Assembly: GCA_005879315.1 (NCBI GenBank)
Contig: VBLC01000054.1
Coordinates: forward strand, 1-56,380
DNA length: 56,380 nucleotides
Reading direction: 5' to 3'
Origin: Deltaproteobacteria bacterium
Lineage (GTDB): Bacteria > Myxococcota > Myxococcia > Myxococcales > 40CM-4-68-19
How positions within the stretch are numbered: the stretch's first letter is position 1; each line of letters opens with the position of its first letter. A program made the position numbers and the translations under genes. The notes under the pieces are model-generated. The model made no database searches. It was not told where the DNA came from and saw only the letters and a program-made list of their open reading frames with translations. This document shows, one piece after another, positions 1 to 56,380 of the stretch.

Positions 1-1178
<1,178 letters not shown>

Positions 1179-1667
1179 GGCCGCTAGGATGCCGAATTCC
1201 GCCAAAGGAAGCGAGAGGCGACCGCCGTTCGAGCAGGCTGGTCCCTGCGCGCCAACCTGCCCGGCCTCATCGGAACGCCGGGCTTCGCGTCTTCGTGCAG
1301 AACGACCGGTCGCTCGTCGAAGCACCCGACCGGCTCCAGCGGATCCCATTTACGGGCGTAGAGCCGAAGCACCTCCTCCTGCGGTCCACGAACTCGTCGC
1401 TGATCGTCGGCACGCGCCACATTTTTTTCCCGCCACGGCTTGAGGCCATGCTCCGCGAGGTCAATCCGCGCTGTCTCTCGCCCGAGCTGCGGCGCCATCC
1501 CTCGCTGACGGCCTGCAACGACGGCGACCTCCTGCGTGCGGTCGAGCAGAGGCATCGGTTTGGGAAGCGGATGGGTCCGCCTCGCAAGCGCGAGAAGGAT
1601 CACCACGCGCCGGTCAAGCACCGGTGCGGGAGTTCAGCGCGCGAACATGTGCCCGGTTACTTAAAGC
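1179..1667. other. 489-bp stretch without a recognisable gene
   Basis: This stretch lies between the malate synthase start and the 3' end of the alcohol dehydrogenase gene. It is open on both strands: a GTG-started plus-strand frame from 1295 and a minus-strand frame at 1184-1621. Neither translation resembles a family I recognise. The plus-strand frame has some protein-like segments (SLIVGTRHIFFPPR, about 1405-1445), and a neighbouring frame just upstream also reads plausibly ([11 protein letters not shown]). It could therefore be a decayed gene with a frameshift. No repeats or RNA genes were seen. Confidence 0.3.
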
Positions 1668-2681
1668 TTAGTTCTGGTTCACCAGAACCATTCGGCAGGC
1701 GGGTTGGCCACGTTCAACGGCCTCGAAGGCATCGGCTGCGCGGACCAGCGGGTATTTCTTGATGTGTGGACGGATGCCGTGCTCCGCGGCGAAGTTCAGT
1801 GTTTCCAATAAGTCTTGGCGTGATCCTGCCGGAGATCCCAGCAGGCGGCGACGGCCCATCACGAGCATTACGGGATCGATTTGAATGTGCCCAGGACCAA
1901 CCCCCAAAACGACCATCGTGCCATCCGGAGCCAGGCCAGAAAACGTCGCGGTTACCGATTCCACATTCGGGGCGGTGGCCAAGATTATATCCGCGCCTCC
2001 GTCCCATCGCTGCAGAGCACCGGCAGCGTCGTCGTTCTTCAAATCGATGAAGAGTTCGGCGCCGAGTTCGCGTGCTTGGTCCTCTTTTGCCGGATTCGAA
2101 GACAGCACGGCAATGCGGGCACCTGCCGCGCGGGCATACATGACACCGAGATGACCCAGGCCGCCCAGAGCAATTACGGCTACTTTGGCTCCTTTGCGCC
2201 ACCCAGCGTGCTTGAGGCCGCTATATACGGTAACCCCGGCGCACATCAGCGGCGCTGCTTCCGCATATTCCAACTGGGGCGGAAGCGGAACAACATACTT
2301 GGCCTTGGCGATCACAAACTCCGCGTAGCCGCCATCCACCATCATTCCAGTCCAAATCCAGTCGGGGCAGAGATTCTCCGCCCCTCTTTTGCACTGGGGG
2401 CAAGAACCACAGGTGGAGAACAAGACAGACAAACCTACGCGATCGCCGACCTTGATGTTTTGGACGTTTGATCCAATCTCTTCCACTGTTGCAGCGATTT
2501 CATGGCCAGGCACAATTGGGAATCGGACGAAAGGGAACGCTCCCATTCTGGCCATCAGATCGCCGTGGCAAATTCCACAGGCGCGGACACGCAAAAGTAG
2601 TTCACCCACACCGGGTGATGGACGCGTTCGGTCTTCGAGTTGGAGCGGCCCGTTAGGTTCCCGAATGGAAATCACTTTCAT
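1668..2681 (-). CDS. Zinc-dependent alcohol dehydrogenase, MDR superfamily
   Basis: This is an NAD(P)-dependent medium-chain alcohol dehydrogenase of 337 residues, the usual length for the AdhP/YahK-like branch. Catalytic zinc ligands are visible as CGICHGD (Cys38) and PGHE (His60-Glu61), and the structural zinc site as CGSCPQCKRGAENLC (Cys91, 94, 97 and 105). The Rossmann dinucleotide motif is ALGGLGHLG. The substrate cannot be read from sequence; primary aliphatic or aromatic alcohols are likely. Third codon positions are visibly less G/C-rich than in the neighbours, which suggests recent acquisition. A 10-base palindrome lies in its upstream region. It stands alone, 170 bases downstream of the next minus-strand gene. 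Confidence 0.93.
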   Translation of the reverse strand: MKVISIREPNGPLQLEDRTRPSPGVGELLLRVRACGICHGDLMARMGAFPFVRFPIVPGHEIAATVEEIGSNVQNIKVGDRVGLSVLFSTCGSCPQCKRGAENLCPDWIWTGMMVDGGYAEFVIAKAKYVVPLPPQLEYAEAAPLMCAGVTVYSGLKHAGWRKGAKVAVIALGGLGHLGVMYARAAGARIAVLSSNPAKEDQARELGAELFIDLKNDDAAGALQRWDGGADIILATAPNVESVTATFSGLAPDGTMVVLGVGPGHIQIDPVMLVMGRRRLLGSPAGSRQDLLETLNFAAEHGIRPHIKKYPLVRAADAFEAVERGQPACRMVLVNQN

Positions 2682-2733
2682 ATCGGCCTCCGCTGTGAGG
2701 TTCCGAGACGTGATCGGGAATGGAATACTAGGC

Positions 2734-2743
2734 GGTCTAGACC
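2734..2743. promoter_or_regulatory. Palindrome GGTCTAGACC in a possible promoter spacer upstream of the alcohol dehydrogenase
   Basis: This perfect 10-base palindrome lies 53-62 bases upstream of the dehydrogenase start. On the minus strand it sits between a TTGCTC (-35-like) and a TAGTAT (-10-like) hexamer about 18 bases apart. An operator inside a long spacer is the arrangement used by MerR-type activators, several of which control alcohol/aldehyde dehydrogenases. No regulator gene is adjacent, so this is only a suggestion. Confidence 0.3.
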
Positions 2744-2851
2744 TTCCGGAGCAAACATCGGGCGATCTCAGTTGACGTTCGCTCGGTGATCCGCTGCTCC
2801 TCTTCTGGTCGCTTTCCAGCAGGCGAGAGGAAGGCCATTGCGGTCTGCGCT

Positions 2852-4003
2852 CTACGCGCGTTGCAGGAAGCTTCCGTCGAGGGCGTCGATGGAGGGAGCG
2901 CCGAGCAACTTCAAGGTGCGCTCGATGTCGGCAGAGAGGATGTCCAACGCGCGCAGGATCCCCGCCTCTCCGAAGGCCGCCATCCCGTACGCGTAGGCGC
3001 GCCCGAGGAGCACGGCGCGGGCCCCCAGGCAGAGCGCCTTGATCACGTCGCCTCCGCGGCGGATACCGCCGTCGAAGAGCACTTCGATTTTTTCGCCGAC
3101 CGCCGCGACGATCTCCGGCAGCACGCGCAGCGTCGCCGCCACCGAATCGAGCTGCCGCCCCCCGTGGTTGGAGACGACAATGCCCTCCGCTCCCGCATCA
3201 GCCGCGCGACGAGCGTCCTCGGCGGTGAGGACGCCCTTCATCACGATCGGCCCGGGCCAGGCCGCGCGTATCCAGCGCAGATCGTCCCAGGTCGTCGCGG
3301 CGTCGGCGAGAGCAGCGGTCACGTCCATCGCCTCGAGCGGTTTTCCCTCGACGACGATGTTGGGCAGCGAAGGCACGCCGCCGTCGCGCCAGAAGCTCCA
3401 CAGCCAGCCCGGGTGCGCCAGCACCGAAGGCAGATAGGGCAGCTTCTTCCACAGGCTCTTGCCGAGGAGCTGTTTGTTGCCGTTGCGCAGGTCGCGCTCG
3501 CGCATGCCCGCGACCGCGGTGTCGATGGTGACGAGCAGCACCTCGTACCCCGCCTTGCGCGCCCGCTCCAGAGCGGGCTCGACCGCGGCGCGGCCGCCGA
3601 TGGTGTAGAGCTGATACCAGAGCGGCCCTTCCGCGGCGGCGCGCACTTCCTCGATCGAGTGCCCGGCGATGGTCGGCAGCGCGTAGGTGATGCCCCGCGC
3701 GCGCGCGGCGCGGGCTGCGGCGATCTCGGCACCGGGGTACATCAACCGGCTGTAGCCGATGGGCGCGAGAACCATGGGAAAGGTAAGCTCTGTGCCGCAG
3801 ACGCGCCGGCGCGTCTGCAGGCGATCGATGTGCGAGGCGTTGCGCGGGCGGAAGATCCACTCCTCGAAAGCGCGCACGTTCTCTCGCAGGGTGATCTCTG
3901 CCTCGGCGCCGCCGTCGAGGTAACCGAAGATCGGGCGCGGCAGCCTCCTCCGCGCCGCCCGGCGCAGGTCCTCGATGTCGATGATCCGGGAGAGGTCGCG
4001 CAT
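2852..4003 (-). CDS. FMN-dependent alpha-hydroxy-acid dehydrogenase (LldD/mandelate dehydrogenase family)
   Basis: This flavoenzyme oxidises an L-2-hydroxy acid to the 2-oxo acid. It has 383 residues, typical of the family. Landmarks in order are FGYLDGGAEAE (Tyr28), APIGYSRL, YQLYTIGG (Tyr133), VTIDTAVAGMRERDLRNG, the FMN-binding/catalytic lysine in VMKG (Lys256), the active-site base in SNHGGRQLD (His280, Arg283) and the phosphate loop FDGGIRRGGD. The ATG at 4003 is chosen because it lies 2 bases after the livF stop; a longer upstream frame merely reads through livF. Being last in a five-gene liv operon suggests that the imported substrate is its substrate or precursor. Lactate, mandelate and glycolate are all possible. 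Confidence 0.93.
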   Translation of the reverse strand: MRDLSRIIDIEDLRRAARRRLPRPIFGYLDGGAEAEITLRENVRAFEEWIFRPRNASHIDRLQTRRRVCGTELTFPMVLAPIGYSRLMYPGAEIAAARAARARGITYALPTIAGHSIEEVRAAAEGPLWYQLYTIGGRAAVEPALERARKAGYEVLLVTIDTAVAGMRERDLRNGNKQLLGKSLWKKLPYLPSVLAHPGWLWSFWRDGGVPSLPNIVVEGKPLEAMDVTAALADAATTWDDLRWIRAAWPGPIVMKGVLTAEDARRAADAGAEGIVVSNHGGRQLDSVAATLRVLPEIVAAVGEKIEVLFDGGIRRGGDVIKALCLGARAVLLGRAYAYGMAAFGEAGILRALDILSADIERTLKLLGAPSIDALDGSFLQRA

Positions 4004-4005
4004 GG

Positions 4006-4719
4006 TCAGATCCCCAGATATGCGGCGCGGATGCCGGGATCGCTGCGCAGCGCCGCCGCCTCGCCTTCGAGGCGCACGCGGCCGGTCTCGACGACATATC
4101 CGCGGGTCGCGATCTCCAGCGCCGCGACGAGGTTCTGCTCGACCAGCAGGAGCGTCATCCCCTCCCTGTGCAGCTGCCGCACCGCTTCGAACATCTGGTC
4201 GACCACGATGGGCGCAAGGCCCAGCGAGGGCTCGTCGAGGAGCAGCAGCTTCGGGTCCGACATCAGGGCGCGGGCGATGGCGCACATCTGCTGCTCGCCG
4301 CCGGAGAGGCTGCCGGCCAGCTGCGACTTGCGCTCGAGCAGGCGGGGGAAGAGCGCCTGCACGCGATCGAGATTCTTCGACAGCGAGCGCCGCGCCCGCC
4401 GGTGGTACGCGCCCAGCTCGAGGTTCTCCCGCACCGTGAGCTGCGGCCACAGCTCGCGCCCCTCCGGCACGAGTGCGATGCCCAGCCCGGCGCGGTGATC
4501 GGGCGCGACGGCGGCCAGCGACTCGCCGTGGAAGAGCACCTCGCCTTTGCGCGGAGAGATGAGGCCGCAGATGCAGCGCAGCGTCGTCGTCTTTCCCGCG
4601 CCGTTCGATCCCAGGAGCGTGACGATCTCGCCCTCGCGCACTTGCAGCGAGACTCCGAAGAGCACCTGCACGTCGCCATAGCCGGCATCGACGCCGCGCA
4701 CTTCCAGAAGCGCCGTCAT
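4006..4719 (-). CDS. livF: Branched-chain amino acid-type ABC transporter, ATPase LivF
   Basis: This is one of two cytoplasmic ATPases of a HAAT-family (branched-chain amino acid/aromatic acid) importer. It has 237 residues, the normal length. The Walker A motif is LGSNGAGKTTT, the ABC signature is LSGGEQQMCAIARAL, and Walker B is LLLLDEPSLGLAP followed by the switch histidine in LLVEQN-type context. It ends with the typical AAYLGI tail. Its start overlaps the livG stop by 4 bases, so the two ATPases are translationally coupled. Confidence 0.96.
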   Translation of the reverse strand: MTALLEVRGVDAGYGDVQVLFGVSLQVREGEIVTLLGSNGAGKTTTLRCICGLISPRKGEVLFHGESLAAVAPDHRAGLGIALVPEGRELWPQLTVRENLELGAYHRRARRSLSKNLDRVQALFPRLLERKSQLAGSLSGGEQQMCAIARALMSDPKLLLLDEPSLGLAPIVVDQMFEAVRQLHREGMTLLLVEQNLVAALEIATRGYVVETGRVRLEGEAAALRSDPGIRAAYLGI

Positions 4720-5432
4720 GTCGCGTGCGCCTTTCCCAGATAGGCGGCGATGACCGAGGGATCGCGCACGATCTGTTCGGGGCTGCCCTCGGCGATGAGC
4801 TTCCCGGCGTCGAGAACCAACAGATGATTGGCCAGGCTCATCACCGCCGGCATCACGTGCTCGGTCATGACGATCGAGATCCCCAGCTCGTCGCGCGCGC
4901 GGCGGATGAGCCGGGTCATCTCCTGCGCCTCGGCGGGATTGACGCCGGCGACGACTTCATCGAGCAGGAGCACCTTGGGCGCCGTGGCGAGCGCCCGCGC
5001 CATCTCCAGCCGCTTCCGGCCGGCGAGCGTCAGCCGCTGGGGAAATTCGCGGCGGCGATCGAAGAGGCCGGCGAACTCCAGCGCTTTGCGGCCGAGGTCG
5101 GGATCGCGCCCGCAGCTGACGGCGGCGACGGTGACGTTCTCGATGAGCGTGAGCATGGCGAAGGGCCGGACGATCTGGTGCGTGCGCACCACGCCCGCGC
5201 GGGCAATGCGGAAGGCGGGCAGGCCGGTCAGCTCGCGCTCGCCGAGGAAGAAGCGCCCCGAGGTGGGAGGGAGCGACCCGGCCAGCATGGAGAAGAGCGT
5301 GCTCTTGCCTGCGCCGTTGGGGCCGATCAGGCCGAGGATCTCGCCTTCCCTGAGCTGCAGCTTGACGCCGTCGACGGCCTTGAGGCCGCCGAAGCGCTTC
5401 GACAATCCCTCGGCGCGCAGCGCGACGCTCAT
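4716..5432 (-). CDS. livG: Branched-chain amino acid-type ABC transporter, ATPase LivG
   Basis: This is the second ATPase of the importer, 238 residues. Walker A is IGPNGAGKSTLF. The signature region LTLAGRKRLEMARAL is the degenerate form usual for LivG, and Walker B is KVLLLDEVVAGVNPAE. It ends in AYLGKAHAT. It overlaps livM upstream and livF downstream by 4 bases each. LivG and LivF act as a heterodimer at the inner face of the LivHM permease. Confidence 0.96.
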   Translation of the reverse strand: MSVALRAEGLSKRFGGLKAVDGVKLQLREGEILGLIGPNGAGKSTLFSMLAGSLPPTSGRFFLGERELTGLPAFRIARAGVVRTHQIVRPFAMLTLIENVTVAAVSCGRDPDLGRKALEFAGLFDRRREFPQRLTLAGRKRLEMARALATAPKVLLLDEVVAGVNPAEAQEMTRLIRRARDELGISIVMTEHVMPAVMSLANHLLVLDAGKLIAEGSPEQIVRDPSVIAAYLGKAHAT

Positions 5433-6397
5433 GTGCTCAGGTCCGGGCGCTCGCGATAGCCGAAGCGGCGGGCGACGCGCAACGAAAGGCCGGTGAGCCC
5501 GAGCGGCTCGAAGAGGATCACCAGCACCAGGAGTACGCCGAACAATCCCAGATAAAGCTGCGGATAGGATGCGATGAAGTACTGCCGCACCAGAACGAAG
5601 ACGACCGCACCCAGCGCTGGCCCCAGGATTGTGCCAACGCCACCAATGACCCCCATGAAGACGAAGGAAATCGATTTCTCGAAGCCGAGCGTTTCGACGG
5701 GCTCGATGAAGCTATAGTAGGAGGCGTTGAACGCGCCGCAGATTCCCATCGCCAACCCTGACAAGAAGAGCACGCCGTCTTGCAGACGCACTGAGGAGAT
5801 TCCTACGTCGCCCGCCGCATCGACATCGCTCTTGATGGCAAGCAGCGCCATCCCCAAGGGCGATCGGCGCAGCCAGTACGAGGTGGCCACCCCCACCAGC
5901 GCGATGGCGATTCCGTACCAGTAAAGCTGCAGCTTGAGGCCCGCCGTGACCGGCAACGACATTCCCGATGATCCGCCTGTGAACCAATCCCAGTAGGTGC
6001 AGACGAGCCGCGTCGCTTCCCCCACGCCGATGGTGGCGATGGAGAAGTACGGGCCGCGCAGCCGCAGGGTCGGGTGGCCCCACGCCAGCGCGTACAGTCC
6101 CGCGACGAGACCGCCCGCGGTCCAGGCCAAGATCATCGGCAGATGCGCCGAGATCTGCAGCCGCGCGGCGACGAATCCGCCCAGGCCGAAGAGCGCGGCG
6201 TGACCGAAGCTGACCTGGCCGAGATATCCGCCCAGCCAGTTCCAGGCCAGCGCCGCGGCGATGGTCACGAAGGTCAGCGTCAATTGATTTTGCGTGTAGA
6301 CGCTGATGCGCGCGACCGGCGGCAAGAGCGCGAGCGCGACGGCGAGGCCGAGCACGATGGCGGCCGGGCGCCAGCGAAACCAGCGAGGCGGTTTCAT
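5429..6397 (-). CDS. livM: Branched-chain amino acid-type ABC transporter, permease LivM
   Basis: This integral membrane permease has 322 residues and about 8-10 hydrophobic segments. The family hallmarks LGYxxQ-like NWLGGYLGQVSFGHAALFGLG (split here across residues about 53-73) and LRGPYFSIATIGVGE are present, as is the cytoplasmic coupling region GMALLAIKSDVDAAGDVGI. The ATG at 6397 is chosen because it overlaps the livH stop by 4 bases and gives a normal N-terminus (MKPPRWFRW); the longer frame upstream is a shadow of livH. It pairs with LivH. Confidence 0.95.
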   Translation of the reverse strand: MKPPRWFRWRPAAIVLGLAVALALLPPVARISVYTQNQLTLTFVTIAAALAWNWLGGYLGQVSFGHAALFGLGGFVAARLQISAHLPMILAWTAGGLVAGLYALAWGHPTLRLRGPYFSIATIGVGEATRLVCTYWDWFTGGSSGMSLPVTAGLKLQLYWYGIAIALVGVATSYWLRRSPLGMALLAIKSDVDAAGDVGISSVRLQDGVLFLSGLAMGICGAFNASYYSFIEPVETLGFEKSISFVFMGVIGGVGTILGPALGAVVFVLVRQYFIASYPQLYLGLFGVLLVLVILFEPLGLTGLSLRVARRFGYRERPDLST

Positions 6398-7272
6398 CCC
6401 AGCACGCGCTGCCCGAAGAGGCCGCCGGGGCGCAGGACGAGCACCAGCACGAGCAGGACGAAGCCGACCGCCGAGGTGAGGTAGGAGGGGATCACCAGGA
6501 TGGAAAAGTTCTCCACCAGGGCGAGAATGAGGGCGGCGACGGCGGTGCCGGCGACCGACCCGAGGCCGCCCAGCACCACGACCACGAAGCTCTTGAGCAG
6601 CTCGGTCGCGCCGAAGCCGGGATTGAAGGCGTAAAGGCCGGTGGCGAGCGCGCCGGCGAGCGAAGCCAATGCGGTGCCGAGTCCGAAGGTCAGCATGTAG
6701 ATCCGCTGCACCGGCACGCCGGCGAGCGTGCAGGACTCCGGATTCTGCGCCACGGCGCGGATGGCCTTGCCGACATACGTGCGGGTGAGAAAGAGATGGA
6801 GCGCGCCGAGAGTCACCAGCGCGACGCCGAAGACCGCCAGGCGATTGACCGAGATCTGCGCGCCGAGGAAGGGCAGCGCCTTCGTCGAATAGGAAGTGAG
6901 CACCGTCTGATCGTTGCCGCTGAAGACCAGATAGGCGGCATTGCGGAGGATGAGCCAGACACCGAAGAGCAGCAGGAGCGACTGCACGCCGCCCGCCGCT
7001 CCTCGCGGGAGCCGCCTGACCAGCCCCGCGTAGGTGAGGACGCCGACGAGAAAGGCAAGGACGAGGATGATCGGAATCGAGAGATAGGGATCGAGCCCGA
7101 ACTGGTCGTGCGCCCACCAGGCGGCATAGGCGCCGGCCATGATCATTCCGCCGTGGTTCAGATTGACGACGCGGAGGACGCCGTAGATGAGCCCAAGCCC
7201 ATAGGCCATCGTGGCGTAGAGGCCAGCGAGCAGGAACGCGGAAACGGTCAGATCGAGAAGGTGCTCGATCAC
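6394..7272 (-). CDS. livH: Branched-chain amino acid-type ABC transporter, permease LivH
   Basis: This integral membrane permease has 292 residues. Recognisable blocks are YGLGLIYGVLRVVNLNHGG near the N-terminus, the coupling helix TYVGKAIRAVAQNPESCTLAGV, and LLKSFVVVVLGGLGSVAGT near the C-terminus. The proposed start is GTG at 7272, whose first bases overlap the TGA of the preceding solute-binding protein gene (GTGA). The very long minus-strand frame that continues upstream of this point runs antisense through the CoA ligase and is not coding. Confidence 0.94.
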   Translation of the reverse strand: MIEHLLDLTVSAFLLAGLYATMAYGLGLIYGVLRVVNLNHGGMIMAGAYAAWWAHDQFGLDPYLSIPIILVLAFLVGVLTYAGLVRRLPRGAAGGVQSLLLLFGVWLILRNAAYLVFSGNDQTVLTSYSTKALPFLGAQISVNRLAVFGVALVTLGALHLFLTRTYVGKAIRAVAQNPESCTLAGVPVQRIYMLTFGLGTALASLAGALATGLYAFNPGFGATELLKSFVVVVLGGLGSVAGTAVAALILALVENFSILVIPSYLTSAVGFVLLVLVLVLRPGGLFGQRVLG

Positions 7273-8477
7273 TTGCAGTCGGGGTTGGGCGCCACGCCCG
7301 GACTGGCGGCGGACTCCTTGGGCCAGACGATGGGCGAGCTGCCGTCGGGCTGGTTCTGCTGCACCACGAAGGGATAGATGGCCTGCTGCCCGCTCTGCGC
7401 GGGGAAGCTCAGCTTGCCGCCGGGGAGGATCGACTCGACCTGGAGCGCGGCCAGTTTCTCGCGCACCTTCTCGTGGTCGAGCGACCCGGCTTGCTCGATG
7501 CCGAGAAAGAGAGCGCGGGCCGTCTCGTACGCCACCGCCTGGTACCACTCGGGCGCACGCCCGTACCTGGCCTTGAACAGATCGACGAAGTGCTTGGTGA
7601 TGCCCGCCTTGCCCAGCTGCGCGTTCCACCACACCGACGAGAGGATGTACTTGACGTTCTCCTTGCCCAGCGCCTCGGCGGCCTGCTTCTCGCTGCCGCG
7701 CGCTCCGTAGCTCTGCACCTTGTGGCAGAGACCCATGGTCGCGTACTGGCGCTGCATGGTGATGTAGTCGGGCAGGTGGGCGTCGGCGAGGAAGAGGTCG
7801 ACGCGCGCGTTCTTCACCTTGCCGAGCAGCGCGCCGAAGTCCTTGCCGTTGAGCTCGAAGGATTCGTCGACCTCGATGAGGTAGTCGCCGCGGTGCTTGC
7901 CGACGAAGTCCTGCACGCCCTGGCGGAAATCCTTGCCGTGGGCGGTGTTCTCCCAGAGCACGGCCACGCGCGAGGGCTTGGGCAGCTTGCCCGCCTTTTC
8001 TTGCGAGTCGATCCACTCCATCAGCGCGCCGGAAAGGTTCTGCACCGGCGCGAGCAGGCCGAAGAGCCACTTGAAGCCGCGCTTGTAGATGTCGATGGCG
8101 CCGCCGCCGCCGTTGACGTACGGGATGCCGCTCTGTTCGGCGACCACGCTCTGCGCTTCGACCAGGTGGCTGGAATAGGTGCCGAGCAAGAACTGCACCT
8201 TGTCGCTGTTGATCAGCCGGTCGGCCAGGCTGGCGGCGGTGGCCTGCGCGCTGGTGTCGTCGAGCAAGAGCAGCTCGGCCCTCATCTTCTTGCCGCCGAC
8301 GTCGAGGCCGCCTTTCTTGTTGGCCTCCTCGAAGGCGAGGTCGTAGCCCTCCTTGTAGAAGCCGCCGATGCGGGATTCCGATCCGGTGAGCGGCAGGGTG
8401 GCGCCGATGACGATCTTGTCGGCCGCTGGCGCGGCCTGGGCGAACAAAAGGGCGAAAAGGAGATTGAGGGAGCGCAT
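7269..8477 (-). CDS. Periplasmic substrate-binding protein of the LivKHMGF importer
   Basis: This periplasmic binding protein of the LivK/AmiC fold has 402 residues. The ATG at 8477 gives a clean signal peptide (MRSLNLLFALLFAQAAPAAD); an in-frame start further upstream would spoil it. The mature protein opens with IVIGATLPLTGSESRIGG, typical of the family, followed by GYDLAFEEANKKGG and FLLGTYSSHLVEAQ. It is first in the liv operon and sets the specificity of the importer. The FMN hydroxy-acid dehydrogenase at the operon end and the divergent benzoate-CoA-ligase-type gene make an aromatic or hydroxy acid at least as likely a ligand as an amino acid. Confidence 0.93.
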   Translation of the reverse strand: MRSLNLLFALLFAQAAPAADKIVIGATLPLTGSESRIGGFYKEGYDLAFEEANKKGGLDVGGKKMRAELLLLDDTSAQATAASLADRLINSDKVQFLLGTYSSHLVEAQSVVAEQSGIPYVNGGGGAIDIYKRGFKWLFGLLAPVQNLSGALMEWIDSQEKAGKLPKPSRVAVLWENTAHGKDFRQGVQDFVGKHRGDYLIEVDESFELNGKDFGALLGKVKNARVDLFLADAHLPDYITMQRQYATMGLCHKVQSYGARGSEKQAAEALGKENVKYILSSVWWNAQLGKAGITKHFVDLFKARYGRAPEWYQAVAYETARALFLGIEQAGSLDHEKVREKLAALQVESILPGGKLSFPAQSGQQAIYPFVVQQNQPDGSSPIVWPKESAASPGVAPNPDCK

Positions 8478-8484
8478 GCCGCGC

Positions 8485-8513
8485 CATGTAGCCCTCTGTG
8501 AAGGCAGCGTCAA
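8485..8513 (-). promoter_or_regulatory. Possible promoter for the liv operon
   Basis: On the minus strand TTGACG (8513-8508) is followed after 17 bases by TACATG (8490-8485). The -10 box is only 7 bases from the ATG at 8477, so the transcript would be nearly leaderless. The match is modest and the call is tentative. The divergent ligase gene must use its own promoter within the same 73-base gap. Confidence 0.25.
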
Positions 8514-8550
8514 TTGCCCTCAGCGCGGCCGGAGTGCTTTCATACGGGGA

Positions 8551-10062
8551 ATGCGCGCCAGCGATCGACTGCCTCCCTCTTACAACGCGGCCCGATGGTT
8601 CGTCGGCCGGCACGTCGCCGAGGGCCGCGGAAAGAACCTCGCGCTGGTCGGCGACGGCTTCTCGCTCACCTATGCCCAGCTCGACGAGGCGGTGCGCCGC
8701 TTCGCCGGAGCCCTGCAGAAAGCGGGAGTGCACCGCGGCGACCGCGTCGCGCTCATCCAGTTCGACACGCCGCAGCTGGCCATCGGCTTCTGGGGGAGCA
8801 TCGCGGCGGGCGCGGTCGCCGTGCCGATCAACACCTTGCTCAAGCCGGCCGATCACCAGCGCATCCTCGAGGACTGCGACGCGCGCCTGGTGGTGGCCGA
8901 CCCGGCCATCGTGCCCGACGCAAAGTCGCTGGCGCCGCGCGACGCCATCTGCTGGACGCCGGGGCAGGTGGACGCGGAGCCGATCGCCGAATATGCGCCG
9001 ACCCACCGCGACGCCTTCGCCTTCTTCCTCTATTCGAGCGGAACCACCGGCGAGCCCAAAGGCGTCGTGCATCTCCAGCACGACATGCAGGTCTGCTGCG
9101 AGACCTACGGCAAGTCGGTCCTGCAGACGCGCGAGAGCGACCGCGCCTTCAGCATCGCCAAGCTCTTCTTCGCTTACGGCCTGGGGAACGCGCAGTACTT
9201 TCCCTTTCATGTTGGCGCCTCCTCCGTGCTCTTCGCGGGGCGGCCGACTCCCGAGGCCGTCTTCGAGCAAGTCCGCAAGCACCGGCCGACGCTCTTCTTC
9301 GGCGTGCCCACCGCCTACGCCATGATGCTGGCGGCGATGGACGGCGGCGCCAAGGCCGACTTCTCCTCGGTGCGCACCTGTGCCAGCGCCGGCGAGTCGC
9401 TGCCCGCAGCGCTCTTCGAGAGATGGAAGGCGAAAACGGGCCTGACCATCCTCGACGGCATCGGCTCGACCGAGATCTGCCACATCTTCCTGAGCAACTT
9501 TCCCGGCAAGGTGCGCCCCGGATCGACGGGGATCCCGGTGCCCGGGTACGATCTGCGCTTGGTGGACGACACGGGCAGCGATGTCCCCCGCGGAGAGCTT
9601 GGCGATCTTCTCGTGCGCGGCGACTCCACCATGGCCCTCTACTGGAACAAGCACGAGGCCACCAAGGCAGCGCTCAAGGGCGACTGGATCCGCACCGGCG
9701 ACAAATACTCGCAGGACAAAGACGGCTACTTCTTCCACGGCGGCCGCAGCGACGACATGCTCAAGGTGAGCGGCCAGTGGGTCTCGCCGGTCGAGGTGGA
9801 GGCGGCGCTCATCTCGCATCCCTCCGTGCTCGAGTGCGCGGTGGTCGGCGAGGTCGATTCCGACGGGCTGACCAAGCCGCACGCCTTCGTCACGCTCAGG
9901 CCCTCGGCGAGCGCGCCGGGGCTGGAAGAGTCTCTCAAGGCCTTCGCCAAGGAGAAGCTGGCCGGCTTCAAGTGCCCGCGCTGGGTGAGCGTCATCGAGG
10001 AATTGCCCAAGACGGCGACCGGCAAGATCCAGCGCTTTCTCTTGCGCGCGCGGCCGCGCTGA
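8551..10062 (+). CDS. Benzoate-CoA ligase family protein
   Basis: This adenylate-forming acyl-CoA synthetase activates an aromatic carboxylate to its CoA thioester. It has 503 residues, the usual size for BclA/BadA-type ligases. The N-terminus LPPSYNAARWFVGRHVAEGRG is diagnostic of the benzoate-CoA ligase family. The ATP-binding loop is YSSGTTGEPKG, the motif with the hinge Asp is WIRTGDKYSQDKDGYFFHGGR followed by SDDMLKVSGQWVSP, and the catalytic lysine is in PKTATGKIQRF. The ATG at 8551 is preferred over upstream in-frame starts because homologous sequence begins there and it leaves room for promoters. It is divergent from the liv operon, consistent with CoA activation of the imported acid. 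Confidence 0.92.
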   Translation: MRASDRLPPSYNAARWFVGRHVAEGRGKNLALVGDGFSLTYAQLDEAVRRFAGALQKAGVHRGDRVALIQFDTPQLAIGFWGSIAAGAVAVPINTLLKPADHQRILEDCDARLVVADPAIVPDAKSLAPRDAICWTPGQVDAEPIAEYAPTHRDAFAFFLYSSGTTGEPKGVVHLQHDMQVCCETYGKSVLQTRESDRAFSIAKLFFAYGLGNAQYFPFHVGASSVLFAGRPTPEAVFEQVRKHRPTLFFGVPTAYAMMLAAMDGGAKADFSSVRTCASAGESLPAALFERWKAKTGLTILDGIGSTEICHIFLSNFPGKVRPGSTGIPVPGYDLRLVDDTGSDVPRGELGDLLVRGDSTMALYWNKHEATKAALKGDWIRTGDKYSQDKDGYFFHGGRSDDMLKVSGQWVSPVEVEAALISHPSVLECAVVGEVDSDGLTKPHAFVTLRPSASAPGLEESLKAFAKEKLAGFKCPRWVSVIEELPKTATGKIQRFLLRARPR

Positions 10063-10070
10063 CCGATCGC

Positions 10071-10133
10071 GCGGGCTAATCCTGGCCGCAAGGCGGGCTA
10101 GCTAATCCCGGCCGCCGCAGGCGGGGTAGCTGG
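10071..10133. repeat. Degenerate tandem repeat downstream of the CoA ligase gene
   Basis: Two and a half degenerate copies of a unit starting GCGGGCTA and ending GGCCGC(C)GCA(A)G occupy 10071-10092, 10093-10120 and 10121-10133. The second copy has a 6-base insertion containing CTAGCT. The block borders the inverted-repeat-framed small gene that follows. Confidence 0.6.
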
Positions 10134-10170
10134 AATGGCTATCAATCAAGCCTGGGCGGACGCTTGAAAG

Positions 10171-10684
10171 CGGGAAAGGGAAGGGGCAGCAGGCGCGCGC
10201 CAACGCCTGCGGCGTTGTCACTTGCGCCTGCATTTGGGAAGGAAAAAGCCTGCGCCTTCGGCGCGTCTGCTTCTCGGGATTCCTATCGTTGGAGCTCTGC
10301 CCTTTGAAAAGCTTCACGCCTACCAGGAGTCGCGCAGGTTGCTCGACGCTGTGCGGGAAGCCGCCATCTCGGAGGGCCGTTTGCGGGATCAAGCGCTGCG
10401 CGCTGCGACCAGCGTTTGCCTCAATATCTCCGAGGGTGCTGGGCGCTCTGGAGCAGCCGACAAGGCGCGGGTCTACGGTATCGCCCGCGGCGAGAACTGC
10501 GAGGTTGCGGCGGCCCTGGACATCGCGCTGGCGGGAGGACTCTGTCTTGCGGAACCCGCACGCCGCGGGCTCCTCCATGCGCGGGCAGTCCACGCTTTGT
10601 TGTCGGGTCTCATCCGCAGATTCCAAATCGCCGGATGAGCCCCGAGAGCGGCGCGCGCCTGCATCCTTCCCTTTCCCTTTCCCG
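10171..10684. mobile_element. Candidate small element: IVP-type gene framed by inverted repeats
   Basis: The left end (10171-10201) and right end (10650-10684) are inverted copies of each other. The reverse complement of the left starts GGCGCGCGCCTGC and ends TTCCCTTTCCCG, as does the right end, which carries about four extra bases of CCCTTT repeat in the middle. Inside the left end lies a perfect 7-bp hairpin with a TGC loop (10201-10217). The enclosed gene encodes a four-helix-bundle protein of the type first found in 23S rRNA intervening sequences. No transposase is present and no target-site duplication was recognised, so mobility is inferred only from structure. Confidence 0.4.
10222..10638 (+). 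CDS. Four-helix-bundle protein (IVP/S23-like)
   Basis: This small protein belongs to the family named after proteins encoded in 23S rRNA intervening sequences (TIGR02436-type), related to the Avd accessory protein of retroelements. The core motif begins PFEKLHAYQESRRLLD and continues with ATSVCLNISEGAGRSG and a final pair of helices. The biochemical role of the family is unknown. The start is uncertain: TTG codons at 10222 and 10234 are in frame, but family members usually begin near the LPFEKL residues around 10297, where no ATG/GTG/TTG occurs. The 138-residue length is therefore an upper limit. It lies inside a pair of inverted repeats and has no operon partner. Confidence 0.75.
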   Translation: MRLHLGRKKPAPSARLLLGIPIVGALPFEKLHAYQESRRLLDAVREAAISEGRLRDQALRAATSVCLNISEGAGRSGAADKARVYGIARGENCEVAAALDIALAGGLCLAEPARRGLLHARAVHALLSGLIRRFQIAG

Positions 10685-10743
10685 TCCCCCTCCCCGCCGG
10701 TCGTTAATGCGCTCTAGCCAGTTAGGAGTATGCTCTTGCGACC

Positions 10744-11220
10744 GTGGACGCAGAGCTGCGCGGCTTTCTCACCAGCACTTCCTTCTTCGGCGGCCTTCCT
10801 CCCGAAATGGTCGACAAGGTGATGGGCATGCTCAAGGAGCGGCCCATCCGCAAAGGCGAGACGCTCTTCGAAGAGGGCGACAGCGGCAAGTCGATGTACA
10901 TCGTCCGCAACGGCGCCCTCATCGTCGAGCGGAAGATGCACGATGGCTCGCTCTGCCGGCTGCAGATGATGCGGCCGGGGGACTTCTTCGGCGTGACCAC
11001 GCTGATCGAGATGGAGCCGCGGCCTTTCGGCTGCGTCGCCGAGCAGGACTCGCTCCTCTACGAGCTGACCAACCTCGATCTCTACAAGCTCTACAAGGAA
11101 GACCAGAAGGGCTACATCCTCGTCCTGCAGAACATCAACCGCGAGCTGTGCCGCAGGCTGCGCAAGGCGGCTCAGCGCATCGCCGCGCTCGAGGACCAGC
11201 CGCACCAGCTCAAGAAGTAG
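10744..11220 (+). CDS. Cyclic nucleotide-binding domain protein
   Basis: This is a 158-residue single-domain protein of the CAP_ED/cNMP-binding fold. Landmarks are KGETLFEEGDSGKSMYIVRNG, the phosphate-binding cassette region PGDFFGVTTLIEMEPRPFGCVAEQD, and a C-terminal helix. Unlike Crp/Fnr proteins it has no helix-turn-helix domain, so it is not itself a DNA-binding regulator. It more likely senses a nucleotide and acts through a partner. The start is GTG at 10744. A TAGGAG sequence lies about 15 bases upstream, further away than usual. It converges on the M28 peptidase gene with one base between the stop codons. Confidence 0.87.
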   Translation: MDAELRGFLTSTSFFGGLPPEMVDKVMGMLKERPIRKGETLFEEGDSGKSMYIVRNGALIVERKMHDGSLCRLQMMRPGDFFGVTTLIEMEPRPFGCVAEQDSLLYELTNLDLYKLYKEDQKGYILVLQNINRELCRRLRKAAQRIAALEDQPHQLKK

Positions 11221-11221
11221 A

Positions 11222-12541
11222 TCAGCGGCCGAGCTCGGCGGGAGGATGGGGCAAGGATTCATTGCCCGCCGCGTCCACCGTCGCGACTGCGAAGAAGAAG
11301 TTGTCGGGGACGAGCGAGGGCAGCACCACGTGGTCGACCTTGCCGAGCAGCGTGCGCTCTTGCCAGCGCACTTCGCCTGCCCCGCGGCGGTAGACGATCA
11401 CCGAAGCGAGGCGCGGATCGGCCGGCAGCGTCCAGCGCAATTTCGTGTCGGGGCTGACCGCGCCGGCGAGCACGATCTTCTGGGGCGGTGCCGGAGCGAA
11501 GGCGAGCGAGGCGATGGCCGCCGCCAGCGCCCTGCAAAGCCGCGCGGCATAGGGCGCGTCGAAGTGGGCCAGGTCGTCGCCGTATTCGAGGCCGTTCTCG
11601 ATGCGCGGAGTCTGGTGCTGGCGGCGGTAGTTCTCGCGCGACTCCATCAGGCGCACGGCGGGATATCCGAGACGCGCGAAAGAAATGTGGTCGGAGCCGC
11701 GGGCGATGCGGTCGCGCCGCAGCATCAGACGCAGGGTGAGGCCCTCGCTGTACCGCTCGCCCACCGACTGCAGATAGCGCGCCCACTCGCGCGCCGGGCT
11801 GTCGTTCTCGCCGCCGACCGCCTCGCGCAGCTTCTTCTGCGCCTCGCTTTCGACCGCGGGCACGCCTTCGGAAAAGATCCGTCCGCTGCTGGTGTCGCGG
11901 ATCCCGTCCTGTCCCTCGCCGTTGCCGGCGATGTCGACGCTCGTCATCGCCAGGATCTCCAACCCCTCGGACTTGAGCCGCTCGGCCAGATGCTGCGAAC
12001 CGACCAGCCCCTGCTCCTCGCCCGCCACCGCCACGAAGTAGAGCGAGACAGCGGGCTGCTCGGCGGCGAAGGCGCGCGCCATCTCCAGCGCCATCGAGAC
12101 GCCGCTCGCGTCGTCGTCGGCGCCGGGCGCGTCGCTCTTGGCGTCCATCGGGTCGGTGGGGATCGAGTCGTAGTGGCCGGTCATGACGATGGCCTGCCGG
12201 CTGCGCGCGGCGTCCGTGCCGGGGATGACGACGCCCAGGTTGACGATCTCGACCGGCGCCGGGATGCGCGGCCCGGTCGGGGCCAGGAAGCGATCCTCGA
12301 AGGGCCGCGAGCGCTGCCCGATTCTGCCGAACTCAGTCGCCAGCCACTTGCGCGCGGCGCCGATGCCGCGCGGCCCGGAAGTTTCCGAGAGAGTGTGGCG
12401 GGTGCCGAAGGAGACCAGCTTCGCCACCGTCGCCTGCAGAGGGGCGGGCTCGATCCGCTGGACGATGGCCTCGACGCGCGGATCGCGACGCTCCTGCGCG
12501 GCGGCTCCGAACGCGAAAAAGAGAATCCAGATTTTTTTCAT
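11222..12541 (-). CDS. Secreted M28-family metallopeptidase (aminopeptidase)
   Basis: This is a 439-residue zinc exopeptidase. A short signal peptide (MKKIWILFFAFGAAAQ) directs export. The di-zinc site can be traced through VMTGHYDS (His), GADDDASG (bridging Asp), AGEEQG (catalytic and ligand Glu), SVDIAGNGEG (Asp region) and GSDHISF (His). The catalytic domain covers about residues 60-340. The last 90 residues look like a fibronectin-III-type beta domain (LRWTLPADPRLASVIVYRR), common in secreted peptidases. It probably degrades extracellular or periplasmic peptides, fitting a predatory or scavenging lifestyle. Confidence 0.92.
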   Translation of the reverse strand: MKKIWILFFAFGAAAQERRDPRVEAIVQRIEPAPLQATVAKLVSFGTRHTLSETSGPRGIGAARKWLATEFGRIGQRSRPFEDRFLAPTGPRIPAPVEIVNLGVVIPGTDAARSRQAIVMTGHYDSIPTDPMDAKSDAPGADDDASGVSMALEMARAFAAEQPAVSLYFVAVAGEEQGLVGSQHLAERLKSEGLEILAMTSVDIAGNGEGQDGIRDTSSGRIFSEGVPAVESEAQKKLREAVGGENDSPAREWARYLQSVGERYSEGLTLRLMLRRDRIARGSDHISFARLGYPAVRLMESRENYRRQHQTPRIENGLEYGDDLAHFDAPYAARLCRALAAAIASLAFAPAPPQKIVLAGAVSPDTKLRWTLPADPRLASVIVYRRGAGEVRWQERTLLGKVDHVVLPSLVPDNFFFAVATVDAAGNESLPHPPAELGR

Positions 12542-12594
12542 GCGGCCCCTTTTAGCGCCAATGCCTATCAGTCAGTTAGGTGCCCATTGCCCCC

Positions 12595-12708
12595 GCCGTG
12601 CTCGTGCTCCTGCTCGTATTGGTGCTCGGGGCTTGTTCTCGTTCGGGTACCCGGGGCTTGTTCGCGGGCGATGGCATTCCTCGTTACCCGAATCAGAACG
12701 AGCACGGC
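12595..12708. repeat. Imperfect palindromic element with nested direct repeats
   Basis: The ends are an 11-base perfect inverted repeat: GCCGTGCTCGT at 12595-12605 and ACGAGCACGGC at 12698-12708. The interior contains two direct copies of CGGGGCTTGTTC (12627-12638 and 12652-12663), a CGGGTACCCG palindrome between them, and a CTCGT/GCTC-rich left arm. It fills the gap between the M28 peptidase start and the next plus-strand gene, so it may form a hairpin in the leader of either transcript. It resembles a MITE-like or REP-like insertion. Confidence 0.55.
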
Positions 12709-12748
12709 TAAATTGACCAGCATTGCTTTTGGCGCAGGATGAGATTCG

Positions 12749-13831
12749 ATGCGGGTGCGCGCCTTCGACTGGCTGCGGGGCCTGGCGGTGCTGGTGATGA
12801 TCCAGACGCACTCGCTCGTGCTCCTGCGGCCCGAGCTGCGCAAAGACCGGCTCTTCGATGCGCTGCAATGGATCGACGGGCTGGTCGCGCCCGCCTTCAT
12901 CCTCGCCGCCGGGTTCTCGCTCGCGCTGGTGCAGGTGCGCGCCGCGAGCGGTCAGGGCTCGAGGTCGGCGAGGCTGCGCCGGACGCTGCGGCGGCTCTTC
13001 GAGGTGCTCTTCGTCGCGACGCTGGTGAACTGGATGTGGTTCCCCATCTTCCGCGAGCCCCGCTGGATCCTGCGCGTCGACATCCTCCATTGCATCGGGC
13101 TTGCGCTCCTCATCGCGCTGCCGGCGCTCTTTCTCCTTGCGCCACGGCCGCGCCTCTTGCGCTGGGTCGCCCTCGCCCTGGCAGCCCTGGTCTTCGGCCT
13201 CTCGCCTTACGGCGAACAGCTGCATGGCCCGTGGGCGATGCTGGCCAACGGCAGCACCGGCGCCGTCTTTCCCCTCTTGCCCTGGGCGGGCTACGTCTAT
13301 CTCGGCGCTGCCATCGGGGCCTGCGCGGGCGACGCGCGCGCAACTGCGCGCTGGCTCTTTGGCCTCGCGATCGCGGGAATCGTCCTCTGGGTTCTCACGC
13401 CGCAGGTCGCGGCCCTCTATCCACCGCACAATTTCTGGGTGACCGATCCCGCCAACCACGCCCGCCGCTGGACGCAGGTGTGCCTGATCGCCCTGGCGCT
13501 GCTCGGGGCAGAAAAGCTCTGGCAGGGGTCGTGGCAGGCCTCACTGCCGGTGCGCTTCGTCGAGGTCTTCGGCAGCTCGTCTTTGGCCGCCTACTTCTTC
13601 CACCAGATGCTCCTCTACTTCCGCATCTTCGGCTTCTCCTTCGAGCACCTCTGGGGCAGCTCCTGTTCGTGGGGCCGCTATGCGCTCCTGCTCGCGCTCC
13701 TCATCGCGATGACCTTCGCGCTCACGGTGCTGGTCGATCGGATCTATCGCCTCTTCGATCGCGGCAGCCAGGCGAGGCCCGCATCGGTGTCGGCGAGCGG
13801 CTTGTATTCAAGTCCGACGCAGCCCTCGTAG
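12749..13831 (+). CDS. Heparan-alpha-glucosaminide N-acetyltransferase-like membrane protein (DUF1624)
   Basis: This integral membrane protein has 360 residues and about 9-10 hydrophobic helices. It opens with RVRAFDWLRGLAVLVMIQTH, the characteristic start of the DUF1624/HGSNAT and related acyltransferase families, with conserved His21. Other landmarks are RILRVDILHCIGLALL-like (residues about 106-122) and FFHQMLLYFR near the C-terminus. It probably transfers acetyl or another acyl group across the membrane to a sugar; the acceptor is unknown. Its 3' end overlaps the convergent hydroxypyruvate isomerase gene by 88 bases, longer than usual, so the last 29 residues are encoded opposite that gene. 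Confidence 0.82.
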   Translation: MRVRAFDWLRGLAVLVMIQTHSLVLLRPELRKDRLFDALQWIDGLVAPAFILAAGFSLALVQVRAASGQGSRSARLRRTLRRLFEVLFVATLVNWMWFPIFREPRWILRVDILHCIGLALLIALPALFLLAPRPRLLRWVALALAALVFGLSPYGEQLHGPWAMLANGSTGAVFPLLPWAGYVYLGAAIGACAGDARATARWLFGLAIAGIVLWVLTPQVAALYPPHNFWVTDPANHARRWTQVCLIALALLGAEKLWQGSWQASLPVRFVEVFGSSSLAAYFFHQMLLYFRIFGFSFEHLWGSSCSWGRYALLLALLIAMTFALTVLVDRIYRLFDRGSQARPASVSASGLYSSPTQPS

Positions 13832-14523
13832 TCGAGCGCGTCTAGCTCGTCGAGAAACTGCGCGATCGGCTCCAGGCCCGTCCCGGGCTCGTGCCGCCCC
13901 GGCACGTCCGCCACCTGGACGTGAGCGATGATTTCGGCGTGCTCCAGCAGCGCCTGCCGGGCGTCCTTGCCCATCATGCCGGCGTGATACTGGTCGAGCT
14001 GCAGCCCCACGAAATCGGACTCGGCGGCGCGCACCAGCGAGGCGGCGATGTCCGGCGTGGAAGCGAAGTAGCCGGGCATGTCGAAGGTGTTGATCGCCTC
14101 GACGAGAATCTGGATCCCGGCGCGCTCGGCCAGAGGCGCCGCTGCGCGCAAGTTGGCGACGGCGGTCCGCTCGGCCAGCTCGCGCGGCGCGCCTCCTGGA
14201 ATGCCCGCGAGCGCATTGATCCGCCAGGTCCCCAATCGCTGCGCGAAGGAGATGGCTTCGCGCACGCTGGCGAGGAATTCCTCCTCGCGCCCCGGCAGCG
14301 AGAGCAATCCGCGCTCGCCTTTCGCCCAGTCGCCCGGCCGCGGGTCGAAGAGCACCAGCTCGAGCCGCAGATCGCGCAGCGCCTTCTCCACCTCCGCCGG
14401 ATCGAGCGGATGAACGAAGAGGATCTCCACCCGCGAGAACCCCGCCTCTGCCGCGGCGCGAAAGCGATCCATCTGCGGCAGCTCCGGCCAGAGCAGCGTG
14501 AGGTTCGCGGCGAAGCGCGGCAT
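13744..14523 (-). CDS. hyi: Hydroxypyruvate isomerase
   Basis: This enzyme interconverts hydroxypyruvate and tartronate semialdehyde in glyoxylate degradation. It is a TIM-barrel sugar-isomerase-fold protein of 259 residues, almost exactly the family length. Landmarks are FAANLTLLWPELP at the N-terminus, LVEAINTFDMPGYF with metal-ligand Glu, LQLDQYHAG, HVQVADVPGRHEPGTG and the final Glu ligand in CVGLEYKP. The ATG at 14523 overlaps the stop of the reductase gene upstream by one base (TGATG), so the two are one transcription unit. The longer frame upstream is a shadow of that reductase. Confidence 0.93.
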   Translation of the reverse strand: MPRFAANLTLLWPELPQMDRFRAAAEAGFSRVEILFVHPLDPAEVEKALRDLRLELVLFDPRPGDWAKGERGLLSLPGREEEFLASVREAISFAQRLGTWRINALAGIPGGAPRELAERTAVANLRAAAPLAERAGIQILVEAINTFDMPGYFASTPDIAASLVRAAESDFVGLQLDQYHAGMMGKDARQALLEHAEIIAHVQVADVPGRHEPGTGLEPIAQFLDELDALDYEGCVGLEYKPLADTDAGLAWLPRSKRR

Positions 14524-15401
14524 CAGGCCACCTTCACTCCGGCTGCTTCTTCCCAGAGCTGGACGAGCGCGCTCATGTCCTTGTCGGAAAGGCCGCGCGC
14601 CTTCGCCTCGAGAAAGCGCTGCTCCGCGAGCGCGCCGAGAAAGAGGGGCACGCCGGCGCCTTTGGCCTGGTCGTGGATGAGCCCCAGGTCCTTGAGGATC
14701 AGGCTCAGCGGGGTCGCGGGCGAGAAGTCGCGCGAGATGAAGCGCGGCATGTTGCGGGTCATCATCGTCGAGCCGCCGTAGGAGCTGCCGATCACCTCCA
14801 GGAGCGTCTGCGCGTCGGCCCCCAGCTTCCTGCCGAAGACGGCCGCCTCGGCGATGGCGGCGGTGTGGACGCCGACCAGGAGCTGATTGACCAGCTTCAC
14901 CACCTGTCCCGCGCCGGGGCCGCCGCAGAGGCGGATGTTCTTGCCGAAGGCACGGAAAACGGGAAGCGCGCGGTCGAAGCTCTTCTGCTCTCCGCCGACC
15001 ATGACGGTGAGCGTGCCGCCTTGCGCGCCGGCCGGTCCGCCCGACACGGGCGCATCCAGAAAGGAAGCGCCGCTGCCGCCCATGAGCTCGTGCAGGCCGC
15101 GGCTCTGCTCGACGCTGACCGTGGAGTGGTCGGCGAAGAGCGAGCCTTTGCCCGCGCCCTTGGCGAGCTCGCGGTAGACCTCGGCCACCGAGTCGGGCGT
15201 GGGGAGAGCGGTGAGCACGACCTCGCTGCGCTCGGCCACCTCGCGCGCCGAGCCCGCCGGACGCGCCCCCTTGGCGGCGAGCGCGTCGATGGCGCCGCGC
15301 GAGCGGTTGTAGACATGCACGGTGAACCCGGCGGAGAGGAGCCGCTCGGTCATGGGGCGACCCATCTTGCCCAGCCCGACGAATCCGATCTGTTCGCTCA
15401 T
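14523..15401 (-). CDS. Tartronate semialdehyde reductase (2-hydroxy-3-oxopropionate reductase)
   Basis: This beta-hydroxyacid dehydrogenase-family enzyme has 292 residues. The NAD(P)-binding N-terminus is IGFVGLGKMGRPMTERL, the substrate-binding motif is DAPVSGGPAGAQGGTLT, and the catalytic lysine is in GAGQVVKLVNQLL. Pairing with hydroxypyruvate isomerase points to tartronate semialdehyde as substrate, giving glycerate. Glyoxylate carboligase, the usual third member, is not in the window. Related 3-hydroxyisobutyrate dehydrogenases cannot be excluded from sequence alone, but the context argues against them. Confidence 0.9.
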   Translation of the reverse strand: MSEQIGFVGLGKMGRPMTERLLSAGFTVHVYNRSRGAIDALAAKGARPAGSAREVAERSEVVLTALPTPDSVAEVYRELAKGAGKGSLFADHSTVSVEQSRGLHELMGGSGASFLDAPVSGGPAGAQGGTLTVMVGGEQKSFDRALPVFRAFGKNIRLCGGPGAGQVVKLVNQLLVGVHTAAIAEAAVFGRKLGADAQTLLEVIGSSYGGSTMMTRNMPRFISRDFSPATPLSLILKDLGLIHDQAKGAGVPLFLGALAEQRFLEAKARGLSDKDMSALVQLWEEAAGVKVA

Positions 15402-15417
15402 GCGCGACCGATACCAC

Positions 15418-16032
15418 TCAGGCGGCCGGCGGAGCGAGCGAAGCGAGGTATCTGTCGAGCCGCAGGCGGAAAGTGCGCTCGGAGTCGACGAACTGCATCC
15501 CGGCGCCCTCGCCGATGCCGTGGATGACCAGCGCCTTGGCGGGGACCGGCCCGTTGTCCCCGAGGTCGAGATGCACGTCGAAGGCTTCGCCGGCGGAGCC
15601 GGGAAGGCGCTCGACGAAGATTCCCACTGCGCTGATGTTGCGCGCGCGGAAGGCGTTCGGGCCGGTCATCACCCTGAGCTTGCTCGGCAGGCGCGGAAAG
15701 GCGCGGTGGTTCTGCGACGCCGACTTGAGCGCCGAGGCGATTCGCCGCTGCGCCACCGAGGGGAGATCGACGAAGCGGGCGCGGAACCCCGGATGGCGCG
15801 CGTCGGGCTCCTTGCGGGTGGACTCGGTCACTTCGCCCACCACCACTTCCGGCCGGCTGTCGTCGGGAAGCTGCATCGCCATCGAGGCCCGCTGGCCCAC
15901 CCGTGGGGGCATCAGGCAGTGCACCCAGATCTCCTCGAGCGAGAGCTTGCCCGAGGTGGTCTGCACCACCCTCTTCTCCGCCGCGACCAGCACGGGAATG
16001 ACGATGATCTGCTCCGACGTCGCCCCTGCCAC
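15418..16032 (-). CDS. PilZ-domain protein, probable cyclic-di-GMP receptor
   Basis: The C-terminal domain carries the PilZ signature: RAFPR (the RxxxR motif) followed by NISAVG (the D/NxSxxG motif), which bind cyclic di-GMP. The N-terminal half (IPVLVAAEKRVVQTTSG onwards) looks like a second, degenerate PilZ-like beta-barrel. The start is uncertain: the frame is open up to 16215, but that would run into the divergent receptor gene. I chose the GTG at 16032, which has GGGGGAA just upstream, giving 204 residues. PilZ proteins relay c-di-GMP levels to motility, polysaccharide and adhesion machinery. It lies 16 bases downstream of the tartronate semialdehyde reductase start, but on the same strand and further upstream in transcription. 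Confidence 0.82.
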   Translation of the reverse strand: MAGATSEQIIVIPVLVAAEKRVVQTTSGKLSLEEIWVHCLMPPRVGQRASMAMQLPDDSRPEVVVGEVTESTRKEPDARHPGFRARFVDLPSVAQRRIASALKSASQNHRAFPRLPSKLRVMTGPNAFRARNISAVGIFVERLPGSAGEAFDVHLDLGDNGPVPAKALVIHGIGEGAGMQFVDSERTFRLRLDRYLASLAPPAA

Positions 16033-16209
16033 TGATTCCCCCGGCCGCTGCTTCCGCCTCGATCGATGGCGCGCCTCACTATCACATCGGTGTTGCAAAG
16101 CAGCGCCGCTCTTTTTCTCGCTCTTGACGACGCAGGAAGTTTCGCGGTTGACTGCGCCGCGTCTCGGGGCAGTACCAAGGATTTTGCATTGACGCCTGGA
16201 GGGGCTGCC

Positions 16210-19194
16210 ATGCAATTGCGCGGGATTATCGTCCTATCCGTCGTCTTCGTATTTTCACTCTTGTTTTCTCGCCCTGCCGCCGCGCAGACGACGGGGACTG
16301 CTGAAAATCCGGCGCCGCCGGCAGATCAGCCCGCCGCACAGGCGCCCGTGCCCACGGAGACGACCACGCCCGCCGCCGAGCCCACGGCGGGCAAGAAGAA
16401 GGCGGAGGAAGAGATCGTCGTCACCGGCACGCGCATCCGCCGCAAGGACTTGACCACCCCGGCGCCGGTGACGGTCATCAGCAAGGAGCAAGTCACGGCC
16501 AGCGGCCGGGTCTCGCTCGGCGAATTCCTCCAGACCCTGCCCGAGCAAGGCAATGCCTTCAACACGCAGGTCAACAACGGCGGAAGCGGCGCTACGCGCA
16601 TTAACCTGCGCGGCCTCGGCAATTTGCGCACCCTCGTCCTCCTCAATGGCCGCCGCATGGTGGGCGCCGGCACCGGCGCCAACTCCGGCAGCGGGGTCGA
16701 CCTCAACAGCATCCCCGTCGCGGCCGTCGAGCGCATCGAGATCCTGAAGGATGGGGCATCGCCGCTCTACGGATCCGACGCTATCGGCGGGGTCGTCAAC
16801 ATCATCACCCGCAAGGGCTTCTCCGGCACCGAAGCGAGCGCGTATTCGGGCACCTCGACGCACGGCGACGGCGCCACGTACGACTTGAACATCACCACCG
16901 GGACTGCGGGCGACCGGGGCAGCGTTCTCTTCTCGGCCGGGTACTACAACCAGAACCCGGTCATCGCCGGCGACCGGGATTGGAGCCTCTACCAACTCTC
17001 CTACAATTTCGCCAAGAACACCGAAACGAGGGTCGGCAGCACCCGCGCGCCGAACGGGCGCATCATCGGTAACAGCGCCAAGGACCCGAACGGCGTGACG
17101 GGGAATGCCGCCTGGTTGGCCCTGCTCAGCGCGAACCCGAAGGCTGGCTCGTTTACCTACGATCCGTCGCTCGGCTCCTGGCGCCCGTTCAATGCCAACG
17201 TGGTGGCGCCCACCGGCGACCTCTATAACTTCCAGCCCATCAACTACGACGTCACGCCCGCCCGGCGGATCAGCCTCTACTCGATGGGCGACACGAAGTT
17301 GGGAGATGTCGCGCGCGGCTTCTTCGAGGCGTCCTACACCAACCGCGAGTCCTCGTATCAACTCGCGCCCGAGCCGCTCATCATCGGGACCGGCGGCGCT
17401 GCGGTCACCATCTCCAAGGACAACTTCTACAACCCGTTCGGTCGCGACTTCACCCAGTACACCAAGCGCCTCACCGAGTTCGGTCCCCGCCAGCAGTACC
17501 AGACCGTGGGCACCTACCGCATCGTCGGCGGGCTAGACGGGACGCTCCCGGCGGGCTGGGTGTGGGACGCCTCCCTCAACTACGGCCGCACGCAGTGGGT
17601 GAACACCAACCGCGGCAACTTGATCGTCAGCCACCTGCAGAATGCGATCGGCGCCACCTACCGGGACAGCACCGGAACGCTCCAGTGCGGGGCCAAGGCC
17701 AACGCCGACGGCAGCGCGCCTTTCGCCGGCTGCGTGCCGATCGACCTCTTCCACGGCGAAGGCGCCATCAGCTCGAACATGGCCCAGTACCTCCAGTTCA
17801 GCGGCGTGAGTCAGATCGACAACGAGCTCACCGTCGCACAGGCGAACCTCGCCGGCGAGCTTCCCATCCAGCTGCTGGCGGACCGGCCGCTGGCGCTCGC
17901 CGTAGGATACGAGATCCGCTGGGAGTCGGGGAGGGATGTCCCTGACCCCGTCACGGCGGCGGGCGACTCGACCGGCAACGCGCGCCTGGAGACCGCTGGC
18001 CGCTTCCACGTCAACGAGGGCTATGGCGAGCTGTCGATCCCCATCGCCAACAACATGACTGGGGTTGATGTTCTCGAGGCCTCCGCTGCCGCGCGCGTCT
18101 TCAACTACAGCACCTTCGGCTCGGATTGGACGTACAAGTTCGGCGGCCGCTGGCGCATCATCCCCGATGTCACCCTCCGCGGCACCTACTCCACCGCGTT
18201 CCGCGCTCCCAGCATCACCGATCTCTATCTGGGCGCCTCGGACAGCTTCCCCAGCGTGAAGGATCCCTGCGCGGATCTCTCGGCGGCTACCGCTGATCTG
18301 AAGGCCAATTGCGCGAAGGACGGAGTGCCTGCCGCGGGAAACGGGCTGGTCGGAGAGACGCAGCTTCGTACGCGGCTCGGCGGCAACCCGAATCTAAAAC
18401 CGGAAACCGCCAAGATCTTCACGGTGGGCACCGTGCTCGAACCGAGCATGGCGAGGGGACTCTCGGTGACCGTGGACTACTACTACATCAAGATCGACGG
18501 CGCGATCGCACCGGCGGGGGCCTCCTACATTCTCAGCAGGTGCTATCCCGACGTGGGCGGTCGGGATGAGTCGTACTGCGCCCTCGTCCACCGGGACACC
18601 GCCGGCGGAGTCTCGCGCGTCGACAATTTCAACTTGAACGTCGGCGGGAGAGAGACGGCGGGCATCGACCTCGCGGTGCGCTACGCCATCCCATCGGCCT
18701 TCGGCCGCTTCGGACTCGGGTTCGATGGCAACTGGCTGCAGTACTTCAGGCAGATTCAACCCGACGGCACGGTCATCAACGGCCGAGGCAACTTCGACAT
18801 CGGCATCCTCAACCAGGGGACGGGCGGCGTCTACCCGGCATTCAAGTCGCTGTCCGCCGTCAATTGGAGCATGGGCGGGCTGGGAGCGGGCGTCTTGTGG
18901 AGGTACGTGGGCGGGTTCAAAGAGTGCGCGGACGCCAACGGAATCGAAAACGGCCTTTGCGCCACCAACCCGCTGGGTCTGTCGCGAAGGGTGAAGGCCT
19001 ACTCGAGCTTCGACGCGTACGTCAGCTACGATCTGAAAAGCTCCGCGGGGAGGACCAACTTTGCGGTCGGCGCGCACAACGTGTTCGACGCCCGCCCGCC
19101 TCTGATCTACGCGGCCTTTGCCCCGACTTCCGACCCCACCGGATACGACTTCATGGGCCGTTTCATCTATGCCCGCGTCGGGCACAGGTTCTAG
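16210..19194 (+). CDS. TonB-dependent outer membrane receptor
   Basis: This is a 994-residue outer membrane transporter. A signal peptide ends at RPAAAQ, followed by a Pro/Ala/Thr-rich spacer (residues about 26-68) and a TonB-box-like segment EEEIVVTGTRIRRKD. The plug domain is recognisable from TPAPVTVISKEQV through INLRGLGNLRTLVLLNGRR to VERIEILKDGASPLYGSDA and VVNIITRK. The rest is a 22-stranded-type barrel with Tyr/Asn-rich strands, ending in the usual C-terminal Phe (YARVGHRF). The ATG at 16210 is chosen for its signal peptide and GGAGGGGC ribosome-binding site. The substrate is unknown. A tonB gene lies 2.7 kb downstream. Its TAG stop overlaps the stop of the convergent gene in a shared CTAG. 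Confidence 0.95.
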   Translation: MQLRGIIVLSVVFVFSLLFSRPAAAQTTGTAENPAPPADQPAAQAPVPTETTTPAAEPTAGKKKAEEEIVVTGTRIRRKDLTTPAPVTVISKEQVTASGRVSLGEFLQTLPEQGNAFNTQVNNGGSGATRINLRGLGNLRTLVLLNGRRMVGAGTGANSGSGVDLNSIPVAAVERIEILKDGASPLYGSDAIGGVVNIITRKGFSGTEASAYSGTSTHGDGATYDLNITTGTAGDRGSVLFSAGYYNQNPVIAGDRDWSLYQLSYNFAKNTETRVGSTRAPNGRIIGNSAKDPNGVTGNAAWLALLSANPKAGSFTYDPSLGSWRPFNANVVAPTGDLYNFQPINYDVTPARRISLYSMGDTKLGDVARGFFEASYTNRESSYQLAPEPLIIGTGGAAVTISKDNFYNPFGRDFTQYTKRLTEFGPRQQYQTVGTYRIVGGLDGTLPAGWVWDASLNYGRTQWVNTNRGNLIVSHLQNAIGATYRDSTGTLQCGAKANADGSAPFAGCVPIDLFHGEGAISSNMAQYLQFSGVSQIDNELTVAQANLAGELPIQLLADRPLALAVGYEIRWESGRDVPDPVTAAGDSTGNARLETAGRFHVNEGYGELSIPIANNMTGVDVLEASAAARVFNYSTFGSDWTYKFGGRWRIIPDVTLRGTYSTAFRAPSITDLYLGASDSFPSVKDPCADLSAATADLKANCAKDGVPAAGNGLVGETQLRTRLGGNPNLKPETAKIFTVGTVLEPSMARGLSVTVDYYYIKIDGAIAPAGASYILSRCYPDVGGRDESYCALVHRDTAGGVSRVDNFNLNVGGRETAGIDLAVRYAIPSAFGRFGLGFDGNWLQYFRQIQPDGTVINGRGNFDIGILNQGTGGVYPAFKSLSAVNWSMGGLGAGVLWRYVGGFKECADANGIENGLCATNPLGLSRRVKAYSSFDAYVSYDLKSSAGRTNFAVGAHNVFDARPPLIYAAFAPTSDPTGYDFMGRFIYARVGHRF

Positions 19195-21761
19195 CTAGGT
19201 CTCGGCTTCCTGCGCAGAGCGGCAAGCAGCCCTATCAGGCCGAGGGCCTCCCAGCCGCCGGCCTCGGATGAGCAGCCGCAGAAGCCGGGATTGTCGACCC
19301 AGACGGTCACGTGCGGCGACCACCCTTCGGTGCCGACGAGGTCGGTTGCCCGGACCTTGAGGTCATGCGCGCCGTCGCTCACTCTCCTCGTCTCCCAGGA
19401 GAACACCGCCGGCGAGCTCGCCGCCCGGCCGCCTTCCCATCTCTCGCCGTCGACGAAGAGCTCGATGCTGGAGAGACTCGTGCCTCTGCTCGCCGAGGCA
19501 CCGACCACGACCCGCGCGGTCTTGCTCACGGTTTGCGCGTAGAGCGGCCAGGAGATGACGGCGTGCGGCGCCGCCAGAGCGACGACTTCCACACCGGCCA
19601 CGTGCGAGGCCGAGGCGCTCGACGCGATCACCCGCCCCTGGGAACGGCTCGCGCGAAGCCAGGTCGGTCCGAGGAGATTCATCGTCGCCGAGCCTCCCGC
19701 CAGCACGCTGGCCGGCTCGAAGCTGGCGCTGACTCCCACCGGGAGGTGAGAGGCGGAGAAGGTGATCAGCTCTGGTTCGCCGGCGATCACAGCGGTGGCG
19801 ATCCGCAGCGCGCTGGTTCCCGCGGCGCCCACCGGAACTTCGGTTCTCTCCGGCGCCAGGGAGAAGTCGTTGGCGATGACCACGGCCGTGCCCGCCGCGG
19901 ATTGGACCACGCCTCCGGCTGCAGCCTGGACCAGGAAGGAGAATTCGCCCTGAGCGGTTCCACCAGTGGCGTGCAACACCAGCGCCGTCGCTTCGCCCGC
20001 CTGTATCGACGCCGGAGCAAGAGACGCCGTGATCCCGGGCGGAAGAGGTGAAAGGGAGATCGCGAGCATCTTGGACGCTGCCGCAGGGGCGAGCGCCGCA
20101 CTGGAGACCACCCAGCTGGAGTCCCGGTCGAGGGCCAGCGTCCCCCGCGTCGGCGAAACCCAGATCATGAAGTCCGTCTCGGGCGGCGCGCAGCCCGGCA
20201 GAGCGAAGGTGGCGATGCGGGTGCGCCAGTTGAAGGCGCCGGCCGCCGGGAGGTAGGGGGCCGTGTACCAGAACGTGCAGTCGTCGGAGGGATCGACCGA
20301 GAGGCTGGTGTAGTCGCCCCAGCGCAGGGAGCCGATCTGCGGCCCGCTGCTGGTGAGAGTGACCGCCTCGCCCTGACCCATCATGCCGGGCGGATCCGCC
20401 GCGGTGCGCCCGGTGTATGCGATGGCCGGGTAGCTCGTCTGTCCCGATAGACTGAAGCCAAGCCCGATCCCGCCAACGCGATCCATGGCGATGCTGCCCA
20501 TCCAGCGCCAGTTGGCGTCGGGCGCGTAAGTGCCCTGCTGATGGATGAAGGGTTCGCCACCAGGGTCCTGCACCTCGTACCAGCGAATGCCGCTCGAGTT
20601 CCCGGCCGAGACGGTGTGGTTGGCGACGAGCACTTCTCGATTGCCAAAATTGCGGTATGCGACCCGGAACATCATCCGGTCCGACAGCGCGTCGAGCATG
20701 TCCACGGTCCCTTGCTGCGGGATGCAAACGCCCGTGGACAGCCGATCGCACGCCGCCGTGAAGGGCGCGACCGCGAGCTCGACGGGATAGAGCGCCGTCT
20801 TCTCCGGCGCCGCCCAATCGACGTGGTACTGATAAAGGACGAGCGAATTGCGCCCGAATCCGACGATCATCCCCGGCTCGCCGGGCGGCGGTGGGATCCT
20901 CCCATCGAGGTCGGCCGGGGTCATTCCGCTCATCTCGCCGCGAGGGATCTCCATGCACTGCTGGTCGGCGGGTTCTCCGGCGAGCATGTGCTCCCGATCG
21001 AAGGCGCAGATGTCGATCCCCAGGAAGGCGCCTCCGGCAACCTCTGCGTACTCGTTGTAGGTGGCGTAATACGCGTCGGGCCAGACGCCGAGCTTCGGGT
21101 AGTCGTTGAAGAAGGCGTACGGGTAGGAGTATCGCGCGTAGGGCCCCATCGGGTCGGAGGTGCGCGAGACCGCGATGCACTCGAGATAGGAACCCCCGTT
21201 GAGGTTGGGGATCGCGAGCTGGCTGATCAGCCAGCGGTCCGCGAGGGGATCGTAGAGCACCACCCCGTCGCCCTCGTCGCTGGTCTCGCATCCATCTCCG
21301 AAGCCGGCGAAGAGCGTCCGGGTGGGCACCGGGCCGAAGAGAGTCTCGCCTTGCTTGGAGAAGACGGCGAAGCTCGAGTTGACGATCTGTACATAATGCG
21401 CCGGCCCGACGTCGCCCTCGGGATCAGGCGGATCGTATTTCACTTCGAAGGGCGCGACCTGCCGCGCTCCGACGAAATTCTCGCCGATGCCTTCGAAGCT
21501 CGTGCCCTGCTGAGGCGCGGCCAGGGTCGGCGCGTTGTCCTGCAGCACCGGGTCGCGCGTGGGGGCAGACCACTGCAGAGACGGAACACGGCGGGGCTGG
21601 CGATCTTCGCGCGGAGGCAAAGCGCGAGCAGGCTCGAGGAGCCAGAGGGGGGCGGAGACATCGGAGCGTCCCAGGGCGGCCTGCTGTGGGCGGCCCTGTG
21701 GAGGAAGCGCGAGTGCAGCGCTCGCGCCGACCGACGCCAGAGATGCCAGGCGGAGGTCCAT
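19191..21761 (-). CDS. Large secreted protein with Ig-like C-terminal region and MYXO-CTERM-type tail
   Basis: This is an 856-residue secreted protein. The N-terminal signal-like segment (MDLRLASLASVGASAALALPPQ) is followed by a roughly 480-residue domain with WLISQLAIPNL, DYPKLGVWPDAYYATYNEY and GDYTSLSVDPSDDCTFWYT. That pattern is seen in large extracellular beta-propeller-like proteins of myxobacteria. Residues from about 520 on are Ser/Thr/Ala-rich beta domains (GVSASFEPASVLAGGS), the last resembling a bacterial Ig domain (TSLSSIELFVDGE). The C-terminus has Cys-Gly-Cys-Ser, a hydrophobic stretch and RRKPR, matching the MYXO-CTERM surface-anchoring tail. The ATG at 21761 is preferred to a TTG six codons upstream. 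Function unknown. Confidence 0.82.
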   Translation of the reverse strand: MDLRLASLASVGASAALALPPQGRPQQAALGRSDVSAPLWLLEPARALPPREDRQPRRVPSLQWSAPTRDPVLQDNAPTLAAPQQGTSFEGIGENFVGARQVAPFEVKYDPPDPEGDVGPAHYVQIVNSSFAVFSKQGETLFGPVPTRTLFAGFGDGCETSDEGDGVVLYDPLADRWLISQLAIPNLNGGSYLECIAVSRTSDPMGPYARYSYPYAFFNDYPKLGVWPDAYYATYNEYAEVAGGAFLGIDICAFDREHMLAGEPADQQCMEIPRGEMSGMTPADLDGRIPPPPGEPGMIVGFGRNSLVLYQYHVDWAAPEKTALYPVELAVAPFTAACDRLSTGVCIPQQGTVDMLDALSDRMMFRVAYRNFGNREVLVANHTVSAGNSSGIRWYEVQDPGGEPFIHQQGTYAPDANWRWMGSIAMDRVGGIGLGFSLSGQTSYPAIAYTGRTAADPPGMMGQGEAVTLTSSGPQIGSLRWGDYTSLSVDPSDDCTFWYTAPYLPAAGAFNWRTRIATFALPGCAPPETDFMIWVSPTRGTLALDRDSSWVVSSAALAPAAASKMLAISLSPLPPGITASLAPASIQAGEATALVLHATGGTAQGEFSFLVQAAAGGVVQSAAGTAVVIANDFSLAPERTEVPVGAAGTSALRIATAVIAGEPELITFSASHLPVGVSASFEPASVLAGGSATMNLLGPTWLRASRSQGRVIASSASASHVAGVEVVALAAPHAVISWPLYAQTVSKTARVVVGASASRGTSLSSIELFVDGERWEGGRAASSPAVFSWETRRVSDGAHDLKVRATDLVGTEGWSPHVTVWVDNPGFCGCSSEAGGWEALGLIGLLAALRRKPRPS

Positions 21762-21800
21762 GGAGAGAGAATAGTCCAAAGAGCGCGCCTCGCGCTCCCG

Positions 21801-21829
21801 TTGACAGCGCCAGATCTCTCTTGTCTACT
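21801..21829 (+). promoter_or_regulatory. Sigma-70-like promoter for the tonB operon
   Basis: A perfect -35 hexamer TTGACA (21801-21806) and a TCTACT -10 hexamer (21824-21829) are separated by exactly 17 bases. Transcription would start near 21836, about 28 bases upstream of the tonB ATG at 21864. This is the best promoter match seen in the window. Confidence 0.6.
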
Positions 21830-21863
21830 CTCGCGCCTTTCGCGGGCTCAGCGCAGGGGCGCA

Positions 21864-22565
21864 ATGTTCGATAACATCACCGCTCGAAAAGCAAAACGGC
21901 GCAGCGGCGTTTCGATGGCGGTGTCCATCATCCTCCATGCCGGAGCCGTCGTCGCAGCCGTCGCCGTCAGCTACGCGCGCGCCCACATGCCCAGACACGA
22001 AGAAGCCGTGGCGGTGACCTTCCGGCCTCCTTCTCCCCCGCCTCCTCCCCCTCCTCCTCCGGCCGGCCACAAGCCGAAGACGCCGCGGCCCAAGCCGGTC
22101 GTCAAGGTCACGCCGCCCGCCGCGATCATCCAGCCGAAGGAAACGCCGAAGGAGGAGAAGCTGCCCGAGCCCGAGGAGGAGGAAGAGGAGGAAGGCACAG
22201 AAGGAGGCGTCGAGGGCGGGGTGGTGGGCGGAGTGGTCGGCGGCGTCCCGGGCGGCACCGGCACGGTGGTCGCGCCGCGGCTGGAGGCGGACGAGAGCAC
22301 GGTGCACCTCAAGAAGATCTCCGGCCCCATCCCCGAGTACACGGAGCAGGCGATGGAGCACGAAGTGCAGGGGGTGATGATCGTCAAGTGCGTGGTCACG
22401 ACGGACGGTACCGTCTACGGCTGCCGGGTCTTGAAGAGCCTGCCCTTCATGGACCGCCAGGTGATCTCGGCACTGGAGCGCAGCCGCTACGAGCCCTATC
22501 TGGTGAACGGCCGGCCGGTAGAGATCGACATGACCTTCAGAATCCGCCTCCAGCTGCCCCAGTAG
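21864..22565 (+). CDS. tonB: Energy transducer TonB
   Basis: TonB spans the periplasm and passes proton-motive force from ExbBD to outer membrane receptors. The protein has 233 residues: a cytoplasmic N-terminus, one transmembrane segment (VSMAVSIILHAGAVVAAVAVSY), a linker with nine consecutive prolines and PKP-type repeats, an acidic stretch of eight glutamates, a Gly/Val stretch (VVGGVVGGVPGG), and the C-terminal domain with YTEQAMEHEVQGVMIVKCVV and YGCRVLKSLPFMDRQVISAL. It is preceded by a good promoter and an AGGGGC ribosome-binding site. ExbB and ExbD are not adjacent. The lipoprotein gene that follows starts 3 bases after its stop, so they form an operon. Confidence 0.93.
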   Translation: MFDNITARKAKRRSGVSMAVSIILHAGAVVAAVAVSYARAHMPRHEEAVAVTFRPPSPPPPPPPPPAGHKPKTPRPKPVVKVTPPAAIIQPKETPKEEKLPEPEEEEEEEGTEGGVEGGVVGGVVGGVPGGTGTVVAPRLEADESTVHLKKISGPIPEYTEQAMEHEVQGVMIVKCVVTTDGTVYGCRVLKSLPFMDRQVISALERSRYEPYLVNGRPVEIDMTFRIRLQLPQ

Positions 22566-22568
22566 CCA

Positions 22569-24155
22569 ATGCGCGCGCTCGGGCACGCTGCGCTTCTTCT
22601 CGCTTGCGGCTGCGCGGGCCTGGGCGTGAACAAGCGATCTCCGGCGAACATCGCCAACGGCGCGCTCACGCCGACGCTGCCTCCCGCCGCCAACTACGGT
22701 CCCGACGCGACGAAGACCTGTCCCACGGCAGGCGCGAATGGCGAAGTGGCCTCGCTGCTCGCGGAGCAATCGCAGGGAAAGACGCCGCCGCAGCAGGACG
22801 GGCGCCTTTGCGAGATGGCGGAGACGCTGCTCTCCTGGGATCCCGCCGAGCTGCCCCCGGACCAGGTCCTCAGCTTCCTCTCCTTCTACTTCGGCCTTCC
22901 CCAGCCGGCACGGCGCATCGTCATCACCAGCATCGAGAGCGAGGACGTCCGCCAGCTGGCGCCACCGCTGGCCGATGGTGTGCAGAGCTTCGCGGCCACC
23001 GCCGCGCTGCCGCGGTACGGCCTGTCGACGCAGCGGGTGAAGAAGGGCACGACCAAGGTGGTGCTGGTCATGCAGGAGGGGACGCTCGAGCTGGAGCCGG
23101 TCCCGCGCAAGCTCGCTCCGGGCGCGCAGGCAACGCTGAGCGGCCGCGTGGCCGGTCCGCTGGAGAATCCCAAGGTCACCGTCAGCGACGTGCTCGGGCA
23201 CTTCGAGACTCCGAAGGCGGAGGGGAAGTCCTTCAAGGCCGAGCTGCGCTGCGGCGACAAGCGCGGCAAGATCGTCGTCGAGATCCACGGCGAGGAGCAG
23301 GGATCGGAAGTGCCGGCCGCCAACTTCCCGGTTCACTGCGGCGAAGACCCGCCCACTTCGGTGGCTTTGGCGCCGCAGCAGCCGGAGGCGCCGGCCGCGT
23401 TCGAGAAGAAGCTCTTGGAGCTGATCAATGCGGAGCGGAGCACGGCCGGGCTCAAGCCGCTCGAATGGGATGACGCGGTCGCCGGTGTGGCGCGCGAGGT
23501 TTCCGAGGCGCGGCGCGAGGCGATGAAGGGCGGCAGCTCGGTCCCCTCCGACATCGTGCAGCGCTTGAAGAAGGTGGACGTGATCTCTCCCCTGATCCTG
23601 CAGAACTCCGCGCAGGCGCGCAGCGCCGAGGACGCCGCCACGCGCTTCTTGATGAGCCCCGCCCACCGCGCTCATTATCTGAGCGCCGAGGCGACGCACG
23701 CCGGCATCGGTGCGGCGGCGCTAACCGACGCGGCGGGAAAGCCTTTTGCCGTCGTCACCGAACTGTTCGTCAAAGAGCTGCAGCCGCTCGATGTCGCGGA
23801 GCTCCGCGAGAAGCTCTACGGCGCGCTCGCCCGGCGCCGCTCCGGCGCGCGCGCCCCTGCCCTGCGCAAGGACGCCGGGCTCGAAGAGACCGGGCAGAAG
23901 TACGCGACCGAGCTGGCCGCCGCGCGCGGCGAACTGCCCAAGCCGAGGGAGAAGGAGCTGACCTCTCCGCTCTACAAGCAGTTCCTCTCCGTCAACGTCC
24001 TCGGGGGAGCCAAGAACGATCCGCTGGAATTCGCCGAGGAGCCGGGAGTCCTCTCTACCGGGAAGGTGATGGGAGTGGGCGTGGCGCAGGGAACTCATCC
24101 GGTGCTGGGGAAGAATACCGTTTTCGTCGTCATCCTCATCGGGACGCGCAGATGA
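22569..24155 (+). CDS. CAP/SCP-domain lipoprotein in operon with tonB
   Basis: This is a 528-residue predicted lipoprotein: MRALGHAALLLACGCAGL contains a lipobox ending at Cys14 or Cys16. The N-terminal half (about 30-270) has no family I recognise and includes a beta-sandwich-like segment. From residue about 280, LLELINAERSTAGLKPLEWDDAVAGVAREVSEARR matches the start of the CAP/SCP (cysteine-rich secretory, PR-1-like) domain, followed by SPAHRAHYLS and AGIGAAALTDAAG, typical CAP motifs. The His of the usual CAP active-site tetrad near SEARR is not obvious. A second helical repeat follows from about 410. The 3-base spacing to tonB suggests an envelope role coupled to TonB. Confidence 0.78.
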   Translation: MRALGHAALLLACGCAGLGVNKRSPANIANGALTPTLPPAANYGPDATKTCPTAGANGEVASLLAEQSQGKTPPQQDGRLCEMAETLLSWDPAELPPDQVLSFLSFYFGLPQPARRIVITSIESEDVRQLAPPLADGVQSFAATAALPRYGLSTQRVKKGTTKVVLVMQEGTLELEPVPRKLAPGAQATLSGRVAGPLENPKVTVSDVLGHFETPKAEGKSFKAELRCGDKRGKIVVEIHGEEQGSEVPAANFPVHCGEDPPTSVALAPQQPEAPAAFEKKLLELINAERSTAGLKPLEWDDAVAGVAREVSEARREAMKGGSSVPSDIVQRLKKVDVISPLILQNSAQARSAEDAATRFLMSPAHRAHYLSAEATHAGIGAAALTDAAGKPFAVVTELFVKELQPLDVAELREKLYGALARRRSGARAPALRKDAGLEETGQKYATELAAARGELPKPREKELTSPLYKQFLSVNVLGGAKNDPLEFAEEPGVLSTGKVMGVGVAQGTHPVLGKNTVFVVILIGTRR

Positions 24156-24214
24156 GGCTGCGTTCATCGCGCTCGCTTCCGACCTGACCCTGTAAAGTCG
24201 CCGGTCCGATTCCC

Positions 24215-24234
24215 GGACCCCCGGTCCTGTTTTT
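24215..24234 (+). terminator. Rho-independent terminator after the tonB-CAP operon
   Basis: The hairpin GGACC (24215-24219), loop CCC, GGTCC (24223-24227) is followed directly by a T-rich run TGTTTTT (24228-24234). It lies 60 bases after the stop of the CAP lipoprotein gene. An overlapping hairpin (GGTCCG/CGGACC, 24203-24219) is also possible. Confidence 0.6.
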
Positions 24235-24235
24235 C

Positions 24236-24255
24236 AAAAAAAAATAATTTTTTTT
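24236..24255. other. 20-bp A/T-only palindromic tract
   Basis: Nine A, then TAA, then eight T (24236-24255), directly after the terminator and about 90 bases upstream of the next gene. Such a tract is exceptional in this GC-rich sequence. It can extend the terminator to work in both directions or bend DNA upstream of the following gene's promoter. Confidence 0.5.
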
Positions 24256-24343
24256 CTGCGCCTGTTCACCAGCCGACCCCTCCCGGTCCCCTGGCGTGCA
24301 AGCGGGCGGGTGCCTAGCTTCCCCGCCCAGGAGGGGGAGCAAG

Positions 24344-25375
24344 ATGAAATGGCGGGCGACCTGCGCGGCCTTTGCGGCTGCGGCGGCTGCGGCTGCAATC
24401 GCGGCAGAAGCACACGAATTTTCCTGCATCAAAACGGTGAACGGAGAGGTGATCCACGAGATCCACCACTATCCGGCCAAGCTCCATTTCAAGATCACCA
24501 TCACCAACACCCATCCGGATGAGTCCACCGCGCTCGCCGTCGAGGACCGGATGCTGGAGTCGCTCGGGTTCAAGTTCACCCCCGCGGCGCCTTTCACCCT
24601 GAAGGTGGGCGAGTCGATAACCTCCAAATTCGACGTGAAGGTCGAGAGCAAGGCGGAGTGCGAGGCCCTCGCCAAGGCCAACTCCTGCAACCGCGAATTC
24701 GACGACTTCTTCAAGATCATCCACGACGTCGGCGAGACGGACTGCGCCGCCCGCATCCTCTGCGGCGAGGAGAAGGGCCCGAGCTGCGGGGGTGGCGACG
24801 AGGACCACGGCGACGCCGACAAGGACGACGACGACCACCACGACAGCGACGCCGACCGCGACGACGAGCACGACTTCGACGAGTGCGCCTGCCGCGAGGG
24901 CAGCAAGAAGCACGGCCTCGGATTCTGGAAGGTGCACGAGGACGCGGTGGCCGCCTGCGTGGCGGGCGGGCCGGTCGACCTCGGCATCGCCAAGGTCAAG
25001 ACCATGGCCGACTTCGAGGGAGTCCTCTGGGGCTCGCCCGACAGGTTCCAGTGCGGAGAGGAGCGCAGCCGTCTCGACAAGGAGCGCTTCATCCTGGCGC
25101 GCAAGCTCCTGGTCGCGACCTGCAACGTGCGCGTCCTCGGCGCCGAGTTCCACGATGGCGACGAGGTCACCGACGTCCTTGGGGCGCTGAGCCGCACCTC
25201 CTGCCGCGACATCCACGGCTTCAAGATCGAGATGAAGAAGGACCGCGACTGCGACGGCCAGCACGCCGTCAAAGGACCGGCGACGCCCGAGCACGCGCAG
25301 TCGATCGCGGTCGATCCGACGCAGTCGTCGGGCCAGGAGTGCAAGGACGTTTGCGAGGGCGGGGAGGACGACTGA
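24344..25375 (+). CDS. Secreted Asp/His-rich protein with GFWK-H domain
   Basis: This is a 343-residue secreted protein. The ATG at 24344, with a GGAGGGGGAGC ribosome-binding site, gives an alanine-rich signal peptide (ten Ala in residues 8-18) cleaved near AEAHEF. Residues about 25-145 look like a beta-sandwich (LHFKITITNTHPDEST, PFTLKVGESITSKFDVKV) with several Cys. Residues 151-180 are nearly all Asp, Glu, His and Gly, a likely metal-binding or flexible linker. From residue 193, HGLGFWKVHEDAV, then a VLWGSP segment and ERFILARKLLVATCNVRV, resemble the 'GYWKNHPxxW ... QLLAAxLN' module of bacterial surface proteins. It overlaps the next lipoprotein gene by one base (TGATG). Function unknown. 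Confidence 0.75.
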   Translation: MKWRATCAAFAAAAAAAAIAAEAHEFSCIKTVNGEVIHEIHHYPAKLHFKITITNTHPDESTALAVEDRMLESLGFKFTPAAPFTLKVGESITSKFDVKVESKAECEALAKANSCNREFDDFFKIIHDVGETDCAARILCGEEKGPSCGGGDEDHGDADKDDDDHHDSDADRDDEHDFDECACREGSKKHGLGFWKVHEDAVAACVAGGPVDLGIAKVKTMADFEGVLWGSPDRFQCGEERSRLDKERFILARKLLVATCNVRVLGAEFHDGDEVTDVLGALSRTSCRDIHGFKIEMKKDRDCDGQHAVKGPATPEHAQSIAVDPTQSSGQECKDVCEGGEDD

Positions 25376-25899
25376 TGAAACGGGCATGGATGATGGCTCT
25401 GGCGGTGGCGGCAGCCTGCGGCACGGGAGCGCAGCACGCGGATGAAGCCCTCCACGCCGCGGCGGGCGTGGGCACGGACACCTCGGGCACGACGGGCGAA
25501 GTGCGCATCCTCGGCGTCAACGGCGCGGCCTTCTCGTCCTTGACGATGAACGTCTCGGCCGCCGAGGTCCGGGCCAACGGTACGGTCGTCACCAACGCGA
25601 TCGTGACCAGCAAAGTGGAGCTGGCGAATCCGAACCAGGCCTGGCTGCTCTCGAAGTTCACCATCCCGAGCGGGGTGGAGAAGCTCGAGGTCACGGTCTC
25701 GCTCGAGGACGGCGGGGCCTTCGTCAAGTCGGGCAAAGGCGGCGAAATCCGCGCCGGGTGCTCGGTGATCAAGCTCTCCGTCCCGGTCTCGCTGCTCAAG
25801 CTGCGCGGGCATGTCGTGCTGCACCTGGACCTGGCCAACTCGATGGTGATCAAGGGCGAGGTGGCGGAGCTCGTGCCGAACTTCGCCGTGCATTACTGA
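25375..25899 (+). CDS. Small lipoprotein, partner of the Asp/His-rich secreted protein
   Basis: This is a 174-residue exported protein starting MKRAWMMALAVAAACGTG, with a lipobox-like site at Cys15. The mature part, beginning at a Gly/Thr-rich segment, has regular beta-strands (EVRILGVNGAAFSSLTMNVSAAEVR and VEKLEVTVSLEDGG, each read in part), reminiscent of DUF4382-type lipoprotein domains. That assignment is weak. Its ATG shares the A of the preceding TGA, so translation is coupled and the two proteins probably work in the same place at the cell surface. Confidence 0.7.
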   Translation: MKRAWMMALAVAAACGTGAQHADEALHAAAGVGTDTSGTTGEVRILGVNGAAFSSLTMNVSAAEVRANGTVVTNAIVTSKVELANPNQAWLLSKFTIPSGVEKLEVTVSLEDGGAFVKSGKGGEIRAGCSVIKLSVPVSLLKLRGHVVLHLDLANSMVIKGEVAELVPNFAVHY

Positions 25900-25946
25900 G
25901 CGCGGCCCGCCGCTGAACGATTCTGGATGCGCTATAGACTGGCGCG

Positions 25947-27635
25947 ATGAAGATCGCGCCAGTCGCATTTCTTCTCGCTCTCTCCGCCTGCAAGCATGCC
26001 CCGGCCGCCGCGCCGGACCGGGGCTCCATCGAGAAGAGCAACGAGAACGCCCAGGTCCTTCTCGAGGTCGCTGCGCGCTTTGCTCCCGAGCAGGCGGCGC
26101 GCCTCGGCGTACCGGGGCTCGACGATCGCATCTCGGACTTCACGCCCGGCCACCGGCAGCGGCAGCGCCAGGCGCTGCGCGAGGCTTTGGCGCGCTTGCA
26201 GCAGAAGAAAGAGGAAGACCCGATGGTGGCGGAGGATCTGGAGATCCTCGTCGCGGCCGCCAAACGGCAGATCCGCGGCTCGGAGCTGTCGGAAAAGTAC
26301 GAGGTGCCTTACACGAATCTACCGCGGCTGGTCTTCGGCAACGTGCGCTCGCTGCTCGACGTGCAGGTCGCGCCCGAGCGGCGGCCGGCGGCGCTCGAGC
26401 GGGTGCGCAAGTATGCGGGCGTGGTGGCGCTGGCCGAGGACGAGACGCGCGCGGGGCTCGCGCAGGCATCGCTCTTGCCGCCCAGCCGGCTCGAGGTGGA
26501 GGAGGACCTGCGCACCGCTCCCTTCCTCATCGACGGCGTCGAGAAGCTGTTCAAGCAGTTCGAGATCCCCGGCCACGTGGAACCAGTCGCAAAGCTGAAA
26601 GCGCAGCTCGCGCAGTATGTGGAGTTCGTCAGGGCGGAAGTGCTGCCACGGGCGCGCGATGATTTCCGCCTGCCGCCCGAGCTGTACGCCTTCCGGCTCG
26701 AGCAGTTCGGCGTGGACATTCCGCCCGCCGAGCTGGCCACCCGCGCGCATGCCGCCTTCGCGCAGTACCAGTCGGAGATGAACACGGTCGCGGCGCGGCT
26801 CGGATTCGACGACTACCGCAAAGCCATCCGGGAATTGAAGAAGCAGCAGATCCCCGACGGCGAGGTGCTGGCGCACTACCAGAAGCGGCTGGCGGACATC
26901 GAGCAGATCATCCGCGAACACCGGCTCGTCTCGCTCCCCGGCCGGGCGGCGAGGATCCGGCTCGGCACTCCGGCGGAGAACGCGCAGCAGCCCGCGCCGC
27001 ACATGGTGCCGCCCCGCCTTCTCGGCAACACCGGCGAGCAGGGCGAGTTCGTCCTGCCGCTCGGGATCCCCGGCGCGGCCGAGATGAAGTACGACGACTT
27101 CAACTACAGCGCGGCCTCCTGGACGCTGACGGCGCATGAGGCGCGCCCGGGGCACGAGCTGCAGTTCGACGGCATGGTGGAGCGCGGAGTCTCGATCGCG
27201 CGGGCGATCTTCGCCGGCAACAGCGCCAACACCGAGGGATGGGGACTCTACGCGGAGGCGATCACGCTCCCCTACATGCCTGACGACGGCAAGCTGATCT
27301 CCCTGCAGCTGCGGCTGCAGCGGGCGGCGCGCGCCTTCGTCGATCCCGAGCTGCAGCTGGGGAAGTGGACGCCGCAGGACGCGCGCGAGTTCCTCCAGCG
27401 CGAAGTCGTTCTCTCGCCGGCCTTCGCCAAGGAGGAGGTGGACCGCTTCACCTTCCGCGCACCGGGCCAGGCAACCTCCTATTTCTATGGCTACACCCGG
27501 CTGCTCGAGCTGCGGGCCGAGGTGGAAAAGAAGCTCGGCGCGAATTTCGATGCGCAGCGGTTCCACGACTTGATCCTGGCGCAGGGACTCCTGCCGCCCG
27601 ATCTGCTCAGGCGCGCCGTGCTCTCCGCGCTCTGA
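25947..27635 (+). CDS. DUF885-family lipoprotein, predicted metallopeptidase-like
   Basis: This is a 562-residue lipoprotein with signal and lipobox MKIAPVAFLLALSAC. The body is the mostly helical DUF885 fold, with the family's zinc-binding motif TAHEARPGHELQFDG (HExxxGH) and a downstream Glu-containing block NTEGWGLYAEAITLP. DUF885 proteins resemble M3/M32-type metallocarboxypeptidases, but their substrates are mostly unknown. Its last 29 bases overlap the convergent EXORDIUM-like gene. Confidence 0.87.
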   Translation: MKIAPVAFLLALSACKHAPAAAPDRGSIEKSNENAQVLLEVAARFAPEQAARLGVPGLDDRISDFTPGHRQRQRQALREALARLQQKKEEDPMVAEDLEILVAAAKRQIRGSELSEKYEVPYTNLPRLVFGNVRSLLDVQVAPERRPAALERVRKYAGVVALAEDETRAGLAQASLLPPSRLEVEEDLRTAPFLIDGVEKLFKQFEIPGHVEPVAKLKAQLAQYVEFVRAEVLPRARDDFRLPPELYAFRLEQFGVDIPPAELATRAHAAFAQYQSEMNTVAARLGFDDYRKAIRELKKQQIPDGEVLAHYQKRLADIEQIIREHRLVSLPGRAARIRLGTPAENAQQPAPHMVPPRLLGNTGEQGEFVLPLGIPGAAEMKYDDFNYSAASWTLTAHEARPGHELQFDGMVERGVSIARAIFAGNSANTEGWGLYAEAITLPYMPDDGKLISLQLRLQRAARAFVDPELQLGKWTPQDAREFLQREVVLSPAFAKEEVDRFTFRAPGQATSYFYGYTRLLELRAEVEKKLGANFDAQRFHDLILAQGLLPPDLLRRAVLSAL

Positions 27636-29001
27636 GCGCAGCCGCAGAAACCAGCAAGACCGGGATCCACGCCGTGCCGCTCCCGCCGCTGCTGCAGCCG
27701 GTGGGCACGCAGACGCCGCCGATGTCGATGGTGCCCGGCGGGCAATTCCCGCCGCCGCCGCCTCCCCCGCCCTGCCCGCCCGAGACGGTGGCGATCGCCT
27801 TCGATTGTCTCTGCGCGCCGCCGGCGGCGCCCTGGATGGTGAAATACGTCCCGCCGTTGCTCGCGCTGCCGTCCACCGAGAGCGTCAAGGTGGCGCTCTG
27901 GCCGGGGGCGATCTGCGTCTTGTCGAACTTGCCGCTCATCCCGGCGGGCAGGCCGCTCGCGCCCAGAGTGATGCTGCCCGGCGTGCCCGAGGTCGCGACC
28001 GAGCTCACGACGTAGCTCGCCGACTGTCCGGCAGCGATGTTCTGGTTGCCAGGGTTGAGCACGATGGCAAAGTCGGTCGGCGTCGCCCCCGCCACGCAGG
28101 CCCCGTGCGTGTTGGACCATTCCTTCTGCACCGTCCAGCTCTGGTTGTGCGCGGTGACAGCCGCTTCCTCGCCGTTGCAGATGTCGCCGATCTCTCCGTC
28201 CTGGCCCTGGGGATCGTACCAGCCCAAAGGCGGCGCGAAGTCGGTGGCGAGACCGACGTCCGCGTCGGTGGTGGCCTCGACCAGCTCGTGCGAGGCGACC
28301 GAGGTGGTGTTGTTGAATCCGCCGGCGAGGGGACCGCAGCCGAGCTCGCAACCGTCGGTGGTGACGTTGGGAATGACGCCGTAGGCGATGTTGCTCGGGC
28401 TATGCTGGATGGTGCTGTGGTACGCGCAGAACTGCTGGCAGGACTTCGCGGTCCCGCCGTTGCCGTCGGGCATGGAGATGGTCGTCCCGGCGGGGAAGTG
28501 GATCATGTAGAGCGTGTTGGCGTCGGGCGCCGGCAGCTTGCCCGCCTTGATCTGCGCTTGCAGCTCCGCGCCGATCTGCTGGTCGGTGATGCTGGTCGCC
28601 GTGATCGAAGGCGCGAGAGTCACCGTCGCCCCCGCGGTGCCGCGGCCGACCTTCATGCCCGCGCCGTTGCCGCCCGAGTAGCTCTTGATGTCGGCGTCGT
28701 ACTCGGCGAGGAAATCGTAGTAAGGGCTGTCGGTGACCGCCGCGTAGAAGCTCCCCATCTGGGACGACACCTGCGCCGGCACGTGCGAGCCCCACATCAC
28801 CGGCACGACGTGGACGTTGGCGATCACCCGCCCGCCGTAATAGTTGAGCCAGGCGTTGGCCGGCGCCGCCGCCTCGATGCCCACGGTCTCCTCGATCGTT
28901 CGGTCCGGACGCATCGGCGTGACTCCGCGCGGAAGGGCGATGGGAAGAGCGCCCAGCGCGGCGGCGGGCATCACGGCGATTGCGGCTGCAAGGACTTGCA
29001 T
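27607..29001 (-). CDS. EXORDIUM/PHI-1-like secreted protein with MYXO-CTERM-type tail
   Basis: This is a 464-residue secreted protein with a signal peptide (MQVLAAAIAVMPAAALGA). The central part has NYYGGRVIANVHVVPVMWG, LYMIHFPAGTTI and SCQQFCAYHS, similar in order to the phosphate-induced (EXORDIUM, PHI-1) family known from plants and found in myxobacteria. SHELVEATTDAD supplies a His-Glu-x-x-Glu motif that could bind metal. Residues from about 320 form an Ig-like beta domain (DFAIVLNPGNQNIAAG), then a Gly run and a Cys-Pro-Pro-Gly linker. The tail GCSSGGSGTAW, a hydrophobic stretch and RARRARRA fit a MYXO-CTERM anchor. It is probably surface-displayed; its enzymatic activity is unknown. Confidence 0.8.
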   Translation of the reverse strand: MQVLAAAIAVMPAAALGALPIALPRGVTPMRPDRTIEETVGIEAAAPANAWLNYYGGRVIANVHVVPVMWGSHVPAQVSSQMGSFYAAVTDSPYYDFLAEYDADIKSYSGGNGAGMKVGRGTAGATVTLAPSITATSITDQQIGAELQAQIKAGKLPAPDANTLYMIHFPAGTTISMPDGNGGTAKSCQQFCAYHSTIQHSPSNIAYGVIPNVTTDGCELGCGPLAGGFNNTTSVASHELVEATTDADVGLATDFAPPLGWYDPQGQDGEIGDICNGEEAAVTAHNQSWTVQKEWSNTHGACVAGATPTDFAIVLNPGNQNIAAGQSASYVVSSVATSGTPGSITLGASGLPAGMSGKFDKTQIAPGQSATLTLSVDGSASNGGTYFTIQGAAGGAQRQSKAIATVSGGQGGGGGGGGNCPPGTIDIGGVCVPTGCSSGGSGTAWIPVLLVSAAALRARRARRA

Positions 29002-29058
29002 CGGTTCCCCCCTTTGGAATCGCGGGATCGTGAACCCAAAGGAGGAACTTTTCGTCGG

Positions 29059-30147
29059 TCATCGGACGGATGCGATCGACTCGCGCAACGCGCTCTCGAC
29101 CGCGGCCGCGAGCTTGCGGGCGCCGCGCTCGTTGGGGTGGCCGTCCCAGCGCTCCGATTCGTCGAGGTCGACCAGCGCCCAGCGCAGGCCCGAGCCGTCG
29201 AAGAGCTGGTGCAGGAGCTGCGCTTCGGAATGCGCTTCGAGCGGGCGATCGGGACCAGGGCTGGGCACGAGAAAGAGCGCCGTCCGCGCCCGCCGGGCCA
29301 CGTCCAGGAGGAGCGCGCGAGTGAGCCGCGCGCTGCCGGCGATGTCCGCCTCGCTGCGGTAGGGGATCTGGTTGACGAACAAGGAGCGCAGCCGCAGCCG
29401 GCTTCCGCTCGGCGGCAACACTTCAAACCCCTCGGTGAGCCGCGGGTGATCGTCGATCAGGTTTCGCCCGAGCATGAGCGGCAGCACCACCATCACCACC
29501 GCGCGCACGTCGCGGTAGCGCGGCAGCAGATTCGTCAGGCGCAGCCACGCCTGGTCGATGCCGTAGCCGTTGACGGCGAGGTTGACGGCCTGCAGGCCGA
29601 GGTCGCTCGCGGCGATGGCGGCAAAGGTTTCGTCCCAGTCGAGGCCGTGGCCCATCGCGATCGACTCGCCGGCGACGAGCAGCGAAGGCCGGACCGGATC
29701 GGGACAAGCGCCCAAGGCGGGAACACGGCTGCCCTCAGCATCGAAGGCGAGCCGGACCGTTCGCTCGCCGGAGCGGATGGCCGGCGCGCTGTTGGGACGA
29801 AAGATCCAGCCATACAAAGGATGCGGCTCGCCCATGCGCGCCTGGAGGGTGCGGCGCTCTTCGCTCCTCTGCGACTCGAGGTGGCGGAGGAGCAGCTCGG
29901 AGACGGGCAGCGCGCAGAGCGCAGCCGCTCCGATGCGGACTACGGCGGGCGCGCGCAATTTCCAGACGGCAGCGGCAAGCCCGGCCGCTGCCAGGAGCGG
30001 GACGAGGCGAAGAACGACAAGCAGCGCCGCGCTCGGGGGCAGGTAGGAATCGAGCAAGAAGAAATGCCGCACCAGCCACGGGCGGTCGGCGGCGAGAGAA
30101 ACCGCCGCGCCCGCGAGGAGGATGAGGAGAGCGGCGAAAGAGCGCAC
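29059..30147 (-). CDS. Membrane-anchored SGNH-hydrolase-like protein
   Basis: This is a 362-residue protein with about three N-terminal hydrophobic segments followed by a soluble domain. The domain shows SGNH/GDSL-type blocks: LLVAGESIAMGHGLDWDET (the block I position, with Ser in GES), VNLAVNGYGIDQAWLRL (Gly and Asn of blocks II-III) and WDGHPNERGARKLA near the end (the DxxH-like block V). Similar proteins act as O-acyl esterases or transferases on polysaccharides. The start is GTG at 30147, 9 bases after the stop of the membrane glycosyltransferase-like gene, so the two are likely co-transcribed. Confidence 0.75.
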   Translation of the reverse strand: MRSFAALLILLAGAAVSLAADRPWLVRHFFLLDSYLPPSAALLVVLRLVPLLAAAGLAAAVWKLRAPAVVRIGAAALCALPVSELLLRHLESQRSEERRTLQARMGEPHPLYGWIFRPNSAPAIRSGERTVRLAFDAEGSRVPALGACPDPVRPSLLVAGESIAMGHGLDWDETFAAIAASDLGLQAVNLAVNGYGIDQAWLRLTNLLPRYRDVRAVVMVVLPLMLGRNLIDDHPRLTEGFEVLPPSGSRLRLRSLFVNQIPYRSEADIAGSARLTRALLLDVARRARTALFLVPSPGPDRPLEAHSEAQLLHQLFDGSGLRWALVDLDESERWDGHPNERGARKLAAAVESALRESIASVR

Positions 30148-30156
30148 GCACCGTCT

Positions 30157-31599
30157 CTAGCTGTCGCGTCGGTACACGTCGAGGCGCGCGTCGGAGAAGA
30201 TTCTCCTCCAAGTCACTTCCGGCCCAGGGAGGCCACGCACAAGGATGGCGAAGCGGATCCCCTGGCGCCGCGCAAAGGCGTCGAAGTCACCGCGCGGGAG
30301 CGGCCGCTGCGCGGCGTATTCGGAGTCGAGCAGCATGTAGCCGCCGTAGTCGTAGAAAGGCTCGAGGAAGGGATGGTCCAGATTGTAGATGTTCCAGTCG
30401 TTGCAGAAGACTTCACCGCTCTCGCGGAATCCGTTCTCCTTCAAGACGCGCACCACCGCCTGGTTTTCCTGCAAGTCGGCGCGGCGGGCTTTGACCAGGA
30501 GGACCTGCTTGTAGCCGTGCACGGCGAGGCCGGCCGCGATGCCGGCGAGCACGACGCCTTTGACGAACCGGGGCCATTGCAAAGGCACGACCAGTCCCAT
30601 CGAGACGATGCTGAGAAGCAGGAAGGCGGGAACCGCGGCGCGATTGGTGTATCGGCTGATGAGGATGTCGAGCACGACATATCCGCCGGCGAGCGCGAGA
30701 AGGTATCCGGCGATCCGCCGCCTCGAGCGGATCAGGCCCGCGACGGCCGCCGCGAGCGTGAAGAGCGCAAATGGATGGAGGAAGGAGCCGAGGTTCTTGA
30801 CCATCGTCCAGAGAAATGCGCCGGGCCGCTCGGCGAGCACCCGCGAGACCGGCCAGAGAGCATAGGTGGCGGGGAAATCGTTCCAGTCGACCGCCTCGAC
30901 GGCGTTGTATCCGAGAATATAGGAGGAGAGGCCGGTGTGGAGCGGCACCCGATAGACGATGAGGTTGCCGGCGATCAAAGGCGAGACGGCGACGGCGAAC
31001 CCTGCCAGAAGCGCAGCCGTGCAGGAAAGAAAGGCCTTGAGCCCCGGCCGGAGCACGAGGAGCGCGGCGGGAAAGATGATCAGGAAAGTCAGATAATGAA
31101 ATCGAATCAGATAGGCCGCTCCGATCGTCAATCCTGCGATGAATTGGCGGCGCGGCGAGCGCAGATCCTCGAGCAGCACCCACAGTCCGAACAAGACCGC
31201 GAGAGCCGCGAGCGAGTCGGCAAATTCACTGATGGCGACGGGAAAGTTCACCGCCGCCGCCGCAAAGGCTGCCGCTCCGGCAGCGCGCTCGCTGGCGAAC
31301 AGCTTCCGGGTGATGGCGAAGACCAGCAAAAGGCCGAGCGTCGACGCCACCGCCTGGCAGAAGAGCGCCGCGCGCACGATCGATCCGAAGAGCGGCGTGA
31401 GTCCCCGCATCAGGAGCGGAAAGCCCATCGGGAAGGGATAGTTCTTCCCCAGGAGCGACTCCGGCCGCGAGAGCCGCAAGTGCTCGGCCATCCAGCCGAT
31501 GAACTGCAGGTCGTTGTCGGCGGGATAGGGAATGAATCCCAGATCGAGCCAGAGCAAAGCAATGAGATAAAGGCCGGCGGCAATCCAGAAAGATCTCAT
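30157..31599 (-). CDS. Multi-spanning membrane protein, GT-C/ArnT-like glycosyltransferase
   Basis: This is a 480-residue membrane protein with about 11 hydrophobic helices followed by a soluble C-terminal domain. The N-terminal loop contains PYPADNDLQFIGWMAEHL, with acidic residues at the position of the catalytic Asp/Glu of lipid-dependent GT-C enzymes (GT39/ArnT type). A positively charged loop follows. Such enzymes add sugars from polyprenyl-phosphate carriers in the periplasm. The precise family is uncertain. It precedes the SGNH-like gene in the same direction and could work on the same glycan. Confidence 0.65.
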   Translation of the reverse strand: MRSFWIAAGLYLIALLWLDLGFIPYPADNDLQFIGWMAEHLRLSRPESLLGKNYPFPMGFPLLMRGLTPLFGSIVRAALFCQAVASTLGLLLVFAITRKLFASERAAGAAAFAAAAVNFPVAISEFADSLAALAVLFGLWVLLEDLRSPRRQFIAGLTIGAAYLIRFHYLTFLIIFPAALLVLRPGLKAFLSCTAALLAGFAVAVSPLIAGNLIVYRVPLHTGLSSYILGYNAVEAVDWNDFPATYALWPVSRVLAERPGAFLWTMVKNLGSFLHPFALFTLAAAVAGLIRSRRRIAGYLLALAGGYVVLDILISRYTNRAAVPAFLLLSIVSMGLVVPLQWPRFVKGVVLAGIAAGLAVHGYKQVLLVKARRADLQENQAVVRVLKENGFRESGEVFCNDWNIYNLDHPFLEPFYDYGGYMLLDSEYAAQRPLPRGDFDAFARRQGIRFAILVRGLPGPEVTWRRIFSDARLDVYRRDS

Positions 31600-31643
31600 C
31601 CAAAAGCATTACGCGCCGACGCGTCCGGCGAAATCAACTCGAG

Positions 31644-33752
31644 CTAGCGGCTGACGCTCTTCATCTCCACACAGCACTGCAGCCCCATCACCTTGAAGAT
31701 GAAGGCGTAGAGATCGACGCGCTGGGCGATGACCTCCTCCAGCGAGCTGCCCATGCCGTGGCCGGTGACGGAGCTGGTGCGGAGCAGGATCGGCGTGCGC
31801 CCACGATTGGCCGCCTGCAGCCGCGCCACCATCTTGCGCGAGTGCCAGGGATCGACGCGCGGATCGTTCGCGCCGGTCATGAAGAGCGTCGCCGGATAGG
31901 AGGTGCCGTCCGCGACGTGGTGGTAAGGCGAGTACGCGTAGAGCGCCTTGAACTGCTCCGGGTCCTTGACGGTGCCGTACTCGGTCACGTTGAAGGCGCC
32001 GTTCTGGGTCTCCTCGACCCGGAGCATGTCGTAGACGCCGGCAATGGAGGCGACGGCCTTCCACATCCCCGGGTGCTGGGTCAATTCCGCGCCCATCAGG
32101 AGGCCGCCGTTGCTGCCGCCGTAGATGGCGAGGTGATCCTTGTCCGTGTACTTGTGCTCGACCAGATAGCGGGCGACTGCGTAGAAGTCGTCGAAGACGT
32201 TCTGCTTGTGCGTGAGGTTGCCCGCCTTGTGCCAGTCGTCGCCGTACTCGCTCCCGCCGCGCAAGTTGGCGTCGACGAAAACCCCACCGGCATCGATCCA
32301 GACGCGGCGCGAGGTGGAGAAGCTGGGCGTCTCGCTCAGGCCGTACCCGCCGTAGCCGTAGAGGAGCGTGGGGTTCCTGCCGTTCAGCTCCGTGCCTTTG
32401 CGCCGGATGATGTTGAGGGGAATCCTGGTGCCGTCCTTGGAAGTGGCGAAGTCGCGGACCACCTCGCAGTCGGAGTAATCGGCGATGGAGGTGACCTCAA
32501 GCTTCGTCTTGCTCAGCTGGCCGTGAGGCGTCAGCCGGAAGAAGGCGGGCGGCGAAAGGTAGGTGCCGATGTTGAGGAGCACGTCGCCGTTCTGGAGCCG
32601 AGCCATCTCGTGGACCGATGAGACCTCGGGCGTGTTGACCGCGGTCGCCGCTCCGCCGCGAAGCGGAAAGGCGCGCACGCGGCTCGGCCCGCCGAGCAGC
32701 TCGCGCACGTAGAGCTTCTCCGCCGTGGGCAAGAGGCCGGAGATGCCGCCCTCGCCTTCGGGCACGACCTCAGCGGCCTTGGAGATCTCGGGCGTCTCCA
32801 TCGGCAGCCGGAGGATTTTCCCCTTGGGCGCGTCCTTGCGCGAGAGCAGATAGACGGCGCCATCCAGGCCGATCGAGGCGTCGACCGCGCGATCCTCGAA
32901 GCGCGAGATCTGGCTCCAGCGGGAGCCTTTGCGGAGGAAGAACTCCAGGTCGCCGCCGTCGCCGTTCTTCACCGAGGCGAGCACCGCCTGGCCGTCCTCG
33001 CTGGTCTCGAGGGTGATCTCGGCGATGCGCGGAAGCTCCTTGCCCAGCTCGTAGGAATCCTCGGCGGTGGGCGACCCCAGCTTGTGGAAGTAGACCTGCT
33101 GGTAGAAGCCGAGGTCCTCGGCCTTGCGCTCGCCTGCGCGCGGATAGCGCGTGTACCAGAAGCCGCTGCCCTCGGCATTCCAGGCGACGCTGCCGCCCGC
33201 CGTGCCATGGTTGACGTGGGGGACGGGGGCGTCGATCTCCTTGCCGCCCGCGACGTCGAAGACGTGGACGTCGCCCGATTCCGAGCCGTTCTTCGAAAGC
33301 GAGACGGCGATCTTCGTTCCATCGAGCGAGGGCACCCAGAAGTCGATGGCGGTCCGGCCGCTCGGGTCGATGACGTTCGGATCGACGATGGGGCGCGCCG
33401 ACTCGGGATGCTCGAGGTCGAGCAACACGACGAACGGTTGCTGCTTCCTGGGGTCGAACTTCTCGGCGAAGACGCGCCCCTTCCGATCGACGATGGCGAA
33501 GAAGTAGGGGCTGGTCTCGCGCACGAGCGCGTCGATCCGCTTGCGGAGCGAGTCGCGCCAGGGGATGTCGTCGAGAAAGGCGCGCGCCGCCGCGTTCTGC
33601 GCCTCGCTCCACTGCTGCACCTTGGCGTCCTTGTCGTTCTCCAGCCAGCGGTAGTCGTCGCTGACTTTGACGCCGTGGTAGCGCTGGACCGCGGGCTTCT
33701 TCGGTGTGGCGGGCAGAGCGAGAACGGCGGCGAGCAAATGCGCGAGGATCAT
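31644..33752 (-). CDS. Secreted prolyl oligopeptidase (S9A)
   Basis: This is a 702-residue serine peptidase that cleaves after proline in peptides. A hydrophobic N-terminus (MILAHLLAAVLALPA) suggests export. The seven-bladed propeller occupies about residues 75-430. The alpha/beta-hydrolase domain contains the nucleophile in YGGSNGG (Ser547), an Asp in ANDPRVDP (Asp634 or Asp630) and His665 in TGHGMG. The length matches the family (about 680-710). The ATG at 33752 overlaps the upstream radical SAM gene's stop by 4 bases; the longer frame is a read-through. The translational coupling to a radical SAM enzyme is unusual. Confidence 0.94.
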   Translation of the reverse strand: MILAHLLAAVLALPATPKKPAVQRYHGVKVSDDYRWLENDKDAKVQQWSEAQNAAARAFLDDIPWRDSLRKRIDALVRETSPYFFAIVDRKGRVFAEKFDPRKQQPFVVLLDLEHPESARPIVDPNVIDPSGRTAIDFWVPSLDGTKIAVSLSKNGSESGDVHVFDVAGGKEIDAPVPHVNHGTAGGSVAWNAEGSGFWYTRYPRAGERKAEDLGFYQQVYFHKLGSPTAEDSYELGKELPRIAEITLETSEDGQAVLASVKNGDGGDLEFFLRKGSRWSQISRFEDRAVDASIGLDGAVYLLSRKDAPKGKILRLPMETPEISKAAEVVPEGEGGISGLLPTAEKLYVRELLGGPSRVRAFPLRGGAATAVNTPEVSSVHEMARLQNGDVLLNIGTYLSPPAFFRLTPHGQLSKTKLEVTSIADYSDCEVVRDFATSKDGTRIPLNIIRRKGTELNGRNPTLLYGYGGYGLSETPSFSTSRRVWIDAGGVFVDANLRGGSEYGDDWHKAGNLTHKQNVFDDFYAVARYLVEHKYTDKDHLAIYGGSNGGLLMGAELTQHPGMWKAVASIAGVYDMLRVEETQNGAFNVTEYGTVKDPEQFKALYAYSPYHHVADGTSYPATLFMTGANDPRVDPWHSRKMVARLQAANRGRTPILLRTSSVTGHGMGSSLEEVIAQRVDLYAFIFKVMGLQCCVEMKSVSR

Positions 33753-35311
33753 GAGTGGGACATAACCGCCAACACCGGCGCGCGCCGCCGCACCGTCCGC
33801 TCGCGCGGCAGGGCCCGGAGGACCGCATCGAGCCGCGGCAAGACGTCCTCGGCGGTGTAGCGGATCATGTGCTCGCCCTGCACAGCCATCGCCACCGCGC
33901 GCGCGAAGGTGTGGGGCTTTCGCAGCGAGCGGCGCAAGAGCCGCCAGAAGCGGCGCCGCCGCGGCGACTTCACGCCGATGCGGAAAGCGGCCTTGAGCAG
34001 CGCGCGCAAGCCCCCTGGGCGGTAGGACACGGGATGGGCGACGCCGATCTCGTCGATCACCTTCTCGCATCGATCATAGTAAGCGTCAGCCGTATAGAGC
34101 CCGCCGAGCAGCTCGCGGTAACCGCGGAGCAGCTCCGCTTCGTCCATGGCGGTGTCGAAGTTGGGCCGATCGAACTGATCTCCGCTCGAGGGGCCGCGCA
34201 GCCGGTTCTCCCGCTCCAGCCGCCGCCAGAGCTGCGTGCTGGGGAGCGCGGTGAGAATGCCGATCATCGCCGCCGGAATGGGGAGCGCGGCGATGAAGTT
34301 CCGCTGCGCCTCGAAGATGCCGGGGCCGTCGGAGTCGAAGCCGACGATGAACCCGGCATAGACCTCGAGGCCTGCGCGGGTGAGCCGATGCACCGCCTCG
34401 GCAGGATCGATCTTGAGGTTCTGCAGCTTCTGCGCTTCCTTGATCGAGGCTGGCTCCGGGGTTTCGATCCCGAGGAAGACGGCGGAGAAGCCGGCCGCCG
34501 CCATCGCGTCCACCAGCTTCGGCATCGCGGCCAGATCGACGCTGGCCTCGGTGTACAGCTCGAAAGGCCAGCCGTGGGCGCGCTGCCATTCCTCGATGCG
34601 CGGCAAGAGCTTCGCCACCAGCTTGCGGTTGCCGATGAAGTTGTCGTCGACGACGAAGACGGTGCCGCGAAAGCCCGTCTCGAGCAGGGCGTCCAGCTCG
34701 GCCAGCACCTGCTCGGGCGTCTTGGTGCGCGGCACGCGCCCGAAGATCTCGATGATGTCGCAGAACTCGCAGCGGAAGGGGCAGCCGCGCGAGTACTGGA
34801 TGCTCATCGAGGTGTACTTGCGCCCGTCGAGCAGGTCGAAGCGCGGGGGAGGCGCGTCGTGCAGGCCGGGCCGCTCGCCCTCCAGGGGCGAGAGGACGCG
34901 CGGCGCCTCGCCGCCCTGCAGGGCCTGCAATAGCGGACCGAGCCGGCCCTCCGCTTCGCCGAGGAAGATGTGCTCGGCGTCGGGGAAGGCGTCGGGCGAA
35001 GTCGTCACCGCCGGCCCGCCCAGGACGGTGCGCACGCCCAGCCGCTTGGTGCGCGCGAGCAGCTCGCGCATGTTGCGGATGTGCACCAGCATGCCGGTGA
35101 CGAGGACGACGTCGGCCGCGCGCAGCTCGTCGTCGCTGAGCGGCTCGACGTTCATGTCCTTGACCCGCAGCTCCCACGACTGCGGCAAGAGCGCCGCGAT
35201 GGTGATCAATCCCAGCGGCGGATGGGGCGCGGCCTTCCCCACGATCTTCACGGCATGCTGGAATCCCCAGTAGGTCGGGGGCGTCTGCGGCTGCACCAAT
35301 AGAACGCGCAT
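33749..35311 (-). CDS. B12-binding domain radical SAM protein (DUF4070-type)
   Basis: This is a 520-residue enzyme. The N-terminal domain (about 1-140) is a cobalamin-binding-like Rossmann fold (MRVLLVQPQTPPTYWGF, PPLGLITIAALLP, VVLVTGMLVH). The radical SAM domain has the 4Fe-4S motif CPFRCEFC (Cys177, 181, 184) and a GGP/GIETPEP block typical of the subfamily. The C-terminal part resembles DUF4070. Family members carry out methylations or rearrangements in lipid, hopanoid or natural-product metabolism; this substrate cannot be told. The classic cobalamin-binding DxHxxG motif is not obvious. The stop overlaps the prolyl oligopeptidase start by 4 bases. Confidence 0.88.
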   Translation of the reverse strand: MRVLLVQPQTPPTYWGFQHAVKIVGKAAPHPPLGLITIAALLPQSWELRVKDMNVEPLSDDELRAADVVLVTGMLVHIRNMRELLARTKRLGVRTVLGGPAVTTSPDAFPDAEHIFLGEAEGRLGPLLQALQGGEAPRVLSPLEGERPGLHDAPPPRFDLLDGRKYTSMSIQYSRGCPFRCEFCDIIEIFGRVPRTKTPEQVLAELDALLETGFRGTVFVVDDNFIGNRKLVAKLLPRIEEWQRAHGWPFELYTEASVDLAAMPKLVDAMAAAGFSAVFLGIETPEPASIKEAQKLQNLKIDPAEAVHRLTRAGLEVYAGFIVGFDSDGPGIFEAQRNFIAALPIPAAMIGILTALPSTQLWRRLERENRLRGPSSGDQFDRPNFDTAMDEAELLRGYRELLGGLYTADAYYDRCEKVIDEIGVAHPVSYRPGGLRALLKAAFRIGVKSPRRRRFWRLLRRSLRKPHTFARAVAMAVQGEHMIRYTAEDVLPRLDAVLRALPRERTVRRRAPVLAVMSHS

Positions 35312-35346
35312 GCGCGGAAGATGCGCCCTGGATTGTCATGGTTTCG

Positions 35347-35787
35347 TCATGGCCGCCGACCGATGAGCGCTGGCCAGCGGATGAAGAAGACCCGCTCGCT
35401 TCTCTGGTTGAACAGCTCGCCGAGACCAACCACCGTGCCGCGCTCGCGATGGCGCTCTGATTCTTTCCTGGAGAGCACCGTCATCCGGCCGCGCAGCACG
35501 TCGCCCGGCCGCACCGGCGCGAGCCAGCGCAGCTCGTCGAGACCGCCGGAACCGACGCTCGCCGAATCGCGGAAGAGTCCGCGCACGAGCAGGCCCATGA
35601 AGATCGAGCCGGTGTGCCAGCCGCTCGCGACCAGGCCTTTGAACATCGAGCGCGCCGCTGCCTCCTTGTCGACGTGGAAGGGCTGCGGATCGTACTTGCG
35701 AGCGAACTCGAGGATCTCCGCCTCGGCGATCACCGCCTCGCCCAGCTCGAACACGTCGCCCGAGTTGAAGTCTTCGAAGTAGCGCAT
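35347..35787 (-). CDS. MaoC-like (R)-enoyl-CoA hydratase
   Basis: This is a 146-residue single hot-dog-fold protein. The hydratase-2 motif is YDPQPFHVDKEAA, containing the catalytic Asp/His pair, and it is followed by GLVASGWHTGSIFM. RWLAPVRPGDVL and ESERHRERGTVV also match the family. It hydrates 2-enoyl-CoA, as in fatty acid or polyhydroxyalkanoate metabolism, or acts in an accessory dehydration. The ATG at 35787 is chosen because family homology begins at MRYFEDF; an AGGTG lies upstream. It precedes the radical SAM gene by 35 bases on the same strand. Confidence 0.9.
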   Translation of the reverse strand: MRYFEDFNSGDVFELGEAVIAEAEILEFARKYDPQPFHVDKEAAARSMFKGLVASGWHTGSIFMGLLVRGLFRDSASVGSGGLDELRWLAPVRPGDVLRGRMTVLSRKESERHRERGTVVGLGELFNQRSERVFFIRWPALIGRRP

Positions 35788-35889
35788 TGTGTCACCTGTG
35801 TTTCGACGAGGCCGATAGTGCGGCTTTCGTCTCTCTGTACCTCTGTGCAGCCATGGACAATTGCTCTCAACTATCCCAGTAATGCGCGC

Positions 35890-35909
35890 ACCGTTCGGAT
35901 CCAAACGGT
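35890..35909. promoter_or_regulatory. Inverted repeat ACCGTT-N8-AACGGT upstream of the porin gene
   Basis: Perfect 6-base half-sites with an 8-base spacer lie 46-65 bases upstream of the porin ATG at 35955, within the gap that also serves the divergent MaoC gene. The spacing suits a dimeric regulator. No regulator is identifiable, and a chance match is possible. Confidence 0.25.
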
Positions 35910-35954
35910 CCGAGCGCCCGTCACGCCGCAGCAAAAACCCGAACTGGGGGATCC

Positions 35955-37301
35955 ATGCGCGCGCAATGCTTGTACCTCGCAACACTGATGCTGTGTGCCT
36001 CCGTGTCCGGGGCGCGAGCCGATGCCGAGCAGCCGGCGCCGACGACCGACCAACAGAAACCCGCTCTCGAAGAAAAGGCGGTGGTCCCCGAGCAAAAGCC
36101 CCCGCCCAAGAAAGAGGTCCTCCTGGTCGGCTGGACCGGAGATCACTTCGCCATCCAGAGTCCGGATGGGAGCTTCCTCTTCCAGCCCTACGGGTACGTG
36201 CAGGGGGACTACCGCATCTATACTGGAGACGGAGTTCCCCCCAACACCTTCACCCTTCGCCGGGCGCGCTTCGGCTTCCAGGGCAAGCTCGACAAGTACT
36301 ACGAGTTCGCCGTCCTCGCCGACTTCATCGACACCAACAGCAGGCTCTTGCGCGACGCCTACGTCAACATCAATTACCTGCGCGAGTTCCAGCTCACCGT
36401 CGGCCAGTTCGTCGAGCCCTTCGGGCAAGAAGTCGCCAGCGTCGGCGTCACCAACATCGACTTCGTGGAACGCGGCTTGACCTCGCTCCTCTATCCGTCG
36501 CCGGCGGGAGCGTTCCGTAGCCCCGGCGCCATGATCCATGGGGACATCGCGGGCGGCGTGGTCTCGTACTGGCTGGGGGCCTTCAACGGCAAGGGGTCAG
36601 CGGCCCCCAACACCACCAGCGAGCCGGAAGTGATCGCGAGGCTGCGACTCTATCCTCTGCGCTTCACCGGCATCGATCTCCTCAAGGGACTGGCCATCGG
36701 CGGCGCTTACGGCCACGGCCGGAGCCGGGCGCTTTCCAACGAGCTGAGCTTCAGCGGCGCCACCCCGGAAGGGGCCTTCACCTTCTTCCCGCAGCTGGCC
36801 ATCAACGGCCCAGTCTGGCGGGCCAACGGCGAAGCCTCCTGGGCGATGGGTATCGCCACCATCCGCGCCGAGTACGACGAGCTGCACCAGAGTCGCAACG
36901 CGCTGGACATCGGCTTCACCGATCTGGGCGAGGTGAAGGCCAGAGGCTTCTACGTCAACGCGACGTTCCTCCTGACCGGGGAGCGGCGGCCGGAAAACGG
37001 CCAGCCCAGGCCTTCGAGCCCCTTCTTGTCGCCCGGCGGCACGTTCGGCATCGGGGCCTGGGAGGTCAAGGCCCGTTACTCGTATCTCTGGGCCAAGGCC
37101 GTGGGCGATCCCGCGAACTCCTTCCCCGACTATCAAGCCAGCGTCGACGAGTTCTCGGCGGGACTCAACTGGTACCCGACGGCGGTGGTTCGCTACGCGT
37201 TCGACGTCAACGTCTACCGGCAGAAGGACGCCGCCACCGTCGGCGGGGCGGTGCCGCAAACGTTCGTCGTCATCCTGCAGCGTGTCCAGTACAAGTTCTA
37301 G
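35955..37301 (+). CDS. OprP/OprO-like porin
   Basis: This is a 448-residue outer membrane porin. A signal peptide (MRAQCLYLATLMLCASVSGARA) precedes a Lys/Pro/Glu-rich linker, then a barrel starting FQPYGYVQGDYRIY and FTLRRARFGFQGKLDKYYEF. These two segments, with a following LRDAYVNINY, are characteristic of the phosphate-selective porin O/P family. The last residues QRVQYKF end in Phe as expected for outer membrane barrels. Despite the family name the specificity of this member is unknown. A lipoprotein gene follows 17 bases downstream, so they are probably co-transcribed. Confidence 0.9.
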   Translation: MRAQCLYLATLMLCASVSGARADAEQPAPTTDQQKPALEEKAVVPEQKPPPKKEVLLVGWTGDHFAIQSPDGSFLFQPYGYVQGDYRIYTGDGVPPNTFTLRRARFGFQGKLDKYYEFAVLADFIDTNSRLLRDAYVNINYLREFQLTVGQFVEPFGQEVASVGVTNIDFVERGLTSLLYPSPAGAFRSPGAMIHGDIAGGVVSYWLGAFNGKGSAAPNTTSEPEVIARLRLYPLRFTGIDLLKGLAIGGAYGHGRSRALSNELSFSGATPEGAFTFFPQLAINGPVWRANGEASWAMGIATIRAEYDELHQSRNALDIGFTDLGEVKARGFYVNATFLLTGERRPENGQPRPSSPFLSPGGTFGIGAWEVKARYSYLWAKAVGDPANSFPDYQASVDEFSAGLNWYPTAVVRYAFDVNVYRQKDAATVGGAVPQTFVVILQRVQYKF

Positions 37302-37318
37302 GCGACCGGAGACCAATC

Positions 37319-38761
37319 ATGACCAACAAGAATGCATTCGCGCTGGCCCTGATCTCGGCGGCCACCTTCATCACCAGCGGCTGCACCACCCCGGCCAACT
37401 GTCCGACCTGCGGCACGACGCAGAACGGGACCGTCGTCGCCATCGGCGTGATGCGCGTGCCGCAGGCGTCCCCCTTCGGAAAGCCGTTCGCGGTCTGGGA
37501 CCTGGTCACGCAAGATCCGGTCAACCGCAGGCTCTACGTCACCGACCGGTCGCACGCCGCCATCGCTATCTTCGATACGGCGACTGACAAGCCCATCGGA
37601 CAGGTGAAGCACGGCTTCGTCGGATCAGTTTGCTGCGAGCCCGACCGCGCCAGCAACTTCAACGAAGCCTCGGGCCCCAACGGCGCCATCGTGACTCCCT
37701 CCACCACGGGAGGGAAGCTCGGCAATCTCTGGGTGAGCGACGGCGATTCCACGCTCAAGGTCTTCAATCTGGACACGGACACGTTGCCGGTCGACCACAA
37801 CGACGGAACGGCGAAGCAAAGCTTCGGAACCGTCCAGACCGGTCGCTCCCTCACCAACATCGACGACTGCGCCCGCGGCACCAACGTCAGCGCCGATCCG
37901 ACCGGGAACCCCTGCGGCGACCTGCGCGCCGACGAGCCGTCCTTCGACTCGGACCACAACCGCCTCATCGTCACCAACGGCGATGGGCCCAACGGAGCGT
38001 TCGTGACGCTGGTCGATACGACCAATCCCACCTGTGCCGGCAACTCCTGCGTTCTCGCCCAGTACTTCTTCGATGGAGGTGGAGACACTGCGACCACGGG
38101 TTGCCCCGACCCCGCGGTTTCGGGCGTGACGACTGGCGCCGTCAAGTGCAGGCATGTTGGCAACAACCCCGCCACCGAGAACGCGACCAACGGGCTGGGC
38201 GGCTCGATTTACAATCCCGGCACGAAGAAGTTCTTGCAAGGGGTTCCGCAGATCGGGCCCAATCCGAACGACGGCGAGGTCACCGAAATCGACCCGGTCA
38301 CGTTTGCGGTGACGAATCATTTCCGGCTGACGGCCGCCACGGGGGCGCCTGGGTGCCAGGTCGCGAGCCTGGCGCTCGGCCCGTCGCAAAATCTGCTGAT
38401 CGGCTGCGCAAACCGCGAAGGCGAAGCGTTCCCACCGAGCACCTTCATCATGGATGTCTCGGCGGCCGGCAAGGGCAAGATCATCAAGGCCATCTACAAT
38501 GTCGGGAGGGCTGACCAGGTCATCTACAACCCCGGAGACAACCGCTTCTATCTGGGGGCGAGGGACATGGAGAACGGCTCGTTTCTCGGCATCATCGACG
38601 CTTCTACCAACATGTGGCTCTACAACTCTCCCACCGGTGGCAATGCCCACGGCCTCGCGGCTGACGCGGTGAACAATCACATCTACGTTCCCATCGCGCA
38701 GAACGCGCGCTGCGGGCAGTTCAGCGCCGAGGGTTGCATCACCATCTACGCGTCCCAGTAG
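37319..38761 (+). CDS. YncE-like beta-propeller lipoprotein
   Basis: This is a 480-residue lipoprotein. MTNKNAFALALISAATFITSGC gives a signal with a lipobox at Cys22. The mature protein consists of repeated blades: RRLYVTDRSHAAIAIFDTAT, GNLWVSDGDSTLKVFNLDT, NPGDNRFYLGARDM and NNHIYVPIA, typical of YncE/surface-layer-type seven-bladed propellers. The several Cys pairs suggest disulfides. Being co-transcribed with an OprP-type porin, it may bind a ligand at the periplasmic face of the outer membrane. Function unproven. Confidence 0.8.
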   Translation: MTNKNAFALALISAATFITSGCTTPANCPTCGTTQNGTVVAIGVMRVPQASPFGKPFAVWDLVTQDPVNRRLYVTDRSHAAIAIFDTATDKPIGQVKHGFVGSVCCEPDRASNFNEASGPNGAIVTPSTTGGKLGNLWVSDGDSTLKVFNLDTDTLPVDHNDGTAKQSFGTVQTGRSLTNIDDCARGTNVSADPTGNPCGDLRADEPSFDSDHNRLIVTNGDGPNGAFVTLVDTTNPTCAGNSCVLAQYFFDGGGDTATTGCPDPAVSGVTTGAVKCRHVGNNPATENATNGLGGSIYNPGTKKFLQGVPQIGPNPNDGEVTEIDPVTFAVTNHFRLTAATGAPGCQVASLALGPSQNLLIGCANREGEAFPPSTFIMDVSAAGKGKIIKAIYNVGRADQVIYNPGDNRFYLGARDMENGSFLGIIDASTNMWLYNSPTGGNAHGLAADAVNNHIYVPIAQNARCGQFSAEGCITIYASQ

Positions 38762-38791
38762 AGACAGGTCGAAATAGAGACGCCTCGGCTG

Positions 38792-39529
38792 CTAGGCGAG
38801 CGGTCTGACGGGGATCCCGGAGCTCTCCAGTCGCTCCCGGACTGCTCGGGCGATGAGAGCTGCTCCAGGAGTGTCGCCGTGCAGGCAGATGGTCTGCGCC
38901 TCCACGCGGACCGTCGAGCCGTCGTCGGCGATGGCGACGCTGTCGCGGGCGATGCGCAGCGCCTGGTCTGCCGCCTCCGCCGCATCGTGCAGGACCGCCC
39001 CGGGGCGCGACCGCGGCATCAGCGAACCATCTTTGAGATAGCGCCGGTCGGCAAAGGCCTCGCCCGCCGCGCGCAGACCGACCGCGCGCGCCGCCTCGAG
39101 CTGCACCGAGCCGGCGAGGCCTACCAGAATCAGATCGCTGCGGAAGGCGCGCACGGCCTCGGCGATGGCGCGAGCGAGCGCGGCATCCCGGGCGGCCTGG
39201 TTGTAGAGCCCGCCGTGCGCCTTGACGTGCGAAAGATGTCCGCCCTGGGCGCGGACGAAGCCATCGAGAGCGGCCACTTGATAGAGGACGAGCGCGCGAA
39301 CCTCGTCGAGCGGCAGCTGCAGCGCGCTGCGGCCGAAGTTCTCGCGGTCGGCATATCCTGGGTGCGCGCCGACCCTGACGCCGCGCGAGAGCGCGAGCGC
39401 GACCGTGCGCTCCATCAAGAGCGGCGAGCCGGCGTGCATGGCGCAGGCGACGTTGGCGGAGGTGAGGAAGGGCAGGACGAGCGAATCGTCCATCCCTTCG
39501 CCCAGGTCGGCGTTGAGGTCGATGCTCAT
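38792..39529 (-). CDS. pxpA: 5-oxoprolinase subunit PxpA (LamB/YcsF family)
   Basis: PxpA, with PxpB and PxpC, forms the ATP-dependent 5-oxoprolinase that opens 5-oxoproline (pyroglutamate) to glutamate. The protein has 245 residues, the normal length. Signature segments are MSIDLNADLGEG at the N-terminus, ANVACAMHAGSP, VGAHPGYADRENFGR, VKAHGGLYNQ and ICLHGDTPGA. Its ATG overlaps the stop of the fused pxpBC gene by 4 bases, so the complete enzyme is made from one operon. Confidence 0.94.
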   Translation of the reverse strand: MSIDLNADLGEGMDDSLVLPFLTSANVACAMHAGSPLLMERTVALALSRGVRVGAHPGYADRENFGRSALQLPLDEVRALVLYQVAALDGFVRAQGGHLSHVKAHGGLYNQAARDAALARAIAEAVRAFRSDLILVGLAGSVQLEAARAVGLRAAGEAFADRRYLKDGSLMPRSRPGAVLHDAAEAADQALRIARDSVAIADDGSTVRVEAQTICLHGDTPGAALIARAVRERLESSGIPVRPLA

Positions 39530-40902
39530 GCCATCTCCCGGAAGCGCAGCCGCGCGCCGGGCCGCGCCTGCGCCAGGAGCGGCAGGTCGTCCCAGAGCAC
39601 GGTCGCGATCTTGACGTACCCGCCGGTGACCGGGCGGTCAGGCCCGAGCGCGATGGGCAGGCCATCGCCGGGGACCTGGACCGAACCGGGCGCCGTCCCC
39701 TCGGGAGGAATGTCCGCCCTTTTCAAGATCGGCAGCGGCGCCCCGACCAGGCGCAGTCCGCGCCGGTCGCTCTGCGGCGAGAGAGTCCACTCGCTCGAGA
39801 AGAACTGACGCGGTTCGGCGAAGAAGTCCCATTGCGGCCCGCGGCGCGCGCGGATCTCGCCGGAGCCCGGAGTGGGAGGCTTGCGCCCCTCGGGCGGCGG
39901 ATGCCGCGCCCGCAGCAGCTCGTCTCCGGGCTTGAGTGCGCGGGTCGGCTCGCCCAGCAAGGGCGGCAAGAGCCCTCCCGCGACGGCGAGATACTCTCGC
40001 GCTCCCTGCTGGACCGGACCGCAGCGCAGCCGTTCTCCGCGCCGGAGCTCGCGCACCTCGCCGCGCAGCGCAAGGCGGACATCCGCCAGCGCTTCCAGCT
40101 CCGGCCCGGCGAGGGTGATCTCCAGTCCCGCCGCGCCGGCTGCGTTCCCGACCGCCGCGTTCGCCGAGGCGAGCGAGGCGAGATCCATCGCTCCTCCCGC
40201 CGGCACGCCGAAGGCGGACATTCCATAGCGCGGCCCGCCCTGCACCGCCGTGAATGCGCCGGGCGCGACCACCCGCAGGAGCGGCTCGCCTTCCTGCCGC
40301 GGCCGCTCGGGCGGCGGCAACTGCGGCAGCTCCTCGACCGGCTCGAGCAGCACGCGATCCCCCGGCCGCAGCAGCGAGGGCGGGGAGCGCAGCGGGTCGA
40401 ACATCCTCTCCGCCACCCGCCCCAGGAGCCGCCAGCCGCCGGGAGTCTCCGCCGGATAGATCCCTGTCCATCCATCGGCGACGGCCAGGCTCCCCGCCGG
40501 CACGCGGACTCGTGGCGTCTTCAGCCGGGGGACCGCGAACCCGCCCGTCATGTACGGGAAGCCCGGCGCGAATCCGAGGAAGGCAACGCGATGCTCCTCG
40601 GCGACGTGCCGCTGGATCAGCTGCGCGCGGCCGACCCCCAGCTCGGCCGCGAGCGGATCGAGATCGGCCCCGTCGTACCTGGCGCGCAACCGCACCGTGC
40701 GCGGCTCGATCCTCGCCCGCGCCGCGGAGAGGCGCGCGAGCTGCGCCTTGTCGAAGCGCTCCGGATCGAAAAGCACCAGCAGCGTCCGCGCTCCCGGCAC
40801 CACGTCGAAGAGCCCCACCGGCCTGGCTTCGCTCAGCGCCGCTGCGATCTCGTGCGGCTCGCCGGTCTCCAGCAGGACCGCGCCATCGGACAGCTCAAGC
40901 AG
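39526..40902 (-). CDS. pxpBC: Fused 5-oxoprolinase subunits PxpB-PxpC
   Basis: This is one polypeptide with the PxpB (KipI/allophanate hydrolase subunit 1) domain in about the first 200 residues (FLGFAPGFPYM, VPAGSLAVADGWTGIYP, GGWRLLGR) and the PxpC (KipA/subunit 2) domain after it (VQGGPRYGMSAFGVPAGGAMD, PVTGGYVKIATV). Most bacteria encode these separately. I place the start at CTG 40902. It has AAGGAG seven bases upstream, lies 3 bases before the MFS stop, and gives the expected N-terminus (LLELSDGAVLLETG). The nearest canonical start, ATG 40962, would add a Cys/Arg-rich stretch antithetic to the family. Total about 458 residues. Confidence 0.9.
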   Translation of the reverse strand: MLELSDGAVLLETGEPHEIAAALSEARPVGLFDVVPGARTLLVLFDPERFDKAQLARLSAARARIEPRTVRLRARYDGADLDPLAAELGVGRAQLIQRHVAEEHRVAFLGFAPGFPYMTGGFAVPRLKTPRVRVPAGSLAVADGWTGIYPAETPGGWRLLGRVAERMFDPLRSPPSLLRPGDRVLLEPVEELPQLPPPERPRQEGEPLLRVVAPGAFTAVQGGPRYGMSAFGVPAGGAMDLASLASANAAVGNAAGAAGLEITLAGPELEALADVRLALRGEVRELRRGERLRCGPVQQGAREYLAVAGGLLPPLLGEPTRALKPGDELLRARHPPPEGRKPPTPGSGEIRARRGPQWDFFAEPRQFFSSEWTLSPQSDRRGLRLVGAPLPILKRADIPPEGTAPGSVQVPGDGLPIALGPDRPVTGGYVKIATVLWDDLPLLAQARPGARLRFREMA

Positions 40903-42130
40903 GCGACAGCTCCTTGCCGCGCGTCTCCGGCAAGAGCAGCGCGGCGACGAAGAGCACCGCATACGCCGAGGCGGCAAAAATGCCGATGGCGCGGCCGAGC
41001 GGCATGGTCGCGCTCAGGGCGCCCACCACGATGGGGAAGAGCGCGCCCACTCCGCGGCCAAAGTTGTAGCAGAAGCCCTGGCCCGAGCCGCGGATGCGGG
41101 TGGGGAACAATTCGGTGAAGAACGCCCCCATGCCGCTGAAGATGCCGCTGGCGAAGAAGCCCAGCGGGAAACCGAGGACGAGCATCTGCGTGTCGCTGAT
41201 GGGGACCAGCGTATAGACGAGGACGGCGGCCATCGAGCCGAGCGCGAAGACGAAGAAGTTCCGCCGACGCCCGAGCGCGTCGGAGAGATATGCGCTCACC
41301 AGATAGCCGCAGAAAGAGCCGGCGATGACCACGCCGAGATATCCGCCGGTGCCGAAGACGGTCAGCTTGCGCACGGTCTTGAGATACGTCGGCAGCCAGG
41401 TGGTGATGGCGTAGTAGCCGCCCTGCGCGCCGGTGGCGAGGAGCGCGGCGAGGGCAGTCGTGCCGATGATTCCGGGCGAGAAGATTTCCAGGAAGCTCCC
41501 CCGGCCCGCGCCGGCCACCGGCTGCGCGCGCGCCGCGCGATAGACCTCGGGCTCCTCGACGTAGCGGCGGATGTAGAGGACGAGCAGCGCGGGCGCGATC
41601 CCGGCGAGAAAGAGCACGCGCCACGCCACCTGCTCGGGGAGCAGACTGAAGACGACGGTATAGATGATGGCGGCCGCCCCCCAGCCCAGCGCCCATCCGC
41701 TCTGCACGGTGCCCACCGCCTTGCCGCGGTGGCGGGCATTGATCACTTCGCCCATCAACACGGCGCCGGCCGCCCACTCGCCGCCGAAGCCGAGGCCCAT
41801 CAGCGCGCGCGTCGCGAGCAGCTGGCCGTATCCCTGCGCCAGACCGGACAGCCCGGTGAAGGCGGCGAACCAGAGGATGGTGATCTGCAGCGTCCGCACC
41901 CGGCCGATGCGGTCGGCGAGCAGGCCCGCGATCCATCCGCCGGCGGCGGAGAAGAGGAGCGTCGTGGTCTGCAGCGTCCCCGCCTGCACTCTCGAGAGGT
42001 GCCATTCGGCAATCAGCGAGGGGATGACGAAACTGTAGAACTGGAAGTCCATCCCGTCGAGCGCCCAGCCGCCGAAGCAGGCCCAGAAGGTGCGGCGCTC
42101 CTTCGCGGACATCTCGCCCCAGAAGGACAT
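40895..42130 (-). CDS. MFS transporter, aromatic acid/metabolite:H+ symporter-like
   Basis: This is a 411-residue transporter with 12 predicted helices. The MFS motif A is GLLADRIGRVRTL between helices 2 and 3, with a related AYLSDALGRRRN motif after helix 8. GWALDGMDFQFYSFVIPSLI resembles the N-terminal signature of the AAHS/ShiA-like families. It is the first gene of an operon with pxpBC and pxpA (overlap with the pxpBC start), so 5-oxoproline or a precursor is a reasonable guess for its substrate. Aromatic acids are the classic alternative. Confidence 0.87.
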   Translation of the reverse strand: MSFWGEMSAKERRTFWACFGGWALDGMDFQFYSFVIPSLIAEWHLSRVQAGTLQTTTLLFSAAGGWIAGLLADRIGRVRTLQITILWFAAFTGLSGLAQGYGQLLATRALMGLGFGGEWAAGAVLMGEVINARHRGKAVGTVQSGWALGWGAAAIIYTVVFSLLPEQVAWRVLFLAGIAPALLVLYIRRYVEEPEVYRAARAQPVAGAGRGSFLEIFSPGIIGTTALAALLATGAQGGYYAITTWLPTYLKTVRKLTVFGTGGYLGVVIAGSFCGYLVSAYLSDALGRRRNFFVFALGSMAAVLVYTLVPISDTQMLVLGFPLGFFASGIFSGMGAFFTELFPTRIRGSGQGFCYNFGRGVGALFPIVVGALSATMPLGRAIGIFAASAYAVLFVAALLLPETRGKELSPA

Positions 42131-42186
42131 GAGGAAAGCCTATCAAAATCTGGCCCGCGCCACCCACAAGGGATAGTGATGACCGG

Positions 42187-43932
42187 ATGGCGCGCACGCG
42201 CTACAGGCATCCGCAGCCGCCGCCGCTTTCGAGGCTGCCGGCCGCCGCCGTGCGCGCCGTGCTCTCCGAGGGCTACACCGCCGACGACCTGCGCCACGAC
42301 GTTCTCGCCGGCCTGGTGGTGGGCATCGTCGCCTTGCCGCTCTCGATGGCGCTGGCGATCGCGGTGGGCGTGCCGCCGCAGCATGGGCTCTACACCGCCA
42401 TCGTCGCTGGAATCGCCGTCCCGCTCCTCGGAGGATCGCGCTTCCAGGTAACCGGGCCGACCGCCGCTTTCATCGTCATCCTCGCGCCCATCTACGTGCG
42501 CCATGGAATGGCCGGCCTGCTCGTGGCGGGGGGAATGGCGGGCGTTCTTCTGCTCGCGATGGGACTCTTCCGGCTCGGCCGGCTGATCCAGTTCATTCCC
42601 CATCCGGTCACGACCGGATTCACCGCCGGCATCGGGACCGTCATCGGCGTGCTTCAGCTCAAAGACCTGCTCGGCCTTCGCCCGACGCGCACGCCCGACC
42701 ACTTCGCCGAGCGGGTCTGGTCTTTCATCCAGGCGCGGCACACCGCGAACATGAGCGAGCTCTCCATCGGCATCGCCACCCTCGCGATGCTCGCGCTCCT
42801 GCCGCGAGTGACCAAGCGCGTGCCGGCGCCTTTGGTCGCGCTCCCGGTGGCGGCGCTCCTCGCATGGGCGGTGCACCTCGACGTCGCAACCATCGGCTCG
42901 CGCTTCGTCACCCTGATCGACGGCGAGCAAGTCCACGGCATACCCCAGCTGCCGCCTTTGCCGATCCTGCCCTGGCACGTCGGCGCGGGCCTGCCGCTGC
43001 GGCTGGCCACTCTCCGTGCGCTCTTTCCCGCCGCCATCGCCATCGCGCTGCTCGGCGCCATCGAGTCGCTGCTCTCCGCGGTCGTGGCCGACGCGATGGC
43101 GGGCACCAAGCACGACCCCGACAGCGAGCTGCTCGCGCTGGGCGTGGGCAACATCCTCTGCCCCTTCTTCGGCGGCATCGCCTGCACCGGCGCGATCGCC
43201 CGCACCGCGACCGGCGTCCGCTACGGCAGCCGCTCGCCCTTCGCCAGCGTCATCCACGCCGTGGTGGTGCTCGTCGCGGTGCTCCTGCTCGCGCCGCTCA
43301 TCTCCTATCTGCCGATGGCGGCGCTGGCCGCGCTGCTCATGATGGTCGCGTGGAACATGTCGGAGGCGAGGCATTTCTTCCACGTGCTGCGCGTCGCGCC
43401 CAAGAGCGACGTGGCGGTGCTGCTCGCCTGCTACGCGCTCACCGTCGTCTTCGACATGGTGGTCGCGGTGACGGCGGGGATGATCCTCGCTGCCTTCCTC
43501 TTCATGCGCCGCATGGCCGAGGTCGCCTCGGTGCAGCTGGTGGACGAGCAGCACCCGCACCTCAAGCTGAAGCTCCCCAAGCAGGTGATCCTCTACGAAG
43601 TGAACGGGCCGCTCTTCTTCGGCGCGGCCGAAGCGGCGATGGATGCCTTCAAGGCCATCGGGGCGCGGCCGAAGGTGCTCATCCTCTATCTCGCGGCGGT
43701 GCCGGCCATGGACGTGACCGGGCTGGTGGCGCTGGAGAGCGCGCTCTTGCGGCTCAAGCAGCAGGGGGTGCTCTGCATCATCGCCGGCCTGCGGCCCCAG
43801 CCGGCGGCGGTGCTGGCGAAGGCCGGGGTGAAGGCCGAGCCGGGGCGGCTGCAGATCGCCGAGACGCTCGACGAGGCGGCAGCACAGGCGCAGGCGCACC
43901 TGGCGCCGCCGCGGAAGACGCTGCCGGTCTGA
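42187..43932 (+). CDS. SulP-family anion transporter with STAS domain
   Basis: This is a 581-residue inner membrane transporter for an anion such as sulfate, bicarbonate or a C4-dicarboxylate. The membrane domain opens with DVLAGLVVGIVALPLSMALA, followed by GLYTAIVAGIAVPLLGGSRFQVTGPTAAF (read in two parts around residue 80), ATGVRYGSRSPFASVIHA and about 12-14 helices. The cytoplasmic STAS domain occupies about residues 445-560 (VILYEVNGPLFFGAAEA, AMDVTGLVALE). DauA-like dicarboxylate transporters and BicA-like bicarbonate transporters are both possible. It diverges from the MFS gene across 56 bases and stands alone. Confidence 0.92.
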   Translation: MARTRYRHPQPPPLSRLPAAAVRAVLSEGYTADDLRHDVLAGLVVGIVALPLSMALAIAVGVPPQHGLYTAIVAGIAVPLLGGSRFQVTGPTAAFIVILAPIYVRHGMAGLLVAGGMAGVLLLAMGLFRLGRLIQFIPHPVTTGFTAGIGTVIGVLQLKDLLGLRPTRTPDHFAERVWSFIQARHTANMSELSIGIATLAMLALLPRVTKRVPAPLVALPVAALLAWAVHLDVATIGSRFVTLIDGEQVHGIPQLPPLPILPWHVGAGLPLRLATLRALFPAAIAIALLGAIESLLSAVVADAMAGTKHDPDSELLALGVGNILCPFFGGIACTGAIARTATGVRYGSRSPFASVIHAVVVLVAVLLLAPLISYLPMAALAALLMMVAWNMSEARHFFHVLRVAPKSDVAVLLACYALTVVFDMVVAVTAGMILAAFLFMRRMAEVASVQLVDEQHPHLKLKLPKQVILYEVNGPLFFGAAEAAMDAFKAIGARPKVLILYLAAVPAMDVTGLVALESALLRLKQQGVLCIIAGLRPQPAAVLAKAGVKAEPGRLQIAETLDEAAAQAQAHLAPPRKTLPV

Positions 43933-43938
43933 GCGGCC

Positions 43939-44859
43939 TTACCAGTCCTCCTTCTCGAACTTCATCCCCATCTGCCCCGCGATGAAGGCGACGTCGGCCA
44001 TCGCCTGCGGATTGCCGCAGGTGAGCAGCACCGTCCGGCGGGGGTCGATCCGCTCGCGCAGCATCTCGATCGGCTTGTCGCGCGGCATCACCGGTGGAAC
44101 GGCGGCCGCGCCCAAGGGCGGCAGCCGGAAGATGCTGCGCAAGAGATTGTTGGCGCGCCCGATGCCGAGGCGCAGGTCGCCCCGGTCGCGAGAGGTGGGA
44201 CGGCTGACCGAAGGCACGCAGACGAAGTCGAAGCGCTTCGCCGCTTCGATCTCCAGCATCTTCTCGTGGTAGCCGAGCTCCGGGTAGGTCCGGTTGGCGT
44301 AGAGCAGCGTGAAGCGCCCCTTCGGCGCCGCGCCCTGCTGCGCCTCATGGTCGAGCTGCTTGACCATCGAGGCGAAGGGGGCGAGGCCGGTCCCGCTCGC
44401 CACCATCAGCACATGCTCGAAGCCGGCGGCGCGCTTCTCCAGCGTGAAGTCGCCGACGATGCGCTCGACGTAGGCGAGCTTGTCGTCGCCGCCCTCGTCG
44501 ATGCGGAAGAGCGACTCGGTGAAGCGGCCGAGCACGCCGTCGACGCCCTTCTCCAGCACCACATAGAATTCGAGAAGGTTGCCGAGCGCGGTCTCGAAGG
44601 GCGCGGAGGAGAGCGAGTACGAGTGGGTCACCGGCCCGTGCCTTTGCTTTCCCTCGGGGTCGAGGTCGGGGACGTAGCGGATCTCGTCGCCCTCCTTCAC
44701 CTTCTTGGTGAGCAGGCAATCGTCGCGGCGCAGGGCGATGTACTGGCCCGCCTTGTAGCTGGGGAAAGGGCGGCCCTGGTTGTCGATCAGCCGGAAGATG
44801 GAGAGGCTCGGCGACAGCCTTTGCCACTCCACGACCCGCCCCGTCTTCAGCTCGGCCAT
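43939..44859 (-). CDS. Ferredoxin--NADP+ reductase
   Basis: This is a 306-residue FAD flavoprotein exchanging electrons between NADPH and ferredoxin or flavodoxin. The FAD-binding domain has THSYSLSSAP (the RxYS-like block) and GRFTESLF. The NADP-binding domain has MVASGTGLAPFASM and LLTCGNPQAMADV, and the C-terminus ends KFEKEDW, with a terminal aromatic residue as in the family. An insertion around residues 205-265 makes it longer than the 250-260-residue bacterial type. Likely supplies reduced ferredoxin or recycles it. It stands alone. Confidence 0.9.
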   Translation of the reverse strand: MAELKTGRVVEWQRLSPSLSIFRLIDNQGRPFPSYKAGQYIALRRDDCLLTKKVKEGDEIRYVPDLDPEGKQRHGPVTHSYSLSSAPFETALGNLLEFYVVLEKGVDGVLGRFTESLFRIDEGGDDKLAYVERIVGDFTLEKRAAGFEHVLMVASGTGLAPFASMVKQLDHEAQQGAAPKGRFTLLYANRTYPELGYHEKMLEIEAAKRFDFVCVPSVSRPTSRDRGDLRLGIGRANNLLRSIFRLPPLGAAAVPPVMPRDKPIEMLRERIDPRRTVLLTCGNPQAMADVAFIAGQMGMKFEKEDW

Positions 44860-44892
44860 CGCGCACAGTCTGTCTCTTTGAGGTGCGCTGCG

Positions 44893-45723
44893 CTACTGGC
44901 AAAGGCGGCGCCTTCTTCGCGCGAACATCAAGAGGGCGAGGGCGGACGGGCCGACGGCGCCGCTGGAGCAGCCGGTGGCCGGTGTCGTCGAAGGGCCCGG
45001 GCCTGCGTCGGGCTGGCTGCCGCTTCCGGCCCAGGCGAACAGCTCGGCGAGCGAGCCGTTGAAACGGCTGCGATCGGCCATGCCGGCGATGCCGGACACG
45101 CTGCCCGTCGCGCTGTATTGCCAGAGCTTCCAGCTCGCGAACGGGCCGGGGACCGATGGACAGGTTACGGCCCAGTTCGCCACCCAAAGATCGGCCGCGA
45201 CGTTGGCATTCCCCAGGGCGCTCCAGAATGCGGGCGAGGTATAGACGATGGGCCTGCGGCCCGTCGCGAAACGGATCCGCTCGATCCACTGCGCCATCGA
45301 GGCGGCGAGGGCGGCGGAGGTGAGGCCGCCCATGGTTTCGATGTCGAGTGCAGGAGGCAGGTCGCCGGGTCCGAGCGCGCCGACGCGCTGCAGGACCAGG
45401 TTCGCCTGCGCGATGGGGTCTTGCGCCGGCTCGAAGTATTGATAGGAGCCGCGCACCATGCCGTGCGCCTTGATCGCGGCCCAGTTCGCGTCGAAGGAGG
45501 AGTCGGGATAGGCGAGCCCGTCGCTCACCCGGGCGATGGCGAAGGCGATGCCGGCAGACCGGACCGCGGCCCAGTCGACAGTGCCGTCCCACCTGGAGAC
45601 ATCGACGCCTTCGACGGTCGTGTTGGCGCAGATGGTGAGCCCGGCTTCGGTGTCCGTCTCGGGGAATGCGCCGCCGCCGCAGCTCGCGGCGAGAAAGACG
45701 AGCAGCGCCCCCTTTGATCGCAT
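44893..45723 (-). CDS. GH25-like muramidase lipoprotein with MYXO-CTERM-type tail
   Basis: This is a 276-residue surface protein. The ATG at 45723 gives MRSKGALLVFLAASC, a lipoprotein signal with Cys15. The catalytic domain resembles glycoside hydrolase 25 lysozymes: VEGVDVSRWDGTVDWAAV at the start, FAIARVSDGL, GSYQYFEP, the acidic pair in PALDIETM and LWVANWAV. After a Pro/Gly/Ser linker the C-terminus is TTPATGCSSGAVG, a hydrophobic segment and RRRRR, matching a MYXO-CTERM anchor. Having both a lipobox and such a tail is odd. It probably cleaves peptidoglycan, either its own or that of prey. Confidence 0.8.
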   Translation of the reverse strand: MRSKGALLVFLAASCGGGAFPETDTEAGLTICANTTVEGVDVSRWDGTVDWAAVRSAGIAFAIARVSDGLAYPDSSFDANWAAIKAHGMVRGSYQYFEPAQDPIAQANLVLQRVGALGPGDLPPALDIETMGGLTSAALAASMAQWIERIRFATGRRPIVYTSPAFWSALGNANVAADLWVANWAVTCPSVPGPFASWKLWQYSATGSVSGIAGMADRSRFNGSLAELFAWAGSGSQPDAGPGPSTTPATGCSSGAVGPSALALLMFARRRRRLCQ

Positions 45724-45777
45724 CGAGCGGACATTCTCCACCCGATCCGCCCGCGCCGCATCGGCCGGCTGGCGGAG

Positions 45778-46200
45778 TCACCGCACATTAATCATCAACT
45801 GCTGCGGCACGCCGCCGTACCGCATGTAGAAGGCGAGCCCGTCGGAGACGGCCAGGGACTCGACCAGCGCCGCGGCAGCCTGGGCCGGATCGGTCAGGTC
45901 GGTCTCGGCCTGGTCGACGAAGAACCCGTCGCTGCGCAGCTCGGCCAGGACGTGGGCGCCGGTCACCTCGAAGCGGAGCTCCAGATCGCCGTGATAGGGG
46001 GGATGGTCCACGACGCGGAACCCCTTCTCCACGAGCACACGGATCACTTCCCTTCGCAGCGGCTCGGGCCCAGGGTCGACCGTGAGCGGATGGATTCCCA
46101 GCTCACCGCGCGTGAGCGGCCGGTCGGCGCGGGTGGTGTGCCACTGGCCGGCGCAACCGAGCGCCAGGGTAGAGAGCAACGCGGCGGCGGCGGCGCGCAT
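45778..46200 (-). CDS. Small lipoprotein of unknown function
   Basis: This is a 140-residue predicted lipoprotein with signal MRAAAAALLSTLALGC (lipobox Leu-Ala-Leu-Gly-Cys). The mature part has REVIRVLVEKGFRVVDHPPYHGDLEL and a region GHVL-like followed by AAAALVESLAVSDGLAFYMRYG. This layout is seen in small envelope lipoproteins of the DUF4136/LPP20-like kind, but no family is certain. It is divergent from the TerB-like gene, 40 bases apart. Confidence 0.65.
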   Translation of the reverse strand: MRAAAAALLSTLALGCAGQWHTTRADRPLTRGELGIHPLTVDPGPEPLRREVIRVLVEKGFRVVDHPPYHGDLELRFEVTGAHVLAELRSDGFFVDQAETDLTDPAQAAAALVESLAVSDGLAFYMRYGGVPQQLMINVR

Positions 46201-46240
46201 TGGCGGACATTTGTAACGCCCTCCGGCATATGATGCCGCC

Positions 46241-46627
46241 GTGGAACTGGCCCAGGCGCGCAGCCTCTATGAGCTGATGATGCTCACCGCCTGGGCCGAC
46301 GGACGGCTGGAGGCTTCCGAGACGCTCGTCGCCGACGCGCTCCGCAGCGAGCTGCCCGAGCTGCACAACCTCGGCGACCACGCCGCGCTGGCGGATTCGG
46401 CCAAGGCGCGCCTCCAGAAGCTGGGCCTCAAGCGCGCGCTGACCGAGGTGGCGGCGCCGCTGCGCGACCCGGCCGACCGCGAGCTGGCGTTCGTCTGCTG
46501 CGCGCGGGTGCTGGAGGCCGACGGGATCATCGCCAAGGAGGAGTTCCAGGTCCTCGCCGCGCTCAAGGCGCTCTTTGGCTTCGGCTCGGAGGACGTGGCG
46601 CGCCTGCTCCGCCGGGCCGCGGAGTAG
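46241..46627 (+). CDS. TerB-like small protein
   Basis: This is a 128-residue all-helical protein. LYELMMLTAWADGRLEASE and ELAFVCCARVLEADGIIAKEE match the two conserved acidic repeats of the TerB/DUF533 family, which bind divalent metal (the Asp in ADG motifs). TerB-domain proteins occur in tellurite/stress systems and as small stand-alone proteins near the membrane; this one has no Ter neighbours, so tellurite resistance should not be assumed. The start is GTG at 46241. It converges on the following gene. Confidence 0.78.
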   Translation: MELAQARSLYELMMLTAWADGRLEASETLVADALRSELPELHNLGDHAALADSAKARLQKLGLKRALTEVAAPLRDPADRELAFVCCARVLEADGIIAKEEFQVLAALKALFGFGSEDVARLLRRAAE

Positions 46628-46639
46628 AGCGGACGAGCT

Positions 46640-47440
46640 CTAGTTGTACGTCGCCGAGAACGCGACCGTGGCACCCCAGCTCGTCCACATCGGCGGATTC
46701 GTCCCAGTGTCCTGGTTTGCGGTGAACGACAGGTGGCCGACCATGCCGAGGCCCCAGTGATTCGAAACCCACCACTCTTTTCCGAGAGCAGCTCGGAGAC
46801 CAAAGCCCCAGCTTGTATTCTGCGATGTGCCGTTCACGGCCAACGTTCCGCGGGTCAGAGCCGGCGAGATCGAAAGGTAAACGTTGCCTGCGTAGTATCC
46901 AGTGTACTCGCCACCGATCGCTACGAAAGTGAGAGTGGCATTCGGGTTGTTCAGGGTCGTGTTTCCCGAGGTGATCGTCGGGCTCGTCGCAACCAGGTCC
47001 CAGAGATGGACGGCGAGGATCTGGTTTTCCGTGATTGCGGCTCCGACCGCGATCCCGAAGGTGCCGGCAAAGCCGCTGATGCTCGCATCCACGCCATTCT
47101 GGGACGCGCTCGATCTGACATACCCGAATCCCAAATCCGGCCGGATGTACGCTCCGAGATGCCGGTTGATTGTCGAATCGAGTACCGCAGGCCGGCCTGA
47201 ATCCCCCGCGCTGGACGGCGTATCTCCCCGAGCAGGCTCAAACTTGGCGGGAATGGCCTGCTGGTCAGTGGCAGTCCGCGGCTGCGCGGCGGCAGTGCCT
47301 GGCTCCGGATCGACACACTGGCGCTGAACACAGATGCGATCGCCTTTGCACTCGCTGTCTTTCGAGCAGCCGTCGTCCGCAAGAGCGGGACCGGCGAACG
47401 CGAGCAATGCCGCTGCTCCCAACTTGATGACATGCCTCAT
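46640..47440 (-). CDS. Probable outer membrane beta-barrel protein with Cys-rich N-terminus
   Basis: This is a 266-residue exported protein. The signal peptide (MRHVIKLGAAALLAFAGPALA) is followed by DDGCSKDSECKGDRICVQRQC, a short disulfide-type motif common in secreted proteins of Myxococcota. The rest alternates polar and hydrophobic residues in strands (RPDLGFGYVRSSASQ, LTFVAIGGEYTGYYAGNVY, VAFSATYN), as in small outer membrane barrels of about eight strands. Codon third positions are less GC-rich than nearby genes. It is preceded by a small ORF whose stop overlaps this ATG by 4 bases. Function unknown. Confidence 0.7.
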   Translation of the reverse strand: MRHVIKLGAAALLAFAGPALADDGCSKDSECKGDRICVQRQCVDPEPGTAAAQPRTATDQQAIPAKFEPARGDTPSSAGDSGRPAVLDSTINRHLGAYIRPDLGFGYVRSSASQNGVDASISGFAGTFGIAVGAAITENQILAVHLWDLVATSPTITSGNTTLNNPNATLTFVAIGGEYTGYYAGNVYLSISPALTRGTLAVNGTSQNTSWGFGLRAALGKEWWVSNHWGLGMVGHLSFTANQDTGTNPPMWTSWGATVAFSATYN

Positions 47441-47640
47441 GCTGTCCCCTCGATCGCCTTGGGCAACAGGCTGTCATGCGAGGCATAGCCACCACTCAGG
47501 GCAGCGGTCAACTCGTCGATACAAACGAACTGACGCATCGGTTTTGGACCATCGTCGCATGAGCAATCAGTGCAGACGAACCGGACAGCAACCGGTCCCC
47601 AGACCGAAAACCGCAACTGACGTCTATCTTCAAACCCCAC
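47437..47640 (-). CDS. Candidate small cysteine-containing protein coupled to the beta-barrel gene
   Basis: This is a 67-codon frame starting at GTG 47640 (or a later ATG within it). It contains FVCTDCSCDD and FVCIDELTAAL, giving four cysteines that could bind metal. Its TGA overlaps the ATG of the downstream barrel gene by 4 bases, and the barrel gene's likely ribosome-binding site (GAGGGG) lies inside this frame. This favours a real coupled gene. No homologue is recognised and it could be a leader region only. Positions 47641-47776 beyond it hold no other recognised feature. Confidence 0.4.
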   Translation of the reverse strand: MGFEDRRQLRFSVWGPVAVRFVCTDCSCDDGPKPMRQFVCIDELTAALSGGYASHDSLLPKAIEGTA

Positions 47641-47776
47641 AAGCTCGGTCGCTAGGCCGGACTGGTGACGGAGCTGTGCATCGCATCGATGGCGGAGAGC
47701 GCAGACCCGAAGTGTTCAGCGAGGTCCGGTGCACAACGCACTTGCCGTCCACGATAACATCTGCTATTCGAGTTCC

Positions 47777-48400
47777 ATGGCTAGACAGCTCTCGCTTCCG
47801 CTGCCGAAATGGGGAGGGCGCCGCGAAGGAGCGGGACGGCCGAGGACGCGGCCGCATCCGGGTCTGGTCGGACCGGGAGTGCCGCATCTGGCTCGAGAAG
47901 AGATCAACTCGCGGCATCCGGTTCACGTGACCATGCGCGTGCAGCCAGGCGTCGGCTATCTGCGGGTATACCGGCGAGCGCAGCTACTGGAAGATGCCTT
48001 TCGCGAGGCGCGCCTGCGCTTCGGAATGCGCATCGTCCATTACTCCATTCAAGGCAATCACCTGCATCTGCTGGTCGAAGTCGACAGCGCCGAATCGCTC
48101 TCGCGGGGCATGCAGGGCTTGGCCATCCGTATCGCGAAAGGCCTCAATGCTCTCGCCGGCCGCAAGGGCGCCGTTTTCGCTGACCGTTATCACGCCCACG
48201 GGCTCAAGACGCGGCGCGAGGTTGCCAACGCGGTCCGCTACGTCCTCGGCAACTATCGGCATCACGCGCGCGAATACTTGCCGCCGCATTGGGAGGATGC
48301 GCTCTCTTCGGTCCGCTTCCTCCGCGCCACACCAGACGCGGGCGCGCCGGTGATCGAGCCAAAGACCTGGCTGCTGCGCGTCGGCTGGCGGATGCACTAG
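47777..48400 (+). CDS. REP-associated tyrosine transposase-like (RAYT, Y1/IS200 family)
   Basis: This is a 207-residue single-strand HUH endonuclease-type protein. After a basic N-terminus (PLPKWGGRREGAGRPR), PVHVTMRVQPGVGYLR starts the Y1 domain. The metal-binding His pair is in GNHLHLLVEVD, and the nucleophilic Tyr is expected in the helix AVRYVLGNYRHHA. RAYTs are domesticated transposases that act on REP-type hairpins rather than moving whole insertion sequences. The ATG at 47777 is chosen; an in-frame start at 47729 adds unrelated residues. A 64-base imperfect palindrome overlaps its stop codon. Confidence 0.85.
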   Translation: MARQLSLPLPKWGGRREGAGRPRTRPHPGLVGPGVPHLAREEINSRHPVHVTMRVQPGVGYLRVYRRAQLLEDAFREARLRFGMRIVHYSIQGNHLHLLVEVDSAESLSRGMQGLAIRIAKGLNALAGRKGAVFADRYHAHGLKTRREVANAVRYVLGNYRHHAREYLPPHWEDALSSVRFLRATPDAGAPVIEPKTWLLRVGWRMH

Positions 48401-48460
48401 CAGGCTGCGGAAAGACCTGTCCGTTGCGATCGGCTCGTCGGGTTTTGCAGCAACTGCTAG
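48397..48460. repeat. 64-bp imperfect palindrome at the end of the RAYT gene
   Basis: CTAGCAG (48397-48403) pairs with CTGCTAG (48454-48460). The inner arms GCTGCGGAAAGACC and GGGTTTTGCAGC continue the pairing with mismatches. The palindrome contains the TAG stop of the RAYT gene and ends 12 bases before the epoxide hydrolase start. It may be a REP-like target of the transposase, a terminator-like structure, or both. Confidence 0.55.
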
Positions 48461-48472
48461 AATGCGCGCGGC

Positions 48473-49657
48473 GTGCGCGCGATCGAGCCCTTCTCCATCC
48501 ACGTCGCCGACTCGGTCCTCTCCGACCTGCAGAGCCGCATCCGCGCGACCCGCTGGCCCGATCCGGCGCCGGGCGCTCCCTGGTCGCAAGGAACAGACCT
48601 TTCGTACCTCAAGGAGCTGCTCTCCTGCTGGGCCGACGGCTACGACTGGCGAGCGCAAGAGCGCAAGCTGAATGCGTTCCGCCATTTCCGCGCCGACCTG
48701 AGCGGAGCGCGCATCCACTTCGTACACGAGCGCGCCAAAGAAGCGCGCGGCATCCCGCTCATCCTCACGCACGGCTGGCCGAGCACGTTTCTCGAATTGC
48801 TCCCTCTCGTCCCTCTCTTGACCGATCCCACGGCCCACGGCATCGACGGCCCCGCCTTCGACGTGGTCATTCCCTCGCTGCCCGGCTATGGCTTCTCCGA
48901 GCGGCCCGAGCGGACGGGAATCAATTACCGGTCCACTGCCGCCCTCTGGCACGAGCTCATGCGCGCGCTCGGATACGAGCGCTACGGGGCGCAAGGCGGA
49001 GATTTTGGCGCCGGCGTGACCACGTTCATGGCGCTCGACGATCCGCGCCCGATGATCGGCATCCATCTGAGCAACCTGGAAATCGCGCCCTATCGAGGCC
49101 CGGGCTCGCGCCCTCTCTCGGAAGCGGAGCGCGCATACCTGGCAGAGAATCGCCGCTGGCTCGAGGTCGAGCACGGATATAGCGATCTCCAATCAACCAA
49201 GCCGCAGAGCCTCGGTTATGGTCTCAATGACTCGCCTGCCGGATTGGCCGCCTGGATCGTCGAGAAATGGCGCTCGTGGACGGACAGCGGCGGAGACCCG
49301 GCCGCGCGGCTCTCGCGCGAATTCCTCCTCGATACATTGATGATCTATTGGACGACGCAAACGATCACCGCCTCGATGCGGGACTATTTCGACAACCGCT
49401 GGCACGGAGTCGCGCTCGGCCCGGACGATTTCGTCGCCGTGCCGACGGCGGTCGCGGTCTTCCCCAACCAGTTCGTCCCCGAAGGAGAGCCGCCGCGCGA
49501 ATGGGCGGAGCGGCTCTACGAGGTCCGCCGCTGGACGCCGATGCCGCGCGGCGGGCACTTCGCCCCGGCCGAAGTGCCCGAGCTGGTGGCACGCGACATC
49601 GCCGCCTTCTTCGGCTCGATACGTTCTAGTGCGCCAGCGCCGCGCCGTGCGCCTTGA
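48473..49657 (+). CDS. Epoxide hydrolase (alpha/beta-hydrolase with EHN domain)
   Basis: This is a 394-residue protein. The N-terminal EHN segment (about 1-105) includes IEPFSIHVADSVLSDLQSR and WSQGTDLSYLKELLSCW. The hydrolase core has the oxyanion motif THGWPST, the nucleophile in GAQGGDFGAG (Asp), and the catalytic His in RGGHFAP, the same layout as microsomal-type epoxide hydrolases. It converts epoxides to diols; the natural substrate is unknown. The start is GTG at 48473. The last 32 bases overlap the convergent EmrB gene. Confidence 0.92.
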   Translation: MRAIEPFSIHVADSVLSDLQSRIRATRWPDPAPGAPWSQGTDLSYLKELLSCWADGYDWRAQERKLNAFRHFRADLSGARIHFVHERAKEARGIPLILTHGWPSTFLELLPLVPLLTDPTAHGIDGPAFDVVIPSLPGYGFSERPERTGINYRSTAALWHELMRALGYERYGAQGGDFGAGVTTFMALDDPRPMIGIHLSNLEIAPYRGPGSRPLSEAERAYLAENRRWLEVEHGYSDLQSTKPQSLGYGLNDSPAGLAAWIVEKWRSWTDSGGDPAARLSREFLLDTLMIYWTTQTITASMRDYFDNRWHGVALGPDDFVAVPTAVAVFPNQFVPEGEPPREWAERLYEVRRWTPMPRGGHFAPAEVPELVARDIAAFFGSIRSSAPAPRRAP

Positions 49658-51221
49658 CCTTGCGGGTCAACAGCACCGCCGGGACCATGGCGGCGGCGAA
49701 GATGGCCATGATGAAGAGCACGTCCTGGTACGCGAGCGTCTGCGCCTGCTCGATCAGCCGGTGATAGATCGATGCATAGGCCATTTTCGTCGCCTGCGCC
49801 GAGGCGACGCCGGCGTGCTCGAGCGATCGACCGAGGGCCGCGACCCGCGCCGCCAGCGTCTGGCTGCCGGCGTCGAGATGCGAAGCGAGGACGGCCTGGT
49901 GGAACTGCGAGCGCCGGGCGATGCAGGTGGCGACGAACGCGATGCCGATGTCGCCGCCCATGTTGCGCGCCAGGTTGACGATGCCGGAGACCTGGTTGTT
50001 CTTCGAGGGCGGCACGCGGCTGTACATCAAGGTATTGATGGGCACGAAGAGAAACGCCATTCCTATCGATTGATAGATGCGCAACCAGACGGCCGTCTTG
50101 AAATCGATGCCCGGATAGAGCGTGACCACCATGTGATAGAGCGCGCCGGCCAGGACGAGAAATCCAAATGCGATCAGGTAGCGGGCGTCGAATCTGGAGA
50201 CGAGCTTCCCCACCATCGGCAAGAGGAGGATGACCAGGCACGCGCCCGGCGAGAGCGCCATCCCCGCATCCTGCGCCGAATATCCCATCCAGATCTGCAT
50301 GTATTGCGGCAACAGGACGGTGCTGCCATAGAGGGTGATCCCCAGGACGAGCATCAACAACGTCGAGATGGCGAAGTCGCGGTCCTTGAACAGCCGCACC
50401 TCCACGACGGGATGCTCCTGTCGCCATTCCCAGACGACGAAGGAGATCAGCGCCACTCCTGCGATCACGGCGAAGAAGGTGATGCTGGGCGCGACGAACC
50501 AGTCTTCCTCCTGGCCTTTGTCGAGCACGTATTCGAGAGCGCCGAGGCCCACCGCGATCAGCCCCAGCCCGACTCCGTCGATCGGCCCGACCCGCTTCTT
50601 CGCTTCGACCAGATGGGGCGGGTCGACGAGGATGCGGCCGGAGAGGATCATCGAAACGATTCCGACGGGCACATTGATGAAAAAGACCCAGCGCCAGGAA
50701 TAATGGTCGGTGATGAAGCCTCCCAACGTCGGCCCGATCGCGGGCGCGAGCACGACCGCCATTCCATAGACGGCGAAAGCCATCCCCCGCCTTTGCGGCG
50801 GGAAGGTATCGGCGAGGATGGCCTGCTCGCTCGGACCGAGACCGCCCCCGCCCAGCCCCTGGACGACGCGGAAGAAGACCAGCATGCCCAGGTTGGGGGC
50901 GAGCCCGCAGAGAAACGAGCTGATGGTGAAGATCGCCACGCAGCCCATGTAGAAGCGCTTGCGGCCGATGCGTGTAGCGAGCCAGCCGCTGATGGGCAAG
51001 ACGATGGCATTGGAGACCAGATAGGAAGTCAAAACCCAGGTCGCCTGATCCTCGCTGACGGAAAGATTTCCGGCGATATGCGGCAAGGAAACATTGGCAA
51101 TGGAGGTATCGAGCACCTCCATGAACGTGGCCATGGTGACGACCAGCGCGACCACCCAGGGATTGTGCCCGCCGGTCCACCCTTGCTCGCGGGTGATGCG
51201 GACCGACTCCTGCGGCTTCAT
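49626..51221 (-). CDS. DHA2-family MFS drug exporter (EmrB-like)
   Basis: This is a 531-residue transporter with 14 predicted helices. Motif A is SGWLATRIGRKRFYM, and the exporter motif C is VVLAPAIGPTLGGFITD. Helix 1 carries TFMEVLDTSIANVSLPHIAG, the typical DHA2 start. With the HlyD/EmrA-type protein encoded upstream it forms a tripartite-style pump driven by protons. The ATG at 51221 overlaps the stop of that gene by 4 bases. No outer membrane factor or repressor gene is adjacent. Confidence 0.94.
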   Translation of the reverse strand: MKPQESVRITREQGWTGGHNPWVVALVVTMATFMEVLDTSIANVSLPHIAGNLSVSEDQATWVLTSYLVSNAIVLPISGWLATRIGRKRFYMGCVAIFTISSFLCGLAPNLGMLVFFRVVQGLGGGGLGPSEQAILADTFPPQRRGMAFAVYGMAVVLAPAIGPTLGGFITDHYSWRWVFFINVPVGIVSMILSGRILVDPPHLVEAKKRVGPIDGVGLGLIAVGLGALEYVLDKGQEEDWFVAPSITFFAVIAGVALISFVVWEWRQEHPVVEVRLFKDRDFAISTLLMLVLGITLYGSTVLLPQYMQIWMGYSAQDAGMALSPGACLVILLLPMVGKLVSRFDARYLIAFGFLVLAGALYHMVVTLYPGIDFKTAVWLRIYQSIGMAFLFVPINTLMYSRVPPSKNNQVSGIVNLARNMGGDIGIAFVATCIARRSQFHQAVLASHLDAGSQTLAARVAALGRSLEHAGVASAQATKMAYASIYHRLIEQAQTLAYQDVLFIMAIFAAAMVPAVLLTRKVKAHGAALAH

Positions 51222-52426
51222 CGCACGCGGACCTTGGGCTCGACCGACATCCCCGGCCGCAGTCGCTCCATCTCCGGCTGTCCAGGATCGAGGCGCAGCC
51301 GGACGGCGATGCGCTGCACCACCTTGACGTAGTTGCCGCTGGCGTTCTCGGGCGGCAGCAGGCTGTAGCGCGAGCCGGTGGCGCCGGCGAAGCTCTCCAC
51401 CGAGCCGGTGTAGTCGCGGTCGATGGCGTCGACGTGCATGTCCGCCCGCTGGCCGGGCTTCATGCGCTCGATCTGCGTCTCGCGGAAGTTGGCGGTCACC
51501 CACAGCCCGCTGGTCTGCGTGATGGAGAGGAGCTGCTGCCCCGGCTGCACGCGGTCGCCGACATTGACCGAGCGCTTGCCGACGATGCCTTCCACCGGCG
51601 CGGCGATGCGCGCGTAGCCGAGGTTCAGCTCGGCTTGCTCCAGCTGCGCCTGGGCCAGCTGCAGATTCGCCTGCCGCACCGAGAGGCCCGCTTCGCGCGC
51701 CACCAGCTGTCGCGGAGCATTCGCTCGCGTCTCGCGCAGCCGCGCCTGCGCGGTGGCGAGCCGCGCGCGCCGCTGATCGATCCGCTTCTGCGCGGAGGCG
51801 ACCGCCGCGGCGGCCGCATCGGCGGCCGAGATGCGCTGATCGAATTCTGCCTGCGGAATGGTGTGGGCGGCGAGCAACTGCGCCGCGCGCGCCTTTTGCT
51901 GCTGGGCGAACTTGTTGTTGGCCTCGGCTTGCTCGAGGTCGCGCTGCGCCGCCTCCAGGTCTGCCTGCGCGTTCGTCACTTCGTCCTCCGCGCTGCGGAG
52001 GGCGGCGATGTTGGAGGTCTCGGTGATGGGGACGTTGGGCTCCTCGGCCTGGAGCTGCGCCTGCGCTTGCGAGACGGCCGCCTTGGCCTGGGCGACGGTG
52101 ACGAGCAGATCGCGCGGATCCAGCTCCACCAGGAGATCGCCCACCTTCGCCTGCTGGTTGTCGTCGGCGTGCACCGCCGTCACCGTGCCGGGCACCCGCG
52201 AGCTGACGGCAGTGATGTTGCCGTCGATCTGCGCGTCGTCCGTGTCCTCGAACTTGCGCGCGTGCAGCCACCAGAAGAAAGCGATGATGACCAGCGTCGC
52301 GAGTCCCACGCCGATGAGCATCCGGGTGCGCGCTGTCTTGCGCGGATCGCGCCGCTGCTCCTCCGCTTGCTCCGGCCGCTCACCGCCGTTGCCCAGCGGG
52401 CGCTCCACTTCGGTCTGTTCGGACAT
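51218..52426 (-). CDS. HlyD/EmrA-family periplasmic adaptor
   Basis: This is a 402-residue membrane fusion protein. One N-terminal transmembrane helix (MLIGVGLATLVIIAFFWW) is followed by TDDAQIDGNITAVSSRVPG, diagnostic of EmrA. A long Ala/Gln/Glu coiled coil (about residues 110-240) and the lipoyl/barrel domains (GYARIAAPVEGIVG, GQQLLSITQTSGLWVTANF) follow. It links the EmrB-like pump to an outer membrane channel. It is upstream of and coupled to that pump gene. No regulator was found within the 88 bases to the next gene. Confidence 0.94.
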   Translation of the reverse strand: MSEQTEVERPLGNGGERPEQAEEQRRDPRKTARTRMLIGVGLATLVIIAFFWWLHARKFEDTDDAQIDGNITAVSSRVPGTVTAVHADDNQQAKVGDLLVELDPRDLLVTVAQAKAAVSQAQAQLQAEEPNVPITETSNIAALRSAEDEVTNAQADLEAAQRDLEQAEANNKFAQQQKARAAQLLAAHTIPQAEFDQRISAADAAAAAVASAQKRIDQRRARLATAQARLRETRANAPRQLVAREAGLSVRQANLQLAQAQLEQAELNLGYARIAAPVEGIVGKRSVNVGDRVQPGQQLLSITQTSGLWVTANFRETQIERMKPGQRADMHVDAIDRDYTGSVESFAGATGSRYSLLPPENASGNYVKVVQRIAVRLRLDPGQPEMERLRPGMSVEPKVRVR

Positions 52427-52514
52427 TCGCGCTCCTGCCGCGTCCGATGCTCGGCATCGCCAGGGGATTTCTCGACCCCGGCCGCACGCGCGTGTCTCCT
52501 GAGCGACAGAGCGA

Positions 52515-52688
52515 TTATTTCTCGCGGGGCCGGAAGAGCGGGCAGCTGCGCACCGGCTGGGGCGGATACTTCCGCTCCTCGGGCATCAGGGGGCAGAGAA
52601 TGAAGAGGCTCGACTTCGTGCGCACGTAACGCGGCGGCGCCGCGCAGCGGTGGCAGAGACTTTCCGGAAAGGGCAGCTCGTCAGGCAT
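52515..52688 (-). CDS. Small zinc-ribbon-like protein
   Basis: This is a 57-residue protein beginning MPDELPFPESLCHRCAAPP, with a CxxC pair, then RTKSSLFILC, KYPPQPVRSCPLF and a final charged tail. The spacing of four cysteines and the KYPPQPV motif recur in small hypothetical proteins of many proteobacteria. It may bind zinc. The ATG shares the last A of the preceding TAA (TAATG), so it is translated with the ornithine-cyclodeaminase-like gene. Confidence 0.68.
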   Translation of the reverse strand: MPDELPFPESLCHRCAAPPRYVRTKSSLFILCPLMPEERKYPPQPVRSCPLFRPREK

Positions 52689-53665
52689 TACAGCTGAAGT
52701 TCTACGCCGGCTCCGGCCTTGCGCGCTGCTTGCAGGACCAGCGCGGCCGCCGCCGCGTCCTGCACCGCGACGCCGACCGATTTGTACAGAGTGATCTGCG
52801 CGGCGAAAGTGCGGCCCGTCTTGGTGCCGTTGAGGAGCTCGCCAAGCTCGACGATGCTCTCCGCGCGCAGCGCGCCGTCGCGGATGGCCCAGGCGAGGTC
52901 GTTCGCTCCCGACGGGTACGGAGCCAGGGAGGCGGCGCGCGATTCCACCACGACGAGCGCATCGGCCATCGTCTGCGCATCGACCTCGCGGCCCTCGGCG
53001 GTGACGCCAACCGAAGTCAGGTGCGTTCCCGGCGCGATCCATTCGCGGCGCAACATCGGCTCGGTCGAGTGGGTCGTGGCGCAGGCGATGTCCGCCCCCG
53101 AGAGCGCCGCCGCCAGGGAGGGCGCCGCCTGGAAAGGAATGCCGGTCGCCTCCGTCAACTCTCCGGCGAGCGCCGCGGCCTTGGCCGCATTCCGCCCCGC
53201 CACCCTTCCGCGCGAGATGCGGCGCACGCGGGGGATCATCAGGCCGTGCGCCCGCGCCTGCACGCCGGTCCCGACGATGGCGAGAACGGCAGCGTCTGCG
53301 CGCGCGAGCAGCCGGGCCGAAAGCGCGGAGCCGGCGGCGGTGCGCATCGCAGTGATGTACGTCGCGTCCATCAGCGCTGCCGGAGTGCCCGTCGCCGGAT
53401 CGAAAGCGACGATGACAGCCTGGTGCGTCGGCAGATCGACGTTGCGGGGAAAGACGGAGACGAGCTTCGCCGTCAGCGCCCCCGCTGCCGGAAGCGCCGC
53501 CGGCATGGCGCCGAGAAGGCCGTTGCGCTCGGGGACCATCGCCGCCACGCGCGCCGGCATCGAGACGCGGCCGGCGGAAAGCTCCGCCATCGCCCGGCCG
53601 ACCGCGTCGATCAGCTGGTCGGGATCGAGCAGCTTCTCGACCTCGCGGCGCGAGAGAAAGAGCAT
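52688..53665 (-). CDS. Ornithine cyclodeaminase/mu-crystallin family protein
   Basis: This is a 325-residue NAD(P)-dependent enzyme. The N-terminal substrate domain has VSMPARVAAM and LTAKLVSVFPRN, with the conserved Lys. The Rossmann domain has LAIVGTGVQARAHG (GxGxxA/G), and ALMDATYITAMRTAAGSALSA is the family motif with Arg/Thr substrate contacts. Family members deaminate ornithine, or reduce imines of alanine, lysine and other amino acids, so the exact substrate is open. It is co-translated with the small zinc-ribbon-like gene and divergent from the amidohydrolase. Confidence 0.92.
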   Translation of the reverse strand: MLFLSRREVEKLLDPDQLIDAVGRAMAELSAGRVSMPARVAAMVPERNGLLGAMPAALPAAGALTAKLVSVFPRNVDLPTHQAVIVAFDPATGTPAALMDATYITAMRTAAGSALSARLLARADAAVLAIVGTGVQARAHGLMIPRVRRISRGRVAGRNAAKAAALAGELTEATGIPFQAAPSLAAALSGADIACATTHSTEPMLRREWIAPGTHLTSVGVTAEGREVDAQTMADALVVVESRAASLAPYPSGANDLAWAIRDGALRAESIVELGELLNGTKTGRTFAAQITLYKSVGVAVQDAAAAALVLQAARKAGAGVELQL

Positions 53666-53738
53666 GGCCCATCATGCCGCAGCTGGCCTGCGCTCCGCTA
53701 ACGTGCTTCCATGCGGCCCTTTCCCGGAGGGAAATCTC

Positions 53739-55049
53739 TTGAACTGCTTCGAACGATGCCTTCTCACGGCCGCGCTCGCCGTCGCCGCGCTGCCCTGCCC
53801 CGCTGCTCCCGCTCCCACTCCCACCACCATCGCGATCAAAGCCGCGCGGATGTTCGACGGCCGCGGCGACAAGCTCGTCTCGCCCGGGGTCGTGATCGTG
53901 CGCGGCGACCGCATCGCCGCCGCCGGATCCTCCGCGAGCGTGCCTGCCGGCGCGCAGGTGATCGATCTCGGCGATGTGACGCTGTTGCCGGGGATGATCG
54001 ACTCGCACACGCACCTGTTCCTCCAGGGCGAAGAGGGAGGCGACGACACTTACGACGCCCAGCTGCTCAAGCAGGGGACGGCCCTGCGCGCCGCGCGCGC
54101 GACCGTCGCGGCCCGGCGCGCGCTCGAGCAGGGCTTCACCACCATTCGCGATGTCGAGACCGAAGGCGCCGGCTACGGCGACGTCGGCATCAAGCAAGCC
54201 GTCGAGCGCGGGTTCATCCCGGGACCGCGCATCTTCGCCTCGACGCGCGCCATCTCCACGACCGGCGGGTATCCGCTCGAAGGGTACGCGCCGGAGATCG
54301 AAGTCCCCAAAGGCGCACAGCTCATCGACGGCCCGGTCGAGGCGCGCAAGGCAGCGCGCGAGCAGCTCGGCAACGGCGCCGACTGGCTCAAGGTCTACAT
54401 GACCCACCGCTCCTGGGTGGACAAGGCGGGCAATCTCGTCAGCCAGCCGACCCTGACGCTGGAGGAGATCAAGGCGATCGTCGACGAGGCGCACGGCTGG
54501 AAGAAGAAAGTAGCCTGCCACGCCTACGGAGGCATCGGCCTCAAGCGCGCGCTGGACGGCGGCTGCGACTCGATCGAGCACGGTCTCGACCTCGACGACG
54601 CCGCGGTGGCGCAGATGGTGAAGCAAGGCACCTGGCTCTGCCCGACGATCGCCGTCTACTACATGCACTGGCCGCCCGAAGACACGGTCATGGGCAAGCG
54701 CGACCGCAAGCGCGCAGCGGTGCACGAGCCCAGCTTCCGCCGCGCGCTCAAGGGCGGCGTGAAGATCGCTTTCGGCACCGACGTGGGCGGCTTTCCCTGG
54801 ACGGAGCCGCTGGCGCAGGAGTTCGCGGTGATGGTGCGGCTGGGGATGTCGCCGGCTGCCGCGCTGCGCTCGGCCACCTCGATGGCGGCGGAGATGCTCG
54901 AGATGCAGGGTGAGCTGGGCGTGCTTGCGCCGGGCGCGCTGGCGGACGTGGTCGCCGTGCGCGGCGATCCGCTCCAGGACGTGTCGGCGCTCGGCCGGGT
55001 GGCGTTCGTGATGAAAGGCGGGGCCGTCTTCCGCAACGACCTGCGCTGA
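53739..55049 (+). CDS. Secreted metal-dependent amidohydrolase (imidazolonepropionase/prolidase-like)
   Basis: This is a 436-residue amidohydrolase-superfamily enzyme. The start is TTG at 53739, with GGAGG eight bases upstream; no ATG or GTG is in frame nearby, and an ATG at 53711 belongs to another frame. A signal peptide (CLLTAALAVAALPCPAAP) suggests export. The binuclear metal site is traced by IDSHTHLF (HxH), a carbamylated Lys candidate in WLKVYMT, HAYGG, SIEHG and GTDVGG (Asp). Relatives cleave Xaa-Pro or Xaa-Arg dipeptides in the periplasm. Confidence 0.9.
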   Translation: MNCFERCLLTAALAVAALPCPAAPAPTPTTIAIKAARMFDGRGDKLVSPGVVIVRGDRIAAAGSSASVPAGAQVIDLGDVTLLPGMIDSHTHLFLQGEEGGDDTYDAQLLKQGTALRAARATVAARRALEQGFTTIRDVETEGAGYGDVGIKQAVERGFIPGPRIFASTRAISTTGGYPLEGYAPEIEVPKGAQLIDGPVEARKAAREQLGNGADWLKVYMTHRSWVDKAGNLVSQPTLTLEEIKAIVDEAHGWKKKVACHAYGGIGLKRALDGGCDSIEHGLDLDDAAVAQMVKQGTWLCPTIAVYYMHWPPEDTVMGKRDRKRAAVHEPSFRRALKGGVKIAFGTDVGGFPWTEPLAQEFAVMVRLGMSPAAALRSATSMAAEMLEMQGELGVLAPGALADVVAVRGDPLQDVSALGRVAFVMKGGAVFRNDLR

Positions 55050-55066
55050 GCGAAAATCCCGGCCGC

Positions 55067-56380
55067 ATGCGACACGTCTGGTCCATCCCCGCGCGTTTCA
55101 ACATCGGCGTCGATACCGTTGACCGCCACGCTGCCTCAGGGAAGTTGGCGCTCATCGAAGTGGACGGCTCGGGGAAGGCCAAGCAGTTCGACTTCGCCGC
55201 CATCGCCGCGCTCTCCAACCGGCTCGCCAACCTGCTCCTCGCCCAAGGCCTCTCGCGCGGCGATCGGGTCGCGATCCTCTTGCCGCAGCGGCACGAGACG
55301 GGCGTCGCCCATGCCGCGGTCTACAAGGCGGGGCTCGTCGCCGTGCCTCTCTTCACCTTGTTCGGCGAAGAGGCGCTCGAGTTCCGGCTGCAGAACAGCG
55401 GCGCGCGCGCGGTCGTCACCGATCTCGACGGAGCGGAGAAGATCGACCGGCTGCGCCAGCGGCTTCCCGAGCTACGCGCCGTGCTCTGCGCCGATGGAGC
55501 TGTCGCGGGAGCTCTCGATCTCCACGCCGCGCTCGAGCGCGCCTCCGCTCGCTTCGAGCCCGTCGACACCGCTGCCGAGGACCCGGCCGTCATCATCTAC
55601 ACCTCCGGCACCACCGGCCAGCCCAAGGGAGCCTTGCACGCGCACCGCGTGCTCCTCGGACATCTGCCCGGCGTCGAGCATCCGCACGACGGCTTTCCCC
55701 AGCCCGGCGATCGCTTCTGGACTCCCGCCGACTGGGCGTGGATCGGCGGCCTCTTCGACGTGCTCCTCCCTTCCTGGCATCACGGCGTCACGGTCGTCGC
55801 CCATCGCGCGCGCAAGTTCGATCCCGGCGCGGCGCTGGAGCTGATGGCGAAGCAGGGCGTGCGCAACGTCTTCATGCCGCCCACCGCCCTCAAGCTCTTG
55901 CGCGCCTCGGGGGCAAAGGATGCCGCCGTCCGCCTGCGCTCGCTGGCGAGCGGCGGCGAAAGCCTGGGCGAGGATCTGATCGAGTGGGGCCGGAATCAGT
56001 TCGGCCTCACCATCAACGAATTCTACGGGCAGACCGAGTGCAACCTCGTCGTCGGCAACGGCAGCGCGCTGCCTCCGGTGCGGCCCGGCTGGACCGGCAC
56101 CGCCATTCCCGGACACACCGTCGGCATCGTCGATGAAGCGGGGCGCGAGCTGCCGCCCGGAGAGATGGGCAGCATCGCCTTTGGCCGGCCCGATCCGGTG
56201 ATGTTCCTCGGCTACTTCGGCAACGAGAAGGCGACGGCGGCGAAGTTCCGCGGCGACTGGCTGATCAGCGGCGACCTCGGCACGCGAGACGAGGCCGGCT
56301 ACTTCCGCTTCGTCGGCCGCGACGACGATCTCATCACCAGCGGCGGCTATCGCATCGGGCCGGGGGAGATCGAGGCCTGC
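55067..56380 (+). CDS. Acyl-CoA synthetase (AMP-binding), C-terminus cut by the window edge
   Basis: This is an adenylate-forming enzyme activating a carboxylic acid to acyl-CoA. The 438 residues in the window include the ATP-loop IIYTSGTTGQPKGAL, the aromatic motif NEFYGQTE, and WLISGDLGTRDEAGYFRFVGR with the hinge region DDDLITSGGYRIGPGEIE at the very end. The remaining roughly 90-110 residues, including the final catalytic lysine, lie beyond the window. DWAWIGGLFDVLLP places it near acetyl-/medium-chain acyl-CoA synthetases of the AcsM type. It follows the amidohydrolase by 17 bases on the same strand. Confidence 0.92.
   Translation, partial: MRHVWSIPARFNIGVDTVDRHAASGKLALIEVDGSGKAKQFDFAAIAALSNRLANLLLAQGLSRGDRVAILLPQRHETGVAHAAVYKAGLVAVPLFTLFGEEALEFRLQNSGARAVVTDLDGAEKIDRLRQRLPELRAVLCADGAVAGALDLHAALERASARFEPVDTAAEDPAVIIYTSGTTGQPKGALHAHRVLLGHLPGVEHPHDGFPQPGDRFWTPADWAWIGGLFDVLLPSWHHGVTVVAHRARKFDPGAALELMAKQGVRNVFMPPTALKLLRASGAKDAAVRLRSLASGGESLGEDLIEWGRNQFGLTINEFYGQTECNLVVGNGSALPPVRPGWTGTAIPGHTVGIVDEAGRELPPGEMGSIAFGRPDPVMFLGYFGNEKATAAKFRGDWLISGDLGTRDEAGYFRFVGRDDDLITSGGYRIGPGEIEAC

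Follow-up and report, generated by a model that had tools for sequence, protein, structure and literature searches.

Intervening sequences that carry an S23/IVP ORF are known from the 23S rRNA of Coxiella and Leptospira and have been described as selfish elements; the IVP/S23 family has no known function, and its member XCC0516 is a homopentamer (PMC4990558). Mobile elements with tandem repeats have also been reported, such as BrickBuilt of Porphyromonas gingivalis, a MITE that contains a 23-bp minisatellite and shows variable target duplications, with no IVP gene reported there (PMC4596501). In addition, intergenic heptamer repeats of unexplained origin have been described in several bacteria, including TAACTGA repeats, for which a repeat-binding protein was suggested as a possible mobile element (PMC4679880), and GGGAATC repeats, which often form convergent pairs in Xanthomonas and have relatives in Nostoc (PMC4692102). 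These 7-mers resemble the repeat arms described below and were not tied to IVP in either study. Among the papers searched, none joined the term 'four helix bundle protein' with tandem or inverted repeats.

Here, we analysed a window of 56,380 nucleotides of Deltaproteobacteria bacterium DNA, in which an IVP gene is enclosed by inverted sequences. The protein belongs to the same family as that of the 23S intervening sequences, and in both the gene is enclosed in a stem formed by complementary ends; the window copy, however, sits between two protein genes, an AMP-binding (acyl-CoA ligase-type) gene and a cNMP-binding gene, and not in rRNA. The initial annotation, which had correctly placed the gene among ordinary protein genes, likened it to such intervening sequences, and this is right for the layout and not for the location. 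A literal link to 23S rRNA was rejected, as no 23S rRNA segment was found near any of the 80 IVP loci of the wider set examined below. The IVP units also differ from 23S intervening sequences in that their arms are 6-7-mer tandem repeats, and this lineage differs further in having outer tips, target duplications and, in the fullest form, two convergent genes. Taken as a whole, the locus is probably the decayed form of a non-autonomous mobile element that is dispersed in the genome; an IS4-type transposase would move this element in trans, and the IVP would act on its own element.

The IVP gene and its inverted arms in the window

The assignment of the window gene to the S23/IVP family was borne out by both profiles searched, PF05635 (E 2.8e-15, 56.9 bits against a curated cut-off of 33.8) and TIGR02436 (E 9.8e-16, 57.9 bits against a cut-off of 24). 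The coding remnant occupies 10306-10638 on the forward strand, with its stop codon at 10636-10638 and its start lost. An AF2 model (pLDDT 96.7) predicts a four-helix bundle that matches the solved IVP of Xanthomonas campestris, XCC0516 (PDB 2gsc), with a TM of 0.85. A weaker similarity was predicted to the Avd-like four-helix bundles among the reverse-transcriptase RNP chains of diversity-generating retroelements (DGRs) (TM ~0.69, E ~0.8). No relative of the protein was found in phage records, and none was confirmed in a scan of viral contigs.

The inverted sequences that had been noticed around this gene were recovered as arms of 30 nt with 80% identity (10171-10200 and 10655-10684), and the blocks they share include two perfect ones of 13 nt (10172-10184 with 10665-10677, and 10189-10201 with 10650-10662). 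Their local inverted score was 21.5, whereas 5000 random placements with the same spacing within the window gave a mean of 7.3 and a maximum that tied with it. Based on this score and the inverted-repeat comparison, the left short-repeat arm of GGGAAA type was placed at 10172-10186 on the forward strand; the same comparison placed the right arm, consisting of a hairpin-1 remnant and a GGGAAA-type repeat, at 10650-10684 on the reverse strand. The hairpin reported just inside the left end, here named hairpin 1, was also found (10189-10231, forward strand), and sequence comparison revealed the same design with another sequence in one sister copy (C36). No known RNA was detected by Rfam at 9900-10900 or in 12 related loci.

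Dispersed copies, outer tips and target duplications

When the 514-bp segment was used as query against the whole genome, most of it was recovered at nine places, alongside many shorter matches; a PF05635 search gave 16 places. The segment is present approximately 12 times, whole or as a fragment, in unrelated places and with the same ends; several copies are located at the edges of contigs, which is usual for repeats. Homology between copies extends past the GGGAAA arms to 19-bp tips, CAATGCCNRTCANTTAAGC, and the pattern of these tips matched 17 times in the genome versus twice for a reversed control. The repeats that the initial annotation took for the ends of the element are therefore internal. 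Comparison with sister copies C40, C19, C85 and C83, together with the tip pattern, placed the whole window copy on the forward strand from ~10133 to ~10712, the right limit being approximate. Its left tip, GAATGGCTATCAATCAAGC, lies at 10133-10151 (forward strand) and differs from CAATGCCNRTCANTTAAGC by three mismatches. Matching terminal inverted tips are present in the family, and the right one of the window copy, CGTTAATGCGC (10702-10712, reverse strand), is decayed when compared with the right tips of C40 and C83; no target duplication is left here (2/10).

The copies belong to a single family, in which the genes are of two types, alpha (the window copy, C19, C74, C83 and C85) and beta (C28, C40, C77 and C74), which are read inward from different ends wherever a copy shows both ends. 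Alpha copies are 82-100% identical; beta copies share 68-69% identity with the window and 90-94% with one another. The fullest copy, C74:24427-25388, contains an alpha and a beta IVP gene in convergent orientation. Solo ends and deletion forms were also observed, and both the single-gene and the gene-less copies seem to have arisen from the two-gene form by deletion, down to solo ends. By the same comparison, the window copy appears to be a single-gene decayed derivative of the alpha type and not a complete minimal unit. Of the possible minimal mobile unit proposed previously, mobility thus stands and completeness does not. No recombinase is encoded by the window element, which is therefore non-autonomous or moved by another route.

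Target duplications of 10 bp were evident at 9-10 matching positions in 5 of the 12 elements scored, the window IVP copy not being among them; the null rate for a match of at least 9 of 10 was 0.003. Complete duplications (10/10) were found at C103_74.9k in the own genome and at a Deltaproteobacterium locus (L307), and 9/10 duplications at three places of the own genome, namely C83, C28:32k and a second element in the window. At a further locus, L354, TGCCTAAGGC occurs on both sides. The second window element (12549-12735, no strand assigned) was recognised from tips, arms and target duplications: it belongs to the same tip family and contains inverted GAGCAC-type arms and no gene, with its duplications at 12549-12558 and 12726-12735 (9/10) and its tips at 12559-12580 and 12709-12725.

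Within the order, IVP genes are patchily distributed (24 of 60 genomes) and convergent IVP pairs recur in genomes G033 (four copies), G049, G028 and G043. The four G033 copies are mostly 90-97% identical and lie in different places. At one orthologous gap, G033 has a block of 1.76 kb where G035 has only ~160 bp, the repeats being absent as well, and in G043 ordinary genes occupy the gap orthologous to the G033 IVP locus. Comparison of loci with and without the element thus revealed an empty site for the IVP element of a relative, G033, rather than for one of the own genome; for the window and C40 loci, relatives showed no synteny, as gene order was not kept. The IVP pairs of G033 (L102-L105) are located inside long GGTCGC hexamer arrays, whose direction is the same on either side, in contrast to the inverted arms at other IVP loci.

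With dispersed same-end copies, 10-bp duplications in sister copies and an empty site for a related element, the mobility suggested in the initial annotation is well supported for the window's family. We also considered a domesticated host gene with a duplicated regulatory stem, which would have been multiplied by segmental duplication and not by transposition. The low dN/dS of the gene and a start-codon hairpin that looks regulatory (see below) would agree with this; however, it is contradicted by the target duplications, and the copies share nothing that we could see beyond the tips, lie in unrelated contexts and include gene-less forms. We regard this explanation as scarcely credible.

As for the mechanism, the CAATGCCNRTCANTTAAGC tips appear to resemble the end of IS4. 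Of 5426 E. coli genomes, 2542 contain that end sequence, which shows its commonness there only. The family shares with IS4-type MITEs a short size, terminal inverted tips, target duplications of ~10 bp, many copies and the lack of a transposase, and differs from them in a conserved gene that was under selection, an interior of inverted microsatellite arms and a partner insertion sequence that was not found: a profile search of the own assembly for the IS4-type transposase (PF01609, DDE_Tnp_1) gave no match. Mobilisation in trans by a putative IS4-type transposase is the best mechanism at present, albeit unproven. From the outside inward, the element comprises the CAATGCCNRTCANTTAAGC tips, inverted tandem-repeat arms, hairpin 1, hairpin 2 (see below) and the IVP gene; a DDE transposase of IS4 type would act on the tips and leave the 10-bp target duplications. 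In genomes G012 and G028 (L335, L342, L334 and L341), tips were repeatedly observed 35-140 bp from contig ends, which suggests full insertion sequences that were collapsed in assembly.

Inverted repeat arms and operon gaps across phyla

Using a canonical IVP pair as query, we collected 80 loci from genomes with canonical IVP in many phyla, including archaea. The flanks of IVP genes matched in inverted orientation at 46 of 73 loci, as compared with 5 of 178 other genes of the same loci (p 1.6e-25, a value that is overstated, as p-values in this set are, because the loci are partly related, with several from Nostoc and Rhizobiales). The mean inverted match was 22.8, against 11.0±0.4 with permuted partners, and lay far above sham positions and also above the direct orientation. 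Arms consist of tandem 6-7-mers, mostly 7-mers, with a unit that differs from locus to locus; a period of 7 or 14 was found in 31 of 34 left arms, and the two sides match inverted in 27 cases and directly in one. Cyanobacterial plasmids also have IVP genes, with plain heptamer arms in three loci (L361-L363). Inverted short-repeat arms are thus a hallmark of IVP loci, and the low complexity of part of the window repeat, previously thought to weaken the case, strengthens it instead; nor are such ends absent around other IVP genes, most of those examined having inverted arms. One IVP gene (L161:709-1572) is framed by an inverted repeat of 230 bp with 80% identity, far longer than the others.

These arms might be ordinary short-sequence repeats, with IVP genes landing or persisting in repeat-rich gaps and the inverted match arising by slippage. 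Indeed, certain genomes are rich in heptamer repeats (PMC4679880; PMC4692102), G043 contains dozens of arrays of GGTCGC type that have no IVP, and the G033 copies lie inside arrays of one direction. On the other hand, the sides match inverted and not directly, in the permutation arms match their own partner rather than arms taken from elsewhere, the other genes of the same loci rarely have such flanks, and the G035 empty site is free of repeats. We therefore consider this explanation very unlikely.

The neighbouring genes of IVP units were both in sense at 36 of 44 loci and both antisense at two, although these counts depend on a crude gene caller. In most of this co-directional set, the arms begin soon after the upstream stop codon, at a distance of between a few bases and some tens, and finish close to the downstream start. 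IVP units split nuoB-nuoC, atpG-atpD, an RND adaptor-permease pair, pyrG-yidC and a thiD-like-thiE pair. Across phyla, the general layout is thus a sense-oriented IVP gene flanked by inverted 6-7-mer arms and located in the gap from the stop codon of one gene to the start codon of the next.

Recognisable tips are absent beside the arms in most phyla examined, and neither tips nor target duplications were established in the wider set; therefore, IS4-type movement cannot be generalised. A different reading is that IVP units are themselves mobile by means of the pentamer and stem-forming arms, perhaps as RNA with the help of a reverse transcriptase acting in trans, as Avd serves DGRs, the IS4-like tips having been captured in this lineage only. 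Arms without recognisable tips, the predicted Avd-like fold and the sense orientation in operons point in this direction; yet selection on expression or operon tolerance can also give a sense bias, and the copies in the own genome fit tips with 10-bp duplications. This reading appears unlikely to us.

Apart from the trans-mobilised element that we favour for the window, we tentatively raise a broader possibility: widespread minimal selfish elements of Bacteria and Archaea may consist of a small nucleic-acid-binding IVP and two self-matching 6-7-mer arms, inserted in sense in operon gaps, with no recognisable recombinase of their own. If so, rRNA intervening sequences would be a special case, namely IVP elements whose insertion happened to hit rRNA. 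Relics of IVP elements would likewise make up a part of the unexplained heptamer repeats that many genomes contain, giving a possible origin to sequences long described without an explanation. Since IVP/S23 proteins have no known function and their intervening sequences no known route of movement, the operon layout seen across phyla, with arms that match within a locus and differ between loci, provides a test bed for both questions in culturable strains.

Hairpin 2 and the IVP protein

In sister copies C83 and C85, a second hairpin holds the ribosome site and the ATG within a stem of ~20 bp. Compared with these sisters, the window copy retains only a scar (10279-10302, forward strand, limits approximate); hairpin 2 is lost and therefore the start codon is gone, so the window gene is probably dead. 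Of 89 IVP ORFs in the order, 52 have hairpin 2, as against none of 78 outside it; it was rejected as a general IVP feature. Where present it shows covariation, with 385 of 420 cells paired versus 257 after shuffling (maximum 294) and many compensated pairs. At L030:1270-1330, hairpin 2 is symmetric: the opposite strand also has a ribosome site and an ATG, which opens a short basic ORF reading outward.

The dN/dS among copies in the own genome is mostly 0.05-0.2, and therefore the protein mattered during spread; IVP would thus have been under purifying selection while copies spread. On the model of Avd in DGRs and of rRNA intervening sequences, whose ends close a stem, we suggest that IVP may be a pentameric nucleic-acid binder acting on the arms or hairpins of its own element, where it could keep the insert tolerable in transcripts or aid its spread. 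In the alignment of the window protein (10279-10617), one helix displays Q, R, S, N and E residues that are invariant or nearly so and spaced by 3-4 residues, and the next helix carries an invariant E; this polar row looks functional.
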